Assembly: GCA_944326585.1 (NCBI GenBank)
Contig: CALVEN010000001.1
Span: 1 to 64,000, forward strand
From: Candidatus Gastranaerophilales bacterium
Lineage (GTDB): Bacteria; Cyanobacteriota; Vampirovibrionia; Gastranaerophilales; Gastranaerophilaceae
Direction: 5' to 3'
DNA length: 64,000 nt
Made by a program: the position numbers and the translations under genes. The stretch's first letter is position 1. Each line of letters opens with the position of its first letter. Of the stretch, positions 1 to 64,000 are shown in pieces. A model generated the notes under the pieces. It had not been told where the DNA came from, ran no database searches, and saw only the letters and a list, made by a program, of their open reading frames with translations.

Positions 1-196
1 CGGTCGAATCGCTCAGGGACAAGCACTAAAAAAGGAAGCCTATGCTTCCTTTAAAATACCCTGGATGCGATTCGAACAAGGACTCCGTACAAAAGCTGAC
101 TAAATGTCAGGTTTTGTATGGAGGTTGTTGAAGACAACTGCGGTCGAATCGCTCAGGGACAAGCACTAAAAAAGGAAGCCTATGCTTCCTTTAAAA

Positions 197-217
<21 letters not shown>
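1..217. repeat. 140-bp-period direct repeat including the tRNA-Arg 3' end
   Basis: Bases 1-77 and 141-217 are identical by eye. Each copy holds a GCGGTCGAATCGC-type segment, a terminator hairpin (31-52 and 171-192) and the last 20 or so bases of the tRNA-Arg gene. The spacer 78-140 holds an 18-bp hairpin (85-125, loop taaat) and a small GTTGT/ACAAC hairpin. The tRNA T-arm segment at 59-75 and the tcgaatcgctcaggg segment at 144-158 are imperfect inverted copies, so 59-158 could fold into one large nested structure. The repeat begins at the first base of the window, so more copies may lie upstream. It may be a tRNA-targeted element, a tandem duplication or an assembly edge. Confidence 0.8.
171..192 (-). 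terminator. Terminator of tRNA-Arg
   Basis: AAAGGAAGC / loop / GCTTCCTTT, read on the minus strand just after the tRNA 3' end and followed by a run of T. An identical copy lies at 31-52. Confidence 0.75.
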
Positions 218-270
<53 letters not shown>

Positions 271-413
271 TTAATTTCTTCTGCTGTATTTTTATCTTAG
301 CATAAAATATTTTTGACGCAAGAGAATTTTTTCCGCATGCCACATAATTCACCTTTCAGGGAATGTAAAAACCTCAAAACTCAATTATCCTTTATAAAAA
401 AGGAGGCAATATA

Positions 414-1376
414 GTGCAAAACCTCACAGAAGCCACCCAAAAATTCATTGATAATCTGACGTCCCGAGGCGGAAAACCTCTTTATGAAATGACGCCCGAT
501 GATGCAAGACAATTTTTGGAAAATCTCCAACAGCAAAGTTACAATCCAATTGACGCTTACGTTGAAGATACCTTAATTAAAACCAAAAATTACGAAATAC
601 CAATCAGGATTTTTAAACCAGAAAAAACTAATAAAAAACTTCCTGCGATTTTGTACATCCACGGCGGGGGCTGGATTTTGGGGAGTAAAAATTCCTGGGA
701 CAGATTTTTAAGACAATTTGCCGTTCATACAAATTCCGCAGTAATTTTTCCGGAATATTCACGCTCACCCGAGACAAAATACCCGAAAGCCCTCAATGAA
801 ATTTACGAAACCCTTGAATACATTTGTGATAAACCGAAGGATTTCAAAATCGACCCTGAAAAAATCGTCATTGCAGGAGACAGCGTCGGAGGGAATATGG
901 CAACAGTCACGGCACTCAGGTCGTCAATAGAAAAAGGGCCCAAAATCCTCTTTCAGCTGTTATTCTACCCTGTCACAAATTCCGAAATGAACACTGAATC
1001 CTATAAAAATTTTTCCGACGGTCCATGGCTTACCGGAAAAGCAATGGAATGGTTCTGGCAAGCTTACGAACCGGACAGAGAAAAACGCAAACATCCTTTT
1101 ATATCACCGATTAATGCAACCGGAGATGAATTGAAAAATCTTCCGCCCGCATTAATTATTACGGCAGAAAACGATGTTTTACGCGATGAAGGTGAAGCTT
1201 ATGCCGCAAAACTTGACCTGTCAGGAGTAAAAACGGCAAATATAAGGATTAACGGTACAATACACGATTTTATGGTTCTTAATGCAATTGCTCATACGGA
1301 ACCTGTAAAAGCAGCATTTTTGCTCGCTTCTAAAACAATAAAACAAGTATTTAAAGGAGGTAACAATGTTTTTTAA
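414..1376 (+). CDS. Alpha/beta hydrolase, HSL-type esterase
   Basis: A 320-residue cytosolic carboxylesterase/lipase-like hydrolase of the hormone-sensitive-lipase family. The oxyanion-hole motif HGGG is at residues 83-86, the nucleophile is Ser157 in GDSVGG, the likely acid is Asp254 in AENDVLRDEG, and the base is His284 in GTIHDF. Length and motif order are normal for the family. The start is GTG at 414, placed 7 nt after AGGAGG. The last 11 nt overlap the next gene, so the two are co-transcribed. The natural substrate cannot be read from the sequence; small acyl esters are typical for the family. Confidence 0.9.
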   Translation: MQNLTEATQKFIDNLTSRGGKPLYEMTPDDARQFLENLQQQSYNPIDAYVEDTLIKTKNYEIPIRIFKPEKTNKKLPAILYIHGGGWILGSKNSWDRFLRQFAVHTNSAVIFPEYSRSPETKYPKALNEIYETLEYICDKPKDFKIDPEKIVIAGDSVGGNMATVTALRSSIEKGPKILFQLLFYPVTNSEMNTESYKNFSDGPWLTGKAMEWFWQAYEPDREKRKHPFISPINATGDELKNLPPALIITAENDVLRDEGEAYAAKLDLSGVKTANIRINGTIHDFMVLNAIAHTEPVKAAFLLASKTIKQVFKGGNNVF

Positions 1377-1671
1377 TGTTCTCAAAGCAAAAGATCTTGT
1401 CGGATTTGACAACGGCAATTTCGAAAAAAATGTATTAATGGCAGACAATGACAGCACTCTTGCTGTTATTGCGCTTAAAAAAGGCGAAATTATTGACACA
1501 CATACATCAATTTGCGACGCTGCAGTGTATGTTCTGGAGGGAGAAATTGAACTTCACTTTGATGCGGAGAAATTTGAAGTCGACAAAGGTGAAATTCTTA
1601 TGTTCAAAAAAGACAAAGAACACAAAGTCGTAGCAAATAAAGACAGCAAATTCTTTTTAATTAAAATCTAA
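1366..1671 (+). CDS. Small cupin-domain protein
   Basis: A 101-residue single-domain cupin. The core run VYVLEGEIELHFDAEKF followed by VDKGEILMFKKDKEHKV matches the two conserved cupin strands. His in HTHTS (about residues 44-48) and in KEHKV could bind a metal, but the full set of ligands is not clearly conserved. It starts on ATG after AAAGGAGGTAAC inside the 3' end of the esterase gene, so it is translationally coupled to it. It is likely a sensor or small-molecule binding protein acting with the esterase; an enzymatic role is possible. Confidence 0.8.
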   Translation: MFFNVLKAKDLVGFDNGNFEKNVLMADNDSTLAVIALKKGEIIDTHTSICDAAVYVLEGEIELHFDAEKFEVDKGEILMFKKDKEHKVVANKDSKFFLIKI

Positions 1672-1672
1672 T

Positions 1673-1701
1673 AAAAAGGGCTCTAAATTGAGCCTTTTTT
1701 T
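1673..1701. terminator. Bidirectional terminator
   Basis: Stem AAAAAGGGCTC / GAGCCTTTTTT with loop taaatt, between the convergent genes ending at 1671 and 1700. Confidence 0.85.
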
Positions 1702-2413
1702 ATTGTTGATTACAGCTGCAATCGGGTTGTTTTGAAAGACATAAGTCCTCGCAAAGAATCAAAACTATATTTTCGCCCGCTTTTGCGTGATATTTCAAAC
1801 CGGGTGTAATCAAACCCGTTATCAAACCAACGGTTGTGCCGACCGGAATACCGATTGCATAACCCACTCCGAGCTTTGCCGGATTAGGAATAAAAGCAAA
1901 ACCCGTACCTGCACCTGCACCGACAATACCAAGCCCTAAAGTATATGCAAGCAATTTCCCTGCCGTATGCCAGCCGTCTTCTTTTAATGCACCGTCTTTT
2001 GTTAAAGGTTTTGCGGACATCTGAACTGCCGTGCCATCAGGCAAAATTAAACATTCAAAATTTATATAAACCCGTGCATTTTTATTCGGAACTCTCTGTT
2101 TTTCTATTTTTATAATCGTCCCGACAACTTTTGAACACGCCGGAATTAAAAGGGTTCCTTCTCTTGTATATATTGCACCGGGAACATCAAAATTCACTCT
2201 GTCGCCCGCTTTTGAACATTCTGATTTAAAGTCGCAATCAAATGCAACCTTAAAAGCATTGCCTTTACAAATTATGTTATGCAAATCCGTAATGGCGACA
2301 TTATCCGTCAAAGCATCTTTTTCGCAAAACATGTGTTCATAACCTATAATCTCCTCGGAAAAAACCGGAGAAGCTAAAGATAAAATTAATAGCATTGCAA
2401 TTATTTTTTTCAT
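1700..2413 (-). CDS. Exported hypothetical protein
   Basis: 237 residues. The start at 2413 gives a classic signal peptide (MKKIIAMLLILSLASPVFSEE); the longer open frame reaching 2530 would bury it behind 39 unlikely residues. The mature part has several Cys (FCEKD, CKG, DCDFKSECS, and a C-terminal LCEDLCLSKQPDCSC) and a segment GTIIKIEKQRVPNKNARVY followed by LPDGTAVQMSAKPL. A Gly-rich hydrophobic stretch then ends in TPGLKYHAKAG. This LPDGT plus Gly-rich layout recalls the periplasmic part of TrbI/VirB10-like proteins, but the match is too weak to assign. It probably sits in the envelope. No strong Shine-Dalgarno is seen. Confidence 0.7.
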   Translation of the reverse strand: MKKIIAMLLILSLASPVFSEEIIGYEHMFCEKDALTDNVAITDLHNIICKGNAFKVAFDCDFKSECSKAGDRVNFDVPGAIYTREGTLLIPACSKVVGTIIKIEKQRVPNKNARVYINFECLILPDGTAVQMSAKPLTKDGALKEDGWHTAGKLLAYTLGLGIVGAGAGTGFAFIPNPAKLGVGYAIGIPVGTTVGLITGLITPGLKYHAKAGENIVLILCEDLCLSKQPDCSCNQQ

Positions 2414-2483
2414 ATTTACAGGATTAATCAGCCGGTTCCAAAATTCTATTGCCGATGTGTTTATATTATTATTTTTAAAAAAT

Positions 2484-2512
2484 TTGAAAACATATGTATT
2501 TCGTACTAAAAT
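2484..2512 (+). promoter_or_regulatory. Promoter of the 2521 permease gene
   Basis: TTGAAA (2484-2489), 17 bp, TAAAAT (2507-2512). The ATG at 2521 is only 8 nt further on, so the mRNA should start at or next to the start codon. Confidence 0.6.
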
Positions 2513-2520
2513 GATTACGT

Positions 2521-3483
2521 ATGATAACAAATTTTTTACACAAAATTCTCGGGCTCAACGATTTTTTATTCGGCGGAATTGACAGACTTATTGAAAGTAC
2601 GGGATTTCCTGACTGGGTATGTGATGCCTTGATTGACAGCATTCATACACTGCCGTTTTTGTTTATAGTTTTTGTGTTTATAGAACTTTTTGAATACTAT
2701 TATGCGGATAAAATTAATAATTTTATGAAAAATTCCGGAAAAACCGGACCTTTAATAGGAAGTTTAGCTGCAATAATTCCGCAATGCGGATTTTCAATAA
2801 TAGCAAGCTCGCTTTATACAAATAAACTCATAACCCGCGGAACATTAATCGCAATTTATCTTGCAACATCTGATGAAGCTTTGCCGGTTTTGTTATCATA
2901 TCCGGAAAAAATTCATCTGGTTTTACCCGTCATAGGCGTAAAACTTGTTATTGCAATAATTGCGGGATACCTGACAGATTTATTTTTCAAATCAGTTATT
3001 GATAAAAATGCTAAAATTGAAATTCCGGAAGAGGGCTGCTGTAAACACGATATTTTAACGGATAATAAAATTAATCTGTGGCTTCATCCTGTTATGCATA
3101 CACTTAATGTATTTGCGTTTATTTTAATTATAACGCTTATTTTAAACTTCTTCATCAAAGACACGATTATAATGAACTTTTTAAATAATCCGGATTTGGC
3201 ACATAAATTTTTGCAGCCTGTTATAACATCTGTTATAGGATTGATACCGAATTGTGCAGTATCAATTGCCCTAACAATGATGCTTATCAAAGGCTCAATA
3301 ACCTTTGGTGCTGCGATTGCAGGATTATGTTCCAACGCCGGACTCGGACTGTTAGTTCTTTTGAGAAGAAATTCAAGCCTGAAAGATTCTGTTTATATCA
3401 TATTACTTTTACTTCTAATAAGTATCCTGAGCGGGATTATATTAGAAGGAATAAGTATCGCAATTAGCGGCAAGATCTTTTAA
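2521..3483 (+). CDS. 10-TM putative heavy-metal/manganese exporter (ArsP_2-type)
   Basis: A 320-residue polytopic inner-membrane protein made of two similar halves. Each half carries a conserved Pro-Cys signature: IPQCGFSIIASSLY near residue 82 and IPNCAVSIALTMM near residue 243. The ATSDEALPVLL segment is also typical of the ArsP_2 family (putative 10-TM heavy-metal exporters). A cytosolic loop EEGCCKH around residue 170 may bind metal. An in-frame stop at 2512-2514 excludes a longer protein. There is no Shine-Dalgarno, and the promoter sits immediately upstream. The 3' end overlaps the opposing gene by 42 bp. The metal specificity is not known. Confidence 0.8.
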   Translation: MITNFLHKILGLNDFLFGGIDRLIESTGFPDWVCDALIDSIHTLPFLFIVFVFIELFEYYYADKINNFMKNSGKTGPLIGSLAAIIPQCGFSIIASSLYTNKLITRGTLIAIYLATSDEALPVLLSYPEKIHLVLPVIGVKLVIAIIAGYLTDLFFKSVIDKNAKIEIPEEGCCKHDILTDNKINLWLHPVMHTLNVFAFILIITLILNFFIKDTIIMNFLNNPDLAHKFLQPVITSVIGLIPNCAVSIALTMMLIKGSITFGAAIAGLCSNAGLGLLVLLRRNSSLKDSVYIILLLLLISILSGIILEGISIAISGKIF

Positions 3484-4158
3484 TTTTGTTTCCAATTTTT
3501 GAAAATCTTCACCGGAAATTTTCCCTTTCGGCGCTGACCTGCGGCCATGCATTGTGATATGTCCGTTTGCGGTTAAATCATAATCATAGCCATAACTATT
3601 TTTATCCCCGTTGACATCTTCAAAAGAAATCTTATCAATTTTACCATCCTGTTTTATATTGAATGACAAAACCGGTGACTGACGTGAAAAATAAGATGCA
3701 CCGTCATTACGAGTTTTATAAACATGATACAATGATTGAGTCGTTTCTGAACCGAGATATGCCTGCTTTATACTTATAGTTTCGTCCGTAAGCACGGTAT
3801 TTAACACATCCTGAAAACTTTCTTCAGCACTTGTAAGGGGTGCTTCTTTATCAATATAATCTGAATTTATTAATTCTCTTGCGGAAACAAATTCCGTATC
3901 CGGCATATAAATAACTTCTTCCGCTTTTATACCGTTCATTTTTTCAACTGTATCCAGACCGTTCAATTTAGCTATCAAAAGCATATATTTACTAATTTCT
4001 GCATTTGTAGCGGGTTTTGTTTTATTCAACTCTTTTTTTGCAAGATTCCAAAGACTATCCCCGCGTTTGACGGTATATTCCTGCCCTTTTGTATTATCGG
4101 GTAATTTATCCATCATAAAACGAACATAAGCATTTTCTGCCGAAATTTTTTCAACCAT
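3442..4158 (-). CDS. LysM-domain protein
   Basis: 238 residues with one LysM peptidoglycan-binding domain near residues 28-75 (EYTVKRGDSLWNLAKKEL, closing with VIYMPD). The rest has no recognised fold. It has no N-terminal signal peptide, so export, if any, would need another route, or the domain may act inside the cell. The start ATG follows AGGAGGAAATATT. The 3' end overlaps the convergent permease gene by 42 bp, an unusually long convergent overlap. Confidence 0.8.
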   Translation of the reverse strand: MVEKISAENAYVRFMMDKLPDNTKGQEYTVKRGDSLWNLAKKELNKTKPATNAEISKYMLLIAKLNGLDTVEKMNGIKAEEVIYMPDTEFVSARELINSDYIDKEAPLTSAEESFQDVLNTVLTDETISIKQAYLGSETTQSLYHVYKTRNDGASYFSRQSPVLSFNIKQDGKIDKISFEDVNGDKNSYGYDYDLTANGHITMHGRRSAPKGKISGEDFQKLETKLKDLAANCDTYSF

Positions 4159-4300
4159 AATATTTCCTCCTAAAAAATTATCCCCATATTCCTTTTAAAA
4201 ATTTTTCCAAACAAAAATTTACCGTAAAATAAAAAATATGAAGAAATATTACATTTATTATCGCAAAAAAATAACTGCATCCCTGCATTAACAATAAAAT

Positions 4301-5335
4301 TTATGACATAACAGCGACTTTCAAACAATTTTTGCGCTTATTTTCAAACAATTCATAGCCATTTTTAATATTTTCCAGCGAAACTTTATGAGTAATAAGA
4401 AAATCAGTAGAAATCAAACCTTTTGATATTAAATCAAGAAGTTTAGCACAATGGATAGCGTCCACACCGCCTGTTTTAAAAGTCAAATTTTTCCCGTACA
4501 TTTGAGGCAAAGGCAAAATTTGATTTTCCTCATACATTGCAACAACACCAACAATTGCATTAGGGCGCGCGATTTTCCAGCTCATCTCAAATGTGTCTTT
4601 TGCTCCGGCACATTCAATAACCCCGTCAGCTCCACGGTTTTCGGTCAAGTTTTTAACTTCTTTTTCTACATCACAATCCGGAGGATTAAATACAAAATCC
4701 GCCAGTTTTTGATTTTTAGCAATCTCAAGTCTTGAAGCGTCTACATCAATTGCAATAATTTTTCCGGCACCCAGATACTTCGCGCACATCATAGCACAAA
4801 GCCCGACGGGTCCTGCTCCGATTACCGCAATTATATCACCTTTTTTAATCTCACACATCTCAGCGCCAAAATAACCGCTTGATAAAATATCACCGACAAA
4901 AAGTGCACTTTCGTAACTTACATTTTCAGGAATTTTTGTCAAACCTGTATCCGCAAACGGAACTCTGACAAATTCCGCCTGACACCCGTCAATTCTACAC
5001 CCTAGCTCCCAGCCGCCTTTTTCACAGTTATTTATAAACCCATGCCGGCAGAAAAAACATTCTCCGCAAAAAGTTTCACAATTCGCGGCAACCCTGTCAC
5101 CTTTTTTTAAATTCTTGACAGCGGATCCTACCTCAACAACTTCCCCCACAAATTCATGTCCCAAAACTGTTTCCGGCACGGCTCTCGGCACCGCACCACG
5201 CATTATGTGCAAATCACTTGTACAAATTGATGACAAAGTGACTTTTACAATTGCATCCCTGTCATTTTGCAGTTTTGGCATTTCTTTTTCAACTAATTCG
5301 ATTGAACCGTTTTTATGGCAAATTAAAGCTTTCAT
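4301..5335 (-). CDS. Zinc-dependent alcohol dehydrogenase (MDR family)
   Basis: 344 residues. Catalytic zinc ligands are seen in CTSDLH and GHEFVGEV; the structural zinc ligands are four Cys in CETFCGECFFCRHGFINNC. A Rossmann dinucleotide site, GAGPVGL, follows. The overall order is that of threonine/sorbitol/butanediol-type medium-chain dehydrogenases, which oxidise secondary alcohols with NAD(P). The start is ATG at 5335, 8 nt after GAGGAG; a TTG at 5350 lies in the Shine-Dalgarno itself and is rejected. It is monocistronic or reads on toward the LysM gene. The substrate cannot be told from sequence. Confidence 0.9.
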   Translation of the reverse strand: MKALICHKNGSIELVEKEMPKLQNDRDAIVKVTLSSICTSDLHIMRGAVPRAVPETVLGHEFVGEVVEVGSAVKNLKKGDRVAANCETFCGECFFCRHGFINNCEKGGWELGCRIDGCQAEFVRVPFADTGLTKIPENVSYESALFVGDILSSGYFGAEMCEIKKGDIIAVIGAGPVGLCAMMCAKYLGAGKIIAIDVDASRLEIAKNQKLADFVFNPPDCDVEKEVKNLTENRGADGVIECAGAKDTFEMSWKIARPNAIVGVVAMYEENQILPLPQMYGKNLTFKTGGVDAIHCAKLLDLISKGLISTDFLITHKVSLENIKNGYELFENKRKNCLKVAVMS

Positions 5336-5432
5336 ATAAATTCTCCTCAATTAGTATAACATAAAAGATTATACTTTCCGTTAATCAATTATCGGGTAAA
5401 AACACTTATAATAGCATAGAAAGGAGATTATT

Positions 5433-5660
5433 ATGCACGAAGACAATAAAAAAACCATGAAAGAAAAAATTGATGACACTGCGCATAAGGTAAAAGAAAA
5501 GGCCCACGAGGTAAAAGAAGACATAAAGCGCGGTGTTGATGAAGCCAAAGTAAAAGCACATCTTGCAAAAGAAGATGTTAAAGAAAAGGCCGGTGAAATT
5601 AAGGAAAAAGTCCGGGAAAAAGTCGCAGAAGAAAAAGCAAAACACAAAAAAACAGCTTAA
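5433..5660 (+). CDS. Lys/Glu-rich LEA-like helical protein
   Basis: 75 residues, almost entirely K, E, A, D, V and H in 11-residue-like repeats (KEKAHEVKEDIKRG, KEKAGEIKEKVREK). This predicts an amphipathic, weakly folded helix like group-3 LEA or YtxH/apolipoprotein-like stress proteins. It has no signal peptide or membrane segment. AAGGAG lies 8 nt before ATG and a strong terminator follows directly, so it is a single-gene transcript. A role in desiccation or membrane stress is only inferred from composition. Confidence 0.75.
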   Translation: MHEDNKKTMKEKIDDTAHKVKEKAHEVKEDIKRGVDEAKVKAHLAKEDVKEKAGEIKEKVREKVAEEKAKHKKTA

Positions 5661-5682
5661 AAGAGCCTTCGGGCTCTTTTTT
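5659..5682 (+). terminator. Terminator of the LEA-like gene
   Basis: AAAAGAGCC / ttc / GGGCTCTTTTTT immediately after the stop codon. Confidence 0.9.
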
Positions 5683-5718
5683 GTTGCACAACTTTTTTAA
5701 ATCAAGTATAATAATTCT

Positions 5719-7059
5719 ATGAATTTTTGGAATAAAGAAAATATACAAGAAGCACTCGGGACTTGCAAATTTTACAACTTTCCCGAAAACTGGTCAGCAT
5801 CGGGATTTAGAATCTGGCATACGGATCTGGGCGAAAATGATGTTGTAATTTTGAGATCTCCCGGCGAAACAAAAGGTGCCGTAAAACAAAATATCCTGCC
5901 CTTTTTGGACAAAATTTCCGCAATAATGTGCACGAATTATGAAAATTTCAAAGATTTGAATAAGCCCGTCATTGAAGTTGAAGATATTACAAAAGCTCTT
6001 TTTGCTCTCGGCAAATATATAAGACGCGCCTATAAAGGAACTGTTATTACTCTGACAGGCAGTGCCGGAAAATCAACCACAACAAGAATGATATATGAAA
6101 CTTTAAAAGATTTCGGCGCAGATTCAAACCTGAATCTTGCAAATACCCTTATTGCAATTTGCTGGAATATGACAACTTTTGATATTACAAAAAAATATTG
6201 GGTAATTGAATCCTCAATAGGTTACGGATATGTTTCATTCCCGAATATTGCAGTTGTCACAAATCTTGCGGCGGTTCACTTAAAAGAGGGTCAAACACTT
6301 GAAGGTATGGCTCGCGGCAAAAGTAAAATATTTGCGACCATGCTGCCCGGCGGGTTTGCCGTTCTTAATCGTGATATGCAGTGTTATGAAATTTTTAAAG
6401 AAGCGGCTGAAGAAAAAAGACTTAATATCGTCACTTTTGGAAAAAATGAGGGTGTTGACGTAAGAATTATCCCAGAAAATTATTCTTTTGAAATTGAAGG
6501 ACAAATATACTCCGCGGGTAAAAACTTTATACCTGAATATCTTATGTATGATATGGCGGCAGCCATGGCTGTTAATAAAATTTTAAATCTGCCAGTTCAA
6601 GACGCCTTGAAAAAACTTGAAAACTTTAAAAGCCTAAAAGGACGCGGCGAAACCCAAAATATAACATTCAACGGCAAAAGTATAACCCTTGTGGATGAAG
6701 CTTTTAACGCAAACCCCCTTTCTATGTCTGCAACAATTGAAGCTTTCGGAAAAAATTACGACTCAAATAAAGTCCTTTTCCTCGGTGATATGACTGAAGG
6801 CGGAGATAAAGCAAAAGAATACCACCTTGCGCTTGTAGATATAATAAAAAATGCAAACCCCTCAAAAATAATCTTCTGCGGGCCGGAAATGCAAAACGTT
6901 TTTGACATTTTAAAAGATAATTTTGAATGTTATTATTTTGAAAACATAAACAAACTACTTCCGGAATTTAAAAATTTCATAAACAATAATGATAATGTTT
7001 TCGTTAAATCATCACACGCAACAGGCTTACACAAAATTGTAGAAAGCTTAAAAAATTGA
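5719..7059 (+). CDS. MurF-like Mur ligase family protein
   Basis: 446 residues. The ATP P-loop GSAGKSTTTRM is near residue 114, the middle-domain motif is VVTNLAAVHL, and the C-terminal part has DEAFNANPLSMSA, the MurF signature (D-x-x-N-A-N-P-x-S-M). This fits an ATP-dependent amide ligase like UDP-MurNAc-tripeptide:D-Ala-D-Ala ligase. The N-terminal domain differs from standard MurF, and the gene is not in a mur cluster, so it may ligate an amino acid to another acceptor, as in poly-gamma-glutamate or capsule systems. The TATAAT at 5707-5712 ends 6 nt before ATG with no Shine-Dalgarno: predicted leaderless. It is followed by a partner gene on its own promoter. Confidence 0.8.
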   Translation: MNFWNKENIQEALGTCKFYNFPENWSASGFRIWHTDLGENDVVILRSPGETKGAVKQNILPFLDKISAIMCTNYENFKDLNKPVIEVEDITKALFALGKYIRRAYKGTVITLTGSAGKSTTTRMIYETLKDFGADSNLNLANTLIAICWNMTTFDITKKYWVIESSIGYGYVSFPNIAVVTNLAAVHLKEGQTLEGMARGKSKIFATMLPGGFAVLNRDMQCYEIFKEAAEEKRLNIVTFGKNEGVDVRIIPENYSFEIEGQIYSAGKNFIPEYLMYDMAAAMAVNKILNLPVQDALKKLENFKSLKGRGETQNITFNGKSITLVDEAFNANPLSMSATIEAFGKNYDSNKVLFLGDMTEGGDKAKEYHLALVDIIKNANPSKIIFCGPEMQNVFDILKDNFECYYFENINKLLPEFKNFINNNDNVFVKSSHATGLHKIVESLKN

Positions 7060-7084
7060 TTTTTATATAACTGTCTGCTACAAT
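7056..7084 (+). promoter_or_regulatory. Promoter of the 7091 gene
   Basis: TTGATT (7056-7061), 17 bp, TACAAT (7079-7084) with an extended TGC before it. The ATG follows 6 nt later. Confidence 0.6.
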
Positions 7085-7090
7085 TGCGGT

Positions 7091-8293
7091 ATGGAAGGAA
7101 TTTCTTTGCAGTATATTTATCTTTTAGCCGTAGTAATAGGGGCGGCAATTTTTGCCTGGATAATTTCCAAAGATGCTAATAAATTTACGGCCTCACAACG
7201 AAATCTTTCCAAAATCCATAATTCCATAATTTATGCCCTATCTTACGTAAACGAAAATATGCTGGATAACGGCAGGTTTATTTATATACGAAATATACGA
7301 GACAAATACAATGTAAATAAAAATGTTTACAATACAACAAACCACGCCAGAATGCTTTATTCATTATACCTTTGCGAAAGAGAATTAAACATAAAAGGCT
7401 TGGCCGAAAGACGCAGAGAATCTGCAAAATACTTTGTTGATGAATATGTAAAACCACTTGGTTTCGGGCGTTACGCCGTAATTTCCAAACCGGATGAAGA
7501 AAATTTGAAATGCGAAAAAGCAAAACTTTCCGCAACCGCAATGGCACTTGTGGCTTTTTCTGATTTAAGACCGGAAAAAATTATTCCGGACGAAATTTTT
7601 GAAGGTATGGGACAATTTCTGCTGTTTATGCAAATGAAAACAGGTCAATTTTATAATTTTTACGACATAGAAAACGGCGGCATCGGTGACAGCTTCAACC
7701 TGAATTATACAGGTGACGCACCTTTGGGACTTTTATATTTATATGAATTTAATCCTAAGAAAAAATGGATTGAGGGAGCAAAAAAAGGATTGATATTTCT
7801 TGCAAATTTACGCAACCGCCAAAAAGAAGTTAAGTTTGACTATACAGCAATGCTTGCAACTGAAAAATTATTCAAAACACCAGACAATGGCTTGACAGAT
7901 GAAGAAAAAAACCTTTTGACCCTCCATCTGATTAAAATGGTCGAACAGGTAATTCCGAAACAAATTGTAAACAAAGAAGAACGCTACTACGGCGCTTTGA
8001 TAGATAATATTAAACCACTGAATATCGCATGTATTGTGGAAGGCTTGATTGCTACATACAATTGTGTTGACGATGATATTTTAAAAATGCGGATTATGAA
8101 ATCCATTGATACAGGTATAAAATTCCTAAGGCTTGTACAAATCCAAAAAGGTCCGTTAAAAGGCGGATTCCCGAACTCTGCTGACTGGAAAGAAGTTGGG
8201 GTACCAAAAACCGCCTCTATTGTCAAAATGGACACCGTCCAGCACGCCCTTGCGGCATGTGTAAAATTTCAAAATATGTTTAAAGATGCATAA
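7091..8293 (+). CDS. Membrane-anchored helical-barrel-like protein of unknown function
   Basis: 400 residues. One N-terminal membrane segment (about residues 8-24) is followed by a long helical domain with spaced motifs resembling an alpha/alpha-barrel (six-hairpin or prenyltransferase-like): TTNHARMLYSLYL, SATAMALVAFSDL, YTGDAPLGLLYLYEF and KGGFPNSADW. No catalytic residues can be named. It directly follows the MurF-like ligase with its own promoter and no Shine-Dalgarno. The pairing suggests a job in envelope polymer or peptidoglycan modification, which is inference. The 3' end overlaps the convergent GGDEF gene by 14 bp. Confidence 0.7.
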   Translation: MEGISLQYIYLLAVVIGAAIFAWIISKDANKFTASQRNLSKIHNSIIYALSYVNENMLDNGRFIYIRNIRDKYNVNKNVYNTTNHARMLYSLYLCERELNIKGLAERRRESAKYFVDEYVKPLGFGRYAVISKPDEENLKCEKAKLSATAMALVAFSDLRPEKIIPDEIFEGMGQFLLFMQMKTGQFYNFYDIENGGIGDSFNLNYTGDAPLGLLYLYEFNPKKKWIEGAKKGLIFLANLRNRQKEVKFDYTAMLATEKLFKTPDNGLTDEEKNLLTLHLIKMVEQVIPKQIVNKEERYYGALIDNIKPLNIACIVEGLIATYNCVDDDILKMRIMKSIDTGIKFLRLVQIQKGPLKGGFPNSADWKEVGVPKTASIVKMDTVQHALAACVKFQNMFKDA

Positions 8294-8942
8294 TTTGATT
8301 ACGCCCGTTTTCTTTGGCTTTATAAAGAGCTTTATCAGCGTTTTCAAATAATTTATGGACAGTATCGGTATTATCGTCAGCTTCACAAACTCCGATGCTT
8401 ATTGTTACATCAATTTGATTTCCGTTGTATCTGAAAACATAATCTTCAATTGTCTTTCTGAGTCTTTCAAGCGGAATAACGGCTTTTTCAAGCGGAGTTT
8501 CCGTAATTATTACCGCGAATTCTTCCCCGCCGTATCTGAATACCATATCGGTTTTCCTAAATGTCTGCAAAATATAATACGCGACCTCTTTCAACACATA
8601 ATCACCCGCACTGTGACCGTATGTGTCATTAACATTTTTAAAAAAGTCAATATCAATAATTGCAAAACTCAAATCACTCTTGTACCTTTTTGCACGCAAA
8701 AATTCACGCTCCAGACATTCCTCAAAGTGACGGCGATTATATAACCCTGTCAAAGGATCAGTTACAGACATATAACGGGTTTGAGAATACATAAAATTGA
8801 TTTTTTTAATAACATCAAACTTATTCGCGTCAGGTATATCAAAATTCAAAATTATTTCTTCAATATTTTTTTGAATTTCATCCAATACCGACGGCGGAAA
8901 ATCAAAATTCTCTCCCAAAGGTTTTTCGCGTCTATCTTCCAT
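8280..8942 (-). CDS. Diguanylate cyclase (GGDEF domain)
   Basis: 220 residues: about 55 N-terminal residues without a known sensor, then a full GGDEF domain (DPLTGLYNRRHFEE onward). The active-site loop is GGEEF in FRYGGEEFAVI, and the metal site is in IDIDFFKNVND. An RxxD inhibitory site (RKTD) lies five residues before GGEEF, so product feedback by c-di-GMP is likely. It would synthesise c-di-GMP in the cytosol. TATAAT on the minus strand (8953-8958) ends 10 nt before ATG and there is no Shine-Dalgarno, so the leader is absent or a few bases. Confidence 0.92.
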   Translation of the reverse strand: MEDRREKPLGENFDFPPSVLDEIQKNIEEIILNFDIPDANKFDVIKKINFMYSQTRYMSVTDPLTGLYNRRHFEECLEREFLRAKRYKSDLSFAIIDIDFFKNVNDTYGHSAGDYVLKEVAYYILQTFRKTDMVFRYGGEEFAVIITETPLEKAVIPLERLRKTIEDYVFRYNGNQIDVTISIGVCEADDNTDTVHKLFENADKALYKAKENGRNQIMHL

Positions 8943-8968
8943 ATCAAGGAAAATTATACCATAAAAAA

Positions 8969-8997
8969 TTGCGGCACAGATATTTTTTTGCTAAACT
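8969..8997 (+). promoter_or_regulatory. Promoter of the 9006 HD-domain gene
   Basis: TTGCGG (8969-8974), 17 bp, TAAACT (8992-8997), with ATG at 9006. Confidence 0.45.
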
Positions 8998-9005
8998 TAA
9001 AATAT

Positions 9006-9593
9006 ATGAAACTTACAACGGAACAAATGCTGGAAAAGTTCTCAAACAACTCCTCTCACCCGCAAGAGGTAAGAAGATTGTCTATGATGATTTTTGACGG
9101 TGTGAATGACACATTAAAAGAACTTTCAAATAAACAGCGCAAATATCTGGAACAAGCTGCCCTTTTACATGATATAGGTTATTATATTGATTCCAAAAGC
9201 CACCACAAGCACAGCCAAAAAATGGTTCTTGATTACGGTCTTGAAAATTACTCCGAAAAAGAAAAACATATAATTTCATGCATTTGCAGATACCACAGAG
9301 GCGGACTTCCCGACAAAAAGGAACACGAAATATACTGTACCCTTGATAAAAAAGACCGAAAAACCGTCAAACGCCTTGCAGGAATTTTGAAAATAGCCGA
9401 CGGACTTGACAGAGCACACGTAAATTTAATCAAAAAAGTACGCGTCAATTATGACAACGAAAATAATATTACTGAATTTTACTTAACTCCGAATAATATT
9501 GATTACCGGCCTGACATAACTTATGCAATCCGTAAAAAAGATTTGTTTGAAATCGGGTTCAAAACACAGGTTGTTTTTAAATTTGAAGCTTGA
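9006..9593 (+). CDS. HD-domain protein (Ppx/GppA C-terminal-like)
   Basis: 195 residues. The metal-binding HD pair is in ALLHDIGYYI, with further His in SHHKHS and RYHRGG and the D of KIADGLDRAH. This order matches the C-terminal HD domain found in exopolyphosphatase/GppA proteins, here without the ASKHA phosphatase half, so a nucleotide or phosphate-ester phosphohydrolase is likely. The start at 9006 is preferred over the longer open frame because the N-terminal extension is low-complexity and overlaps the divergent GGDEF gene. No Shine-Dalgarno; predicted leaderless. Confidence 0.8.
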   Translation: MKLTTEQMLEKFSNNSSHPQEVRRLSMMIFDGVNDTLKELSNKQRKYLEQAALLHDIGYYIDSKSHHKHSQKMVLDYGLENYSEKEKHIISCICRYHRGGLPDKKEHEIYCTLDKKDRKTVKRLAGILKIADGLDRAHVNLIKKVRVNYDNENNITEFYLTPNNIDYRPDITYAIRKKDLFEIGFKTQVVFKFEA

Positions 9594-9611
9594 AACGTAT
9601 TGTAAATTTTT

Positions 9612-9638
9612 TGTTACAATCCGGCCAAAATTGTAACA
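9612..9638. promoter_or_regulatory. Inverted repeat, possible operator
   Basis: TGTTACAAT, a 9-nt gap, ATTGTAACA: a perfect 9-bp dyad between the HD gene and the 9694 gene. It lies about 55 nt before that gene's ATG and has no T-run on its right side, so it is more likely an operator than a terminator. Confidence 0.4.
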
Positions 9639-9693
9639 TTTCTTCATGAAAAATACTTTATATATATAAGGGAAAAACCAAGGGGACGGAAAA

Positions 9694-9966
9694 ATGAGTT
9701 TCGATGTAAACGTTTTGAGTTCAAAACCGGTAATCAAAGCCGCAGCGAATATGCAAAACGACGGCGGCGCTGGAAACCTTGGCTATATGAGTCAAGGACG
9801 GAAAGAACACGAAGAAAAACATGAAGAAATCAACATTTTCGCTTCAAAGCCTGAAATCGATACCTTCACAATGAGCGGAAAACTTGAACTTCCGGAAGAT
9901 GAAGATTTTGACTTGACTAAATGGATAAAAGAAATAATTGATAAAATAAAAAGTTTATGGAAATAG
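9694..9966 (+). CDS. Small hypothetical protein
   Basis: 90 residues, charged, with no signal peptide or recognised domain. The middle is rich in E, K and H (GRKEHEEKHEEINIF); the C-terminus is an acidic stretch ending in a predicted amphipathic helix, WIKEIIDKIKSLWK. AGGGGACGG lies 7 nt before ATG. It is flanked by a candidate operator upstream and a strong terminator downstream, so it is a single-gene unit. Function unknown. Confidence 0.7.
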   Translation: MSFDVNVLSSKPVIKAAANMQNDGGAGNLGYMSQGRKEHEEKHEEINIFASKPEIDTFTMSGKLELPEDEDFDLTKWIKEIIDKIKSLWK

Positions 9967-9975
9967 GGGAAAAAT

Positions 9976-10003
9976 AAAAAGCGGCAATGCCGCTTTTATT
10001 TTT
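9976..10003. terminator. Bidirectional terminator
   Basis: AAAAAGCGGC / aat / GCCGCTTTTATTTTT between the convergent genes ending at 9966 and 10015. Confidence 0.9.
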
Positions 10004-10014
10004 AATTAAGTATT

Positions 10015-10656
10015 CTATTCCAATTCACCTGTAACACAATCGCAATTTTGTTTTTCGGGCATTGCAAACGGCCGCATTTTAGGATTTGATTTGTAATAAT
10101 TCTTTTGCTTAGCACTTTCTTTCATGGCTTTACGCTGAAGCTTTTGAATCATTCTTAATTTTGCCCGCTGCTGGCGGTCAAGAATTTTATTAAACTCTTT
10201 ATTTTCTTCTTCTACAATAGCCTTAATCTCTCTTTTAATACAATTTACTTTATCTTCCTGAGCCTTAAGCACATTTTTCGCGGCTTTTTCGACTTTAAGC
10301 TTTTTCAATTTATAATTTTCATCATAGAGGGTACGGAATTTTTCTTCCAGCACCACTGTATTTTTACGTGTCATTTCGACCCTGAATTTGGCTTGTTCTT
10401 CAGTAAGACCGAGCGCATTAGAAACAGCAGCGCGTTCTTTTTTAACCTGATCGGCAAAATTTCGGTTAAATTTCAAATCATCCGCGAAAATGGAACGCGG
10501 TTTATAATTAGAATATTCTGCATTTTGTAATTTAGTTTTGCAATCACAGCTGCATTCGGGAGAACATTTGCAAACAGGCTTGCATTTACATTCCGCAAAC
10601 GCACAGGTCATAGTAAACAAAATACAAGCTATCAGCGACAAAACTGCCTTTTTCAT
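10015..10656 (-). CDS. Exported Cys-rich protein with LTxxQ (Spy/CpxP-like) region
   Basis: 213 residues. A signal peptide ends near AFA (about residue 21). Next comes a dense Cys block, CKCKPVCKCSPECSCDC, with eight Cys in 17 residues, like a metallothionein-type metal site. The rest is a long basic helical region holding LGLTEEQ and ILDRQQRAKLR, the paired LTxxQ-like motifs of Spy/CpxP periplasmic proteins; the C-terminus ends NCDCVTGELE. It is probably a periplasmic metal-binding or stress chaperone-like protein. The Cys block fused to a CpxP-like helical body is unusual. Confidence 0.75.
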   Translation of the reverse strand: MKKAVLSLIACILFTMTCAFAECKCKPVCKCSPECSCDCKTKLQNAEYSNYKPRSIFADDLKFNRNFADQVKKERAAVSNALGLTEEQAKFRVEMTRKNTVVLEEKFRTLYDENYKLKKLKVEKAAKNVLKAQEDKVNCIKREIKAIVEEENKEFNKILDRQQRAKLRMIQKLQRKAMKESAKQKNYYKSNPKMRPFAMPEKQNCDCVTGELE

Positions 10657-10728
10657 AAATTCTCCTATAAAATTATTATCTCATAACAAAACAAATAATA
10701 CAACTGATTTTTATAGTAAAATAAAAAT

Positions 10729-11085
10729 ATGACAGAAATGAATTTAAGACATTATGCGTATTTAGGCGATGCAGTTTGGGAATTATTTATCAGAGAACAT
10801 ACAATATACCAAACACCAAAAGCCGAAATATTGCACAAATTAACAACAGCGAAGGTAAAAGCCTCATATCAGGCGGAATTATTGAACACAATAGAAAATG
10901 AATTAACAGAAGAAGAATCTGATATAACAAGACGCGCAAGGAATTTGCCTGTACCCGCCGCAAGACGTTCAAATCAATCCGAATACCGTCAGGCAACGGC
11001 TTTTGAAGCATTAATAGGCTGGTGGTACTTAAATAATAAGCCAAAACTTGAAAATTTTTTAAAAAAATTTGAAGAAAATTTATAA
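10729..11085 (+). CDS. mrnC: Mini-ribonuclease III
   Basis: 118 residues, the usual length for MrnC: an RNase III catalytic domain without the dsRNA-binding domain. Signatures are YLGDAVWELFIRE at the N-terminus, RRARNLPVPAARRSNQSEYRQATAFEA split across the middle, and FEALIGWWYL with the second acidic site. It matures 23S rRNA ends in organisms that have it (Firmicutes, Cyanobacteria and relatives). TAAAAT (10717-10722) ends 6 nt before ATG and no Shine-Dalgarno is present: predicted leaderless. Confidence 0.93.
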   Translation: MTEMNLRHYAYLGDAVWELFIREHTIYQTPKAEILHKLTTAKVKASYQAELLNTIENELTEEESDITRRARNLPVPAARRSNQSEYRQATAFEALIGWWYLNNKPKLENFLKKFEENL

Positions 11086-11243
11086 AGAAACTACTTTACA
11101 AAAAAAATTCTTCATGTAAAATAAAAAATGTGACAAATAAATATCACAAGCAAAAAGTTGTATACATTACCCACAGAACCCAAAAAGTACAATTTTTTGC
11201 TTTCACCAAAAAGATTGATTGTTAAAAAATTAACAATATAATC

Positions 11244-11316
11244 GGGGGTTTAGCTCAGCTGGTAGAGCACCTGCTTTGCACGCAGGGGGTCAGGAGTTCG
11301 AATCTCCTAACCTCCA
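11244..11316 (+). tRNA. tRNA-Ala (anticodon TGC)
   Basis: Standard cloverleaf. The acceptor is GGGGGTT/AACCTCC with the G3-U70 alanine identity pair. The anticodon loop TTTGCAC gives TGC, and the T-arm is GGAG-TTCGAAT-CTCC. The discriminator base is A; CCA is not encoded. Confidence 0.96.
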
Positions 11317-11321
11317 AAAAT

Positions 11322-11352
11322 AAAAGAGGCACCAATGGCGCCTCTTTTATTT
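11322..11352 (+). terminator. Terminator of tRNA-Ala
   Basis: AAAAGAGGC-A-CC / aat / GG-C-GCCTCTTTT followed by more T, directly after the tRNA. Confidence 0.9.
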
Positions 11353-11410
11353 TTTTTATTTTTATATATAATTAATAAATAAATTTAGGTTTCAAAAAAG
11401 TTAGAGGTTT

Positions 11411-11875
11411 ATGAAAAAATTATTAATACTTTTACTGGTATTTGGCATTTTGAATGCAAATTTTACGGTTATTGCGTCAGAAAATTTGCAAAAAAATCCT
11501 GCAATTGAGAGACAACAAACCGGAATAATTTACGATGACGCGCCAAAATGGGAAGAATACGTCGCACCAAAATACCGTAACCCGCGCACAGACTTTAGCA
11601 GAGCTGCATCTATTACAGAACTTGCAATCGGAGGGTTGTTGACATCTTTAATCCTTACCGCGCCAATTGGTATTCCTATGGTAATCCATGGCACAACCAA
11701 GGTTAAAATGGTCTCTTATGCAAACCGCAAACGAATTTTTGATGAAGAAATTGCCAAAGCAAAGTTAATTGAAAATCCGGAGGAAAGAGCTGAAGCTTAC
11801 AAAAAAATTCTGAAAAGATGCAATTTAAAAGAATCCACAAGACAACATTATATTGAAAAAGAAGCAAAAGACTAA
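11411..11875 (+). CDS. Exported/membrane hypothetical protein
   Basis: 154 residues. An N-terminal signal peptide or anchor (LLILLLVFGILNANFTVIAS) is followed by a second membrane segment near residues 70-90 (IGGLLTSLILTAPIGIPMVI) and a charged helical tail with a TPR-like end (ENPEERAEAYKKILKRCNL). AGAGG lies 5 nt before ATG. It sits between tRNA-Ala and the convergent end of the polyene-type operon. No family recognised. Confidence 0.7.
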   Translation: MKKLLILLLVFGILNANFTVIASENLQKNPAIERQQTGIIYDDAPKWEEYVAPKYRNPRTDFSRAASITELAIGGLLTSLILTAPIGIPMVIHGTTKVKMVSYANRKRIFDEEIAKAKLIENPEERAEAYKKILKRCNLKESTRQHYIEKEAKD

Positions 11876-11892
11876 ATCCCGTATTCAAAATA

Positions 11893-12765
11893 TTAATTAA
11901 AAAGATCATAAAAATGATAAAATTGAAACGGATATAAAGGCACAAGTCTTTCCAAAAAATTCAAATACTCTTTCTGCATAACAGAAATTGCCTCTTTTTT
12001 TGTACCTTTAAATTCAAATTTTTTCAGATAAATTCTATATTTATCTTTTATTTTCAAGGCACAGACAAAATAAATCGGGCATTCCATTAAATATGCGAAT
12101 TTGAATGTACCGAAAGGAAGTAAAATTCCCCGTCCCAAAAATTCAACCGGAACATTTGCACTATTTTTGGAAATTCTGTCACCTGCCATTATGACAATAT
12201 CACCGTTTGAAACCTTTTCTTTAATCTCTATTGATGTATTGATTGTTATTTCCTCCACGGGATATAACATTGCAGGTGCAGGAACTGAAATTTGCTTGAT
12301 AAAATTATTAAATATCTTACACTGATCCGCCGACAAAAATATATTCACATATTTATCAGGATTTTGAAATAAAAATGTGCGCATCATCTCAATATTCCCA
12401 AGATGTGAACCGATTATAAATAAGCCGTTTTCTAAATCATTTTTGAATTTTAATTCATCGTCTTTATCATCAAACACAAGATTTTCAGGGTTATAACGCC
12501 CTGAATAGACCTCCATTCTATCAAGCAACGAATATGAATAAGACAAAAAATGTCTGAATTGATTAAAAATACCCGAGTTTAAACCTATTATTGATAAATA
12601 TTTTTCGGATGCCTTTCGCGGCTCTTTTGCGCCCAGAAAAGCAAAAAATGTTATAAAAAAGACAATAAATTTAACAAAATTTTTCCCGAAAAATTTATAC
12701 AAATACCATAAAATCAAAAGCCTCTTTTCACCTGCGGCAAGCTCTTTCATTTGATACCACTTCAT
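11893..12765 (-). CDS. LpxL/HtrB-like acyltransferase of the polyene cluster
   Basis: 290 residues of the lipid A-type lysophospholipid acyltransferase superfamily. The catalytic block is GSHLGNIEMMR (H-x4-E), followed by VIMAGDR and a GRGILLPFGTFKFA segment. An N-terminal hydrophobic stretch near residues 30-45 would hold it at the inner membrane. It overlaps the upstream exporter gene by 4 bp (ATGA) and is the last gene of the minus-strand operon. In aryl-polyene clusters such enzymes are thought to transfer the finished acyl chain to a lipid carrier. Confidence 0.85.
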   Translation of the reverse strand: MKWYQMKELAAGEKRLLILWYLYKFFGKNFVKFIVFFITFFAFLGAKEPRKASEKYLSIIGLNSGIFNQFRHFLSYSYSLLDRMEVYSGRYNPENLVFDDKDDELKFKNDLENGLFIIGSHLGNIEMMRTFLFQNPDKYVNIFLSADQCKIFNNFIKQISVPAPAMLYPVEEITINTSIEIKEKVSNGDIVIMAGDRISKNSANVPVEFLGRGILLPFGTFKFAYLMECPIYFVCALKIKDKYRIYLKKFEFKGTKKEAISVMQKEYLNFLERLVPLYPFQFYHFYDLFN

Positions 12766-14864
12766 ACTTCATCCTCCCGTTTGTAGTCAAACAAAAGACT
12801 TGTAAGATATGAAATCGTTAATCCCGTACTTAATATAAATCCCAGAGAACTTATTAATTTAAAACCTGTAAACGCCAGCAGCAGAAAAGAAAAAACACTC
12901 GTAAGGCAAGATAACAAAACCGCATCGGAAGATGATTTTATTCCGCTCGCTCTAAACACCGAATAATCAAGCCCGAAACCCACAATTAAAAAAATCGCCA
13001 GAATATGAAAAAGATTAATTTCCTGACCTGTAATTGACACAAGAGAAATCGCAAATAACGCTGCAAAAACAGACGGCATGGTTATTTTTATTGCGGTTTT
13101 AGGTTTATATATTAATGCCAAAAGCGCAAATAATATTACAAAAATCGGCAAAAGCATCCTGACACAGCTAATTCTGTAGTTTCTGATTTTCTGCGTTATA
13201 TCTCTTGTTACATCAACATATTCCGCACCGCTATCCGTAATTATTTTAGGATTATTTATATCATATAAAACCATCAAAGATCTATTGTCGGACAATAAAA
13301 ATTCGGAAAATACCGGCATATATTCCAAAAAATCATTTCCTTGACGTTCTGACAAAAGCTGCTGCTTTTCTTTAGGAGATAAAAATTCAGCATAAGCATT
13401 CAACTTAGAATTATACAATGATTTTCTGAGTTCAAAATTCATTTTTTGCTGCTTGATTGACGGAACAAATTTACTCAAAGCCTGATAATCATTGCTGTTC
13501 AAATTTCGGGAAATAATTTCTTCTTTTTCCAGAATATCCTGAATATTTTGCCCGCTGACAACAGCAAAAGATATTTTTCTGTTTCCGCCGGTCACCGATG
13601 CAAAAAGCTTTTCCGCACTCATTAATTTTTTTGAAGGTACATACAAATTTCTTATATCGTCATTAAATTTCAGAAAAAACATCCCCATAACAGACACCAA
13701 AATTACAAAAATTACAAAAATCTTTTTGATTTTGTCAGGAATTTGAAAACTTATGTTTTTCCTTGATGTTTCAATTTTTACAAACGGACAAAACAAAACA
13801 ACTGCTGAATAAACCGTAAACAATCCGGGCATTGTAAAAATGGAAATTTGTTTTAATAATTCAACACCGGAAAATAAAAGTACTGCAAATGCACTGACCG
13901 TTGTAAGCATACTTACGGTTAAACTTTTCAAAATTTTATCAAGATCTTTTTCAATAAAATAATGCAGCATATAATCAATACAAATTCCGATAAGCGTTGT
14001 CGAAAATACAAACGTCAAAACATGTATTGAAGAAAAAACAATCGAGCACACCAGATATCCTGATAATATTCCGGCGCCCAAACCTAATGCAATAGGAAAT
14101 AAAAGTTTTAAATTCCCGAAATAAAAATAACAAATCCCTATTATAAAAAGAAACGACAATACACAAATAATATTCACTTCCAACATAGAGCGCGAACTCG
14201 CATAATAAGAATGGACAGGTGTTCCGGTCAAATAAATTTTCACATCGTCATTTGAAATTTCATCTTGCAAATCAACAAGCGTTTTTATTTGTTTATTAAC
14301 TATATCAGGCGATAGAGCATCTTGATTATTGACCTCCAGCGACATAACTTTATAATATTTACCGTTATATTCAATCGAATCAAGATTACCGTTGTCCAAC
14401 GATTTTATATAATCATCAAACAACATAAAAGGATCCTGATTCAAGGGCACAAGCATAATTGAAAAAGGATCAATCAATCTTAAATATGACTCATGCACAA
14501 TTTCATCAAACTTTCTCTGTTCAAGTTTTTTCTTTGAAGATAAAGACAAAAGATTTTTATTATATTTTTGATACTCTGACAAAACTTCTGAAAAATCAAA
14601 ATCTTTTACCTTAAAAAAATCCTTATTAACAGAATTATAAAATTTTTCGGCAGTTTGAAAGGTTAAAGATTGCGAAGGCGCTTCGACAAGTACGTTAATT
14701 CCGGCGGAATATCTTCCGCTCAGCATAACAACCGTCTCATCAGCAGAGCTGTTTGAAAAAACAGCTTTCAAAAGATTCGTCTCGGTTTTTACGGGATGTG
14801 TAAATACCCACAAACCGACAGTGATAAAAAATAAAACATATAAAATTCTTAAAAAATTTTTCAT
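12762..14864 (-). CDS. MMPL/RND-type lipid exporter of the polyene cluster
   Basis: 700 residues with two repeated halves: one N-terminal TM, a large periplasmic loop, then five or more TMs, twice. Conserved TM4-like motifs with an intramembrane Asp are seen in GICIDYMLHYF and GFGLDYSVFRASG, as in proton-driven MMPL exporters. This predicted-exporter class is a fixed member of aryl-polyene and flexirubin clusters and is thought to move the acyl product across the inner membrane. It lies 2 nt after the LolA-like gene and overlaps the acyltransferase gene. Confidence 0.9.
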   Translation of the reverse strand: MKNFLRILYVLFFITVGLWVFTHPVKTETNLLKAVFSNSSADETVVMLSGRYSAGINVLVEAPSQSLTFQTAEKFYNSVNKDFFKVKDFDFSEVLSEYQKYNKNLLSLSSKKKLEQRKFDEIVHESYLRLIDPFSIMLVPLNQDPFMLFDDYIKSLDNGNLDSIEYNGKYYKVMSLEVNNQDALSPDIVNKQIKTLVDLQDEISNDDVKIYLTGTPVHSYYASSRSMLEVNIICVLSFLFIIGICYFYFGNLKLLFPIALGLGAGILSGYLVCSIVFSSIHVLTFVFSTTLIGICIDYMLHYFIEKDLDKILKSLTVSMLTTVSAFAVLLFSGVELLKQISIFTMPGLFTVYSAVVLFCPFVKIETSRKNISFQIPDKIKKIFVIFVILVSVMGMFFLKFNDDIRNLYVPSKKLMSAEKLFASVTGGNRKISFAVVSGQNIQDILEKEEIISRNLNSNDYQALSKFVPSIKQQKMNFELRKSLYNSKLNAYAEFLSPKEKQQLLSERQGNDFLEYMPVFSEFLLSDNRSLMVLYDINNPKIITDSGAEYVDVTRDITQKIRNYRISCVRMLLPIFVILFALLALIYKPKTAIKITMPSVFAALFAISLVSITGQEINLFHILAIFLIVGFGLDYSVFRASGIKSSSDAVLLSCLTSVFSFLLLAFTGFKLISSLGFILSTGLTISYLTSLLFDYKREDEV

Positions 14865-14865
14865 A

Positions 14866-15381
14866 CTATTTGCATTCTGTAAAATTTATCTTTGTACTTC
14901 CGCTTTTTACCGTGTTAATTTCCAGTTTTTCAATATATTTATTGCCATAGATGACAATAGACTCCATAACTGTTTTAATTTTGGAATCATTTTTCGGTTT
15001 TAGTGCAAGCTGCCAATTTTGGTTATTTTTCAAATAAAAAACATCAAAATTCTTGTTAATATACGAATAATCTTTTTTAGAAACCGCAAGAATTATATCA
15101 CTAATCCGCTTGTCAGATGTATAAGCCGTAGTTGATTTAAAAGGATATAACGTTTCAAAAACCGCTCCGTTTTTAATATCAAAAGTAAAATCCCCGCCGG
15201 AATTCACAAAAGCACCGGAGCCGGGAATAGTTTTTGTCTGGTTAAATTTACAGGAAACTGTTGAATACTGCGGGAATTCAACGTCCAAAATATTGGCGGG
15301 ATATTTGTATATCAAATCATCCGCAAAAGCTATAAGTCCAGCCTGAAAAATTATAATCAAACATAAGATAAATTTTTTCAT
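14866..15381 (-). CDS. LolA-like outer-membrane lipoprotein carrier
   Basis: 171 residues: a signal peptide (to about residue 21, AFADD), then a beta-rich body with SCKFNQTKTIPGS and SGGDFTFDIKNGAVFETLYPFKST, the pattern of LolA-like proteins of polyene clusters. It would act in the periplasm, ferrying a lipid product from the exporter encoded next door to the outer membrane. The gene sits 2 nt from both neighbours, deep in the operon. The length is slightly shorter than classical LolA. Confidence 0.8.
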   Translation of the reverse strand: MKKFILCLIIIFQAGLIAFADDLIYKYPANILDVEFPQYSTVSCKFNQTKTIPGSGAFVNSGGDFTFDIKNGAVFETLYPFKSTTAYTSDKRISDIILAVSKKDYSYINKNFDVFYLKNNQNWQLALKPKNDSKIKTVMESIVIYGNKYIEKLEINTVKSGSTKINFTECK

Positions 15382-15383
15382 AA

Positions 15384-15797
15384 TTAAAGATTACAACAAG
15401 CAAGCTTATCTTTCAAACCCTCGGGCGCAGAATAAACACTTTCATTTGTTAATCTGTTTACACAAATCTGCATTGTCTTGGCTTTAAATAACTTTTCACC
15501 GGTTACCGCATCAAAAATTGTATATTTAATTATCATACAGGGTTCTATTTCTTCAAGCGAGGAAACTACTTTTAATTTTTGATTAAAATAACACGGTTTA
15601 ATAAATTTCAAATCCATTGTCGCCACAGGGTACATAATTCCGTCGTTTGCCATATTATCGTAACTATAGCCGAGTTTATCAAGCAAATCACATCTTGCGG
15701 TTTCCAAATATTTTATATAATTCCCATGCCAGACTACATTCATCGGATCAAGGTCATAAAATTGAACTGTTAAAAAAGTTTCCGTACAAAATTTCAT
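15384..15797 (-). CDS. Hotdog-fold acyl thioesterase (4HBT/YbgC type)
   Basis: 137 residues. The signature DLDPMNVVWHGNYIKYLE carries the catalytic Asp and the V-x-W-H-x-x-Y core of 4-hydroxybenzoyl-CoA thioesterase-like enzymes. It would hydrolyse an acyl-ACP or acyl-CoA thioester, either proofreading stalled chains or releasing the product. It lies between the LolA-like gene and the ligase-dehydratase gene in the same operon. Confidence 0.88.
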   Translation of the reverse strand: MKFCTETFLTVQFYDLDPMNVVWHGNYIKYLETARCDLLDKLGYSYDNMANDGIMYPVATMDLKFIKPCYFNQKLKVVSSLEEIEPCMIIKYTIFDAVTGEKLFKAKTMQICVNRLTNESVYSAPEGLKDKLACCNL

Positions 15798-15816
15798 TTT
15801 TCACCTCAAATTTTAA

Positions 15817-17358
15817 TTACTTTACAAATATACCGGAGGAATATACTTTGTCATCCGCCTCATAGGTAAAATTCACACAATTTTCGTCATTTTTAAGTTT
15901 TAAAATTATATTTGTATCCGACTTTATAATATTTGAAAACTTAACTTTTTTAACCTCCTCCGGCGAAATTTCAATATTAAAAACATCATTTGCAAAATAC
16001 CTTGCATAATAAAGCTGTACAACTCCCGGCAAAATAGGCATGATATCAAAATGACCGTCAAAAAAGTTACAATTTTTCTTAAAAATTAAATTAATTTCAG
16101 CATTATCGGGACTGACTTTTTTTGAAAAAACAAAAGGCAGAGATAAATTCATTCCAAAAATATGATTGAGTTTTGTTTTATCAATTTTCCCGTTTGCAGT
16201 ACGCGGAATTTCTTCAATAATCCGCCATTTTTTAGGCACAATTTCACCAAACTGTAAAAGAAAATGCCGCAATTCATCTTTTTCAAGTTTAAAATTTCCT
16301 GTTGCCACAATACATGCAAGCTTATTTTCATACATAAAACAATAACAATCCGTCACATCTTTATGTTTTTTCAAATTATTTTCAATCTCATCCAGCGAAA
16401 CTCTTTTTTCTAAAATTTTTACAATTCTGTCAGAACGTTTTTTCAATAAAAATTCTCTTTCACCTGTATACTGAATAATATCCGAAAGAACAGCCTTATC
16501 CTGCGGAAAAAATTCCGACATAACAATTGTGTTATTATTTTTGCTTTTCGCAGAAACCTCTTTAAACAGGGTAAATTTATCATAACCTCTTTTAAAGGCA
16601 ATATTTCCCGTTTCAGTACTTCCGTATATATCAATAACGTCCGAAAACCGCTTGAAATAGTCAAGAACATTATGCTTTAACTTTGAACCCGCAAGAAAAA
16701 TTTTTTCAGGTGCTTTTTCAAATACAAAATCATATTTGGCAAGTTTTTCCATAAAAGTGGGCGTTGAAATTAATATGTAATCATCTTTTATATCGCAAAA
16801 TTGTTCCGGAAACTCAATTCTGCGGCAATTAATTTTCAGATTATGCCAAAACGGTAAAATAAAATTAAAAGTAAAACCAAAACTGTGTGTAAGTGAAACA
16901 GTTGAAGCACTGATTAAACGACCTGCCAAATTAAATTCATCAATTATACTTTGAACTTCCAAAATAAGCTTAGCCAAATCTTTTTGAAAAAGCTGCGGTT
17001 TTCCTGTTGAACCCGATGTAAAAATATATATTTTGACCTCATTTATATCCAAATTCTCATCTTGAAATAAAGCATCAACCGGATAAGATTTTTCCGGCAA
17101 AATATATTCATCATCTAATTGAGCCAGACGCGTTTTATCAGATAAAAGATAAATATTCTTACGCGCAAAAACAGCTGCAAAAAAATTCACGGCAAAATTA
17201 AAATAATCATCCCCAAACAAAACCGCATTTTCTTTTGGAGATTTTAAAAACTCTTTTGTCTGATAATAAACATATTTTTTAAATTCACCAAAAGTTATAC
17301 AGGGATTGACAAACAAAATATCTTCATCATATTTGCTGCCGTAAAACTTTTCCAGCAT
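15817..17358 (-). CDS. AMP-dependent acyl ligase fused to FabA/Z-like dehydratase
   Basis: 513 residues. Residues 1 to about 400 are an ANL adenylation domain: the ATP loop is TSGSTGK at 114-120, followed by IDIYGSTETGN and, near residue 375, RTANGKIDK with the catalytic Lys. The last 100 or so residues are a hotdog dehydratase-like domain with GHFDIMPILPGVVQ (His436). In described aryl-polyene clusters the ligase and this dehydratase are usually separate proteins, so a fusion stands out. The ligase half probably loads the starter acid onto an ACP; the other half would dehydrate 3-hydroxyacyl-ACP. The start overlaps the upstream gene by 32 bp. Confidence 0.85.
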   Translation of the reverse strand: MLEKFYGSKYDEDILFVNPCITFGEFKKYVYYQTKEFLKSPKENAVLFGDDYFNFAVNFFAAVFARKNIYLLSDKTRLAQLDDEYILPEKSYPVDALFQDENLDINEVKIYIFTSGSTGKPQLFQKDLAKLILEVQSIIDEFNLAGRLISASTVSLTHSFGFTFNFILPFWHNLKINCRRIEFPEQFCDIKDDYILISTPTFMEKLAKYDFVFEKAPEKIFLAGSKLKHNVLDYFKRFSDVIDIYGSTETGNIAFKRGYDKFTLFKEVSAKSKNNNTIVMSEFFPQDKAVLSDIIQYTGEREFLLKKRSDRIVKILEKRVSLDEIENNLKKHKDVTDCYCFMYENKLACIVATGNFKLEKDELRHFLLQFGEIVPKKWRIIEEIPRTANGKIDKTKLNHIFGMNLSLPFVFSKKVSPDNAEINLIFKKNCNFFDGHFDIMPILPGVVQLYYARYFANDVFNIEISPEEVKKVKFSNIIKSDTNIILKLKNDENCVNFTYEADDKVYSSGIFVK

Positions 17359-17755
17359 TTGCTTTTTTCCTCAAAACTATTCTTACAATATATTCTACCG
17401 CAAATATAACACCAATCGCAAAATATGAAATACAACCGTTATACAATGCCCACCATTTTTCCGGCAAAAATACCGTTATAAGTGAAATTACAAAATTAAA
17501 AAATGTAAAAACGCACCAGACATAGGTAAGATTTTTCGTATAATTTTTTGTAAAATCATCCAATGTCCGGCCATCAAGAACTTTTGCAAACTTTTGGATA
17601 ACAGTTTCTTTTGTAAATAATGACACAAAAAACACCAAAAAAGTCGTCAAATTCGCAACAACAGGATAAAATTTAATAAAATAAATTTGAGTATAATGAA
17701 ATAATGCAATTACACAAAGTGTAATAAAAAACGGAATAATAAATTTTAATTTCAT
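17327..17755 (-). CDS. Small membrane protein of the polyene cluster
   Basis: 142 residues with about four membrane segments (near 4-22, 30-48, 80-97 and 108-128). It matches in size and position the small predicted membrane protein found next to the ACP and ligase genes in aryl-polyene clusters. It has no catalytic motif and may help place the synthase or exporter at the membrane. The gene overlaps the ACP gene upstream by 4 bp and the ligase gene downstream by 32 bp, so all are translated together. Confidence 0.75.
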   Translation of the reverse strand: MKLKFIIPFFITLCVIALFHYTQIYFIKFYPVVANLTTFLVFFVSLFTKETVIQKFAKVLDGRTLDDFTKNYTKNLTYVWCVFTFFNFVISLITVFLPEKWWALYNGCISYFAIGVIFAVEYIVRIVLRKKANAGKVLRQQI

Positions 17756-18012
17756 TCTAAAAGTTCCGCAATTGTTTGTGCGACATCTTCAACGGTTCTA
17801 ATTTGTTTAAATTTATCGGGCGCAATTTTTTTATCGGTAAAATACTGCAATTTAACCGCCAAATCAACTGCATCAATACTATCAAGCTCCAAATCTTCAA
17901 ACAAATTGGCCTCTGGTGTTACAAGAGACCTCTCAATTTCAAAATCATCCACAAGAATATCGGTTAATTTTTCCATGATTTCATTGTACGTAAAATTCTT
18001 ACTCACCTGCAT
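17752..18012 (-). CDS. Acyl carrier protein 1 of the polyene cluster
   Basis: 86 residues. The phosphopantetheine attachment Ser is in LELDSIDAVDLAVKL. It carries growing chains as thioesters. The first ATG at 18012 is only 2 nt from AGGAG; an in-frame GTG at 18006 has better spacing and may be used instead. The gene overlaps the second ACP gene by 14 bp. Activation needs a PPTase, for which the gene at 39336-39866 is the only candidate in the window. Confidence 0.92.
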   Translation of the reverse strand: MQVSKNFTYNEIMEKLTDILVDDFEIERSLVTPEANLFEDLELDSIDAVDLAVKLQYFTDKKIAPDKFKQIRTVEDVAQTIAELLE

Positions 18013-18256
18013 TACTCCTGATAAAATCCGCTATTGTTTTAATTGAATAAAAATACTGTGCATTTTTCTGTTTATCAGATGACAACTTTATATTATATTT
18101 CTTTTTTAAAGCCATACCTATTTCAAGAGCATCAATTGAATCAAGCCCGAGCCCTTCAACAAAAAGAGGTTCTTCATCTTTAATCTGAGACGGCGTAATA
18201 TCTTCCAGCTCAAGAGATTTTATTATTAATTCTTTTATCTCATTTTCCAATGTCAT
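17999..18256 (-). CDS. Acyl carrier protein 2 of the polyene cluster
   Basis: 85 residues with the attachment site GLGLDSIDALEIGMAL. Two adjacent ACP genes with different sequences are a hallmark of aryl-polyene clusters, where they may serve starter loading and elongation. The upstream gene ends 28 nt away, and the downstream ACP gene overlaps by 14 bp. Confidence 0.92.
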   Translation of the reverse strand: MTLENEIKELIIKSLELEDITPSQIKDEEPLFVEGLGLDSIDALEIGMALKKKYNIKLSSDKQKNAQYFYSIKTIADFIRSNAGE

Positions 18257-18284
18257 AGCTTAATTCCTATAATAAATTTATACC

Positions 18285-19025
18285 CTAATTCTTTCTTAAA
18301 GTCAAACATTCCTTTATTTTTTCGGATATGGCATTTCTGGCTTTAATACCGTCTTTAGATTTGACAATATAATCTTCAGTTTTTATTTCGGATAAAACAG
18401 TCAAATAATAATTAACTGTTTTAGATCCGGCATCAAACGGGGAATGAGATTTTATCAAAAAAGGATAATCCGTTTCAATAGTCACCGGAACAATATTCAC
18501 CCCTGATGTAATAGCAAGCTGCGCTGCACCTTTATGAATTTTCAAATTCTCATCGGGCAAAGTCCTTGTTCCTGTCGGGAAAATAACAATATTATAACCG
18601 TCTTCAAGAGCCTCTTTTGCGTTTTTTTGAAAAACTTCAGGGTCGTCATTTACTATATAAAGAAATTTTACAATATTACGCATAAACGGATTTTTCAAAA
18701 TCTCTTTTTTAGCAATGCAAAGCGATTTTGGCATATTTCCGATAAGCAGAATAATATCTATCAAACTCGGATGAGAAGCCGCTACAATTTTACCCTTTAT
18801 TGCGCTTAAATCTCCGTTAATATTGACCCTTATTTCTCCTGTTATTTCCATAATCCGGATAAATAATTTCCACGAATAATGAATAATTGCAGAAAAATAT
18901 TCACGCCTTTTTTTACCTTTGATAAATAAAGACAACAAAGGAAAAATCACAACCCCTATAAATAAAGCACCGGCTGCAAAAATACTCATATCTATAATGA
19001 CAAAAAGCATTCTTACAAATTTCAT
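18285..19025 (-). CDS. PlsC-like 1-acylglycerol-3-phosphate acyltransferase
   Basis: 246 residues. An N-terminal membrane segment (about 8-32) precedes the catalytic block SHPSLID (H-x4-D) and the glycerophosphate-binding FPTGTRT and KGAAQLA motifs. It is a second acyltransferase in the cluster besides the LpxL-like one and may pass the polyene chain to a lipid. Its start overlaps the KS-like gene upstream by 4 bp. A housekeeping phospholipid role is possible, but the tight operon argues for a pathway role. Confidence 0.88.
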   Translation of the reverse strand: MKFVRMLFVIIDMSIFAAGALFIGVVIFPLLSLFIKGKKRREYFSAIIHYSWKLFIRIMEITGEIRVNINGDLSAIKGKIVAASHPSLIDIILLIGNMPKSLCIAKKEILKNPFMRNIVKFLYIVNDDPEVFQKNAKEALEDGYNIVIFPTGTRTLPDENLKIHKGAAQLAITSGVNIVPVTIETDYPFLIKSHSPFDAGSKTVNYYLTVLSEIKTEDYIVKSKDGIKARNAISEKIKECLTLRKN

Positions 19026-19612
19026 TTTGCAATCCTTTGTATATTATAACCATCACTGACAAACAAATCCCGTTTTCCGTCCAAAAACCCGATAAAATCC
19101 TCAAATGTATCACAAGAAGGATGGCTATCGCAATTTTCAGCTAAAATATATCCGCCGTTACCGGTTTGTTCAACAGAAACAGAAACACTTTTTATTCCTC
19201 CAAGGCTCTCTGCATAGCAAAAAACGGCATCTTTAGCCAAAATACTTTCCAGAAATCCGACAGCTATAGTTTTTTTGCCTGCGGAAATCGCATTATACCC
19301 TCTTTTATTTTTTTCCAGCATTGAAAATAAGCCTACAGAGGCATTATGAACGGATGAACTAAATCCTGCAGGCGAAACCTCACCTTCTTCATTTCTCTGG
19401 TTAATAAGTTTTACAACTCTTTCGACATCACCGTATTCGGATGCAAATACAAGATCAGGCTCGCCATTTTCATAAACCTTATATAAAGTATACAAAGCAG
19501 CCCTGCCGAATTTATCAAGCTTTCTGCGGGTCATCATCGGTATAAAAGAAACATCTGCTTCTTCATCTTTTATATAAAAATATTTTTTTATGTCAAAAAT
19601 TACTTCCTTCAT
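19022..19612 (-). CDS. Ketosynthase-like chain-length factor (Ketoacyl-synt_2 type)
   Basis: 196 residues. It resembles the short N-terminal ketosynthase-like family of polyene clusters: PMMTRRKLDKFGRAAL, DLVFASEYGDVERV and SPAGFSSSVHNASVGLFSM. There is no Cys at the nucleophile position and no His-His pair, so it is not a complete condensing enzyme. Such proteins pair with a full ketosynthase to set chain length. It is the first gene of the minus-strand operon; a TATACT ends 9 nt before its ATG and no Shine-Dalgarno is seen. Divergent to the ketosynthase gene at 19662. Confidence 0.82.
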   Translation of the reverse strand: MKEVIFDIKKYFYIKDEEADVSFIPMMTRRKLDKFGRAALYTLYKVYENGEPDLVFASEYGDVERVVKLINQRNEEGEVSPAGFSSSVHNASVGLFSMLEKNKRGYNAISAGKKTIAVGFLESILAKDAVFCYAESLGGIKSVSVSVEQTGNGGYILAENCDSHPSCDTFEDFIGFLDGKRDLFVSDGYNIQRIAK

Positions 19613-19661
19613 GATAATATAAGTATAATATTGTTAAAACAATTCTGCAACAAGAGGGAAA
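19613..19661. promoter_or_regulatory. Divergent promoter region of the polyene cluster
   Basis: 49 bp between the two operons. The plus strand has TATAAT at 19624-19629, while the minus strand has TATACT at 19622-19627, so the two -10 elements overlap. ATTGTT-aa-AACAAT at 19630-19643 is a small dyad, a possible operator. The overlap suggests both arms are switched together. Confidence 0.55.
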
Positions 19662-20738
19662 ATGCTTAATATTACAAAAACAGCCGCAATATGCAATTTA
19701 GGAGAAAATTTGGACGAAATTTTCCAAAACATAATTGCAGGGAAATTAACCGATTTTAAAATTCACACTCCTCTTTTAGAAATTGAAGAAAAAAAATACA
19801 ATATCCGCTGCAACAAAATGCTGCTTAACTGCATAAATCAAATAAAACCAGAACTTGATACTCTTGTAAAATATTACGGCAAAAAACGAATAGGTGTTGC
19901 AATTGCCACAACAAACACAGGTATTGATAATTTTGAAGAAACACAAGATTACGAATTTTTAAAAATCAGCAACCCTGCGGAATTCATAAAAGATTATCTG
20001 GAACTTGACGGAATATACTGCGGAGTATCAACCGCATGTTCTTCGGGGATAAAAGCCTTTTCTACAGCCAGAAAATGGATAGAAAACGGAATTTGTGATG
20101 CAGTTATTACAGGAGGTACGGATGAACGCTCCAAATTCCCTCTTGCTGGTTTCAAATCACTTGAAGTGCTTTCTGACAAGCGCTCAAATCCTTTCAGTAA
20201 AAACAGAGAAGGCATGAATATCTCGGAAGCCGCAGCATTATTTATAGTTGAACCGGATAAAAAAGGTATAAATATCCTCGGGATAGGCGAAACCTCAGAC
20301 GCATATCACGCATCAACGCCGAACCCCGACGGAAAAGAAGCAGCCCGAGCAATTTTGAACGCGCTTAATGAAGCACATTTAAAGCCTTCCGATATAAATT
20401 ACATCAACCTGCACGGCACTGGAACACTTGCAAATGATTTGATGGAAGCAACCGCAATAAATAAAATTTTTGGAGAAAATACTCCCGCAAGCTCAACCAA
20501 ACCCTTGACAGGACATTGTCTCGGGGCTGCAGCAAGCATAGAAACAGCCGTTTGCTGTGCGCTTTTAACTGATAACAAAAATATTCTTCCGCCGCATATT
20601 TATGACGGTGAATATGATGATAAACTGCCGAAAATTAAATTAACGTCTAAAAATATGAAAGTTGAAAATTTAAAATACGTAATGTGTAATGCATTCGGCT
20701 TTGGCGGAACTAATACGGTTATAATTTTAGGGAAATAA
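19662..20738 (+). CDS. Beta-ketoacyl-ACP synthase (polyene cluster)
   Basis: 358 residues. The active-site Cys126 is in STACSSGIKAF, the catalytic His residues are in NLHGTGT and TGHCLGAA, and the C-terminal NAFGFGGTN loop is intact. It catalyses decarboxylative condensation of malonyl-ACP with the growing chain. GAGGG lies 7 nt before ATG. It may form the active half of a heterodimer with the chain-length factor encoded divergently. The next gene starts 3 nt after its stop. Confidence 0.93.
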   Translation: MLNITKTAAICNLGENLDEIFQNIIAGKLTDFKIHTPLLEIEEKKYNIRCNKMLLNCINQIKPELDTLVKYYGKKRIGVAIATTNTGIDNFEETQDYEFLKISNPAEFIKDYLELDGIYCGVSTACSSGIKAFSTARKWIENGICDAVITGGTDERSKFPLAGFKSLEVLSDKRSNPFSKNREGMNISEAAALFIVEPDKKGINILGIGETSDAYHASTPNPDGKEAARAILNALNEAHLKPSDINYINLHGTGTLANDLMEATAINKIFGENTPASSTKPLTGHCLGAAASIETAVCCALLTDNKNILPPHIYDGEYDDKLPKIKLTSKNMKVENLKYVMCNAFGFGGTNTVIILGK

Positions 20739-20741
20739 AAA

Positions 20742-21191
20742 ATGAACTCAGATTTAGAAAAAATACTGCCTCATAACTATCCTATGATACTTATTGATAA
20801 TATTGAAGAAATCAATATTGAACAAGGGTACGTAATAACGAGTGTAACTATAAAAGAAAATAATTTATTTTATGAAAAAGAATTAGAGGGTGTATCCTAT
20901 CTTACAGGCATAGAATTTATGGCACAGACAATTGCATGTTATTCACATTTTAAAAATAAAAGCAAAACACCCGAAATAGGATTTTTACTCGGCACAAGAT
21001 CTTATAAAAGTACAATTGACAAATTTGAAAAGAATAAAAAATATTTAATAAAAGCCAAAGAAATATACTGTGATGATGAACTTGTTTCATTTGAATGTTT
21101 AATCTATAATGATAATAACGAATGTGCAAAAGCAGCGGTAAATGCTTATCAACCGCAAAATGCCGAAGCTTTTTTAAACAGCGGAGCTTAA
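20742..21191 (+). CDS. 3-hydroxyacyl-ACP dehydratase-like hotdog protein
   Basis: 149 residues. N-terminal LPHNYPMILID, then GIEFMAQTIACYSHFKNK and IGFLLGTRSYK match the second dehydratase of aryl-polyene clusters (FabA/FabZ relatives). It would remove water from 3-hydroxyacyl-ACP to leave a trans double bond; repeated use without enoyl reduction gives a conjugated chain. It is coupled to the ketosynthase gene (3 nt gap) and followed 5 nt later by the ketoreductase gene. Confidence 0.87.
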   Translation: MNSDLEKILPHNYPMILIDNIEEINIEQGYVITSVTIKENNLFYEKELEGVSYLTGIEFMAQTIACYSHFKNKSKTPEIGFLLGTRSYKSTIDKFEKNKKYLIKAKEIYCDDELVSFECLIYNDNNECAKAAVNAYQPQNAEAFLNSGA

Positions 21192-21196
21192 AATTT

Positions 21197-21922
21197 ATGG
21201 AAAAACAAGTCTTAATAACAGGTTCAAGCCGCGGAATAGGTAAAGAAACGGCATTATACCTTGCTCAAAACGGTTTTGACATAATTCTGCACTGTAATAA
21301 AAATATTCAAAAGGCAGAAGAAGTTTTAAAATCAATACAAAACTTCGGAGTAAAAGGACGCATATTGCAATTTGATACGAAAAACAGGGAAGAATGCAAA
21401 AAAATAATTACGGGTGACATTAAAAAAAACGGAGCCTATTTCGGAGTTGTATTAAATGCCGGAATAGCGCGTGACGTTGTTTTCCCGATAATGGAAGATG
21501 ACGACTGGGACAGCGTTCTGAATACAAATCTCGGCGGTTTTTATAATGTTTTAAAACCGATTGTAATGCCGATGATAGAAAACCGAATTAAGGGAAGAAT
21601 TATTGCAATGTCATCAATTTCGGGTCTTAGGGGAAATTACGGACAGGTAAATTACAGTGCATCAAAAGCAGGTATAATCGGCGCTGTCAAAGCTTTATCA
21701 CTTGAGCTTGCAAAAAGAAAAATTACCGTCAACTGTGTGGCGCCCGGGGTTATTGAATCGGATATGACAAAAGAGTTACCGGCAGAAGAAGTTAAAAAAC
21801 TTATCCCGATGAAACGATTCGGCACCGCAAAAGAAGTTGCAAGCCTCGTGAATTATCTTATGAGCGAAGATGCAGGGTATATAACGGGTCAAGTTATCTC
21901 CGTAAACGGAGGACTATATTAA
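21197..21922 (+). CDS. 3-oxoacyl-ACP reductase (FabG-like)
   Basis: 241 residues of the short-chain dehydrogenase family. NADPH motif TGSSRGIG is near residues 8-15, LNAG near 89, the catalytic Ser in MSSISG, and Tyr/Lys in YSASKAG; the terminal GYITGQVISVNGG is typical of FabG. The start at 21197 is chosen because the N-terminus then begins MEKQVLITGSSRG as expected; the longer open frame overlaps the dehydratase. It shares one base with the following ketosynthase gene. Confidence 0.93.
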   Translation: MEKQVLITGSSRGIGKETALYLAQNGFDIILHCNKNIQKAEEVLKSIQNFGVKGRILQFDTKNREECKKIITGDIKKNGAYFGVVLNAGIARDVVFPIMEDDDWDSVLNTNLGGFYNVLKPIVMPMIENRIKGRIIAMSSISGLRGNYGQVNYSASKAGIIGAVKALSLELAKRKITVNCVAPGVIESDMTKELPAEEVKKLIPMKRFGTAKEVASLVNYLMSEDAGYITGQVISVNGGLY

Positions 21923-23148
21923 TGAAACGCGTTGTTGTAACCGGGATGTCACAAATAAGCCCTTTAGGCTGTAATATTGAAAAAGCGTTTGCACATCTTT
22001 TGAGTCTGAAAAATTGTATAAAATATATGCCCGAACTTGAAGTTTACACAAGATTAAATACCAAACTTGCGGCTGCTGCGGAAGATTTTGTAATCCCCGA
22101 ACACTTTAACAGAAAAGTTTTAAGAACAATGGGCAGGGTTGCTGTTTTGAGCGTTGCAAGCGCCGAAGACGCGTTGAAAGACGCAGGGCTGCTCGGAAAT
22201 GAAATTATTACAAACGGTCAAACAGGCGTAAGCTACGGTTCTTCCTCAGGTTCATTAGAAAGTATTATAGATTTTTATTCCATGATGATAGAAAAAGAAG
22301 TAAAAACCGTAACCTCCGGAAGTTATGTAAAAATGATGCCGCAGACAACAGCCGTCAATATATCTTTGTATTTCAAAACAACAGGCAGACTAATTCCGAC
22401 ATCAACCGCCTGTACATCAGGCTCTATGGGAATAGGATACGCTTATGAAGTTATAAAAAACGGCTATGAAACAGTTATGATAGCAGGCGGTGCAGATGAA
22501 CTTCACCCGACACAGATTGCTATTTTTGACACACTCTATGCAACAAGCCAAAAAAATACAACGCCTGAATTAACTCCGTCGCCTTTTGACAAAGACCGTG
22601 ACGGACTGGTAATAGGAGAAGGCGCCGGAACATTAATACTTGAAGAATATGAACACGCCAAAAAACGCGGTGCAAAAATTTACGCGGAAATAATAGGTTT
22701 CGGAACAAGTACTGACGGAACGCATATAACAAGCCCGAATCAGGAAAAAATGAAAACAGCGCTTGAACTTGCTCTAAAAGATGCAAACATTTCGCCTGAT
22801 AAAATAGGTTACGTAAACGCACACGGCACAGCGACAATTCAGGGAGATATTGCCGAAACCAATGCTACTTATGATGTTTTCAAACGACAGGTACCCGTAA
22901 GCTCAATAAAAAGCTACACAGGGCATACCCTCGGTGCCTGCGGAGCAATTGAAGCCATACTTTCCATAGAAATGGCAAGAAAAAAATGGTTCTGTCCTAC
23001 GATTAATCTTAATAATTTGGATGATGCCTGCGGAAATCTTGATTATATTATGCAATCGGGCAGAGAAATTAATACCGGTATAATTATGTCAAACAATTTT
23101 GCATTCGGCGGTATAAATACATCATTAATCTTCAAAATTCCGGATTAA
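21922..23148 (+). CDS. FabF-like beta-ketoacyl-ACP synthase II (polyene cluster)
   Basis: 408 residues, normal for FabF. Cys164 lies in STACTSGSMG, His in NAHGTATIQGD and GHTLGACG, and the closing loop is NNFAFGGINTS. It is the second complete condensing enzyme of the cluster and probably does the first condensations. Its ATG overlaps the ketoreductase stop (TAATG). A 94-nt gap then separates it from the membrane acyltransferase gene, which has its own promoter-like sequence. Confidence 0.93.
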   Translation: MKRVVVTGMSQISPLGCNIEKAFAHLLSLKNCIKYMPELEVYTRLNTKLAAAAEDFVIPEHFNRKVLRTMGRVAVLSVASAEDALKDAGLLGNEIITNGQTGVSYGSSSGSLESIIDFYSMMIEKEVKTVTSGSYVKMMPQTTAVNISLYFKTTGRLIPTSTACTSGSMGIGYAYEVIKNGYETVMIAGGADELHPTQIAIFDTLYATSQKNTTPELTPSPFDKDRDGLVIGEGAGTLILEEYEHAKKRGAKIYAEIIGFGTSTDGTHITSPNQEKMKTALELALKDANISPDKIGYVNAHGTATIQGDIAETNATYDVFKRQVPVSSIKSYTGHTLGACGAIEAILSIEMARKKWFCPTINLNNLDDACGNLDYIMQSGREINTGIIMSNNFAFGGINTSLIFKIPD

Positions 23149-23242
23149 AATATTTACAAAATCAATAACAAAATATGAAATTTTCAGACTTTATGATAAT
23201 ATAATATTAAAGACTTTGGAGGGAATCCGACAGGGGTAAGTA

Positions 23243-24505
23243 ATGAACGTAGTGTCTCTATTCAGCAAAGAAACGGTAAATAACGGGCGGCAGCCTGCGA
23301 TTGACCTGTGCAAAACCGTCTGCATAATTTTAATGCTCCTTTGTCACGTTTTTTACGTAATAAAATTTACGAACACACCTACGTTAACACCTTCATTTAT
23401 TGCACACAACCTTGTAAGATTATTAGGCGCGCAATTTTTTATGTTCAGTATGGGTCTGGGGCTTGCATACACCAGAAATGACACACCAAAGTGCTGCCTG
23501 AGGCGCGGGGTTATTTTACTTTTATCCGGTTATATGCTCAATTTTTTAAGAGAAATTCTTCCGTGGATGCTGTTTGGCAGCTACCCTATGTTCAGCAGTA
23601 TTATGTCGAACGATAAATTCCTGATGCTGTTAAACGGAGATATTTTACAATTTGCGGGATTGGCATTTTTGTTTTTTGCATTTGTAAAACACTTCAAAAT
23701 GTCAAATTTAACAATTTTTATGCTAGCAATCGCCTGCACGGCAGTCGGAGCATTTTGCACAAATGAAATTTCTGTAAATTTATCACCGGACAATTTTTAT
23801 TTTTCATTTGTGGGGTTATTTATACCTATCAAAAACTTTACAACAAGCGGGTATGTTTGTTTTTCATTCTGCAACTGGATACTTTATCCGGTGACGGGCT
23901 GGCTTTTCGGCAAACTATTAAAACGCTGCAACAACCCGGATAAATTTTATCTTTATATGTTATGCGTATCAGTACCCGTGCTTTTGCTTGCATGGTCAGG
24001 ATTTGACGCTGCAGGTAAAAACATGTGGATGATTTTGATGAATCCTCTTGTATACCACCAGCAAAATCCTATTATATTAGCCGTATATATGAATATAATT
24101 GCGGTTGCCATAAGTATTGCGCACCTGTTTTCAAACTATTTTGTAAATTCAAAACTCTGGGGTATAGTAAAACATTTAAGCACGGAACTCCCGACATTAT
24201 ATATTGCGTCATGGGTTGTAATAGGCTGGATAGGCGCATGGCTTAAGATGAATAATAAATATTTGACAAAAAATCTCGATAACGTATTTTTGCTGTTTGT
24301 TGTGGTGCTTCTGGTATCCGAAGCCTATATTTATATTAAAAATTTACTAAAAAACAGAAAAACAAAACAAACCGAAAATATTTCCAAAAACGATAATTTA
24401 TGTTATATTGAAACAGCAAGGGGCGTTAGCGCAGTTGGTAGCGCACGACACTGGCAGTGTCGGGGGCAGGGGTTCGAATCCCCTACGCTCCATAAGAAAA
24501 AATAA
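23243..24505 (+). CDS. Polytopic acyltransferase-like membrane protein reading into a tRNA gene
   Basis: 420 residues as read, with about ten TMs. The N-terminus RQPAIDLCKTVCIILMLLCHVFYV resembles acyltransferase-3/heparan glucosaminide acetyltransferase-like (DUF1624) proteins, which begin R-x-x-x-I-D-x-x-(R/K)...H. AGGGG lies 6 nt before ATG. The last 29 or so residues (from about TARGVSAVG) are encoded by the tRNA-Ala gene at 24420-24492, because no stop occurs before it. The conserved membrane part ends around residue 375. It may belong to the polyene locus as a tailoring enzyme, or be unrelated. Confidence 0.75.
   Translation: MNVVSLFSKETVNNGRQPAIDLCKTVCIILMLLCHVFYVIKFTNTPTLTPSFIAHNLVRLLGAQFFMFSMGLGLAYTRNDTPKCCLRRGVILLLSGYMLNFLREILPWMLFGSYPMFSSIMSNDKFLMLLNGDILQFAGLAFLFFAFVKHFKMSNLTIFMLAIACTAVGAFCTNEISVNLSPDNFYFSFVGLFIPIKNFTTSGYVCFSFCNWILYPVTGWLFGKLLKRCNNPDKFYLYMLCVSVPVLLLAWSGFDAAGKNMWMILMNPLVYHQQNPIILAVYMNIIAVAISIAHLFSNYFVNSKLWGIVKHLSTELPTLYIASWVVIGWIGAWLKMNNKYLTKNLDNVFLLFVVVLLVSEAYIYIKNLLKNRKTKQTENISKNDNLCYIETARGVSAVGSARHWQCRGQGFESPTLHKKK
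24420..24492 (+). tRNA. tRNA-Ala (anticodon GGC)
   Basis: Acceptor GGGGCGT/ACGCTCC with the G3-U70 alanine identity pair, anticodon loop CTGGCAG giving GGC, T-arm AGGGG-TTCGAAT-CCCCT, discriminator A, no encoded CCA. A TATATT at 24404-24409 could be its -10 box, inside the upstream reading frame. Confidence 0.95.
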
Positions 24506-24550
24506 TCTGCAGATTACAGTGCTGAATATTATTATAAAAAAGGTTATAAT

Positions 24551-25144
24551 ATGATAACTAAAGAATATTTTGAAGCTTGGATTAATATAGCTGGAGTTAT
24601 TACAGGTTTATTATTAGTATTTATTTTTACACCATTTTATATGAATTCAGGCAAGGCAGCCTTGTTAAGGTGTAAAATCTTATATCCGGATGAGAATCCT
24701 ATATTTTTTATTAAAAGTAGTATGTTGCAAAGTATAATTATAACTGCACTTTTCGGAGCTTTTTTAGGAACATTTATACTACCATTTTTTATATTTGAAG
24801 GACTACATTCTATAAGACAAGTTTCAGTATCAACACTATGGATATACTGTTTTGCTTTTTTGATTGGATTATATGGTATTTTTTTTAGATTTAATATTAC
24901 ATATGTCTTAACGGATAGAGGTATCAGAATTATATCTCCTTATCGAATATTGCGTCCAATGTTTAAAGAAGATTTTTTTATAAAATATGATGATATAAAA
25001 TCAGTACAATTGAATAAATCATTTTTTATGTCACGATTGTTAATTCATTTAAAAAATGACGAAATATTCAGGGGATTGGTAGGCTTTGTGCATTTAGAGA
25101 AGGCAGAAAAAATAATAACAGGTTACATGAATAAAGGAGTCTAG
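24551..25144 (+). CDS. Membrane protein with PH-like tail, possibly acquired
   Basis: 197 residues with about three TMs (near 10-30, 56-80 and 95-115). A beta-rich cytosolic tail follows (TYVLTDRGIRIISPYRILRPM, FIKYDDIKSVQLNKSF), the pattern of bacterial PH-domain membrane proteins. Codons look poorer in G and C than in neighbouring genes, and the gene sits directly 3' of a tRNA gene, a common entry point for foreign DNA. AAAGG precedes the ATG closely. Function unknown. Confidence 0.7.
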   Translation: MITKEYFEAWINIAGVITGLLLVFIFTPFYMNSGKAALLRCKILYPDENPIFFIKSSMLQSIIITALFGAFLGTFILPFFIFEGLHSIRQVSVSTLWIYCFAFLIGLYGIFFRFNITYVLTDRGIRIISPYRILRPMFKEDFFIKYDDIKSVQLNKSFFMSRLLIHLKNDEIFRGLVGFVHLEKAEKIITGYMNKGV

Positions 25145-25180
25145 TAATAGATTGGGAATTCCAATCCAAACAATTTTCTG

Positions 25181-25233
25181 AAAAAACTCCTCAAGGGTTA
25201 TCCACGCTAAGGGCGGAGCCGATGAAGAGTTTT
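25181..25233 (-). terminator. Long-loop terminator of the helicase gene
   Basis: On the minus strand AAAACTCTTCA pairs with TGAGGAGTTTT (one G-U), with a loop of about 29 nt, then T6. A weaker GATTGG/CCAATC hairpin at 25150-25166 may end the plus-strand gene. Confidence 0.6.
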
Positions 25234-25254
25234 CCATAAACATTATAACCGATT

Positions 25255-28143
25255 TTAAAACAAACTCAACTGTTTGGAATTATCTTTTTCTTTTTGTTCA
25301 AATTTTGAAAAATTAAACAAATCTTCCTCGATTTTTGCCAAAAACGGAGATACAGGAAGGTTTTTGAATGTCCCGTATTGCAGTCTTTTTAAGGCACGGC
25401 TCAAAAACAATCTGTCTTTTGCCCTTGTCATACCGACATAAAGCAAACGCCTTTCTTCTTCGATTTCATCTTGTGTCTGCGCTTTATATAACGGAATAAT
25501 CCCGTTTTCAAGCCCCGCGATAAACACACATTTAAATTCCAAACCCTTTGAAGCATGCAGCGTCATTAAAGAAATTCTGTCTGCACGGCTATCAAGGGTG
25601 TCGGATTCTCTTAACAATGATACCTCGTGAATAAATTCCGCTTTAGAACTACAATTCAAGGCAATATTTTTCAAATAATTCAAAATATAATCTTCAATTT
25701 CACCTGATGTGCCTTCCAATTGCTCAACAACGGGAATATCATCTTTTAACCCTTTTAACAAATCTCTGACGGATTTTTTATCACAAAGCATATCATCCGA
25801 AAGCTTCACAAACGGCATGCCGGATCTTTCGAGGGCTTCCAATATCGGCTTTAGCTGTGATGAAGTTCTGTATAAAATCGCAAAATCAGAAAACGACAAA
25901 TCATCCTTATCACCTGATGACCTTGATGAATCTATTGAAAAGAAACTGTGACCGCCGATTAAATTTTCAATACCGCTTACGATAAATTCCGCCTCTGCTC
26001 TGTCTGTGGGCGCCGTATGGATTGTAATTTTTTCCTGCGGTCTGTCATAGCGCGAAATAATATCATAAGAGCTGATAATCTGATTTGAAGCGTTTACAAT
26101 CCCCTCATTTGAACGGTAATTATTTTTAAGATGAACAATTTCAACATCTTTGTAGTCATTTTTAAAATTATCAAAGAATTTTGCGCAGCCGCCCCTAAAC
26201 CCGTAAATCGCCTGATTGGAATCGCCTATAACACAAATATTCCCGTTTTCATGCACAAGTAATTTAATTAATTTATACTGGTTTTCGTCAATATCCTGAT
26301 ATTCATCAACAAAAACCATTTTGAATTTTTCCTGATAAAATTCTCTGATTTCGGGATAATTCTCAAACAATTTGACAGTAAAAGTTATTAAATCGTCAAA
26401 TTCAATCAAATTTTCAGGAACTACATCATACAAAGCCTTTTCCTGCTCGCTTATAACTCCAAAATTCTTGTCCAATCCGGCTTTTTCACAATTTTCTTTT
26501 AAAATTGACAAACACAAAGAATGAAATGTATGAATATTAACGGAGGAAGATTTTTCCGCCAGAAGAATTTTCAACCTGTCGCGCATTTCCTGAGCTGCGC
26601 GCCGTGTAAATGTTATGGCAAGGCAATTCTCAGCAGAAACTTTTTTCAGATTAATTAAATATGCGATACGACGGGTGAGTACGGTTGTTTTGCCAGAACC
26701 CGGGCCTGCTGTTATTAACAATTGATGAGAATTACTTTCGACAGCGGCTTTTTGATATTCATCCAAACCCGAAGAATTTTGATGAGAAATTTTCTCTTCA
26801 ACCGTGTTTTGAACTGAAATTTTTTCCTGAATTATGGTTTTTTCAGGCTCTTTTACAACTGTTTGCGGAATATCAATATCAAGTTTGAGATTTATACAAT
26901 TTTTTTTTACGATTTCACTGTCGTCAAAAAGTCTGATAACACCGTATTCGCCGTCATAGCCAGCATGTTTTATGACTTTCCCTGCCCGAAGCCTTGAAAT
27001 TGCCTCGCCGAGCATTGGGAAATCTTTTGAAAGCTCATCAACGGGAACATTTCTCAAAATTGAAAGCTCCGACCCGAATTTATGAATTAATCTTTCGTAT
27101 TCATTAACAACTGATTTGCTTGACGGTCCGACCTGCATAATCTCGGAAACAATTTCCGGCAAAGGAACGAGACTATAAACTTTTCCGCCTGTTTCAGGTA
27201 TAAAATCACTGTCAAAGGCTCTGTCAGCAAGTTCATTTACCCTGTTTAAAACCCCGATGGTCAAAGGCTTTCCGCAAACCGGACAAATCCCGTTACATTT
27301 TTTTGTTTCATCGGGTGTAAGACAGATATTACATTTTCTGTGTCCGTCCTCGTGATATTTGCCTTCTTCCGGAAAAAATTCAACTGTTCCGACATAGCCA
27401 TCACCTGTTTTTAAAGCTTTCATAATGCTGAAATAATCAGGGTTTGTATCAAAAACCGTTGCTTCACGAGCAAGTTTTGAGGGCGAATGCGCGTCGGAAT
27501 TTGAAACAAGACGGAATTTATCAAGTTTTGACACTTTCCAATTCATTTCAGGATCGGAAGAAAGTCCTGTTTCAACGGCAAAAATATGATCAGATAAATC
27601 TTCATAACATTCTTCTATAGAATCAAAACCCGATTTTGACCCTAAAACTGAAAACCACGGGGTCCAAATATGTGCCGGAATTATATAAGAATTTTCGCCT
27701 GATTCCAAAACAGTTTCAAGCAGACTTCTTGAATCCAATCCCAAAATCGGACGCCCGTCTGAATTAATATTGCCTATGGCATCAAGTTTCTGTCTGAAAT
27801 TCTGCGCGGTTTCAATATCCGGTGTGAATACAACATGGTGAACTTTGCGGGTTTTATCACCTTTTTTATAAATTGTGGAAATTTCAACAGACAAAATAAA
27901 TCTGACCGGTTCCGAATTTTTAAAAATTTGTTTTTCAATTTCTGGCTTTAACCTGTAAGCGCCGCATCCGTCAGGAATTAATTTTTCGTTAATCTCTTTA
28001 AACCACGCGGGATGTGTAAAATCACCAGTTGAAATTACACTCAAACCTTTTTTCTGTGCCCAGAGAGCCAAGTGTTCAAGGTCGCAGTCTTTGCTTGTGG
28101 CTCTAGAATATTTTGAATGTATATGTAAATCCGCATAGAACAT
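25255..28143 (-). CDS. EndoQ-like PHP nuclease fused to UvrD/Rep helicase
   Basis: About 962 residues. The N-terminal 400 resemble endonuclease Q: DLHIHSKYSRATSKD, STGDFTHPAW, PAHIWTPW and SNSDAHSP supply metal-binding His/Asp, and a Cys4 zinc site lies near residues 271-290 (CNIC...CPVC). After a low-complexity linker comes a full superfamily-1 helicase: GPGSGKT near 480-486, FVDEYQD, YRSNEG, and LMTLHASKGLEF near the end. The C-terminus is QLSLF, the beta-clamp binding consensus. EndoQ cuts 5' of deaminated bases; the helicase would unwind from that nick. The start at 28143 gives MFYADLHIHS as in EndoQ; GGGG lies 8 nt upstream. Confidence 0.88.
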   Translation of the reverse strand: MFYADLHIHSKYSRATSKDCDLEHLALWAQKKGLSVISTGDFTHPAWFKEINEKLIPDGCGAYRLKPEIEKQIFKNSEPVRFILSVEISTIYKKGDKTRKVHHVVFTPDIETAQNFRQKLDAIGNINSDGRPILGLDSRSLLETVLESGENSYIIPAHIWTPWFSVLGSKSGFDSIEECYEDLSDHIFAVETGLSSDPEMNWKVSKLDKFRLVSNSDAHSPSKLAREATVFDTNPDYFSIMKALKTGDGYVGTVEFFPEEGKYHEDGHRKCNICLTPDETKKCNGICPVCGKPLTIGVLNRVNELADRAFDSDFIPETGGKVYSLVPLPEIVSEIMQVGPSSKSVVNEYERLIHKFGSELSILRNVPVDELSKDFPMLGEAISRLRAGKVIKHAGYDGEYGVIRLFDDSEIVKKNCINLKLDIDIPQTVVKEPEKTIIQEKISVQNTVEEKISHQNSSGLDEYQKAAVESNSHQLLITAGPGSGKTTVLTRRIAYLINLKKVSAENCLAITFTRRAAQEMRDRLKILLAEKSSSVNIHTFHSLCLSILKENCEKAGLDKNFGVISEQEKALYDVVPENLIEFDDLITFTVKLFENYPEIREFYQEKFKMVFVDEYQDIDENQYKLIKLLVHENGNICVIGDSNQAIYGFRGGCAKFFDNFKNDYKDVEIVHLKNNYRSNEGIVNASNQIISSYDIISRYDRPQEKITIHTAPTDRAEAEFIVSGIENLIGGHSFFSIDSSRSSGDKDDLSFSDFAILYRTSSQLKPILEALERSGMPFVKLSDDMLCDKKSVRDLLKGLKDDIPVVEQLEGTSGEIEDYILNYLKNIALNCSSKAEFIHEVSLLRESDTLDSRADRISLMTLHASKGLEFKCVFIAGLENGIIPLYKAQTQDEIEEERRLLYVGMTRAKDRLFLSRALKRLQYGTFKNLPVSPFLAKIEEDLFNFSKFEQKEKDNSKQLSLF

Positions 28144-28209
28144 AAGTTTACCCCGTTGAAACAATTCTAGCAGGAATAAAATCTCTTAACAATTAAAATT
28201 AATATAAAT

Positions 28210-28890
28210 TTATATTTCCATATACTGCAAGTTATCACTTACGGTAAAATCCGCCGTGACGGACTCTTTAATATCCTCAACGGAAAACATCGGATTAATA
28301 TCCGTCATAACAAGTCCTTGCGGTGTAACATGAAATACGCAGCGCTCGGTTATTATCAAATTGACTTCCCGATATGCGGTCAGAGGCAAATTACATTTTT
28401 TGACTATTTTTATCTGACCTTTTGATGTGTGTTCCATGGCCACAATAACCTTTTTTGCACCGACAACAAGATCCATGGAGCCCCCCATACCCGGAACAAA
28501 TTTGCCTGGAATAAGCCAGCTTGCAAGACTTCCTTCCTCATCAACCTGCAAAGCCCCGAGAACAGTCGCATCAATATGTCCGCCCCGCATCATGGTAAAT
28601 GCCATCTGTGAATCATAAAAACTTGCGCCCTTTTTGGCTTCCACATATCCGCCGCCTGCGTTTATAATTTTTTTATCAATAAAATCGCCTTTCTGGCTTT
28701 TCCCTACCCCCAAAAGTCCGTTTTCGGATTGAAAAGTTACGTTAATTCCTTCCGGCACATAATCGGCAACAGCAGTAGGCAAACCTATACCGAGAGTAAC
28801 CACGTCACCGTTTTGAAATTCTTTTGCGGCTCTTTTTGCAATAATTTCGCGGATTTTTTCTTTTGATAATTCCTGTAACGCTACTGCCAT
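28210..28890 (-). CDS. atoA: CoA-transferase subunit B (AtoA/ScoB type)
   Basis: 226 residues. The catalytic Glu is in SENGLLGVG; LGIGLPTAVADYVPEG and the later GGSMDLVVGAKKVIVAMEHTS are family hallmarks. With subunit A next to it, the enzyme moves CoA between a 3-oxoacid or short-chain acid and an acyl-CoA donor; acetoacetate or butyrate/acetate are usual partners. The substrate is not decided by sequence. It directly follows subunit A (adjacent genes, no gap), with AGGAG inside the end of that gene. Confidence 0.92.
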   Translation of the reverse strand: MAVALQELSKEKIREIIAKRAAKEFQNGDVVTLGIGLPTAVADYVPEGINVTFQSENGLLGVGKSQKGDFIDKKIINAGGGYVEAKKGASFYDSQMAFTMMRGGHIDATVLGALQVDEEGSLASWLIPGKFVPGMGGSMDLVVGAKKVIVAMEHTSKGQIKIVKKCNLPLTAYREVNLIITERCVFHVTPQGLVMTDINPMFSVEDIKESVTADFTVSDNLQYMEI

Positions 28891-29541
28891 TTAATTCTCC
28901 TCACCTGCAACAACATAATCTATAAAAAGCCCCGGTATTACAACTTCATTGGGATCCAGACAATCTACAAGCTCGTCTGCCTGAACAATTACGGTTTCTG
29001 CAGCAGTTGCCATTATAGTATTATGATTCCTTGTTGTACCTTCAAATGATACATTACCGTATCTGTCAACTTTTGTTCCGTAAATTAATGCAAAATCAGC
29101 GCCCAAAGGTTTTTCAAAGATATATTTTTTACCGTCAATGGTCATAGTTTGTTTATCTTCTTCAATAATCGTTCCGACGCCTGTAGGAGTCAAAACACCG
29201 CCAAGCCCTGTACCTTTTGCTCTTATTTTTTCAATCAATGTCCCCATAGGAACAAGTTCCACCTCAATTTCGCCGTCATGCATCTGACGTCCGGTTTCGG
29301 GATTTGTACCGATATGAGAAGCTATAACCTTTTTGACCTGTCTGTTTTCTATGAGTTTGCCCCTGTCATTCCCGGGTGTTGATGTGTCATTACAAATCAT
29401 TGTCAAATCTGATACATTCAATTTTACAAGCTCATCGATAATCTTGTCGGGTGTACCGCAGCTCAAAAATCCGCCGACCATAATTGAAGAACCGTCTTTT
29501 ATCATATTTGCAGCTTCTTTTGCAGAAATTATTTTTTTCAT
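28891..29541 (-). CDS. atoD: CoA-transferase subunit A (AtoD/ScoA type)
   Basis: 216 residues. Family signatures: MVGGFLSCGTPDKIIDELV near the N-terminus, RAKGTGLGGVLTPTGVGT near the centre, and GADFALIYGTKVDRYGNVSFEGTTRN. It pairs with the B subunit encoded immediately downstream. AAGGGA lies 14 nt before ATG, with a TATAAT further up. Such enzymes suit a fermentative gut lifestyle, recycling CoA between acids. Confidence 0.92.
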   Translation of the reverse strand: MKKIISAKEAANMIKDGSSIMVGGFLSCGTPDKIIDELVKLNVSDLTMICNDTSTPGNDRGKLIENRQVKKVIASHIGTNPETGRQMHDGEIEVELVPMGTLIEKIRAKGTGLGGVLTPTGVGTIIEEDKQTMTIDGKKYIFEKPLGADFALIYGTKVDRYGNVSFEGTTRNHNTIMATAAETVIVQADELVDCLDPNEVVIPGLFIDYVVAGEEN

Positions 29542-29609
29542 ATATCTTATATCCCTTAATATAATTCTATTATAAAAAAAGTGGTTTTGTAAAATCTGTA
29601 GAAATTCTG

Positions 29610-29963
29610 TTACATTTGTTTTTCAATCCATTGCATAATAATATTCACAAGATACTCCTGTTCTTTTGCGGAAAGTTCTCTGCCGCAGGGAATTTTATGC
29701 CATTTATTAATACATTTTCTGCAGCAGGAAGCTGTTGCATGCTGTGCGATAAAAACAGGATGACCCTTCATGGGAGTTTGTTTGCCGTCATTTAAAATAT
29801 CTGCAGGTGCAATCCTTTTTGCAATAAAATCTTCGGCATGACGCCTGATTGTATCAAGCCCTTTTTCTTTAATATACAACTTATCCTTATCTTTAAGCTT
29901 AAATTTGCTGCGAAAATCAGACTTTGCAAGCCGATCAAATATATCGTCCATATCTAAATCCAT
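29610..29963 (-). CDS. DUF4186-type protein
   Basis: 117 residues. Recognised by LYIKEKGLDTIRRHAEDFI, KQTPMKGHPVFIAQHATASCCRKCINKWH and the C-terminal helix. His, Cys3 and a second His in HATASCCRKCINKWH could form a metal site, and the family is otherwise uncharacterised. The gene overlaps the upstream exported-protein gene by 10 bp. No Shine-Dalgarno is visible, so translation is likely coupled. Confidence 0.82.
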   Translation of the reverse strand: MDLDMDDIFDRLAKSDFRSKFKLKDKDKLYIKEKGLDTIRRHAEDFIAKRIAPADILNDGKQTPMKGHPVFIAQHATASCCRKCINKWHKIPCGRELSAKEQEYLVNIIMQWIEKQM

Positions 29964-30520
29964 TCGGGGTAATAATAAATTTGTATTGTTTTGTTTTCTT
30001 TAAGTTTTGCATGCCCGCCTTTTATAAAATTAGTCAAAGTACCTGTCGGCGGCAAAATTGTTAAAGCCCACTTTAAAGGATAAACCCAGAGGCTTCTGTC
30101 CTGTCCTCTAATTTCAAAACTATCAGAAATTTGACCTTTTAAAATATTTTCAAATTCAAAATCACCGACAATTATACTTGCCGGAATACCGTTCATCCCG
30201 CTTTTTATAATAGTTTCAACCTTCGCCGGTACAATCATACCTTTTTCAAACACAAGCTTTCCGTTATAATAAACATCAGAACGGACTTTAAAAGTTACCT
30301 CCTGACCTTCATAGACTTTGGCTTCTGATGAAATCCTTTCAGTTATCCTAAGCCCTACAGGAATTCTTGCAGTCCCCTGATAATCATAATCCAAATGAAC
30401 TTCAGGCTTTTCAATATTTTTATCCATTAAAGTTGAATCAGCAAATTCATCCGTCATAACTTGCCCCAATGCGGATGTACCTATAAAAATACAACACACA
30501 AGTATCAAAAATTTATTCAT
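29954..30520 (-). CDS. Exported hypothetical protein
   Basis: 188 residues with a signal peptide ending near SALGQ (about residue 20). The mature part is beta-rich: VTFKVRSDVYYNGKLVFEKG, then GMIVPAKVETIIKSGMNG and a C-terminal KWALTILPPTGTLTNFIKGGHAKL. It shares the flavour of the exported protein at 1700-2413 (value-setting loops before a Gly/Pro-rich end) but is not clearly homologous. It overlaps its upstream neighbour by 8 bp. Function unknown. Confidence 0.7.
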   Translation of the reverse strand: MNKFLILVCCIFIGTSALGQVMTDEFADSTLMDKNIEKPEVHLDYDYQGTARIPVGLRITERISSEAKVYEGQEVTFKVRSDVYYNGKLVFEKGMIVPAKVETIIKSGMNGIPASIIVGDFEFENILKGQISDSFEIRGQDRSLWVYPLKWALTILPPTGTLTNFIKGGHAKLKENKTIQIYYYPEWI

Positions 30521-31268
30521 ATTTTAAATCCTCATGTGAATTATTTTTTATTTTATTTTCCAAAAGCTTTCTGTTATACTGCGAATTTAACAAAAAATTC
30601 TGATAGCTGTCTGTTTCCAAATATTTGTTATTTTGAAGAAAATACGGATATTTTGTATAGATATATTCATAAATTATCGCAAGTCTTCTTGAGGTTAAAT
30701 TTGAATGGGAAAGTTTATCAAACCTTTTTTGCGGAAACGCTTTGTTGATATATGTTATAAGCCCTATAGGATCATATCCCGCCTTAACCATAAAATCAAC
30801 GGCTCTTTTATCAGCATATATTTCATAAATCTTAGGCGCAAGTTTTACCTGAACTGATGACAGGCTGCCGTTCCATATTCCGCCGTATGATTTTAATGCC
30901 ATTGAAATTCCTCTTGCCAAAAATCCTGCAAGCTCATCATCATTTGCAATAAATTGTATGTCTTCTTCGTATAATACAATTTGTCGTTTAGTTACATCTT
31001 CTAATGATTTCAACAAAGATTTTTTAGCTGCATCATCATATACAAATATAATTCTTTTATCAATTTTGTTTGCATTTAAAATTTTGAACGCAACATCATT
31101 AATCTTTTCCTGAATTGTCTGTTCACGAACAATTACATCACTTCTTCCGGCTTCTTGCCTAACTGCAAAATCTTCAGGTGTAATATTTTCATCAACGTAA
31201 TTTTCTGCAGCAAAAGTACTGCCTGTGAAAAATATTACAGCAATAAATAAAAATAAAATCTTTTTCAT
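30513..31268 (-). CDS. M48-like peptidase homologue lacking HExxH
   Basis: 251 residues with a signal peptide (FTGSTFAAE). The layout follows M48 metallopeptidases: IVLYEEDIQFIANDDELAGFLARGISMALKSYGG aligns (in pieces) with the zinc helix region, and YADKRAVDFMVKAGYDPIGLITYINKAF with the downstream EADR segment. Where HExxH should be the sequence reads ARGIS, so zinc ligands and the catalytic Glu are lost. It is probably a periplasmic pseudo-protease or scaffold. It forms an operon with the exported protein and DUF4186 gene downstream. Confidence 0.6.
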   Translation of the reverse strand: MKKILFLFIAVIFFTGSTFAAENYVDENITPEDFAVRQEAGRSDVIVREQTIQEKINDVAFKILNANKIDKRIIFVYDDAAKKSLLKSLEDVTKRQIVLYEEDIQFIANDDELAGFLARGISMALKSYGGIWNGSLSSVQVKLAPKIYEIYADKRAVDFMVKAGYDPIGLITYINKAFPQKRFDKLSHSNLTSRRLAIIYEYIYTKYPYFLQNNKYLETDSYQNFLLNSQYNRKLLENKIKNNSHEDLKYE

Positions 31269-31282
31269 ACTATCCTTTAAAA

Positions 31283-31483
31283 TTAACTTTCAGCAACAAT
31301 TGTTGTTACCAATTCACCGTAACTGTTAAAATGTCCGTCTGTTTCTTCAACTATATATCTTAATTCCGGCTTGCCTTCAACTGCATTTTCAGCGCAATCC
31401 ATTGCTTCATCATAATCTTTGAATTCACCGATTAATGTTTTTGTAAGACTTGAATGATTTTTTTCCGTATAAACACTGTACAT
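31283..31483 (-). CDS. Small hypothetical protein
   Basis: 66 residues, acidic, with no signal peptide. The pattern of alternating strands and helix (VYTEKNHSSLTKTLIGEF, YDEAMDCAENAVEG, LRYIVEETDG) suggests a compact alpha/beta fold. A strong AAAGGAG lies 10 nt before ATG. It precedes the pseudo-M48 gene by 15 nt and may be co-transcribed with it. No family recognised. Confidence 0.65.
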   Translation of the reverse strand: MYSVYTEKNHSSLTKTLIGEFKDYDEAMDCAENAVEGKPELRYIVEETDGHFNSYGELVTTIVAES

Positions 31484-31557
31484 AACATGGCTCCTTTCAA
31501 CTATATAATATCATATAATTGTTAAATTACTGACGAATTTTTATATTTTCTTTACAG

Positions 31558-32955
31558 TTAAATATCTTCTTTTTGAACTGTGGTATTGATTGAATACAAA
31601 TCAACTCCGCCGACTGATTTATAAAGAGATATTGAAGATATCAAATAATTAATTTTATTTGATATTTCCTCTTTTTCCATCAAAAGATGTGCTTCTTTAC
31701 TATAAAGAACTTCTACATCAGATGCAGCGCCGATTTGTCTTTTGTCCTCCATAAGCTGGTAAATCTTGTCCTGCATTTTTAATCTGTCAGTCGTTTCATC
31801 ATAATTTTTCATTGCGGTTTTATATGACATAAGCCCTAAATTAATTTCCTTTATAGCCTCAAGTATGGTTTTTTGATAACTGTTGAGGGCTTCTTCATAC
31901 TGAAATTTTCTCAACTTTAAAAGCGCCATTTTTCTTCCGCCGGCAAACAAATCAAATGAAGGCAAAATCCCCGCATTAAATAATTGCGAATAACTGTTAA
32001 ACAAAGTATCCAGATGATATGCGTTCAAACCGATTTGACCGAATATAACAAATTTGGGCAATAATTCTTTCCTTGCAATTCTTACATCAAACCCCATTCG
32101 TTTAATATTTGCCTCTTCCTGCAAATAATCAGGTCTGTTTTCAATAACTGATGTGTCATATTCAAGCGGAATTCCCGTCAATAATTGCAAATTATCATAC
32201 TTTGCTCTTTCAGGCTCGCCCTCTTTCATCGAAAGATAAACCCTTAAACCGCTTGCCAAAACGTCCTGTTTTTCAAGTAAATTATTCTTTTCTTCTTTCA
32301 TTTGGGTAAGAAGCTTTTGTTCCGCCAAAACTTCGTTTATTGTACACAAACCGGCATCATATTTATTTATAGTCTTTTCCACAATATCATTTTGCAACGC
32401 TACAAGCTCATCTTGTATCTGCAAAAATCTGTCGGTTTTTATAAGATTAAAATAATCAGCCGCAAAATCTGATGTCAAAGAAATATATGTGGCACGCTCC
32501 GCCTGTTTTATGATTGCAAGCTGTTCTTGTATACTTTTTGTTTTAAGTCTGTTTGCTCCCCAAATATCAATTTCATAAGTCATTGTTAACGGTAATTGAT
32601 AATTATACTGGGCAAAACTCGGTATCAACATATCTCCGAACTGCTGGTTTGATGATCTGAACTGTCTGCCCAATGAGCCGTCAAAAGTCAGCATTGGCAA
32701 TTCGTTCGCAAATTGAATTTTTACAAGTTTTTCATTTTCTTTAACCTTTAATTCGGCATTTTTTAAATCGTAGTTGACTTCGTAAAGTTTTTTTAAATTG
32801 TTAACTAAAACCGGATCCTGATATTTTTCCCACCAGGATAAATTGAGATAATGTATTTTATTTTGTTCATGTTTAATTTCAGCTTTTGACTGTTTTGCAC
32901 ATGCCGCAGGCACAACAATAGTCAGGGTTAAAAGTATAATTAAAAATTTCTTCAT
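31558..32955 (-). CDS. TolC-family outer-membrane efflux protein
   Basis: 465 residues. A signal peptide ending near AACA and a following Cys-free start are followed by two TolC repeats of long helices: LKVKENEKLVKIQFANELPML and ANIKRMGFDVRIARKELLPKF are the paired entry motifs. It would form the trimeric outer-membrane tunnel for the EmrAB-like pump encoded divergently. GAGG lies 5 nt before ATG. Its promoter shares the palindromic operator at 32978-33001. Confidence 0.9.
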   Translation of the reverse strand: MKKFLIILLTLTIVVPAACAKQSKAEIKHEQNKIHYLNLSWWEKYQDPVLVNNLKKLYEVNYDLKNAELKVKENEKLVKIQFANELPMLTFDGSLGRQFRSSNQQFGDMLIPSFAQYNYQLPLTMTYEIDIWGANRLKTKSIQEQLAIIKQAERATYISLTSDFAADYFNLIKTDRFLQIQDELVALQNDIVEKTINKYDAGLCTINEVLAEQKLLTQMKEEKNNLLEKQDVLASGLRVYLSMKEGEPERAKYDNLQLLTGIPLEYDTSVIENRPDYLQEEANIKRMGFDVRIARKELLPKFVIFGQIGLNAYHLDTLFNSYSQLFNAGILPSFDLFAGGRKMALLKLRKFQYEEALNSYQKTILEAIKEINLGLMSYKTAMKNYDETTDRLKMQDKIYQLMEDKRQIGAASDVEVLYSKEAHLLMEKEEISNKINYLISSISLYKSVGGVDLYSINTTVQKEDI

Positions 32956-32977
32956 ATTCCTCTTCCATTATTTTTTT

Positions 32978-33001
32978 CTTGTGTTATAATTATAACACAA
33001 G
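32978..33001. promoter_or_regulatory. MarR-type operator over divergent promoters
   Basis: A perfect 24-bp palindrome with half-site CTTGTGTTATAA. Its centre contains overlapping TATAAT boxes on both strands (32985-32990 plus, 32989-32994 minus), so a bound dimer would block both the tolC-like and the marR-pump transcripts. Confidence 0.8.
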
Positions 33002-33034
33002 AATATTTTATTACAAAAATCGAAAAAGTAAATT

Positions 33035-33490
33035 ATGAAAAATAACCCCTTAAGAAAAAGAGTAGGAGCAATGCTTGTAGCAACCGGGATTTTATCCCGC
33101 GGGCTTGCACTGCAAACATTTGCGGAAAAGGGTTTTGAAATAACCTCCGAACAGTATTTGATATTATCACTGCTTGTTGAACACGGAGAATTATATCAAA
33201 GACAAATCTCCGAACTTACATACAAAGACAGACCGAATGTCAGCAGAATAATAAATATTCTTGAAGAAAAAGAACTCGTCAAACGGGTTAACAGTTCAAA
33301 CGGCAGACAAATATACAAAATAGTAGTAACGGAAAAAGGCAGAAATTTAAGAGAAATTATTCACCCCGTAATTGTGGATATAAGAAAAACAATTACAAAA
33401 GGAATTTCAAAAGAAGAACTTGAAATATGTCTGCAAATTCTTGAAAAAATGCTTGATAACATGAAAGACAAAGTTAAACTACAAATTTAA
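33035..33490 (+). CDS. MarR-family repressor
   Basis: 151 residues: a winged-helix fold with the usual recognition region YKDRPNVSRIINILEEKELVKRVNSSNGRQIYK. It is expected to bind the palindrome 34 bp upstream and release it on binding a toxic ligand, so it represses itself, the pump and the divergent tolC-like gene. The start has only a weak purine-rich leader. It is 13 nt upstream of the membrane-fusion gene, in one operon. Confidence 0.92.
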   Translation: MKNNPLRKRVGAMLVATGILSRGLALQTFAEKGFEITSEQYLILSLLVEHGELYQRQISELTYKDRPNVSRIINILEEKELVKRVNSSNGRQIYKIVVTEKGRNLREIIHPVIVDIRKTITKGISKEELEICLQILEKMLDNMKDKVKLQI

Positions 33491-33503
33491 TGGGAGAAAT
33501 TAA

Positions 33504-34493
33504 ATGGAAAATATAGATCACCATGGAACAAATACTATGGAAGAAAACGTTGATACACGCCCCGAATATATGAAAAAAAGAGTAATTGTACCTTCCGTAA
33601 CCGCAATAATATTTTTAATATTCGGTATATATTTCACAATACATTCAATATTTTATCAATCAACGGATGACGCATTTGTTGAAGGACATATAGTATCAAT
33701 CGCCCCAAGAGTTGAAGGACCTGTTTTAAAATTGTTAATAGACGATAACCAGCTTGTTAAAAAAGGTGATTTACTTTTGGAAATTGATCCGAAAGATTAT
33801 GAAGTAAAACTTCAACAGGCAAAAGCAAAACTTGAAGAAGCAAAAGCATCGCTCGTAAGAACGGAAAATCAGGTTACAAAAAGTTTATCAGATCTGGAAT
33901 TTGCACAAAACGATTATGAAAGATACTCAAAAATGTTTGAAAAAGGCATTGCCTCCAAACAGGATTACGATTCAAGCCTGAACAAATTAACCTCGGCTCA
34001 ATCAGGCAGCAATGCGGCAAAAGCAATGTATGATGAAATTTCCGCCTCCATAAAAAGACTGGAAGCCGAAGTTGAACAGGATGAATTAAATCTTTCATAT
34101 ACCAAAATTTACGCTCCTGAAGAAGGCTTAATCACAAACCGCTCCGTCGAACAGGGAAATTACGTACAAGTTGCACAACCGATGTTTGCAATTGTTCCCG
34201 AAAAAATGTGGGTTGTTGCAAACTTTAAAGAAACTCAACTTGCAAATATGAAACCCGGACAACCCGTTGAAATTAAAGTTGATACTTACAGAGGCAAAAA
34301 GTTTCAGGGAAAAGTTGACAGTATTCAAAGAGCAAGCGGAGCAAAAGCAAGTCTCTTCCCGCCTGAAAACGCTGTCGGCAGCTACGTTAAAATCGTTCAA
34401 AGAGTTCCTGTTAAAATTGTATTCACCGAAGATATTTCAAAATACAATATAGTACCCGGCATGTCAGTTGTTCCGGAGGTAAAAGTTAAATAA
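33504..34493 (+). CDS. EmrA/HlyD-type membrane-fusion protein
   Basis: 329 residues: a short cytosolic tail, one TM near 30-50 (VTAIIFLIFGIYFTI), a barrel-sandwich/lipoyl half (DDAFVEGHIVSIAPRVEGPV), an alpha-hairpin (about 90-185) and the returning half (APEEGLITNRSVEQGNYV). It would bridge the inner-membrane pump and the TolC-like channel. Good GGGAGAAATTAA before ATG. The pump gene begins 2 nt after its stop. Confidence 0.93.
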   Translation: MENIDHHGTNTMEENVDTRPEYMKKRVIVPSVTAIIFLIFGIYFTIHSIFYQSTDDAFVEGHIVSIAPRVEGPVLKLLIDDNQLVKKGDLLLEIDPKDYEVKLQQAKAKLEEAKASLVRTENQVTKSLSDLEFAQNDYERYSKMFEKGIASKQDYDSSLNKLTSAQSGSNAAKAMYDEISASIKRLEAEVEQDELNLSYTKIYAPEEGLITNRSVEQGNYVQVAQPMFAIVPEKMWVVANFKETQLANMKPGQPVEIKVDTYRGKKFQGKVDSIQRASGAKASLFPPENAVGSYVKIVQRVPVKIVFTEDISKYNIVPGMSVVPEVKVK

Positions 34494-34495
34494 TA

Positions 34496-36046
34496 ATGAC
34501 CGATGAAGTAATAAAAACACCCCAAAAAGCCCCGTTGTGGCTCATCTCAATTTCAATTCTTGTGCCGACTGCATTTGCAATGCTTGCAACATCTGCCACA
34601 AACGTTGCAATCCCCCATATTGCAGGATATTTCGGCTCAACTATTGATGAAGCCAACTGGGTTATCACCTCCTATATGATTGCGAACGCCTGTCTTATTC
34701 TGATGACCGGCTGGCTTGAAAACTTTATGGGACGCAAAAACTTTTTAAAAGTCTTTATCTCCATTTTTACGGTCGGTTCATTAATTTGCGCGGTTGCGCC
34801 GAATTTGAATTTTATGGTTTTGGGACGATTAATACAAGGGATAGGCGGAGGTCCTATGATGCCTATTTCACAGGCGATTTTACTTGAGAGTTTTCCTTTT
34901 GAAAAAAGAGGGCTTGCAATGTCATTATTCGGACTTGCGGTTATGGTTTTTTCAATTTTAGGACCGTCATTCGGCGGGTTTATTGTAGATAATTCCGCAT
35001 GGCAATGGATTTATTATATTAACATACCGATAGGGATAATTTCGGTAATTCTGGTTCATTGCAATATTCCTGAGCTGGAAATAAGAAAAAAAATCGAAAA
35101 AATAGATTTCCCCGGCATGATATCACTTGTAGTCTGGCTTTTAACAATGCAGGTTGTGCTTGATAAGGGGCAGCAATACAACTGGTTTGACTGCGCATGG
35201 ATTTCATGGCTTGCCGGAATTTCAGCCTGCGCAATGGCATTTTTCATTGTATGGGAACTTGAATGCAAGCATGCTTTAATAAATTTAAGAATCTTTAAAG
35301 ATAAAAATTTCTTTATCGGAACTCTTTTGGGGTCCTCCGTAAACGTTATTATTTACGTTACAATTCTTTTGCTGCCGCAATTCTTACAAAACATGATGGG
35401 GTATACTGCAATGCTGAGCGGCTTTTCTCTTGCTCCGCGTGTAATTTCCTGCGTTATAATGCTTCTTATTATAGGACCTTTAATGAATGTTATCGACAAC
35501 AGATTTTTAATTGCATCGGGATTTTTCTTCTTAAGTCTTTCGACAATAATGTTCATGAATCTCAATTTATCGGTTTCATTCACTTATGTTGCAATACCTA
35601 ATATTATTATGGGTGTCGGGGTAATTCTTGTGTTTATTCCTGTATCATCGCTTGTTCTTGGAACGTTGCCGAAATCCGAATTATCAAACGGAGCAAGTTT
35701 ACACAGCTTGTGCAAATGTGTTGCAACAGCATTTGTAATTTCCATGTCATCTACCCTTGTTGCCAGACATTCTCAAATGCATCAGGTTTATCTTGTAAGA
35801 CATCTTTCTAACTTTAACCTTGTTTTCCAGCATAAGTTTGCGGCTATGGTTAATACTTTTATGGCCTCCGCATCAAGTGTTTTTGCGCAACACAAAGCAA
35901 ACGGCTTTTTCTACAAACAGCTTGTACAGCAGTCAAGATTAATGGCTTTTGTTGATGTATTTGAACTTTTTGCACTTCTCGCATTTATCTTAATACCTTA
36001 TGCTTTTGCTTTAAAAGTAAATATTAAAAACCGTAGAGAAAATTAA
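34496..36046 (+). CDS. EmrB-type drug:H+ antiporter (MFS DHA2)
   Basis: 516 residues with 14 predicted TMs. The first TM region has TSATNVAIPHIAGYFG and the TM2 region WVITSYMIANA, both typical of EmrB/QacA. Motif A-like GRKNF and motif C-like ILGPSFGGFIVD are present. It exports hydrophobic compounds by proton exchange together with the fusion protein and TolC-like channel. A long periplasmic segment near residue 420-480 is rich in His and Phe. It starts 2 nt after the previous gene and is the last of the pump genes. Confidence 0.93.
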   Translation: MTDEVIKTPQKAPLWLISISILVPTAFAMLATSATNVAIPHIAGYFGSTIDEANWVITSYMIANACLILMTGWLENFMGRKNFLKVFISIFTVGSLICAVAPNLNFMVLGRLIQGIGGGPMMPISQAILLESFPFEKRGLAMSLFGLAVMVFSILGPSFGGFIVDNSAWQWIYYINIPIGIISVILVHCNIPELEIRKKIEKIDFPGMISLVVWLLTMQVVLDKGQQYNWFDCAWISWLAGISACAMAFFIVWELECKHALINLRIFKDKNFFIGTLLGSSVNVIIYVTILLLPQFLQNMMGYTAMLSGFSLAPRVISCVIMLLIIGPLMNVIDNRFLIASGFFFLSLSTIMFMNLNLSVSFTYVAIPNIIMGVGVILVFIPVSSLVLGTLPKSELSNGASLHSLCKCVATAFVISMSSTLVARHSQMHQVYLVRHLSNFNLVFQHKFAAMVNTFMASASSVFAQHKANGFFYKQLVQQSRLMAFVDVFELFALLAFILIPYAFALKVNIKNRREN

Positions 36047-36096
36047 TCTTGCATAAAATTCATTTAGCTTTTATAATTTGAAAAAAAGGAGTTTGT

Positions 36097-36969
36097 ATGA
36101 ATTTAAAAATTGATGAAAGTAAATGTATTCACTGCGGACAATGTATTAATGATTGTTTATCAAAAGCACTGGAATTTGGCGAAAATAATATTCCGAAAAC
36201 AGCAGAAAACGGAGAAAAAAGATGTATAGGCTGCCAGCATTGTCTGACAGTTTGTCCGACGGGCGCTTTATCCATTTTCGGTAAAAATCCCGAAGAATCT
36301 GATGCTGTTCAACAATACAATCCTGATGAAATTCTTAATTTGATTAAAAACAGACGCAGTTACAGACGCTATAAATCCGAAAATTTAGCGCCTGAAGTTA
36401 TGGAAAAATTAAAAAATATGCTCAACTGGGTTCCGACAGGAGTAAATAACCATAAGTTACACTTTTCTTTCATTGATGATGTTGACGTAATGAATGATTT
36501 CAGAGAATACACAAACAAAAAACTCATTGAAATAATATCAAAACCCGGAATCAACGGAGCATTAAAAAAATTTGCAAGGTATAAAAATGCTATATTAAAA
36601 GGGGATGACGTAATATTTCGCGGCGCACCGCACATGGTTGTTGTATCATCACCTGTTGATGCCCCGTGCAAAGATGTAGACCCGATTATTGCATTAAGCT
36701 ACTTTGAGCTTTATGCACAGAGTTTAGGAGTTGCAACATGCTGGTGCGGACTTGCATACGGTGTTTTGAGATTCATGCCGGAACTTTGCAAACAGCTTGA
36801 AATTCCGGAAAAGTATAAATTATCTTACGTAATGCTTTTCGGACCAAAAGACATAACCTACCACAGAGCACCGCAGCCGGAACCGTTTACCATGGTTTCA
36901 GTTAAAAAAGGCAATCGTGAAATGTCTTTTGTCGAAAAGGTTAAAAGATTTTTCTATAATGCTCAATAG
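36097..36969 (+). CDS. Nitroreductase fused to two 4Fe-4S clusters
   Basis: 290 residues. Residues 1-60 are a 2[4Fe-4S] ferredoxin: CIHCGQCINDC (Cys10, 13, 16, 20) and CIGCQHCLTVCPTG. The rest is an FMN nitroreductase domain starting IKNRRSYRRYK with WVPTGVNNH and CGLAYGVLRF. It probably reduces quinones, nitro compounds or flavins using ferredoxin electrons. AAGGAG is 8 nt before ATG. It lies 50 nt after the pump, so it may belong to the same detoxification response. Confidence 0.92.
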   Translation: MNLKIDESKCIHCGQCINDCLSKALEFGENNIPKTAENGEKRCIGCQHCLTVCPTGALSIFGKNPEESDAVQQYNPDEILNLIKNRRSYRRYKSENLAPEVMEKLKNMLNWVPTGVNNHKLHFSFIDDVDVMNDFREYTNKKLIEIISKPGINGALKKFARYKNAILKGDDVIFRGAPHMVVVSSPVDAPCKDVDPIIALSYFELYAQSLGVATCWCGLAYGVLRFMPELCKQLEIPEKYKLSYVMLFGPKDITYHRAPQPEPFTMVSVKKGNREMSFVEKVKRFFYNAQ

Positions 36970-36972
36970 CTT

Positions 36973-38334
36973 TTAAAAATCACGCGGTTTAACACCTTTG
37001 AGCCAGTTGGATTCTATTTGCTCCAGAGAAATTCCTTTTGTTTCCGGAACAAAGAAGAATACAAACAATATGCAAAGGAAAGATACGGCTGCAAAGCCCC
37101 AGAAAGTTATTGCGCCGCCAAGCCTGTTAATCAAAATCGGAAAACTTCCGACAACAAAGAAATTAAAGGCAAAGTTTGAAACAGTACAAATACTCATTGC
37201 CAAACCTCTTATCTTAAGCGGGAATACTTCTGATACAAGAACCCAGCCCACAGGTCCCAGACTAAACGCAAAACATACAATATAAGAAACTAAACTGCCG
37301 ACAGCAACCCATTTTAAATTTGCGCCCAAAACATGTTCAAATTGAAAAGCACATCCAAGAGCCAACAAACTCAGCATGACCCCCGACAAACCGAAATATA
37401 ATAAAGGTTTTCTTCCGAGTCTGTCCGTAAAAAATATTGCGACAACCGTCATTAAAAAGTTAACAACACCAATGCCCGTCGTTGCATAAATTGCATTAAG
37501 GTTTGAATCAAATCCGGCAATTTTAAATATTGTAGGCGCATAATAAATAATTGTATTTATACCTGTACAAATTTGCGCAAACATAATACCGATACCCACA
37601 ATAAACGGCATTATCATCCATTTTTTAAATCTGAATTTTTTATCAACCGTATCTTTTTCGGGTTTTAAAGTTTCTTTAATCTGTCTTATTTCTTCGTCAA
37701 CATCAATATCAGGTTCAATTTTTCGGAAAACTTTTTTAGCCTCATCATCTCGATTTTTGCTGACAAGCCAACGGGGAGTATCACTCAAAAACATCATACC
37801 AATTAAAAGAATTAGCCCCGGAAAAACTCCTGCAAAAAGCATCCAGCGCCAGCTATATACAGCCTGTGCAAAAGCCGCATTAATTACATAGGAAAATAAA
37901 ATTCCCGCTGTAATTGCCCACTGATAAAGTGAAACAAGAGTACCTCTGAGTTGTTTTGGCGAAACTTCCGATAAATACAACGGTACAACAAAATTAACAA
38001 TCCCGACAGCCAAACCCACAAGAATTCTTGATAATATCAAAACGTAAATATTAGGAGCCAAACCGCAAAGAATTGAGCCCGTAATAAATATTAATGCAGT
38101 CGCTATAATAATCTTCTTACGACCAAATATATCCGCCAAAATTCCGTTTGTTGCAGCGCCGATAACAGCTCCGATTAATACTGAACTTACAAGAATACCC
38201 TGCAGGTAATCAGACAAATTCCAGGTTTCATTTATATAAAGCAAAGCCCCTGAAATTACTCCCGTATCAAACCCTGACAACAAGCCGCCTAATGATGCAA
38301 CAATTGCAACAACATATAACCATAAATATTTCAT
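36973..38334 (-). CDS. Sugar porter (MFS SP family)
   Basis: 453 residues, 12 TMs. Signatures: GFDTGVISGALLYI in TM1, ADIFGRKK between TM2 and TM3, a PRWLV motif, TGINTIIYYAPTIF in TM7, DRLGRKP, and the terminal PETKG. This is a proton-coupled hexose/pentose importer like XylE or GalP; the exact sugar is not decided. It is convergent with the nitroreductase gene, with only 3 nt between stops and no obvious terminator. Confidence 0.92.
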   Translation of the reverse strand: MKYLWLYVVAIVASLGGLLSGFDTGVISGALLYINETWNLSDYLQGILVSSVLIGAVIGAATNGILADIFGRKKIIIATALIFITGSILCGLAPNIYVLILSRILVGLAVGIVNFVVPLYLSEVSPKQLRGTLVSLYQWAITAGILFSYVINAAFAQAVYSWRWMLFAGVFPGLILLIGMMFLSDTPRWLVSKNRDDEAKKVFRKIEPDIDVDEEIRQIKETLKPEKDTVDKKFRFKKWMIMPFIVGIGIMFAQICTGINTIIYYAPTIFKIAGFDSNLNAIYATTGIGVVNFLMTVVAIFFTDRLGRKPLLYFGLSGVMLSLLALGCAFQFEHVLGANLKWVAVGSLVSYIVCFAFSLGPVGWVLVSEVFPLKIRGLAMSICTVSNFAFNFFVVGSFPILINRLGGAITFWGFAAVSFLCILFVFFFVPETKGISLEQIESNWLKGVKPRDF

Positions 38335-38545
38335 TCTAACTCCGGAAAACGTGTTTACCTTTTTATTATAACGTATTTTTTAACTTTTTCAAGCTAATAA
38401 TGACATAAAAATAACTCTAACCGTTTTATTAACTTATAATTTAATTTTTCTTAACTATACTTTGACTAAATTGTTATTTATGCTTAAAATAGTAAATAAA
38501 TATTTGACAGTAGACAAAAATGGCATATATAACTATAATATTATT

Positions 38546-39349
38546 ATGTTAGAAATTAAAGAAATACCGGTAGGAAATATTTTTTCCAAAACATCATTCA
38601 GGGGTTACAGTTATGTAATCAACCCTTACACCGGTTGTGCCAGCGGGTGTTTATATTGTTATGCGTGCTTTATGCAGCAGTTTACAAATCATACGGGAGA
38701 AATCTGGGGCGAATTTATTGATGTAAAACGCTGGGATGGTGTTGTAAGAACCAAAAGAACCGTCAAAGATCGTAATATTTTAATGAGTACGGTAACCGAT
38801 CCGTATAATCCTATTGAAAAAGAATACAAAAATACACGTGCAATTCTTGAACGTTTACAGGAAATCGGCTGCAACCTGACAGTTTGTACAAGATCAGATT
38901 TGGTTTTAAGAGATATTGATATTTTAAAAGATATGAAAGCCAGAGTATCAATGTCCGTTAATACTCTGGATGAAAAATTCGTTAAATGCTGCGAAAATAC
39001 AACACCCATCAAAAAAAGATTACAAGCACTTAAAAAACTTCATGATAAAGGAATTTATACAATACTTTGCATCTCCCCGATATTCCCGTACATAACGGAT
39101 TATGAAGAAATTATAGAAAAAGCCAAAGGATTTGTTGACGAATACTGGTTTGAAAATCTTAACCTGCGTCAGCCCTACAAAACAACAATTTTAAACTTTA
39201 TCCAGAGTAATTACCCCGAATATTATGAAAAATACAAAGAAATTTATATTGATAAAAACAGAGAATACTGGTTTTTTATGAAACATAATATTATACAGTA
39301 CTGCAAAAAACACAAATTGACATATAAAATAGACTTCAGACACAGCTAA
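38546..39349 (+). CDS. SPL-family radical SAM protein
   Basis: 267 residues from the chosen start. The cluster motif is CASGCLYCYA (C-x3-C-x2-C) after NPYTG, followed by FMQQFTNHTGEIWGEFIDVK and STVTDPYNPIEKEYK, features shared with spore photoproduct lyase-like and radical SAM mobile-pair proteins. It would generate a 5'-deoxyadenosyl radical; the substrate is unknown and no partner radical SAM gene is adjacent. The start at 38546 is preferred over the longer frame: TAGACA, 17 bp, TATAAT (38534-38539), then 6 nt to ATG. Predicted leaderless. The 3' end overlaps the PPTase by 14 bp. Confidence 0.85.
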   Translation: MLEIKEIPVGNIFSKTSFRGYSYVINPYTGCASGCLYCYACFMQQFTNHTGEIWGEFIDVKRWDGVVRTKRTVKDRNILMSTVTDPYNPIEKEYKNTRAILERLQEIGCNLTVCTRSDLVLRDIDILKDMKARVSMSVNTLDEKFVKCCENTTPIKKRLQALKKLHDKGIYTILCISPIFPYITDYEEIIEKAKGFVDEYWFENLNLRQPYKTTILNFIQSNYPEYYEKYKEIYIDKNREYWFFMKHNIIQYCKKHKLTYKIDFRHS

Positions 39350-39866
39350 AACCGGTATTCGAAAATTCATAAATTTTATAATTTTCATCAAAATTTCCGG
39401 CAACGGTAACCATAAAATTATCTTTAAAAGAAAAAGTTATTTTTGTTTTTGGTGAACCTTGAAGTTTAATAGCCGCTTCGTATTCTGTCCAAAACTTGTA
39501 AAATACGTCTTTAGAAATATTTTTGCCTTTGTAATTATATCTTTCAAAAATTTCTTTGAAATTTCTTTCCTTCATAAATTCAATATCCAAACCTATCGGA
39601 TTTTCATCAAAAGCCGCCATTACAATATTATTTGAGTGTGAAATGCTGAAATTGAGTTCACTGTTTTTAAATCTCGGCTTGCTGTTCACAATTTCAATCT
39701 GCGTATCTTCAATCTTATAAAACTCTTTTGCTGCTGTTTTGACTAAAAATCTCCCGTAACAGTGCTGCATTTCCTTTTTTTCGGAAAGAAATTTTCTGTC
39801 AGCAAAGCTTTTTAAAAAATCCATATCCGCAGAGTATTCATTTATATCAAGATAAAAAATTTTCAT
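39336..39866 (-). CDS. Sfp-type 4'-phosphopantetheinyl transferase
   Basis: 176 residues. The magnesium-binding GLDIE and the FYKFWTEYEAAIK segment are the two Sfp-family signatures; FSISHSNN is the usual preceding block. It transfers phosphopantetheine from CoA to the Ser of carrier proteins, most plausibly the two ACPs at 17.7-18.3 kb. It stands alone, away from that cluster. On the minus strand TATTAT ends 6 nt before ATG and there is no Shine-Dalgarno: predicted leaderless. Confidence 0.88.
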   Translation of the reverse strand: MKIFYLDINEYSADMDFLKSFADRKFLSEKKEMQHCYGRFLVKTAAKEFYKIEDTQIEIVNSKPRFKNSELNFSISHSNNIVMAAFDENPIGLDIEFMKERNFKEIFERYNYKGKNISKDVFYKFWTEYEAAIKLQGSPKTKITFSFKDNFMVTVAGNFDENYKIYEFSNTGFSCV

Positions 39867-39989
39867 AAACTAATAATAACATATCAAAATAAAAAATTAT
39901 TCAACAGCACAAATATTTATATCCAACCGGGCAATTTTGTTTTATCAAGGTGCGGGATAAAATAATTTTACTTTCAGAAAGGCGGATTT

Positions 39990-40769
39990 ATGTTTAAAGA
40001 TACACAAAGCAATTGTGCTAATTTTTGCACCGAAATAATAGATAATACAGACTTGAAAGATTTGAAAAAAAGTTTTGTGGAAATTTTGACACATGATTTA
40101 AAAACACCAATATTAGCGCAAATCCGTGTATTAGATATGATTGTTGACGGAAAATTCGGTCAATTAAGCAATGAACAATCGGAGATGCTCAACTTAACTC
40201 TTGAATCCTGCAACTATATGTACACAATGGTTGCAACTTTAATCTCAACATACAAATTTGACATAGAAGAACCAGAGCTTAATTATTCGCACTTTAATAT
40301 AATACAAATAATAGAAAACACTATTAAAAAGACTGAACTTTTCTTAAAAGAAAACAATATAAAGATAGTTATAATACCTGAAATTAAAAATCCGATAATT
40401 TCAGGAGATTTAATCCGTTTGACAAAAGTAATACAAACCCTTTTGTTTAATTCACTTAATACAGCATTTAAAAATTCAATAATAAAAATTTATCTGGAAG
40501 AACATAACAATAATTTTACTGTAAAATTTGAAAGCCATAGCGGTTATATAAGTCCTGAAAAAATACGTAAAATGTTTCAATTCCATACATGCCCGACCAA
40601 AAAATATGACAAAATAGGAACAGGTATAGGTCTTTTTCTTGTTAATAAAATAATTGAAAAACACCACGGCAGAATAATCGCTGAAAGTTCAATAAACCAG
40701 ACAAACGTTTTAGGTTTTGAAATACCTAAAGAAGCCGTCGGAAAATTCTACTATGAAAATTGTGTTTAA
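39990..40769 (+). CDS. Soluble sensor histidine kinase
   Basis: 259 residues. The phospho-acceptor H-box is LTHDLKTPI near residue 37. The ATPase domain is atypical: the N-box reads LFNSLNTAFKNS, and the G2 box GTGIGLFLVNKIIEKHHG is clear. There is no TM or classical sensor domain, only 35 or so residues before the H-box. No response-regulator gene is adjacent, so it is an orphan kinase. AAAGGCGG precedes ATG by 6 nt. It overlaps prmC by 4 bp at the 3' ends. Confidence 0.88.
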   Translation: MFKDTQSNCANFCTEIIDNTDLKDLKKSFVEILTHDLKTPILAQIRVLDMIVDGKFGQLSNEQSEMLNLTLESCNYMYTMVATLISTYKFDIEEPELNYSHFNIIQIIENTIKKTELFLKENNIKIVIIPEIKNPIISGDLIRLTKVIQTLLFNSLNTAFKNSIIKIYLEEHNNNFTVKFESHSGYISPEKIRKMFQFHTCPTKKYDKIGTGIGLFLVNKIIEKHHGRIIAESSINQTNVLGFEIPKEAVGKFYYENCV

Positions 40770-41599
40770 ATTCTGCCCCAAATTACACGGTCAATATCTG
40801 CAAGGTCTTTAATAATTTCTATTTCACTAAAGCCGGCTGTTTCCATCATTTTTTTAACATCCTGATATTGTCCTATACCAAGTTCAAACAAAAGATATCC
40901 GCCCTTATTCAAAATTTGAGGCGCATTTTTTGTAATTTTTTCATAAAATTCCAGACCTTTTGCATCTTCGGTAAAAAGTGCCATTTCCGGGTCAAATTTA
41001 ACCTCCGGCTGGATATTATTTTTTTCACAAGGCGGAATATACGGCGGATTGGAAACAATTATATCAAAGCTTTCGCCCGGTTTCACATTAGAAAAAATAT
41101 CAGACTTTCTAAAAATCGCCTTGTTAAATAAATTCAACCTTGATGCGTTATCAAGCGCAGTATTCAAAGCTTCATTAGATATATCAAGCCCGATTACCTG
41201 ACAACCGGTAAGTTTAGCAATCATACATGCAATACAGCCCGTGCCTGTTCCGACATCAAGCGCCATTTTAAAATTATTTTGATTAATAAGCTCAACTGCT
41301 TTTCTGACAAGAATTTCCGTTTCATCACGGGGGATTAAAACATTTTTATTAACAATAAATTTTTCCCCCATAAAATCCGCAAACCCTATGATATGCTGAA
41401 CAGGCTGGCGTGTTCTGGCACGCAGTTCAGCCTTTTCTTTAACAAGTTCAAGCTTTTGAGGGTCAAGCTTTTTACCCATAAGAATATCTTTTACGCCAAA
41501 CCCCGCAAAATGCTCAATAAGCATTTTAACCTCAACATTCGCCTCATTAGGCTCAATTCCGGCATCGGTCAAAATTTTTACAATCTCCTGAATAGTCAT
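40766..41599 (-). CDS. prmC: Release-factor glutamine methyltransferase
   Basis: 277 residues. An N-terminal helical domain is followed by the SAM-binding DVGTGTGCIA and the substrate Gln-binding NPPYIPP motif, the PrmC/HemK signature. It methylates the Gln of the GGQ motif in RF1/RF2. TATAAA on the minus strand (41606-41611) ends 6 nt before ATG; no Shine-Dalgarno. Predicted leaderless. Confidence 0.95.
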   Translation of the reverse strand: MTIQEIVKILTDAGIEPNEANVEVKMLIEHFAGFGVKDILMGKKLDPQKLELVKEKAELRARTRQPVQHIIGFADFMGEKFIVNKNVLIPRDETEILVRKAVELINQNNFKMALDVGTGTGCIACMIAKLTGCQVIGLDISNEALNTALDNASRLNLFNKAIFRKSDIFSNVKPGESFDIIVSNPPYIPPCEKNNIQPEVKFDPEMALFTEDAKGLEFYEKITKNAPQILNKGGYLLFELGIGQYQDVKKMMETAGFSEIEIIKDLADIDRVIWGRI

Positions 41600-41639
41600 A
41601 ATCTATTTATAACACTAAAATAAGTTATTTTGAATATTA

Positions 41640-41858
41640 CTAAAAATCCAATAACTCCAAAAGCGTCAAATCAAAACCTTGAGCAATTTTCAGCAACGTT
41701 GTAATTTTAGCCGTAGTCTGCGCTTTTTCAATTCTCATAATCGTTGACGGCTCCAGACCGTTTAAATAACAAAAAGCTTCAAGCGTTAATTTCCTTGATG
41801 TTCTCAAAGTCTTTATTCTATTGCCAAGCTTAATAATAAATTCTTTATTGTCTTTCAT
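41640..41858 (-). CDS. XRE-family HTH regulator
   Basis: 72 residues, a lone helix-turn-helix domain (KLGNRIKTLRTSRKLTLEAFCYLNGLEPSTIMRIEKA). No effector domain. TTGACT (minus strand, 41887-41892), 16 bp, GATAAT (41865-41870), then 6 nt to ATG; no Shine-Dalgarno. It faces away from the hairpin-rich gap at 41.9-42.4 kb and could regulate genes there. Confidence 0.88.
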   Translation of the reverse strand: MKDNKEFIIKLGNRIKTLRTSRKLTLEAFCYLNGLEPSTIMRIEKAQTTAKITTLLKIAQGFDLTLLELLDF

Positions 41859-41864
41859 AAATTA

Positions 41865-41892
41865 ATTATCCTATAATTTACAACTTAGTCAA
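41865..41892 (-). promoter_or_regulatory. Promoter of the 41640 XRE gene
   Basis: TTGACT, 16 bp, GATAAT on the minus strand, with ATG 6 nt past the -10 box. Confidence 0.6.
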
Positions 41893-42039
41893 GAACATAA
41901 AACCTAATTTATTAATAATATTTCCTGTTTTTATTGACAAAAGCTGATAATTTATTTACAATAATTACAGAGGTAAGTTCCGCACCTTCGCCGGCACACA
42001 CAATTTTACAGAGAAATTGGTCGGAAAGGAGGTGATTGT

Positions 42040-42114
42040 ATGAAAAGAAAGATAATAAAAAGAGCCTTACTCACAATAAGACTCTTTATCAATTTTATTT
42101 TGCTTTTCATCTAG
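42040..42114 (+). CDS. Possible 24-residue basic-hydrophobic peptide
   Basis: An ATG after the very strong AAAGGAGGTGATTGT opens a 24-residue peptide: a basic start (MKRKIIKRA) then a hydrophobic run (LLTIRLFINFILLFI). This is the shape of small membrane toxins or holin-like peptides of type I toxin-antitoxin loci, or of leader peptides. The coding stretch itself can fold (AAGAGCCTTA/TAAGACTCTT with one mismatch), and a 13-bp hairpin follows. No antisense antitoxin can be shown by eye. It may instead be only an RNA. Confidence 0.4.
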   Translation: MKRKIIKRALLTIRLFINFILLFI

Positions 42115-42123
42115 GGAACAAAG

Positions 42124-42156
42124 AACGGTTTAAATGTCATCGGCATTTAAGCCGTT
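42124..42156. other. 13-bp stem-loop after the small peptide
   Basis: AACGGTTTAAATG, loop tcatcgg, CATTTAAGCCGTT (one G-U pair). No T-run follows, so it may stabilise the RNA 3' end rather than terminate. Confidence 0.6.
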
Positions 42157-42201
42157 TCCCTATACAAACATTATAACGTATTTTGAGCCAAAGTCAATAG
42201 A

Positions 42202-42280
42202 TTGTTATATTATTATTGTTTTGAAACAATAGCGGAGCCGTAGGCGGGAGCGTCGTTGAAAAACAATAATAATATAACAA
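42202..42280. repeat. 79-bp element with perfect 21-bp terminal inverted repeats
   Basis: Left arm 42202-42222 and right arm 42260-42280 are exact reverse complements (starting TTGTTATATTATTATTG). The 37-nt loop is GC-richer, with gcggagccg and gcgggagcg. There is no T-tract. It fits a small non-autonomous mobile element or a structured RNA better than a terminator. The same gcggagccg word occurs in the terminator loop near 25212. Confidence 0.75.
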
Positions 42281-42385
42281 GTATCAATAATCACAATTGT
42301 AACAATATATAAAGTTTATATACTTTTAAAGCAATTTTATCTTAACAAATTTCTTTAATAAAGTATAACGAGGTATAATTACGTT

Positions 42386-42568
42386 ATGGATGAGAGAAAC
42401 GAACAAAACTTAAGAGTAATATCAAATTCTCAAGAGACGAGAGGTAATGAAGTTTCTGAACAAATTCGTTTGTCTCGCCAGACAAATCCTATTGTTAGAA
42501 AGTTGTTGAAATTTGGCAAGTCTGAATTAACACACAAATTTTCGGTCAAAGATTTGTTCACGCGTTAG
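42386..42568 (+). CDS. Small hypothetical protein
   Basis: 60 residues, hydrophilic, with no recognised domain; the C-terminal half is basic (VRKLLKFGKSELTHKFSVKDLFTR). The main reason to call it real is its promoter: TATAAT at 42374-42379 ends 6 nt before ATG, the same geometry as many housekeeping genes here, with no Shine-Dalgarno. A structured GC-richer stretch (42569-42660) with CAGAAT/ATTCTG and CGGT/ACCG stems follows it. Confidence 0.5.
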   Translation: MDERNEQNLRVISNSQETRGNEVSEQIRLSRQTNPIVRKLLKFGKSELTHKFSVKDLFTR

Positions 42569-42671
42569 GAATATGCGCACGGTTTTATGAGGACCGCACG
42601 GGGGCAGAATGATCCGCCGGTTTGCGAAATTCTGAAAGTTATACTTCGTTATACTTTTTTAAGGTAGTTGT

Positions 42672-43181
42672 ATGTACGAGATTAAAAAGCAGATATATCT
42701 TGATTTTTCAAAAACACAAAAAGCTGCTCTGTGTAATTTTTTGCGTGCATTAGTGAAAAAATCACCTGAATTATCTGTTGATGAAATTATGCAAAAATTT
42801 ATTGAGGATGAAAAATATTATCTTGAAATCAACAACTCCCGCTTTGAATTTTTGGAAAATCTGCTTGACGATGAACAGTTTTTAAAAGATACGGAAAAAT
42901 ATTTAAAAGAATGCAGAAAATATTATGATTATAAAAAATCACAGGAGCCTTTAATTCAGGCACAAAAAGAATTTGAAAAGAAAAAACGCGAATTTTTGCG
43001 GCAGGTCAAAATGTCAAAAGAATCCCCGACAAAAAAACAGTTATATTATTACGAAAAACTCTGCAAAAAATATAATCTTGAAAAAAAAGAACTCTCGTCA
43101 AAACTTGAAGCACGTGATGAAATTGACAAAATCTTAAAAGAACACAACCCGACAGTTGAATTCGGAGAAGAAATTTTATAG
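42672..43181 (+). CDS. Coiled-coil-like hypothetical protein
   Basis: 169 residues, rich in K and E, with long predicted helices (KYLKECRKYYDYKKSQ, QAQKEFEKKKREFLRQ, LYYYEKLCKKYNLEKKEL). The segment from about 115 (SPTKKQLYYYEKLCKKY) recalls short helical repeats found in phage-like or nuclease-associated tails, but no family is assigned. AAGG lies 8 nt before ATG. Its 3' end overlaps bioD by 6 bp (convergent). Confidence 0.65.
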   Translation: MYEIKKQIYLDFSKTQKAALCNFLRALVKKSPELSVDEIMQKFIEDEKYYLEINNSRFEFLENLLDDEQFLKDTEKYLKECRKYYDYKKSQEPLIQAQKEFEKKKREFLRQVKMSKESPTKKQLYYYEKLCKKYNLEKKELSSKLEARDEIDKILKEHNPTVEFGEEIL

Positions 43182-43895
43182 CTCAAGTTTTGCAATTTTG
43201 ACATCAAAAACGCTTTCAATGTCAATTCCCGTCAAAACATTTGATATCAAATCATTCGGGTTAATTTTTTTCAAATTTTCAATATGGGGCATAACACCCA
43301 AAATCTTTGTATCCGTATATTTTTCAATTAATTTTGGCATTGATTTTATATTCAGGTCATGAATAACTTCCGGGCAGTCGTTTATAATAACACCGCGGAT
43401 TTTCACACCTGATGCAACAGCCTGATTAATATTTGCAAGTGTGTTATTCACGGAATTTTCACTCGGAGAAACTACCAAAAGCACAGGCACATCAAGCATT
43501 TTGACTAAATCCTGCTCTAAAAATTTATCCGCCAGAGGTGTAGCAAGCCCCATTGTACCGTCAATTAACGTACATTCAAATTCACGCTTAATACTTGCAA
43601 AATCCTGAAAAATTACGTCTTTATTAATATATGTATGTTCAAGTTCCGCTGCAATCAAAGGTATAGCCTGATTTTTCAAAAGATATGAAAAATAAGTTTT
43701 TATATAAGGGTCGATAAATTTAACAAAAGCCAAATCCGGCGCCTGAATAAACCCGCTCTTTTCAATTGCGCCCGTCTGAACCGGTTTGTAAACACATGTA
43801 GAGTATCCGAGACTTTGCATAGTCGCGGCAAGTCCTGCCGTGATAAATGTTTTGCCGCTGTTTTTTTCCGCTCCGGATACAAATAACTCTAACAT
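43176..43895 (-). CDS. bioD: Dethiobiotin synthetase
   Basis: 239 residues. The P-loop is GAEKNSGKT at residues 8-16, with KPVQTGA the substrate segment and IDGTMGLATPL in place of the usual VEGAGG-x-x-x-PL. It makes dethiobiotin from DAPA, CO2 and ATP. No other bio genes are near, so biotin synthesis, if complete, is dispersed. TAGTAT ends 6 nt before ATG on the minus strand, without Shine-Dalgarno. Some uncharacterised BioD-like ATPases share this fold, so the pathway role is not fully certain. Confidence 0.82.
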   Translation of the reverse strand: MLELFVSGAEKNSGKTFITAGLAATMQSLGYSTCVYKPVQTGAIEKSGFIQAPDLAFVKFIDPYIKTYFSYLLKNQAIPLIAAELEHTYINKDVIFQDFASIKREFECTLIDGTMGLATPLADKFLEQDLVKMLDVPVLLVVSPSENSVNNTLANINQAVASGVKIRGVIINDCPEVIHDLNIKSMPKLIEKYTDTKILGVMPHIENLKKINPNDLISNVLTGIDIESVFDVKIAKLEL

Positions 43896-43958
43896 AGTTT
43901 TATACTAGCATAAAATAAACTTTTACAATGCAGGTTTTAACAAATGTTATAAACAAAT

Positions 43959-44126
43959 TTATTTTTTATCCGTTCTTCTGTTCGGACTTTTCGTGATAAT
44001 AAGTTTATCACCTTCTATGGTATATTCCACCAAATCCGTTTCAGGTGTAATCTTCAAAAGATTCAATATTGTTTTATTCAGTGTTAAAGCCCAACCGTTA
44101 CCGTTTCTTATAAGTTTTCTATCCAT
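43959..44126 (-). CDS. AbrB/MazE-like (SpoVT-type) DNA-binding protein
   Basis: 55 residues, found by reading the gap between bioD and the next gene. The sequence MDRKLIRNGNGWALTLNKTILNLL, written here in parts (MDRKLIRNGNGW, ALTLNKTILNLL), then LVEYTIEGDKLIITK, is a swapped-hairpin AbrB fold. Such proteins act as antitoxins or global repressors. No toxin gene is adjacent. An in-frame ATG at 44135 would add three residues. Two copies of a 23-nt sequence lie just upstream and may be its operator. Confidence 0.8.
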   Translation of the reverse strand: MDRKLIRNGNGWALTLNKTILNLLKITPETDLVEYTIEGDKLIITKSPNRRTDKK

Positions 44127-44146
44127 GACTGACATTCACTCTTACA

Positions 44147-44220
44147 TTTAACTTGACAATATAATATTATGGATTTATGCTTAATTCTAATCTTATATTT
44201 AACCATACAATGTAATATTA
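44147..44220. promoter_or_regulatory. Two 23-nt direct repeats upstream of the AbrB-like gene
   Basis: 44147-44169 and 44198-44220 agree at 19 of 23 positions (TTTAAC, then ACAAT, then TAATATTA), with starts 51 bp apart, that is, about five helical turns. Possible sites for the AbrB-like protein. Confidence 0.45.
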
Positions 44221-44241
44221 AAATTTAATTATTCAGCCCAC

Positions 44242-44270
44242 TTGACAAAAAATAAAAAACAGGTTAAAAT
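44242..44270 (+). promoter_or_regulatory. Consensus promoter of the 44288 gene
   Basis: TTGACA (44242-44247), 17 bp, TAAAAT (44265-44270). Confidence 0.75.
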
Positions 44271-44287
44271 AAAAAAGAGGAATTATT

Positions 44288-44488
44288 ATGAAGAATAAAA
44301 TTGAAGAATGGCTGTTAAAAATCGGAGAAATCAATGAGCTGCAAAGCTGTGCGGCAGATGTATTGGAAAATTGTATGCAAAAAGATGAAAAACCTTATTA
44401 TGCACTGACACTTATCAATACGATTGTTGAAAAAACCACACAGATTTACGAAGACATTGACGAATTCAGCATAGAAATAAAGCAATAA
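44288..44488 (+). CDS. Small helical hypothetical protein
   Basis: 66 residues, all-helical and acidic ([27 protein letters not shown] in parts: [29 protein letters not shown]). No domain recognised. It has one of the best promoters in the window and GAGGAAT 5 nt before ATG, so it is likely well expressed. It lies 37 nt upstream of lepA, which has its own promoter. Confidence 0.7.
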
Positions 44489-44525
44489 TATTGAAGTTCT
44501 TTGTTTTTCCTATATAATTGAAGAT

Positions 44526-46328
44526 ATGAAGTACAGGGAAAACGTAAGAAATTTTTGTATAATTGCACATATAGACCACGGCAAGTCAACATTGGCGGAC
44601 AGATTGCTGGAATATACCGGCACGGTTGCAGAGCGCGACATGCAGGATCAGCTTCTGGATTCAATGGATATTGAACGCGAACGCGGTATTACAATTAAGC
44701 TGAATGCCGCTCGAATGAATTACAAATCCAAAAGCGGTAAAGATTATATCTTGAACTTGATTGATACTCCCGGGCATGTGGATTTTTCCTATGAAGTTTC
44801 AAGATCACTTGCGGCATGTGAAGGTGCCCTTTTAATTGTTGATGCGACTCAAGGTGTTGAAGCGCAAACGCTGGCAAATGTATACCTTGCAATTGAACAA
44901 AATCTGGAAATTATCCCTGTTATAAACAAAATTGATTTGCCGTCAGCAGATGTGGAACGCGTAAAACAAGAAATTGAAGAAGTCTTGGGAATTGATGCCT
45001 CAATGGCAATTCCTGTAAGCGCAAAAGCCGGAATCGGAATTGAAGATGTTCTGGAAGCGGTTGTTGATTTTATTCCGCCGCCTGTTGACACATCAGATAA
45101 ACCGTTAAGAGCGCTTGTTTTTGACAGCGCGTATGATCAGTATCTCGGAACCCTTTGCTTTTTCAAAATTATTGACGGCAAAATGAAACTTAATGAAAAA
45201 GTCAAATTTATGGCATCCGGCAAAGAATACGAAATAGTAGAACTCGGCTACCTGACACCGACACGGGTGCAGGTAAATGAACTTGTATGCGGGGATGTAG
45301 GATATTTTGCAGGTTCAATAAAAGAATTAACCCGATTTGTCGGTGACACAATCACGAGCGTTGAAAAACCTGCAAAAGAACCTTTACCGGGGTACAAAGA
45401 AGCACTGCCTATGGTATTTTCCGGTATGTATCCGGTAGATAACGACGATTACCACAACCTGAAAGAAGCGCTTGAAAAATTAAAACTCAATGACAGCAGC
45501 ATAACCTTTGAACCGGAAACCTCCAGCGCACTGGGATTCGGGTTCAGATGCGGTTTTTTAGGGATGCTGCATATGGAAATCGCACAAGAAAGGCTTGAAC
45601 GCGAATACAACCTTTCACTTGTAACAACCGCACCATCGGTTGTTTATCATGTTTACAAAACAAACGGAGAAATGGTTGAAATCGACAACCCCGCGAATCT
45701 TCCGGCACCGCAGTACAGAGATTATATCGAAGAACCTTACGTAAAAGTTCAGATAATTACGCCGAATGACTACGTCGGAACCTTAATGGATCTGGCGCAA
45801 TCAAAACGCGGAATTTTTGTTAATATGTCATATCTTGATAAAGTCAGGGCAAGTCTTGAATATGAAATCCCGTTGAGCGAAGTTATCACTGATTTTTATG
45901 ACCAGCTGAAATCCCGCTCAAAAGGTTATGCAAGCATGGATTACGAATTTAAAGATTACAAACGTTCAAAACTTGTAAAACTTGATATTATGCTTGCGGG
46001 TGAAGTTGTTGACGCACTTTCCGTTATCTGTCATGAAGACAATGCTTTTTATATAGGTCAAAAATTAACAGCTAAATTAAAAGAAATTATTCCGCGCCAA
46101 TTATTTGAAGTTCCGGTACAGGCTGCTATTGGCGGACGCGTAATTGCCCGAACAAATATCAAAGCCATGCGCAAAAATGTTCTTGACAAATGCTACGGAG
46201 GCGACATTTCACGTAAACGCAAACTTCTGGAAAAACAGAAAAAAGGTAAAAAACGCATGAAATCCATCGGACGGGTAGAAGTTCCGCAAGAAGCCTTTAT
46301 GGCTGTTCTAAGTCTCGACGATGAGTAA
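44526..46328 (+). CDS. lepA: Elongation factor 4 (back-translocase)
   Basis: 600 residues, the usual length. G1 motif AHIDHGKST is at residues 14-22, the switch I region holds [16 protein letters not shown] and NKIDLPSA follow, and the C-terminal LepA-specific part ends [23 protein letters not shown] in parts ([16 protein letters not shown]). It binds stalled ribosomes. TATAAT (44513-44518) ends 7 nt before ATG; no Shine-Dalgarno. The 3' end overlaps the opposing LuxR-type gene by 32 bp. Confidence 0.97.
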
Positions 46329-46542
46329 GCAATGTTTCAATTAAATCGTGCTGCAGTGCATATAATGCGGATTCTGTCCTGTTTTTGCATCTCAATTTTC
46401 TTAATATCGCACTGATATGCGCCTTTACTGTATGATGTGTAATATCAAGTATTGATGCGATTTCTTTATTCGTCAAACTTTGCGTAATATAATACAAAAC
46501 TTCCTGTTCTCTTTCTGTCAAATTCATTTTATCGTCTTCCAT
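46297..46542 (-). CDS. LuxR-type HTH-only regulator
   Basis: 81 residues, only the GerE/LuxR helix-turn-helix ([43 protein letters not shown], key run [20 protein letters not shown]). No receiver or sensor domain, so it acts either constitutively or by partner binding. AGGAG is 6 nt before ATG. Convergent 32-bp overlap with lepA. Confidence 0.9.
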
Positions 46543-46609
46543 AACATCTCCTTTTCTTAATAATATCTCTTTATATTTTTATAGTAACAAATATTCCCCA
46601 ATAATCTAT

Positions 46610-46623
46610 TACCCATATGGCTA
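46610..46623. promoter_or_regulatory. Dyad upstream of the LuxR-type gene
   Basis: TACCCATATGGCTA contains the perfect palindrome CCATATGG, 68 bp upstream of the 46542 start. A possible autoregulatory site for the HTH protein. Confidence 0.3.
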
Positions 46624-46642
46624 GTTATAGCTTAAATTTTTG

Positions 46643-46676
46643 AAAACCCTTGTATATCAAGGTTTTTTATTTTTTA
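46643..46676 (+). terminator. Terminator-like hairpin in the 46.5-46.8 kb gap
   Basis: AAAACC-c-TTG / tatat / CAAGGTTTTTTATTTTTT. No annotated plus-strand gene ends here except lepA, 315 bp upstream; it may end lepA read-through or an unseen small RNA. Confidence 0.55.
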
Positions 46677-46826
46677 AATTGTAAACAATTGTAAAGATAT
46701 GTAAATAGTATATAACAATTGCGCAATTTTTAAATACAAAAATACTTTTTAAAAGTATAGATGAAAATCTTGAAATAGGAAAAAATATTTATTAAGAGAA
46801 TGTGAGTAAAAAAGGAGAAATCGGAT

Positions 46827-47228
46827 ATGGCATTCGAGATTAACGGAAACGGAAATGTAAACAAGAATTTGTTTGTTACAGGCAACACAAAAACACAAAA
46901 TACTTCCGGAACAGAAAAAGTTGAAGTAAATATTACTGATAACAAACATATCGGCGAATTCGGAGACAAGTTATTAGAACAGGTTCAACCGGGATTTGTT
47001 CAGGCTTCAAGAATTCCCGAGACTGACCGGGCTGAATTATCAGAACTGTATGCAATGGCAGGTATTAAAAATCCAAAAATGCCAACAGCAGCTCAATATG
47101 CAAGTATTGCAAACAACGTCGGAGGTGCGGTAGCAGCACTTGATGAGTTATCAACCACAACACATACTGAACAACTTTTCAGCTCACCAGAATTCAATGT
47201 ATTAAACGATATATTTGGCATTTCATAA
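46827..47228 (+). CDS. Hypothetical protein, possibly secreted or surface-associated
   Basis: 133 residues, rich in N, T, G and S, with no signal peptide or membrane segment. The N-terminus is MAFEINGNGNVNKNLFVTGN; the middle has VQASRIPETDRAELSELYAMAGI and the end FSSPEFNVLNDIFGIS. AAGGAG lies 10 nt before ATG. A strong terminator follows, so it is transcribed alone. No family recognised. Confidence 0.7.
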   Translation: MAFEINGNGNVNKNLFVTGNTKTQNTSGTEKVEVNITDNKHIGEFGDKLLEQVQPGFVQASRIPETDRAELSELYAMAGIKNPKMPTAAQYASIANNVGGAVAALDELSTTTHTEQLFSSPEFNVLNDIFGIS

Positions 47229-47261
47229 AGACTTATAAATCACATTTACTCACAAAATTTG

Positions 47262-47290
47262 AAAGACCGGCACCACCGGTCTTTTTTTTT
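47262..47290 (+). terminator. Terminator of the 46827 gene
   Basis: AAAGACCGG / cacca / CCGGTCTTTTTTTTT. Confidence 0.95.
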
Positions 47291-47317
47291 ACTCTCTGAG
47301 GCACCCGTTTTTATATA

Positions 47318-47347
47318 AAAAATCAACCGTTTAAACGGTTGATTTTT
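47318..47347. promoter_or_regulatory. Perfect 30-bp palindrome
   Basis: Half-site AAAAATCAACCGTTT, followed exactly by its reverse complement. With T5 at the right end it could be a second terminator, or an operator for the EF-hand gene 50 bp downstream. Confidence 0.6.
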
Positions 47348-47397
47348 GAAAAAAAATTATTAATATAAAAATGAGGTAGTATAAAGAGGACAAAATT

Positions 47398-47955
47398 ATG
47401 TCAAATTATTCCGGAAATTCTTTACTCACAGGTATTTATGCAGGTTTAACAAATACTTATTCCTATCTTGCACAGCTTAACCCTGATGGCGTAACTTTAG
47501 ACAGCATTTCAAACGCAAGAACGGATTCAAAAAATTATCTAAACCTTAACCAGAGCTTCGCATCTTATCTGCAAACTAATTTTAACGCTATTGATAAAGA
47601 CGGCGACGGTGTAATAGGCTCCGATGAAATTACAAATTATACAAATATGTTATCAACACAGGGGCTTACAAGAGCACAGTTAACCCAACTTGCGGCTTCC
47701 GGCGCTTCAGGACTTTCCTCAGATACAATAAACAATATTCTTGAACATTTTGATGAAATGGATACAAACCACGACGGTAAAATTACAAGTGCGGAAATCT
47801 CCGCTTATAACGTAGATGCTTCCCGTCAGGAAAAAATAGATGAATTTAATCACAAAAGAGCAACTAATATGTCAACATTTTACGGTGATGATTCTTCATC
47901 AGATGTCGATTCCTACAGCATGTTAAGCTATAAATATAAAAATTATAATAAATAG
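47398..47955 (+). CDS. EF-hand calcium-binding protein
   Basis: 185 residues. Two canonical EF-hand loops: DKDGDGVIGSDE at residues 66-77 and DTNHDGKITSAE at 122-133, each with acidic residues at positions 1, 3, 5 and 12 (Asn at 3 in the second). The N-terminus (MSNYSGNSLLTGIYAGL) has no signal peptide. Calcium or similar ion binding is likely; the role is unknown. AGAGGA lies 8 nt before ATG. It is a single-gene unit with hairpins after it. Confidence 0.88.
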   Translation: MSNYSGNSLLTGIYAGLTNTYSYLAQLNPDGVTLDSISNARTDSKNYLNLNQSFASYLQTNFNAIDKDGDGVIGSDEITNYTNMLSTQGLTRAQLTQLAASGASGLSSDTINNILEHFDEMDTNHDGKITSAEISAYNVDASRQEKIDEFNHKRATNMSTFYGDDSSSDVDSYSMLSYKYKNYNK

Positions 47956-48005
47956 TAACAAAGTATAAACTTGTATCCTTAAGGTTTATACAAAAAAGGG
48001 AAATT

Positions 48006-48036
48006 CGGTCAATTGTAAAATTTTGACCGTTTTTTA
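48006..48036 (+). terminator. Terminator after the EF-hand gene
   Basis: CGGTCAA / loop / TTGACCG then TTTTTTA. A GTATAAAC/GTTTATAC hairpin lies just before it (47963-47991). Confidence 0.8.
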
Positions 48037-48106
48037 TTGTTTTTTATTTAAAATATCATTTTTTCATGCTAAATTTGACATGGAAGATATGAGAAAGGAG
48101 TTTTTA

Positions 48107-48736
48107 ATGTTTAAAAAATTACTTATTTTATTTTCTGTCATTTTCTTTGGAATTCAAATAGCTCAAGCTTATGACTTTGACAGCATAAAAGAAAATGAAC
48201 AGGCTGTTTATTCAACACAAGCAAAAATCTGGACAAAAGGCGGAATGACTGATGACAGAATTGTTTTGACAAAAAAAATGTCTCCCGGATCCGGCGGTTA
48301 TTCTGAATATTATTACAACGACGGGAAAATTGCAGTACCTCTGACCTCAAATTTTGAATTTTTATTTGACGGCAAACTTATAACGGTAAACAATGCCGAT
48401 TTGGAATTTAATGAAATCGTTTACGAAAACGGTATTTTCTCAGAACAACCTCTGCCGGTTGAAGAAATTCAAAAAATATTCCCCGATGTTGAAATTGTAA
48501 AAATTTCTCAATTTGAAAACGGTGAAATAACAATTAAAAAAGGCTGGTTTAAAGAAAAAACCGTTTTATTATTAAACGATACTGATTTAACATTTTACAA
48601 ATATTCCTACAGACCGGACAACAGTATTAAAAATCCGTACATCACAGGTTTAATTACACTGAAAAAACGCGGCAAAATAACTTTTTCACACTACGGTGAT
48701 AAAGAAGATATGCTTACAATTTACGTAAAAAATTAG
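48107..48736 (+). CDS. Exported hypothetical protein
   Basis: 209 residues with a signal peptide (FKKLLILFSVIFFGIQIAQA). The mature part is beta-rich with repeated short strands (YYNDGKIAVPLTSNFEFLF, ITIKKGWFKEKTVLLLNDT) and no Cys. AAGGAG lies 6 nt before ATG at 48107; the longer frame adds residues before the signal peptide and is rejected. It is 12 nt upstream of the TPR gene, hence one operon. Confidence 0.75.
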   Translation: MFKKLLILFSVIFFGIQIAQAYDFDSIKENEQAVYSTQAKIWTKGGMTDDRIVLTKKMSPGSGGYSEYYYNDGKIAVPLTSNFEFLFDGKLITVNNADLEFNEIVYENGIFSEQPLPVEEIQKIFPDVEIVKISQFENGEITIKKGWFKEKTVLLLNDTDLTFYKYSYRPDNSIKNPYITGLITLKKRGKITFSHYGDKEDMLTIYVKN

Positions 48737-48748
48737 GAAAGAGTATTT

Positions 48749-49351
48749 ATGAAAAAATTATTACTCACGCTGGTTGCCGTTCTGGCATTATCAACGGCAG
48801 TTTATGCAAACGCACAGTCAGACTATCAAGCAGGTAAAAAGGCTTATGAAGAAAAAAATTATGAACAAGCTTTAACTTACTATCAATCCGCAATTAAAGC
48901 TAATTCAAAATTTGCCGATGCCTATTATGGTAAAGGCGAAACGGAAATTGAATTACAAAAATATGATGATGCTGTAGAATCTTTCACAAAAGTAATTCAG
49001 CTGAAACCTCATTCTGCAGACGGTTATTACGGCAGAGGCGCTGCTTATGCAACAAAAACCGAATATAAAAAAGCAGAAGCTGATTTAACTAAAGCAATTT
49101 CTCTTGATCCGGATGATTTTGAAAAATATGAAGCACGCGCAATGGTCTATTATCAATTAAAAGATAAAGAAGCAGCTTATAATGATGTTGAAAAAGCAAT
49201 GGAAGTTGCTCCCGAAAGAGGAGAACCTTATATGCTTCGCGCAATGCTTGAATTCGGAGATTTAAAATTCTTTAGCGCATTCAAAGACTACAGAAAATTT
49301 AAAAAGCTCGACAAAAAATATCAAAAATCTCTCGAAAAAGCGAAGAAATAA
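48749..49351 (+). CDS. Exported TPR protein
   Basis: 200 residues: a signal peptide (LLLTLVAVLALSTAVYANA) and about four to five TPR units, for example YQAGKKAYEEKNYEQALTYY, AYYGKGETEIELQKYDDAVE and GYYGRGAAYATKTEYKKAEA. It would be a periplasmic protein-protein adaptor. GGAAAGAG lies before ATG; terminator directly after. Confidence 0.88.
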   Translation: MKKLLLTLVAVLALSTAVYANAQSDYQAGKKAYEEKNYEQALTYYQSAIKANSKFADAYYGKGETEIELQKYDDAVESFTKVIQLKPHSADGYYGRGAAYATKTEYKKAEADLTKAISLDPDDFEKYEARAMVYYQLKDKEAAYNDVEKAMEVAPERGEPYMLRAMLEFGDLKFFSAFKDYRKFKKLDKKYQKSLEKAKK

Positions 49352-49354
49352 TAT

Positions 49355-49385
49355 AAAAAGACCGGAAAATTTCCGGTCTTTTTTT
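49355..49385. terminator. Bidirectional terminator
   Basis: AAAAAGACCGGAAA paired with TTTCCGGTCTTTTT between the convergent TPR and OmpH-like genes. Confidence 0.92.
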
Positions 49386-49845
49386 ACTTAACAGATTTTG
49401 CAACTTCACCTGTTATATCATCACCGCCAAAAAGAACAATATTTTTAGGCAAAACAAGATTATAATTCATACCTTTGGCTTTTTCAACAACAATTGCCTT
49501 AATATTTGAATCAATCTGCATTAACTTTGTGTTGTATTCATTGTCGAGCGCAACCTTTTGATTATTAATATCATTTCTGTATTTTTCTTCTAATTGAGCA
49601 ATTTTTGCAGGATCCGTTTCTTTGGAAATTTCCGCTCTAGCCTTATCGACAGTTGCCTTCATTGTATCTAATTTCTTTTGCTGTTCGGCTTTTAATGCAG
49701 TTACCTGAGAAGATTTCGAAATTAACGACTGAACATCAACAACCGCAACTCTGTAACCCGTATCCGATATTGCCTTACTGTTGATTGAATAACCCGCTAC
49801 AAAAGCTATTAAACAAATCGCAATAAACCACAAATGTTTTTTCAT
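49384..49845 (-). CDS. OmpH/Skp-like periplasmic chaperone
   Basis: 153 residues from the start at 49845. An N-terminal signal or anchor (LWFIAICLIAFVAGYSI) is followed by the Skp-type strand VAVVDVQSLISKSSQV, a long charged coiled coil (about 45-110) and the terminal beta strand MNYNLVLPKNIVLFGGDDIT. It would bind unfolded outer-membrane proteins. AAAGGA lies 9 nt before this ATG; a longer frame from 49872 is less likely. Confidence 0.85.
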   Translation of the reverse strand: MKKHLWFIAICLIAFVAGYSINSKAISDTGYRVAVVDVQSLISKSSQVTALKAEQQKKLDTMKATVDKARAEISKETDPAKIAQLEEKYRNDINNQKVALDNEYNTKLMQIDSNIKAIVVEKAKGMNYNLVLPKNIVLFGGDDITGEVAKSVK

Positions 49846-50034
49846 AAATATAAATCCTTTCTTTAAATTCATGTTATCCGCGCTTTTTTAATTTTTAAAA
49901 TTCACCATCAGGACAATATTTCTCAAAACTTGTAACATTTTGTAAACGGGCATATAATTTATTAACAAAATCTATTATTTTTGTTTTTAGTATAATAAAA
50001 ATAAAAAGAGGTATTTATTAGATAGGAGAAAAGT

Positions 50035-50205
50035 ATGCAAATTTATTCAGTAAGTATGTTTAGAAGTTTTCCGCTCCATTTTGGAAGAAAAGAAGAAACA
50101 CCGGATATTCAAAAAAATTCAACACAAAAAACAACAAACACAGAAACACCATTTATTGACACACAAACTGTTTTAAATATGACACAAAAAAAAGGAGAGA
50201 GAATC
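50035..50205 (+). other. In-frame 57-residue N-terminal extension of pgk
   Basis: An ATG with its own AGGAGAAAAGT opens a frame that continues without a stop into pgk. The 57 residues are not part of the PGK fold: MQIYSVSMFRSFPLHFGRKEE, then a low-complexity T/N/Q/K stretch. Both starts look usable, giving a normal and an extended enzyme. Confidence 0.6.
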
Positions 50206-51408
50206 ATGAAAAAATCAATTAAAGATTTAGGCGACATTGAAGGAAAAAGAGCTCTTGTAAGAGTAGACATAAATGTTCCTCTTGATGCTGACAAAAACGT
50301 AACAGATGACACAAGAATACAAGCAATTTTACCTACAATCAATTATTTGAAAGATAAAGGCGCAAAAATTATTCTTATGGCTCACTTGGGCAGACCAAAA
50401 GGCGAATGGAATCCTGAATTTTCACTTGAGCCGGTTGCAAAATATATGTCTGATATGTTAGGAGAAGAAGTATTATTTGTAGCCGCACCGGTAGGCAAAG
50501 GAGCAGAAAAAGAATTAGAAAACTTAAAAGACGGACAAATTGCATTGTTGGAAAACATTCGTTTTTATAAAGCAGAAGAAGCAAAAGATGATGATATGAC
50601 ATTTGCAAATGAACTTGCAAAACTCGGTGATTTCTATGTAAATGACGCTTTTGGCGCTGCACACAGAAACCACACATCAACAGCTAAACTGGCAAAAGTT
50701 TTAAAACCTGCAGTTTCAGGTCTTTTGATGGAAAAAGAAATCAGATGTTTATCTCAAGCACTTGATAACCCGACAAGACCATTTACGGCAGTTGTCGGCG
50801 GAGCAAAGGTTTCATCAAAAATCGGAGTTCTTGAAAACTTAAGTGATAAAGTTGACAACCTTATAATCGGCGGCGGTATGGCATATACTTTTGCAAAAGC
50901 TAACGGCGGACATATCGGTAACTCTATTTGCGAAGACGACCAGCTTGAAGTAGCAAAAGCTATTGAAAAAAATGCTGCTGAAAAAGGTGTCAGACTTGTA
51001 TTACCTATTGATGTTTTAGTAACAGATGATTTTTCCGGCAACGGCACAAACAAATTTGTTGATGTTAACAACATTCCTGACGGCTTTGAAGGTGTTGACG
51101 CAGGTCCGCAAACTCGAAAAGAATTTGAAGATGTTATCAAATCATCAAAAACAATCTTGATGAACGGTCCTGTAGGCGCTTTTGAAAACCCTGCATTTGC
51201 AGAAGGTACAAAGGCTGTTCTGGCTGCAATTATTGATGCAACAGAAAACGGTGCAACATCTGTAATCGGCGGCGGAGATTCTGTTTCTGCTGCTAAAAAA
51301 TTATCTGATGCAGATAAATATACCCACGTTTCAACAGGCGGCGGAGCTTCTCTTGAATTTATTGAAGGAAAAGTTCTTCCCGGCGTTGCAGCATTGGATG
51401 ACAAATAA
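50206..51408 (+). CDS. pgk: Phosphoglycerate kinase
   Basis: 400 residues from the internal ATG at 50206 (AAGGAGAGAATC before it). The start KKSIKDLGDIEGKRALVRVDINVPL (substrate Arg/Asp in VRVDINVP), LMAHLGRPKG, NDAFGAAHRNH, the VGGAKVSSKI hinge and the nucleotide-binding GGGDSVSAA complete the enzyme. It makes ATP from 1,3-bisphosphoglycerate in glycolysis. A terminator follows. See the separate entry for the upstream in-frame start. Confidence 0.97.
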   Translation: MKKSIKDLGDIEGKRALVRVDINVPLDADKNVTDDTRIQAILPTINYLKDKGAKIILMAHLGRPKGEWNPEFSLEPVAKYMSDMLGEEVLFVAAPVGKGAEKELENLKDGQIALLENIRFYKAEEAKDDDMTFANELAKLGDFYVNDAFGAAHRNHTSTAKLAKVLKPAVSGLLMEKEIRCLSQALDNPTRPFTAVVGGAKVSSKIGVLENLSDKVDNLIIGGGMAYTFAKANGGHIGNSICEDDQLEVAKAIEKNAAEKGVRLVLPIDVLVTDDFSGNGTNKFVDVNNIPDGFEGVDAGPQTRKEFEDVIKSSKTILMNGPVGAFENPAFAEGTKAVLAAIIDATENGATSVIGGGDSVSAAKKLSDADKYTHVSTGGGASLEFIEGKVLPGVAALDDK

Positions 51409-51431
51409 TTATAAAAATCATACAAAAAATG

Positions 51432-51457
51432 AGCGGCTGTTATTCAGCCGCTTTTTT
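51432..51457 (+). terminator. Terminator of pgk
   Basis: AGCGGCTG / ttatt / CAGCCGCTTTTTTA. The convergent gene at 51440-51721 ends inside it. Confidence 0.92.
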
Positions 51458-51721
51458 ATTTCTTATAGCTGTTTTAATTCCGTCAATCATCCCGAAAACC
51501 AGCGCACATCCGCCATTTAATACAAGGGATGATTTTTTATCGGATTTCAATGCTTTTGTAAGTTTTTTTGAAACCTGTTCAAATACAACACCGAACCCGC
51601 CCCAGATTACTGCTGTTGTTAATCCGGCACGAACAGGCGATACATAGTGATTATTTTTTCCCTCCCGTTTTTTGGCAGTAAAATTTACTGCCGGGGTATA
51701 TGTAATATTATTTATTCTCAT
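51440..51721 (-). CDS. Small membrane-associated protein with FTAKK tag
   Basis: 93 residues. The N-terminus MRINNITYTPAVNFTAKKREG is followed by two hydrophobic glycine-containing helices (AGLTTAVIWGGFGVVFEQVS and NGGCALVFGMIDGIKTAI). AGGA lies about 9 nt before ATG at 51721; ten residues encoded further upstream are rejected. The N-terminal shape resembles that of the pgk extension nearby. Function unknown. Confidence 0.65.
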   Translation of the reverse strand: MRINNITYTPAVNFTAKKREGKNNHYVSPVRAGLTTAVIWGGFGVVFEQVSKKLTKALKSDKKSSLVLNGGCALVFGMIDGIKTAIRNKKAAE

Positions 51722-51824
51722 TTTTATTGTCCTATGTAAAATATATAACACGCGTCATTTTTAAAAACAAGAGGCGGTGTAAAATTATTTAACATAAACT
51801 TATTATTTATGATATTATGTAGAT

Positions 51825-54176
51825 ATGTTGAAAGAGTGGAGGATAAAAGAAGACCAAAGCGGAGAAAAGTCTTTAATAAAAAGGCTTTTATTTTCACGCG
51901 GAATAAAAACCGACAAAGAAATATATGAATTTCTTCATCCGCTTGAAATGACACCGTATGACCCGAATGTTTTTGTTGATATGGAAAAAACAATCGAAAG
52001 ACTTTCAAATGCCGTTGATAACAATGAAAAAATTGTTATATACGGTGATTTTGACGCAGATGGTGTAACTTCCACCTCTCTTTTATACAAAACTTTTAAA
52101 TATTTGGGGGCAGACGTAAATTATTTTATTCCTGACAGAGATAAACAAGGCCATGGATTTGACACAAAAGCTCTTGTAAAACTTATGACAACCGTAAAAC
52201 CAAAGGTCATAATCTCTGTTGACTGCGGAATTAGCGACGTTGAAGCTATCAATTTTATAAACAGTTTTAAGATTGATGTAATCATTACAGACCACCATGA
52301 AGCGCCCGAAGAACTCCCGAAAGCTTTTGCCATAATAAACCCGAAAGCGCCAAATGCTCTGGATGAAAATCTGGCGGCGAAAGATATTGAAAGTTTGACA
52401 TCTCTTGCCGGTGTCGGAGTTGCATTCAAAGTTGCCCAGGGTCTTTTGAAACACTATAACAAAACAGAATTTGTATATGAAATACTGCCGTTTGTCGCGG
52501 TCGGAACAATCTCTGACATTGTACCTTTAATCGGCGAAAACAGATACCTTGTTACTAAAGGGCTGGAATTAATCTCTCAGGGCAAGCATTATGGTATAAA
52601 AAGACTTTTGGAAAGTGCCGGATATAAAGTTGAAAAAGGTATAACCTCAGAAAACATCGCCTTTGGCGTTGCACCGAGAATAAATGCATCCGGACGTCTT
52701 GATACCGTTGAAGATGCTGTCAAAATCCTTATTTCAGACAACAAACAGGAAATTGAAACCTCAGTAATTTCTTTAAATAACTTTAACAAAGTCCGGCAAG
52801 AACTCTGCCAGAATATGTTTCTTGAAGCGGAAGAAATGCTTAAACAAGAAGGCAACAGAAACCCTGCGATAATTCTTTACAAACCCGAATGGCATATAGG
52901 AATTATCGGCATTGTTGCGTCAAAACTTGTTGAAAAATATTATAAACCTACATTTTTAATGACATATTCCGAAGAAACCCAACAATTCAGATGCTCTGCA
53001 CGAGGTGTAGAGGGGCTTTCTTTATATGATATTATAAGCGCCAATTCAGAACTTTTAGACGGATTCGGCGGTCATAAGCTTGCGGCAGGCTTATATTTTT
53101 CCAAAGAAAAATCCTCTTTTGAACAGGTAAAATCTGCCCTGAATAAAACCTTAAAAGAAATGCTTAACGGGCAGGAATTAAAACCGTTTATTGATGTGGA
53201 TACTGAAGTTTATCCGACGGATATTAACGTTGAACTTGTAGAAGAAATTTCCCAAATGGAGCCTTTTGGCGCTTCAAATCCGAGTCCGATTTTTGCAATG
53301 AAAAATTTGAAAATTAAAGAAAAAAGACTTATGGGGGAAAATAAAGACCATTTAAGACTTACCGTTCAATCAGGAACATGTGAATTTACCTGTGTCCGCT
53401 GGCAGATGGGCGACATTTCTCTTGTTCCGGGTGATATGATAGATATTGCTTTTCATCCGCAAATTAATGAATATAACGGCAATACAAGCGTTCAATTGAT
53501 TATTGATGACATACATTCAGATATGCTGAAAAATGATGAACCGCAAGAGGTTGGCTTAAAACTTTACGACCACCGTAAAAAAACAAATATTTTGCCGCTC
53601 GTAAACGATTACGTTAAAAATTCCAAACAAAATATAATGATTTTTGCGGAAAGCAAAGCCGTAAAAGATTTGCTAACACCTTTTTCAAACCTTATTACAA
53701 AAACATTTACAAGAGAAAAAGTCACGCCGTGTGACGCTTTAATGTTTTTTGACTATCCTGCGGATAAAGAAACTTTTGACTATATTATTGAAGAAGCCCG
53801 CCCATCATCCATTCATTTTATGAACTACAACATAAAATATTTTGATGACAAAGAATTCTTAACAACTTTTATAAAAATGCTCCGCTATGCAGAACATAAT
53901 AATGAGGGAAAAGTTAATTTTCTGCGCTGCTCCAGCGCTCTCGGCAAATCAGTTGAAACTGTTTTGACTTTATTAGATTTGTTTGAAGATGTTGATTTTA
54001 TTAAAATTTCAGAAAAAAATCATGAATTTTATAAAATTCAGCTCAACGAAATAAAAGATTTGTCGCCGGTTTTGCATAATGAAAAATTTCAGGAAGTAAA
54101 AAATCTTATAGAAGAATGTGAAAAATTCCAAAAAAATCTTCTGGAAAATGACTTAACCGCTTTAGACCTTGTTTAA
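51825..54176 (+). CDS. recJ: Single-strand-specific exonuclease RecJ
   Basis: 783 residues, longer than E. coli RecJ because of a C-terminal extension as in Firmicutes and Cyanobacteria. The DHH phosphoesterase motifs are YGDFDADGVTS, SVDCGISD and TDHHEAP; the DHHA1 part has GGHKLAAGL and an OB-like region follows. It degrades ssDNA 5' to 3' in repair. TATTAT (51813-51818) ends 6 nt before ATG; no Shine-Dalgarno. Confidence 0.95.
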   Translation: MLKEWRIKEDQSGEKSLIKRLLFSRGIKTDKEIYEFLHPLEMTPYDPNVFVDMEKTIERLSNAVDNNEKIVIYGDFDADGVTSTSLLYKTFKYLGADVNYFIPDRDKQGHGFDTKALVKLMTTVKPKVIISVDCGISDVEAINFINSFKIDVIITDHHEAPEELPKAFAIINPKAPNALDENLAAKDIESLTSLAGVGVAFKVAQGLLKHYNKTEFVYEILPFVAVGTISDIVPLIGENRYLVTKGLELISQGKHYGIKRLLESAGYKVEKGITSENIAFGVAPRINASGRLDTVEDAVKILISDNKQEIETSVISLNNFNKVRQELCQNMFLEAEEMLKQEGNRNPAIILYKPEWHIGIIGIVASKLVEKYYKPTFLMTYSEETQQFRCSARGVEGLSLYDIISANSELLDGFGGHKLAAGLYFSKEKSSFEQVKSALNKTLKEMLNGQELKPFIDVDTEVYPTDINVELVEEISQMEPFGASNPSPIFAMKNLKIKEKRLMGENKDHLRLTVQSGTCEFTCVRWQMGDISLVPGDMIDIAFHPQINEYNGNTSVQLIIDDIHSDMLKNDEPQEVGLKLYDHRKKTNILPLVNDYVKNSKQNIMIFAESKAVKDLLTPFSNLITKTFTREKVTPCDALMFFDYPADKETFDYIIEEARPSSIHFMNYNIKYFDDKEFLTTFIKMLRYAEHNNEGKVNFLRCSSALGKSVETVLTLLDLFEDVDFIKISEKNHEFYKIQLNEIKDLSPVLHNEKFQEVKNLIEECEKFQKNLLENDLTALDLV

Positions 54177-54251
54177 ACAAACGATATTATGCTATACTAA
54201 AAAATGAACAACAAAACACTGTTTTTCGTTGTATATATGTAGGAGAAAAAC

Positions 54252-54722
54252 ATGAAAAAATTTTTATCAACAATTTTTATATTAATTATGTTTACGGGCA
54301 TACAAACTCTTGCTGATGATGCGGCAGATGCAAAAGCTTTTTTCAATAAATATGTAAATGCAGCAAATACTTATAGTACAACTATTCCGAATTTTTATTC
54401 ACCGAATGCAAAAATTATCCGACAGGTTGTAAAACCTGACGGCGGTCTTGTAAATGTAAACACAGATACAGCAACATATATGAAACAGCTTAAACTTGGT
54501 CAGGCTACGGCAAAACTCAGAAAATACAAAAATACTTATCGCAATATTACTGTTACAAAAGTTGCTAACGGCTACAAAGTAAGTGCCGAACGCCAGCCGA
54601 CAGGCGAAACTTATTGGTTGAAAACATATCAAATAGTCCAAAAACAGCCAAACGGCGACTGGAAAGTTATTGAAGAATTAATGCAGACAAAGGAACAAAT
54701 TTTCTTAAGATATGCTAAATAA
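54252..54722 (+). CDS. Exported NTF2-like small protein
   Basis: 156 residues: a signal peptide ending near TLADD, then a cone-like alpha+beta body (AKAFFNKYVNAANTY, NITVTKVANGYKVSAER, WLKTYQIVQKQPNGDWKVIEEL) typical of NTF2/SnoaL-like domains. No catalytic residues named. AGGAG is 7 nt before ATG. Its stop overlaps aroC by 11 bp, an odd partner for an exported protein. Confidence 0.7.
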   Translation: MKKFLSTIFILIMFTGIQTLADDAADAKAFFNKYVNAANTYSTTIPNFYSPNAKIIRQVVKPDGGLVNVNTDTATYMKQLKLGQATAKLRKYKNTYRNITVTKVANGYKVSAERQPTGETYWLKTYQIVQKQPNGDWKVIEELMQTKEQIFLRYAK

Positions 54723-55722
54723 TTTCAGATTTTTAACAGCCGGCGAAAGTCACGGCAAATGTTTAACAGCTATAATAGACGGTGTTCCGTCAAACCTGAC
54801 TGTTGATATTGATTTTATCAACAATGAATTGAAACGCCGACAAACGGGTTATGGCAGAAGTTCAAGAATGCAGCTGGAAACAGATACCGTTGAAATAACC
54901 GCAGGAATCCATAATGGCAAAACAACAGGCGCCCCTTTATGTCTTGTTATTTACAACAAAGATTTCAACGAAAAACCGCCGTTTACAAAATTCCGTCCGG
55001 GTCATGCGGATTTTGCCGGAAGCGTAAAATATAATCTATCTGATTTGCGAGATGTTCTCGAACGTTCAAGCGCCAGAAAAACAGCAATTGAGGTTGCTGT
55101 CGGTGCTGTTGCAAAAATTCTTTTAAAAGAATTTGGTATAACTTTTTCTTCAAAAATTTTACAAATAGGTTCTGTTACAGAAAATTTTGAAAAAGAAATA
55201 GATATGGCAAAAGATCAGGGTGATTCGCTCGGCGGAAAATTTGAGGTTATATTCAAAAATCTTCCGATAGGTTTAGGTTCTTATGTTCAATGGGATAGGG
55301 GATTAGATGGTAAAATTGCTCAGGCGGTTATGAGTATCGGTGCTGTCAAAGCCGTTGAAATTGGTAAAAATCCTCTCGGGGAAAAGGGTTCCGAATATCA
55401 TGATGAAATATTTTTTGAAAACGGAAAATTTTTCCGCAAAACAAATAACGCCGGCGGAATTGAAGGCGGAATGACAAACGGTGAAGATTTAATTGTTCGT
55501 GCTGTTATGAAACCTATTCCGACTATGTCAAAACCCTTAAAGACAGTGGATAAAGAAACTCTTCAGATGTGTGAGGCGCACTTTGAACGCTCTGACACCT
55601 GCGCTGTTGAAGCGTGTTGTGTTGTTGCTGAAGCAAGAATTGCTTCTGTTCTGGCTGATGAATTAATGCAAAAATTCGGCGGTGACAGCATAGACGAAAT
55701 GAAAAAACATTACAAAGAATAA
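54712..55722 (+). CDS. aroC: Chorismate synthase
   Basis: 336 residues, at the short end for the family. FLTAGESHGKCLTAIIDGVP, RRQTGYGRSSRMQLETD and FRPGHADFAG are family signatures. The usual ERSSARET reads ERSSARKT here. It makes chorismate with reduced FMN. aroB and aroK lie 5-6 kb downstream, on the other strand. It is coupled to the exported-protein gene by an 11-bp overlap. Confidence 0.96.
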   Translation: MLNNFRFLTAGESHGKCLTAIIDGVPSNLTVDIDFINNELKRRQTGYGRSSRMQLETDTVEITAGIHNGKTTGAPLCLVIYNKDFNEKPPFTKFRPGHADFAGSVKYNLSDLRDVLERSSARKTAIEVAVGAVAKILLKEFGITFSSKILQIGSVTENFEKEIDMAKDQGDSLGGKFEVIFKNLPIGLGSYVQWDRGLDGKIAQAVMSIGAVKAVEIGKNPLGEKGSEYHDEIFFENGKFFRKTNNAGGIEGGMTNGEDLIVRAVMKPIPTMSKPLKTVDKETLQMCEAHFERSDTCAVEACCVVAEARIASVLADELMQKFGGDSIDEMKKHYKE

Positions 55723-56546
55723 TAATATTCTTTCAAAATCTGCGCATCGTCCTCAATATTCGGGCTTTCGCAAACAAGCGCGCCTTTGACGTTAAAATCT
55801 TTCAAAGCTTTCAAAACAGCTTGATAATTCATGTCGGATTCTTCAAGAATAAGGTGCTGGCGCTCGCCTTTATCCGTATATTCAATACCTGCAAGATGTC
55901 CGTGAAAATTTTCTAACGCCTGAACTCCTAACTCTTTTCCAATTCTTTCCAAAACGTATGCTATTTCGTCATAAGTATTATATTTACCGCCTGTTCTTGC
56001 GTGAATGTGAGAAAAATCAATACATGGCAAAACCTGTTCAAACTCTTTTGAAAGTCTTATAATTTCTTCAAAATCACCCCATTGAGTTGCTTTTCCCGTG
56101 GTTTCCGGACGAATCCATACATTTATTTTTTCTTTTTCCAAAATATCAACAATTCTTTGAGTCTGATTTTTAACCTGATTGTAAACGATATCTTTATCTT
56201 TGCCCATATAAAAAGCCGCATGATAAGTTATGCTGTATGCTCCTACATCCTCAGCAACCCTTGCTGTATCAATAATTCTCCCGACGCTTGCGTCAATTTT
56301 TTCTTCTTCTTTGGAATTCAGATTAATATAAAAAGGACCATGTGCGGTTATGACAAGGTTTTCGGAATTACTCTTTATAAAATCTTTTGATTTATCGGTA
56401 ATTCTGACCCCGTGGACAAATTCCATCTCCATTCCGTCAAGATTTAAGTCTTTCAAAATACCAAACGCTTCAGGGTAACTGCCTTTTCCTGTCGCAAGAG
56501 GCATTCCCGCAGTCAGAAAATTTAATTTATCCAATATTTTTTTCAT
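55710..56546 (-). CDS. Endonuclease IV (Nfo)-like TIM-barrel protein
   Basis: 278 residues. Metal-site motifs match the AP endonuclease family 2 in order: HGPFYINL, YHAAFY, RPETTGKATQWGDFEEI, CIDFSHIHARTGG, NFHGHLAGIEYT. This supports a repair nuclease for abasic sites or a close relative with sugar-isomerase fold. It overlaps aroC by 13 bp (convergent) and follows the Cys-rich redox gene with a 1-bp overlap. Confidence 0.85.
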   Translation of the reverse strand: MKKILDKLNFLTAGMPLATGKGSYPEAFGILKDLNLDGMEMEFVHGVRITDKSKDFIKSNSENLVITAHGPFYINLNSKEEEKIDASVGRIIDTARVAEDVGAYSITYHAAFYMGKDKDIVYNQVKNQTQRIVDILEKEKINVWIRPETTGKATQWGDFEEIIRLSKEFEQVLPCIDFSHIHARTGGKYNTYDEIAYVLERIGKELGVQALENFHGHLAGIEYTDKGERQHLILEESDMNYQAVLKALKDFNVKGALVCESPNIEDDAQILKEYYYSL

Positions 56547-56944
56547 TAAACTTTAACCTTTAACATGGATTCAAGAATTTCTGCAGCATCAGAAACAAAC
56601 TTTGAACAATGTGCTTTTTTATTCTCGGACGGAACATCTTTGGACAAAATTCTGCAGCAGGTAAATTTATTGCGTTTTTTGAATTGTTCCAAAAATTCTG
56701 CTGCTTTTTGACGTGCAGTAACCTCATTTCCTTTTGTATTTTCCCTGCCGAAATTATAACCCAAAACTATTTGAGATCCTGCAATCGTTCCGCAAAGGCA
56801 CCCCTGTGACATGCCGCCAGAAAAAGTCGTTGCACAAGGAAGCAATTCTTTCGGACACAACCCCTCATCAATTGCAGCACGAACAATACTCTCAGAACAC
56901 GAATACCCGTGATTTACATAATAATTTATTGCTCTTTCTTTCAT
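56546..56944 (-). CDS. C_GCAxxG_C_C-family redox protein
   Basis: 132 residues with the conserved Cys set of this family: YSCSES, CATTFSGGMSQGCLCGTIAG, CCRIL and HCSKF. Family members are thought to be redox-active or metal-binding. On the minus strand TAAAAT ends 6 nt before ATG with no Shine-Dalgarno. The stop overlaps the start of the Nfo-like gene (TAATG), so the two form an operon. Confidence 0.88.
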   Translation of the reverse strand: MKERAINYYVNHGYSCSESIVRAAIDEGLCPKELLPCATTFSGGMSQGCLCGTIAGSQIVLGYNFGRENTKGNEVTARQKAAEFLEQFKKRNKFTCCRILSKDVPSENKKAHCSKFVSDAAEILESMLKVKV

Positions 56945-56968
56945 ACTTTTATTTTATGTTAAAACTTT

Positions 56969-57244
56969 TCATTTTTCAATAAGAGAAAAATCTTTCGGAA
57001 GATATTTTTCTATTCTTTTCATAAGTTCTGACGGTTTTAGCCCCAATGCTTCACACACAGACCATAAAGATATCAATTTCGGTTCATTTACACAATTTTC
57101 CAAACGGCTTATAAGAGATTTCTGCAAATCAAATTCATCAGCTAATATCCTGATAGATTTATTTTGCTTTATTCTTTCCTCTTTCAATACTTCTGAAAGT
57201 GCCTTAAAAATTAATTCCGACTTTTTAGAATTTAAATGTTGCAT
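56969..57244 (-). CDS. XRE-family HTH regulator
   Basis: 91 residues: a helix-turn-helix domain (RIKQNKSIRILADEFDLQKSLISRLENCVNEP) with a short C-terminal tail. TAAAAT ends 7 nt before ATG; no Shine-Dalgarno. TATATAGAA words overlap its start and recur as the palindrome at 57279, suggesting autoregulation and control of the divergent pilin-like gene. Confidence 0.88.
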   Translation of the reverse strand: MQHLNSKKSELIFKALSEVLKEERIKQNKSIRILADEFDLQKSLISRLENCVNEPKLISLWSVCEALGLKPSELMKRIEKYLPKDFSLIEK

Positions 57245-57278
57245 ATATAGAATTTTAATGATAAAATTTTACTTAGAT

Positions 57279-57292
57279 TTCTATATATAGAA
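57279..57292. promoter_or_regulatory. Palindrome between XRE and pilin-like genes
   Basis: TTCTATATATAGAA, a perfect 14-bp palindrome 23 bp before the pilin-like ATG; a related half-site overlaps the XRE start at 57244-57252. Confidence 0.5.
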
Positions 57293-57314
57293 CCAATGAT
57301 TTGAAAGGATTTTT

Positions 57315-58030
57315 ATGAGAAAAAATGCTTTTACATTAGCAGAAGTTTTAATAACATTGGCAATCGTCGGCATTGTTGCGGCTATGACAATTCCAACATT
57401 GATTACAAAATATAAAGAAAGAGTTTTGGTAAATAAAGTCAAAGAAGCACACTCTCTTTTGATGAATGCTGTTCAACTTTATATTGCCAAAAACAACTGT
57501 ATAAACTCTCTTTGTCTGTTTGATACAAACAAAACCTCCGATAAGGTTGCTTATGAATTATCAACAGTTTTAAAAATGCGAAAGTTTGCGTTAAATCTGA
57601 CGAAAATGATTCTTCAAACAAATACTGTAAACCATATTCTGTAAAATCTAATAAGCCGACTTATGTCGTCAATGGAGCTTATGCAGCTTCCGATGCTATT
57701 ATGACAGAGGGGAGATTATTTTTACCGAACGGTATTATTTTTAGAATAATGCAGAATAAAAAATGTATTTTTGAAGTAGAACATATAATAAGAGATGAAA
57801 ATGGTGTTGACACAGGAGAAAGAACCTATACAAAATATAACAGGTGTGCAGAAATTTATATTGACGTAAATAATTCAAATGAACCAAATCAATTCGGTGC
57901 AGATGTTTATAAATACGAAATTCCTTCAACAGGAAAAATTCAATCAAATATGCAATCTTTATTAAATAACGCTCTTTTATATAACAAATTAGAATATACA
58001 AAATATAATATTGGTGACATAAAGGAATAA
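57315..58030 (+). pseudogene. Type IV pilin-like gene with a -1 frame change
   Basis: The N-terminus MRKNAFTLAEVLITLAIVG has a prepilin peptidase site (A before F+1, Glu+5) and pilin helix. The first frame ends at 57644. The second frame can be read back in phase without a stop to the A5 run at 57572-57576, giving KNAKVCVKSDEND and NKPTYVVNGAYAASDAIMTEGRLFLPNG, a normal pilin-like continuation. One extra A would restore a protein of about 238 residues. The site reads T TTA AAA, a known -1 slippery heptamer. Either an indel has broken the gene, the assembly lacks one A, or ribosomes shift here. AAAGGA precedes the ATG. Confidence 0.85.
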
Positions 58031-58091
58031 TTTTTAATTATAGTCTGTCACTTAATTTGTGGTTTTCCTATTTTTATCAAATATTTATTTT

Positions 58092-59213
58092 TTATCTAAT
58101 CTGTACCGGCATTATCAAACATACGAAATCTTCTTCGCTGTTCGGTTTTAATACTGTTGCTGATAATCCTGTGTTTAATCCTATTTTTACTTCTTCACAA
58201 TCAATATTTTTCAATGCTTCAAGTACATATTTATAATTAAATGCTATAAGCAAGGGTTCAGATGTGTATTGAATATCGATTATTTCTTCTGATTTACCTG
58301 AATCCGGTGTATCTGCGTTCAAAGTTAATTCATTATCCGCAAAGTTCATTTTTACAATGCTTGTTTTTTCATTAACCATAATTGATACACGCTCAAGTGC
58401 GGATATTAGTTGTGAAACATTTACGACAGCTTCTTTCGGACTTTCAGACGGTATTAATTGATTGTATTTAGGGAATTGACCGTCAAGAAGTCTTGAAATT
58501 GTCATTGTTCTTTCTGATTTTATTATTAATTTTGTTTTTTCCGTATAAATTCTGACGCTTTCTTCGTCAATGTAGGCACTCATTTTTATGAATTCATTAA
58601 GTGTTTTTGCAGGGATAATAAGCTGTTTATTTTTATTGTCTTTATTGTCAATATGTTCTCTGACACGTGCAAGTCTGTTTCCGTCCGTTGAGGCAATTTC
58701 AAGAACCTGACCTGAAATATCACAGACAATTCCCGATAAAAGATTGCTTGTTTCATAACCGGCTGCAGCAAAACCTGCCTGTCTTACGGCTTTTGAAAAC
58801 GGTTTTAATTCAATTTCAAAGCTTTCTTCGTCATTCAAATCAACCGTATAAACTTCCGGCGGAAATTCGTTTGCCGAAATACCTATTATATCGAATTTTG
58901 AATTTTGGCATGTAATATTAACACTTGTGTCGCCTTCCGGCATTTCAAAGGTTATTAATTTGTTACCCAATTTTGATACAATTTCATTCAATGTTTTGGA
59001 AGGGAGAGTTATTCTGCCGTTTTCTTCAACCTGAGCATCAACCAATGCGGTTACAGTCAAATCCAAATCTGTTGCAACAAGTCTTATGGTACCTTTATCA
59101 ACAGTTTCTATTAATATATTCATAAATACTGGCTGCAAAGCTTTCATGCTGGTTGCACGCTCTACTATTTTTATCCCGTCAAATAAATCCTCTTTTTTTA
59201 CGACAAATTTCAT
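58092..59213 (-). CDS. dnaN: DNA polymerase III beta sliding clamp
   Basis: 373 residues, the family length. KFVVKKEDLFDGIKIVERATS, ATDLDLTVTALVDAQV and the C-terminal ending CLIMPVQIR are typical, and three clamp domains fill the length. It encircles DNA and tethers the polymerase; QLSLF-type peptides such as the C-terminus of the EndoQ-UvrD fusion bind it. AAAGGAG lies before ATG. The region upstream holds the probable origin. Confidence 0.97.
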   Translation of the reverse strand: MKFVVKKEDLFDGIKIVERATSMKALQPVFMNILIETVDKGTIRLVATDLDLTVTALVDAQVEENGRITLPSKTLNEIVSKLGNKLITFEMPEGDTSVNITCQNSKFDIIGISANEFPPEVYTVDLNDEESFEIELKPFSKAVRQAGFAAAGYETSNLLSGIVCDISGQVLEIASTDGNRLARVREHIDNKDNKNKQLIIPAKTLNEFIKMSAYIDEESVRIYTEKTKLIIKSERTMTISRLLDGQFPKYNQLIPSESPKEAVVNVSQLISALERVSIMVNEKTSIVKMNFADNELTLNADTPDSGKSEEIIDIQYTSEPLLIAFNYKYVLEALKNIDCEEVKIGLNTGLSATVLKPNSEEDFVCLIMPVQIR

Positions 59214-59634
59214 ATCCTGCTCCTTTTTCCTTTAAGAATTATTTTATAATAAAAAATATTCCAAAACAAATGTATGTAAAGAAGTTTAAAAAACTATAGT
59301 TCGGGTTTTCGTTTTTTTGTTCAAAACTTTATTTATTAAATATTATATTAAAATAATAAATTATAAATATAATCATAATAATAAGCCTTAAATATTTGTA
59401 GAAAAGAGTCTGAAAGTATTATTATTATTGATTTTTAATAGTAGAAAGATTTGTAGAAAAAATAATAACAAAAATAATAAAATTGTAGAAAACAAAAACA
59501 AAACAAAACAAATGTAGAAAACTCATGAGTTTTCTACCGCATTTAACATGTTTTTCTACAGCAATACACCAAAAGGATGATTTTTTTAAGTTTTATTTAA
59601 AAATATCCGTTATTATTACAAAAGGAGTTATTTT
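59214..59634. other. Probable chromosomal origin oriC
   Basis: A 421-bp, very AT-rich gap next to dnaN. Exact TTTTCTACA boxes occur at 59397-59405, 59452-59460, 59484-59492 and 59513-59521 (minus strand) and 59552-59560 (plus strand); near matches are at 59439-59447 and 59530-59538. The boxes at 59513 and 59530 form a 24-bp palindrome with half GTAGAAAACTCA. The motif differs by one base from TTTTCCACA, the DnaA box of Cyanobacteria and Bacillus. The AT-rich stretch 59330-59396 may be the unwinding element. In Synechococcus elongatus oriC also lies beside dnaN. Confidence 0.75.
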
Positions 59635-60000
59635 ATGTTTAATTCGGTAAACAATCCATTTAACAGAAAAATAGAATCCTCAACTTCCTCCGACAGCAAT
59701 AAACACCAACAACCCCGTGAACAAAAAAAAGAAGAAAAGAAATATCTTGAACAGGAAGAACAGGACGAAGTTAAAATCGGCGGGCTTCCTTTGTTGACTG
59801 AAGACGAAGTTCTTATGATGACAAAATCATATATTAATAATTTAAAAGCCGAACACGAAGATAATCCGAAAATAATTAATAAATTAGACAAATTTCTTGA
59901 AAAATTTGACGTCCAAAAATTCATGAAAAAAAATCCGAATATGACCAGTCCGGATTTTTATATGGTAATATATAATGAGACAGAAGGACTGGTTAAATGA
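59635..60000 (+). CDS. Hypothetical protein next to oriC
   Basis: 121 residues. The first 50 are hydrophilic and low-complexity (HQQPREQKKEEKKYLEQEEQ); the rest is a compact helical part with GGLPLLTEDEVLMMTKSYI and NPNMTSPDFYMVIYNE. AAGGAG is 8 nt before ATG. It overlaps the next gene by 4 bp. No family recognised; its position beside oriC is noted without inferring function. Confidence 0.7.
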   Translation: MFNSVNNPFNRKIESSTSSDSNKHQQPREQKKEEKKYLEQEEQDEVKIGGLPLLTEDEVLMMTKSYINNLKAEHEDNPKIINKLDKFLEKFDVQKFMKKNPNMTSPDFYMVIYNETEGLVK

Positions 60001-60338
60001 TAAAATATATAGCTCCCATAGCACTTTTAACAATATCAAATGTTTTTATGACATTTGCGTGGTACGGACACTTACGATTTAGAAATACGGCATTAATTCT
60101 CGTAATTCTTGCAAGCTGGGGAATTGCGTTTTTTGAATATTGTTTTCAGGTTCCGGCAAACAGAATAGGCTATGATGTCTATAACGCAGCTCAATTAAAG
60201 ACAATTCAAGAAGTTATTACCCTTCTTGTTTTCAGCGGATTTTCAGTCTGGTATTTGAAAGAGCAGTTCCGCTGGAATTATCTTGTCGGTTTTTTATTCA
60301 TAATTCTTGCAGTATTTTTTATTTTTAAGAAATGGTAA
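59997..60338 (+). CDS. DUF486 small membrane protein (DMT superfamily)
   Basis: 113 residues with four TMs. YIAPIALLTISNVFMTFAWYGHL and LASWGIAFFEYCFQVPANRIGY are the DUF486 signatures, a small family in the drug/metabolite transporter superfamily. Transported substrate unknown. It overlaps the upstream gene by 4 bp and aroB by 14 bp (convergent). Confidence 0.9.
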   Translation: MIKYIAPIALLTISNVFMTFAWYGHLRFRNTALILVILASWGIAFFEYCFQVPANRIGYDVYNAAQLKTIQEVITLLVFSGFSVWYLKEQFRWNYLVGFLFIILAVFFIFKKW

Positions 60339-61392
60339 GAATATCATTAAATTCAAATTCTTTTACCGTTGAATAATCAACAGGCAGAATAAATCTTATA
60401 AAATCCGACGATGCTTTTTTATCGGTTTTCATAACGGGAATAACTTTTTTCAGGTCAAAATCAGGAATTTGTTTAAAATTGAATTTTTTGACAATATCCT
60501 GCATAAAAAACATATAATTTTTGTCAATAAGATTATTTTTCAAAGCAAGATTAAAAGCAAAATAAATTCCTGCAACCACACATTCACCGTGGGTGTATTT
60601 TTTGTATTTTGTAAGTTTTTCAATTGCATGACCCCAGGTGTGGCCAAAGTTTAAAATTCTTCTTAAACCGGATTCTTTTTCGTCATTTTCCACAACGGAA
60701 ATTTTTAAAGAAATACAAATTTTAATCAATTCTTTTAATGTTGTCATATCATAATCAAGAATTTTTTTATAATTTGCATCCAAAAAATTAATAAGGTTGA
60801 AGTCATCGGGGCACATGCAGCTTTTTTCAATAAATGCGTATTTTACAACTTCACCAAGTCCTGTTTTAAAAATTCTTTCATCAAGAGTTTTCAAGAAATT
60901 TGAGTTGATAATAACCGCTTTAGGCTGGTAAAAAGATCCGATAAGGTTTTTCCCGAAAGAAGAATTCACGGCGGTTTTTCCTCCTACGGAACTGTCAACA
61001 CATGCCAAAAGAGTTGTCGGGACTTGAATAAAATCAATCCCGCGCATATAACTCGATGCCGCAAAACCTGCGATATCACCGGCAACACCGCCCCCAACCG
61101 CAATGATTGCATCTTCACGGGTCAATTTTTTTTCAAGACAAAATTTGAGTATTTTTTCGTAATTTTTTAAATTCTTTTGTTCTTCGCCGTCTTTTAAAAT
61201 AAATTTGTCTTCTTTTTCAAATCCTAGCAGATTACCGTATAACTTATCAACTTTTTGTGAAATAACAACAACAAATTTTTTTCCTTTTAAATAAGAAAAG
61301 ATTTGGTTTTTTAATTCTTTTATATCGTTATTTTCAATAATAATCGGATAACTTTTTTCGTTTTCTTTAATTTTTACGGTTAAAGTAATCAT
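60325..61392 (-). CDS. aroB: 3-dehydroquinate synthase
   Basis: 355 residues. The NAD/substrate core is IAVGGGVAGDIAGFAAS with YMRGIDFIQVPTTLLA and VDSSVGGKTAVN; zinc-binding His are in NFGHTWGHAIE. It converts DAHP to 3-dehydroquinate, step two of the shikimate pathway. It overlaps aroK by 4 bp, forming an aroK-aroB operon. Confidence 0.97.
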   Translation of the reverse strand: MITLTVKIKENEKSYPIIIENNDIKELKNQIFSYLKGKKFVVVISQKVDKLYGNLLGFEKEDKFILKDGEEQKNLKNYEKILKFCLEKKLTREDAIIAVGGGVAGDIAGFAASSYMRGIDFIQVPTTLLACVDSSVGGKTAVNSSFGKNLIGSFYQPKAVIINSNFLKTLDERIFKTGLGEVVKYAFIEKSCMCPDDFNLINFLDANYKKILDYDMTTLKELIKICISLKISVVENDEKESGLRRILNFGHTWGHAIEKLTKYKKYTHGECVVAGIYFAFNLALKNNLIDKNYMFFMQDIVKKFNFKQIPDFDLKKVIPVMKTDKKASSDFIRFILPVDYSTVKEFEFNDILTIS

Positions 61393-61892
61393 TTAATAAC
61401 CCTCATAATTTTATTAACGACTTCATCAGGCGTTTTGTCACAGGTGTCAACGGTGAATTGAGCCTTTTCGTAATTTCCGGCGCGTTTTTTTAATATAAAA
61501 GCAATAGAATCAACAGAAAAATTTTTATGCAGAAGAGGTCTGTGGATTTCGGATTTTATACGCTGAAAAATACATCCGGGAGTTGCTTTTAAATAAATAA
61601 CAATACCGTATTTTTTAAGAATTTTTCTTGTTTCTTCATCCTCAAAAGCCCCTCCGCCAAGCGCCATAACCAAATTTTTATGACTTGTAAATTCAAAAAT
61701 TTTTAACTTTTCTATTTTTCTGAAATACTGTTCTCCGAATTCGTTAAAAATATTTGTGACAGTCATGTTTTCGGATTTTTCAAGTTCTTTATCAATATCA
61801 ATAAAATCATATCCGATTTTTTTTGCCAAAAGCTCACCTGCGGTAGTTTTTCCGCACCCCATCATTCCCGTTAAAACAATTAAACTCTTCAT
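61389..61892 (-). CDS. aroK: Shikimate kinase
   Basis: 167 residues. The P-loop is GMMGCGKTTAG near residues 8-18, shikimate is bound by the FIDIDKELE Asp and ALGGGAF, and the LID Arg is in EIHRPLL. It makes shikimate 3-phosphate. On the minus strand TAAAAT ends 6 nt before ATG without Shine-Dalgarno. Divergent to der, whose promoter has the same geometry. Confidence 0.96.
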   Translation of the reverse strand: MKSLIVLTGMMGCGKTTAGELLAKKIGYDFIDIDKELEKSENMTVTNIFNEFGEQYFRKIEKLKIFEFTSHKNLVMALGGGAFEDEETRKILKKYGIVIYLKATPGCIFQRIKSEIHRPLLHKNFSVDSIAFILKKRAGNYEKAQFTVDTCDKTPDEVVNKIMRVIK

Positions 61893-61928
61893 GGTGTAAT
61901 TTTAACATAAACATGGTATACTAAGTTT

Positions 61929-63257
61929 ATGAAAAGAAAACCAATAGTAGCAATAGTCGGTCGTCCGAATGTCGGAAAATCAACCTTTGTAAATCGTCTT
62001 GTCGGCGCAAGAAACTCAATAGTAGACGATTTGCCTGGTGTTACCCGTGACAGGATTTATTTTGATGTAGAATGGCAGAATAAAGTTTTCACCTGTATTG
62101 ATACCGGCGGAATTGTTCCCGGAGATGAAGATGAAATTATGCTTTCTATTTTTGATCAGGCAAAAATAGCTTGTGATGAAGCGGATAAAATAATTTTTCT
62201 TGTTGACGGAAAAGAAGGTGTTAATCCTGTTGATTATGATATTGCAAATATTTTAAGACAAACCGACAAACCGGTTTTTCTTGCGGTAAATAAGCTTGAT
62301 AACCCGAATTCACAATATATGACAAGTGATTTTTATTCACTTGCAATAGGGGAACCTATAGGAATTTCAGCATTACATGGTTCCGGCGGTGTGGGGGATT
62401 TGTTAGATCTTATAACAGAAGATTTTGAGATTGACGAAAACCCTGAAAAAGACGAAACAATAAAGATAGCAATAGTCGGCAGACCAAATGCCGGTAAATC
62501 TTCAATTGTTAATGCATTGTTGAATGAAGAAAGAGTTATAGTTTCCGATATATCAGGAACAACAAGGGACAGTATTGATGCAAAGATTAATTATAAAGAC
62601 AAAGAATTTGTAATAGTTGACACAGCAGGCATCAGAAAGAAATCAAAAGTCGATTGGGGTGTGGAAAAATTTGCGGTCGACAGAGCCATCCGCTCAATTC
62701 GGGATTGTGATGTTGCAGTTCTTGTAATTGACGCTACTCAGGGAATTTCTGATCAGGATAAAAAGATTTCATCAATCATAACGGATGCAGGGAAAGGTTT
62801 GATTGTTGCTATTAACAAATGGGATTTGATAGAAGACAAAAAATCAAATACCATTAATCAGTTTGATAAAAAACTTGCAAACGATATACCTTTTTTGGAC
62901 TTTGCACCGAAAATTTATATCAGTGCTGTAACCAAACAAAGGTTAAATCAGATTTTCGAAAAGGCGCAGGAAGTTTATGAGCAGTCTACAAAAAGAGTTT
63001 CAACAGGTTTGTTGAATAAGATTGTGAACGAAGCCTATACTCTTAATCCGCCGCAAAGTGTTAAAAATAAACGATTGAAGATTTTATATTCAACACAGAT
63101 TAATGTTCAACCTCCGACATTTATAATTTTTGCGAACAATGCTGACTTATTAAAAGATCATTATAAGCGTTATTTAGAAAACAAATTGCGCGAGGCGTTC
63201 GGATTTTTCGGGACACCGATAAGGATTTCCGTCAGGGAACGAAAAAATAAAAATTAA
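61929..63257 (+). CDS. der: Ribosome assembly GTPase Der
   Basis: 442 residues with two tandem G domains (GRPNVGKST near residue 11 and GRPNAGKSS near 185, each with DTGG/DTAG and NKLD/NKWD) and a C-terminal KH-like domain. It is needed for 50S assembly. An extended TGGTATACT (TATACT at 61917-61922) ends 6 nt before ATG; no Shine-Dalgarno. Predicted leaderless. Confidence 0.97.
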   Translation: MKRKPIVAIVGRPNVGKSTFVNRLVGARNSIVDDLPGVTRDRIYFDVEWQNKVFTCIDTGGIVPGDEDEIMLSIFDQAKIACDEADKIIFLVDGKEGVNPVDYDIANILRQTDKPVFLAVNKLDNPNSQYMTSDFYSLAIGEPIGISALHGSGGVGDLLDLITEDFEIDENPEKDETIKIAIVGRPNAGKSSIVNALLNEERVIVSDISGTTRDSIDAKINYKDKEFVIVDTAGIRKKSKVDWGVEKFAVDRAIRSIRDCDVAVLVIDATQGISDQDKKISSIITDAGKGLIVAINKWDLIEDKKSNTINQFDKKLANDIPFLDFAPKIYISAVTKQRLNQIFEKAQEVYEQSTKRVSTGLLNKIVNEAYTLNPPQSVKNKRLKILYSTQINVQPPTFIIFANNADLLKDHYKRYLENKLREAFGFFGTPIRISVRERKNKN

Positions 63258-63649
63258 GGTGTTGTTTTGCGTTTAAACAATCCGATAAAAGTATTCCAGC
63301 CTTTTTGAATACCGCTCCATGCTTTTTTTGGTAAATCTTTTATATTTGTCCATGTAATTTTTGTTATAAAATTTTTAACACATTTAAGTTTTGATGCGCC
63401 AAAAATCAATCCTGCAGCTGCCATAAGACCAAAGAGCCATTTTTTCCAGGCAGGGTTTCCTGTTTTTGGTTTACTCGGCTTAAATTCATCTTTTTTGGGT
63501 TGAGTATTCATTTGAGGCAGCGAGTCAGGAAGAGTTTCCAATGCCGGATGCCCGTAATACCTCGGTTGAGTTCCCATAACATATGCCGGTGCATCAAATC
63601 CTATTACACCTGCTGAAGCTAATGCGTCAAAATCATTTATCCAGGACAT
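63254..63649 (-). CDS. Hypothetical membrane-anchored protein
   Basis: 131 residues from ATG at 63649 (AGGAG 6 nt before). The N-terminal half is polar (MSWINDFDALASAGVIGFDA, YYGHPALETLPDSLPQ); a hydrophobic stretch WLFGLMAAAGLIFGASKL follows near residue 75 and the tail is basic. The longer frame upstream is rejected. It overlaps der by 4 bp (convergent). Function unknown. Confidence 0.7.
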   Translation of the reverse strand: MSWINDFDALASAGVIGFDAPAYVMGTQPRYYGHPALETLPDSLPQMNTQPKKDEFKPSKPKTGNPAWKKWLFGLMAAAGLIFGASKLKCVKNFITKITWTNIKDLPKKAWSGIQKGWNTFIGLFKRKTTP

Positions 63650-63772
63650 ACCTACTCCTTTATATGTATATAAAGTTTTTTTCATCAAAAAAATTGCCTT
63701 TTGAAAAAAAATTGTAACTTTTTTGTGATATAATCAATGGAGAAACCCTTTTTGGAACGGAAGGAACAGTAA

Positions 63773-64000
<228 letters not shown>

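Follow-up and report, generated by a model that had tools for sequence, protein, structure and literature searches.

The closest described counterparts of this locus are the cyanobacterial origins of Synechococcus, Anabaena and Cyanothece, which belong to the same phylum, likewise lie beside dnaN and carry TTTTCCACA boxes (PMC4674748). They share with our window (the whole stretch of DNA that was analyzed, 64,000 nucleotides) a cluster of 9-mers with a TTTT start and an ACA end, but differ at box position 6, which is C and accompanied by Asp433 of DnaA in the cyanobacteria and T, accompanied by Lys, in the window. Origin unwinding in B. subtilis and H. pylori relies on the same layout of terminal box, short spacer, trios and AT-rich DNA (PMC8235120), although the box sequence is different there and the window trios are mostly TTA, with an imperfect fourth repeat. 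Lineage-specific DnaA boxes have precedents in the Epsilonproteobacteria, at position 5, and in Thermotoga. The epsilonproteobacterial change is also lineage-wide and also attributed to the start of helix 5, but it placed a T at position 5 and left Asp433 in place (PMC5043019), whereas the change in the window affects position 6; the Thermotoga maritima box ACCTACCAC (PMC10316083) has a consensus unrelated to that of the window. No paper containing TTTTCTACA or TTTTGAACA as a word was found in the open-access literature searched, and a search by title and abstract for Melainabacteria combined with replication origins returned nothing relevant.

The DNA originates from a gut-type member of the Gastranaerophilales, which belong to the non-photosynthetic class of Cyanobacteriota. 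The gap under study, at 59214–59634, is 421 bp long and is bounded exactly by the start of dnaN (59213, minus strand) and by the next ORF (59635). The locus is composed of the following features.

58092–59213, minus strand: dnaN, DNA polymerase III beta clamp (Pfam PF00712, PF02767, PF02768)
59214–59634, no strand: predicted oriC, the intergenic gap between dnaN and a 121-aa ORF, with the box cluster, an AT-rich stretch and a skew minimum 2.4 kb off, kept beside dnaN in relatives
59318–59326, minus strand: putative alternative box TTTTGAACA, across the unwinding element from the cluster, kept in 12 of 16 genus members by alignment count
59328–59369, no strand: probable DNA unwinding element, AT-rich (8% GC, 60-bp windows over 59310–59399)
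59370–59384, minus strand: predicted DnaA-trio TTA TTA TTA TGA TTA, with an imperfect fourth repeat, separated from the outermost box by 12 nt
59397–59405, minus strand: predicted DnaA box TTTTCTACA, closest to the unwinding region, exact, the same in each of the 16 genus members
59440–59448, minus strand: weak predicted DnaA box CTTTCTACT, two mismatches, TTTTCTAC at this place in several genus members
59452–59460, minus strand: predicted DnaA box TTTTCTACA, exact match
59484–59492, minus strand: predicted DnaA box TTTTCTACA, exact match, less conserved within the genus
59513–59521, minus strand: predicted DnaA box TTTTCTACA, exact match, forming the left palindrome half, unchanged across the 16 genus members
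59514–59537, no strand: perfect 24-bp palindrome (12+12 nt; inverted repeat I18) of two opposed boxes with their tails facing
59530–59538, plus strand: predicted DnaA box TTTTCTACC, right half of the palindrome, one mismatch, TTTTCTAC without variation across the 16 genus members
59552–59560, plus strand: predicted DnaA box TTTTCTACA, exact match

Five exact copies of TTTTCTACA fall within 164 bp, in both orientations, out of 42 in the entire genome (1,703,243 bp, 16 contigs), and hence form a dense cluster. Dinucleotide shuffling of the gap (n = 20,000) yielded at most two copies against the five observed, and, with up to one mismatch allowed, the 250-bp stretch richest in boxes on the 439-kb contig lies here, with six boxes against at most three elsewhere; no second cluster of comparable density was found in the rest of the genome. 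The preliminary description of this DNA had noted five exact and two near copies together with a 24-bp palindrome, and both observations were reproduced, the near copies being those at 59530–59538 (one mismatch) and 59440–59448 (two mismatches) and the palindrome a perfect 12+12 nt at 59514–59537. The TTTTGAACA copy at 59318–59326 and the trio at 59370–59384 were not part of that description. Both palindrome halves and the outermost box are invariant among the 16 members of the genus. Position 6 is T (or A) in every box of the gap in place of the canonical C: no TTWTCCACA, and no canonical TTWTNCACA of any kind, was found in the 421 bp, and the 54 copies of TTWTCCACA in the genome are unclustered. 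The start of the feature next to oriC is kept in 15 of the 16 genus members.

GC skew was calculated on the 438,929-bp contig, reassembled from 20-kb pieces, which is one of 16 contigs of a chromosome not assembled as a whole. The cumulative curve reaches its minimum at 61,890, 2.4 kb from the box cluster, and then climbs to 412,838, and the skew flips sign across the cluster, from −0.062 over the 59 kb to its left to +0.060 over the 59 kb to its right. The dnaA gene, identified by reading its ORF, adjoins ruvA on contig C3, far from oriC and dnaN; its surroundings are devoid of a box cluster, and an origin at dnaA was rejected on these grounds. Within the class, families f8 and f13 have dnaA and dnaN side by side, unlike this genome. 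The gap has the densest cluster of box-like 9-mers in the genome, an AT-rich element, dnaN next to it and the skew minimum of the contig 2.4 kb away and, judged by these sequence features, it is the chromosomal oriC. The earlier proposal of an oriC beside dnaN is borne out by the cluster, its uniqueness, the skew minimum of the contig, the trio and the 8%-GC stretch; its two expectations, a skew minimum at oriC (checked on the 439-kb contig) and the absence of a rival cluster at dnaA, agree with what was found.

Read along the minus strand, a spacer of 12 nt leads from the outermost box (59405–59397) to the trio (59384–59370). Four of its five repeats fit [C/T]T[A/T], at the same spacing as in relatives, and the strict trio pattern is broken in the window because the fourth repeat is TGA. 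Of the 34 relatives in which CT boxes precede dnaN (boxes are designated here by their bases at positions 5–6), 27 display the strict box–spacer–trio arrangement, compared with 0.48 expected from shuffled flanks; the distance between box and trio in these 27, with four strict trios, is nearly constant and mostly 12–15 nt. Families f2–f4 carry the textbook trio CTACTACTACTA, and TAATAATAA of the trio is invariant among the 16 genus members.

The search for boxes in relatives was confined to TTWTNNACA, and most of the genomes are metagenome-assembled. Clusters of TTTTCTACA upstream of dnaN were detected in 16 of 16 genus members, in most sampled genera of the family, in most families of the order, including f2–f4 and f7, and also in the class families f8, f10 and f13; in f8, the CT boxes lie in loci where dnaA and dnaN are neighbors. 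In G020, G027, G033, G034, G055 and family f9, TTTTCTACA is replaced by TTTTGAACA. At least one TTTTGAACA occurs in 28 of the 52 CT-dominated class genomes, a figure to be read against a background density of about 1 per 16 kb. In G034 and G033, TTTTGAACA is over-represented across the genome (209 and 223 copies, whereas the reversed word occurs 48 and 73 times), which sets the two apart from the other GA-box genomes. The outgroups carry TTWTCCACA at the same place beside dnaN. The box shift at one position, as first described, therefore stands, whereas its restriction to this lineage does not, as the shift is class-wide and includes the Gastranaerophilales and other Melainabacteria. The origin in the window also carries one TTTTGAACA besides the CT boxes.

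Given the TTWTNNACA limit, more divergent boxes would be missed, as in f11, f12 and some f1 genera: no recognizable TTWTNNACA cluster was found beside dnaN in f11 and f12, where residue 433 is G or T, or in these f1 genera. When k-mers were searched de novo for candidate boxes, f11, f12, f14 and the genera g2 and g8 yielded nothing convincing. The recognition helix of f11/f12 DnaA (L170–L179, L187, L188) reads DGRGNS or SNRTHSS. In family f15 (L184–L186, Arg433), TTGACAG occurs eight times in three loci upstream of dnaN, with 0.38 expected; it could possibly be a box bearing G at position 6 or no more than a set of −35 promoter elements, and since the −35 hexamer of promoters reads TTGACA too, we do not claim it as a box.

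The bases of the box are contacted by DnaA residues 399, 423, 432–435 and 438–439, of which 432–435 and 438–439 belong to helix 5 (PMC5043019). The 3' half of the box is recognized by the helix that starts at 433–434 (PMC5742627), and D433, a residue strongly conserved in every class of bacteria, contacts box position 7 together with L438 (PMC8235120). Domain IV was compared in an alignment with the sequences of 1J1V (E. coli) and 8BTG (B. subtilis), with numbering counted from the start of the 1J1V chain, residue 374. The DnaA of this genome has Lys at E. coli position 433 in place of the canonical Asp and retains Arg399, His434 and Thr435. Asp433 is present in all 28 proteins of the phylum outgroup (Cyanobacteriia and sister classes) and in none of the 116 class proteins, which have K (94), T (9), R (6), G (4), Q (2) or N (1). 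Position 433 alone tells the class from the phylum outgroup without any overlap, two further columns being insertion artefacts. Inspection of the domain IV residues, to which the preliminary description had pointed, thus revealed K for D at 433, with box position 6 covarying across two phyla; a shift in DnaA specificity in this lineage, the inference made at the outset, is supported indirectly.

The second phylum entered when 84,980 species genomes were scanned for DnaA proteins by the motif FGGRKHTT alone, whose matches outside Melainabacteria fell mainly into one Clostridia clade (Saccharofermentans / Ruminococcaceae) with Lys433. In 36 loci of Lys433 Clostridia, the 600 bp downstream of dnaA (20.9 kb altogether) contain 84 copies of TTWTGAACA versus 1.2 expected, as computed from the rest of the same loci, and no TTWTCCACA; these boxes sit in the gap between dnaA and dnaN. 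In the order around one Lys433 Clostridia genome, which was sampled, Asp433 relatives use mainly CC, and single Clostridia genomes with Ser433 and Thr433 have GA boxes. An Asn433 clade of Clostridia (K/R-NHAT; L378–L381, L384, L387, L391, L392, L394–L396, L415, L416) has TTWTTAACA or TTWTCAACA around dnaA, with CC boxes instead in L396.

The association was tallied as the commonest box of each informative genome, grouped by residue 433. With Asp433, the phylum outgroup has CC in 13 of 13 genomes and the Clostridia have CC in 10 and TC in 1 of 16. With Lys433, CT is commonest in 61 and GA in 6 of 73 class genomes and GA in 29 of 33 Clostridia, and C at position 6 (NC) is commonest in none of either group; 12 of 14 Clostridia with Asn433 have TA or CA. 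Across all informative genomes, C at position 6 accompanies Asp433 in 24 and is lacking in 2, and among genomes with another residue it is found in 4 and lacking in 118. The exceptions are one Asn433 and three His433 genomes with CC and two Asp433 genomes whose commonest box is not NC. Hence C at position 6 goes with Asp433, and without Asp433 the base is usually A or T. Since the genomes are related, a Fisher value of 2e-21 cannot be read as a fair probability. On the DnaA domain III tree, residue 433 (Asp or not) changes four times, two of them forced by well-supported branches; the association rests on three to four changes, too few for a phylogenetic test, and an independent-pairs test is too small for significance. 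With only three to four independent switches, residue 433 is a likely, not a proven, cause of the box switch.

The explanation that best accounts for the whole, to which we assign a probability of roughly 0.85, is that the gap would be an oriC with a cluster of predicted DnaA boxes of the TTTTCTACA consensus, opened by a DnaA filament, and that the boxes would have switched through the loss of Asp433. DnaA is predicted to bind the five to seven boxes, with consensus TTTTCTACA rather than TTWTNCACA, on both sides of the head-to-head palindrome pair. From the outermost box (59397–59405), a filament would grow over the 12-nt spacer onto the DnaA-trios and, once it had reached them, the AT-rich stretch would open towards dnaN. 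The C-to-T change at box position 6 probably stems from the loss of Asp433, the residue with which the recognition helix begins and in whose place Lys now stands, and G5-A6, as in TTTTGAACA, may be a second solution for Lys433. Without the Asp carboxylate, the acceptor paired with the canonical C6-A7 step would be gone, and Lys would be a donor; both C5-T6 and G5-A6 give an A:T pair at position 6, and thymine O4 on either strand could accept a hydrogen bond from Lys. This contact logic for position 6 is indirect, since the reported D433 contact is at position 7 (PMC8235120). We consider it fairly probable that residue 433 acts as a general specificity switch for box base 6, in which Asp would specify C and Lys, Ser, Thr or Asn would specify A or T, that origin and initiator changed in concert on two or more occasions (once at the base of the class and at least once in Clostridia), and that TTWTCTACA and TTWTGAACA are two Lys solutions. 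In E. coli, mutations close to where the recognition helix begins reportedly alter binding specificity (Blaesing 2000).

The origin and its shifted boxes could be real and yet caused by another change in domain IV (for example L422F, V437, Q408H or the one-residue shorter turn that makes FGGRKH into FNKKH), with residue 433 as a passenger. E. coli columns 400, 422, 437 and 441 also differ strongly between the class and the outgroup, and the genus of the window additionally has P423E and the shortened turn, but f2–f4 and f8 use the same CT box and share neither P423E nor the shortened turn, and in Clostridia, where the protein background is another, the boxes change along with residue 433 (to K, S, T or N), so we regard another causal residue as unlikely. 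The shortened turn in particular was rejected as the cause, as order-mates with a full turn share the box and M. tuberculosis DnaA combines a short turn with Asp (FGRDHTT).

Two further explanations dispense with a change in DnaA specificity or with DnaA itself. The C-to-T change might be drift towards A+T under unchanged or merely relaxed specificity, as could be expected in a gap of about 20% GC within a genome of about 35% GC; however, the f8 loci, with 37–53% GC (median 48%), use CT too, and AT drift was rejected on this basis. Moreover, Asp433 genomes down to 40–41% GC keep CC, the GA solution keeps G at position 5, and TTWTCCACA is absent rather than mixed in, which makes drift very improbable. 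The least credence is given to the boxes being operators through which a transcription factor regulates dnaN, with the origin merely nearby. Their position directly upstream of dnaN and the perfect palindrome would suit operators, but the GC skew switches at the cluster, the spacing from box to trio is fixed, the boxes run in both orientations over 164 bp with no other cluster in the genome, and Lys433 Clostridia have their matching boxes in the dnaA–dnaN gap. In addition, the outgroup carries TTWTCCACA, the experimentally bound cyanobacterial DnaA box, at the same place beside dnaN (PMC4674748).

The DnaA box and the DnaA surface that contacts it are among the most conserved protein–DNA pairs in bacteria. 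A class that lacks Asp433 and has a matching box, repeated in a second phylum, would illustrate how the recognition site of an essential initiator can shift, and the pairing with residue 433 offers a single-residue test of the DnaA code. Origin finders keyed to TTWTNCACA will mis-score these genomes, and the CT, GA and TA/CA consensus sequences may mend origin finding in uncultured gut and environmental lineages.
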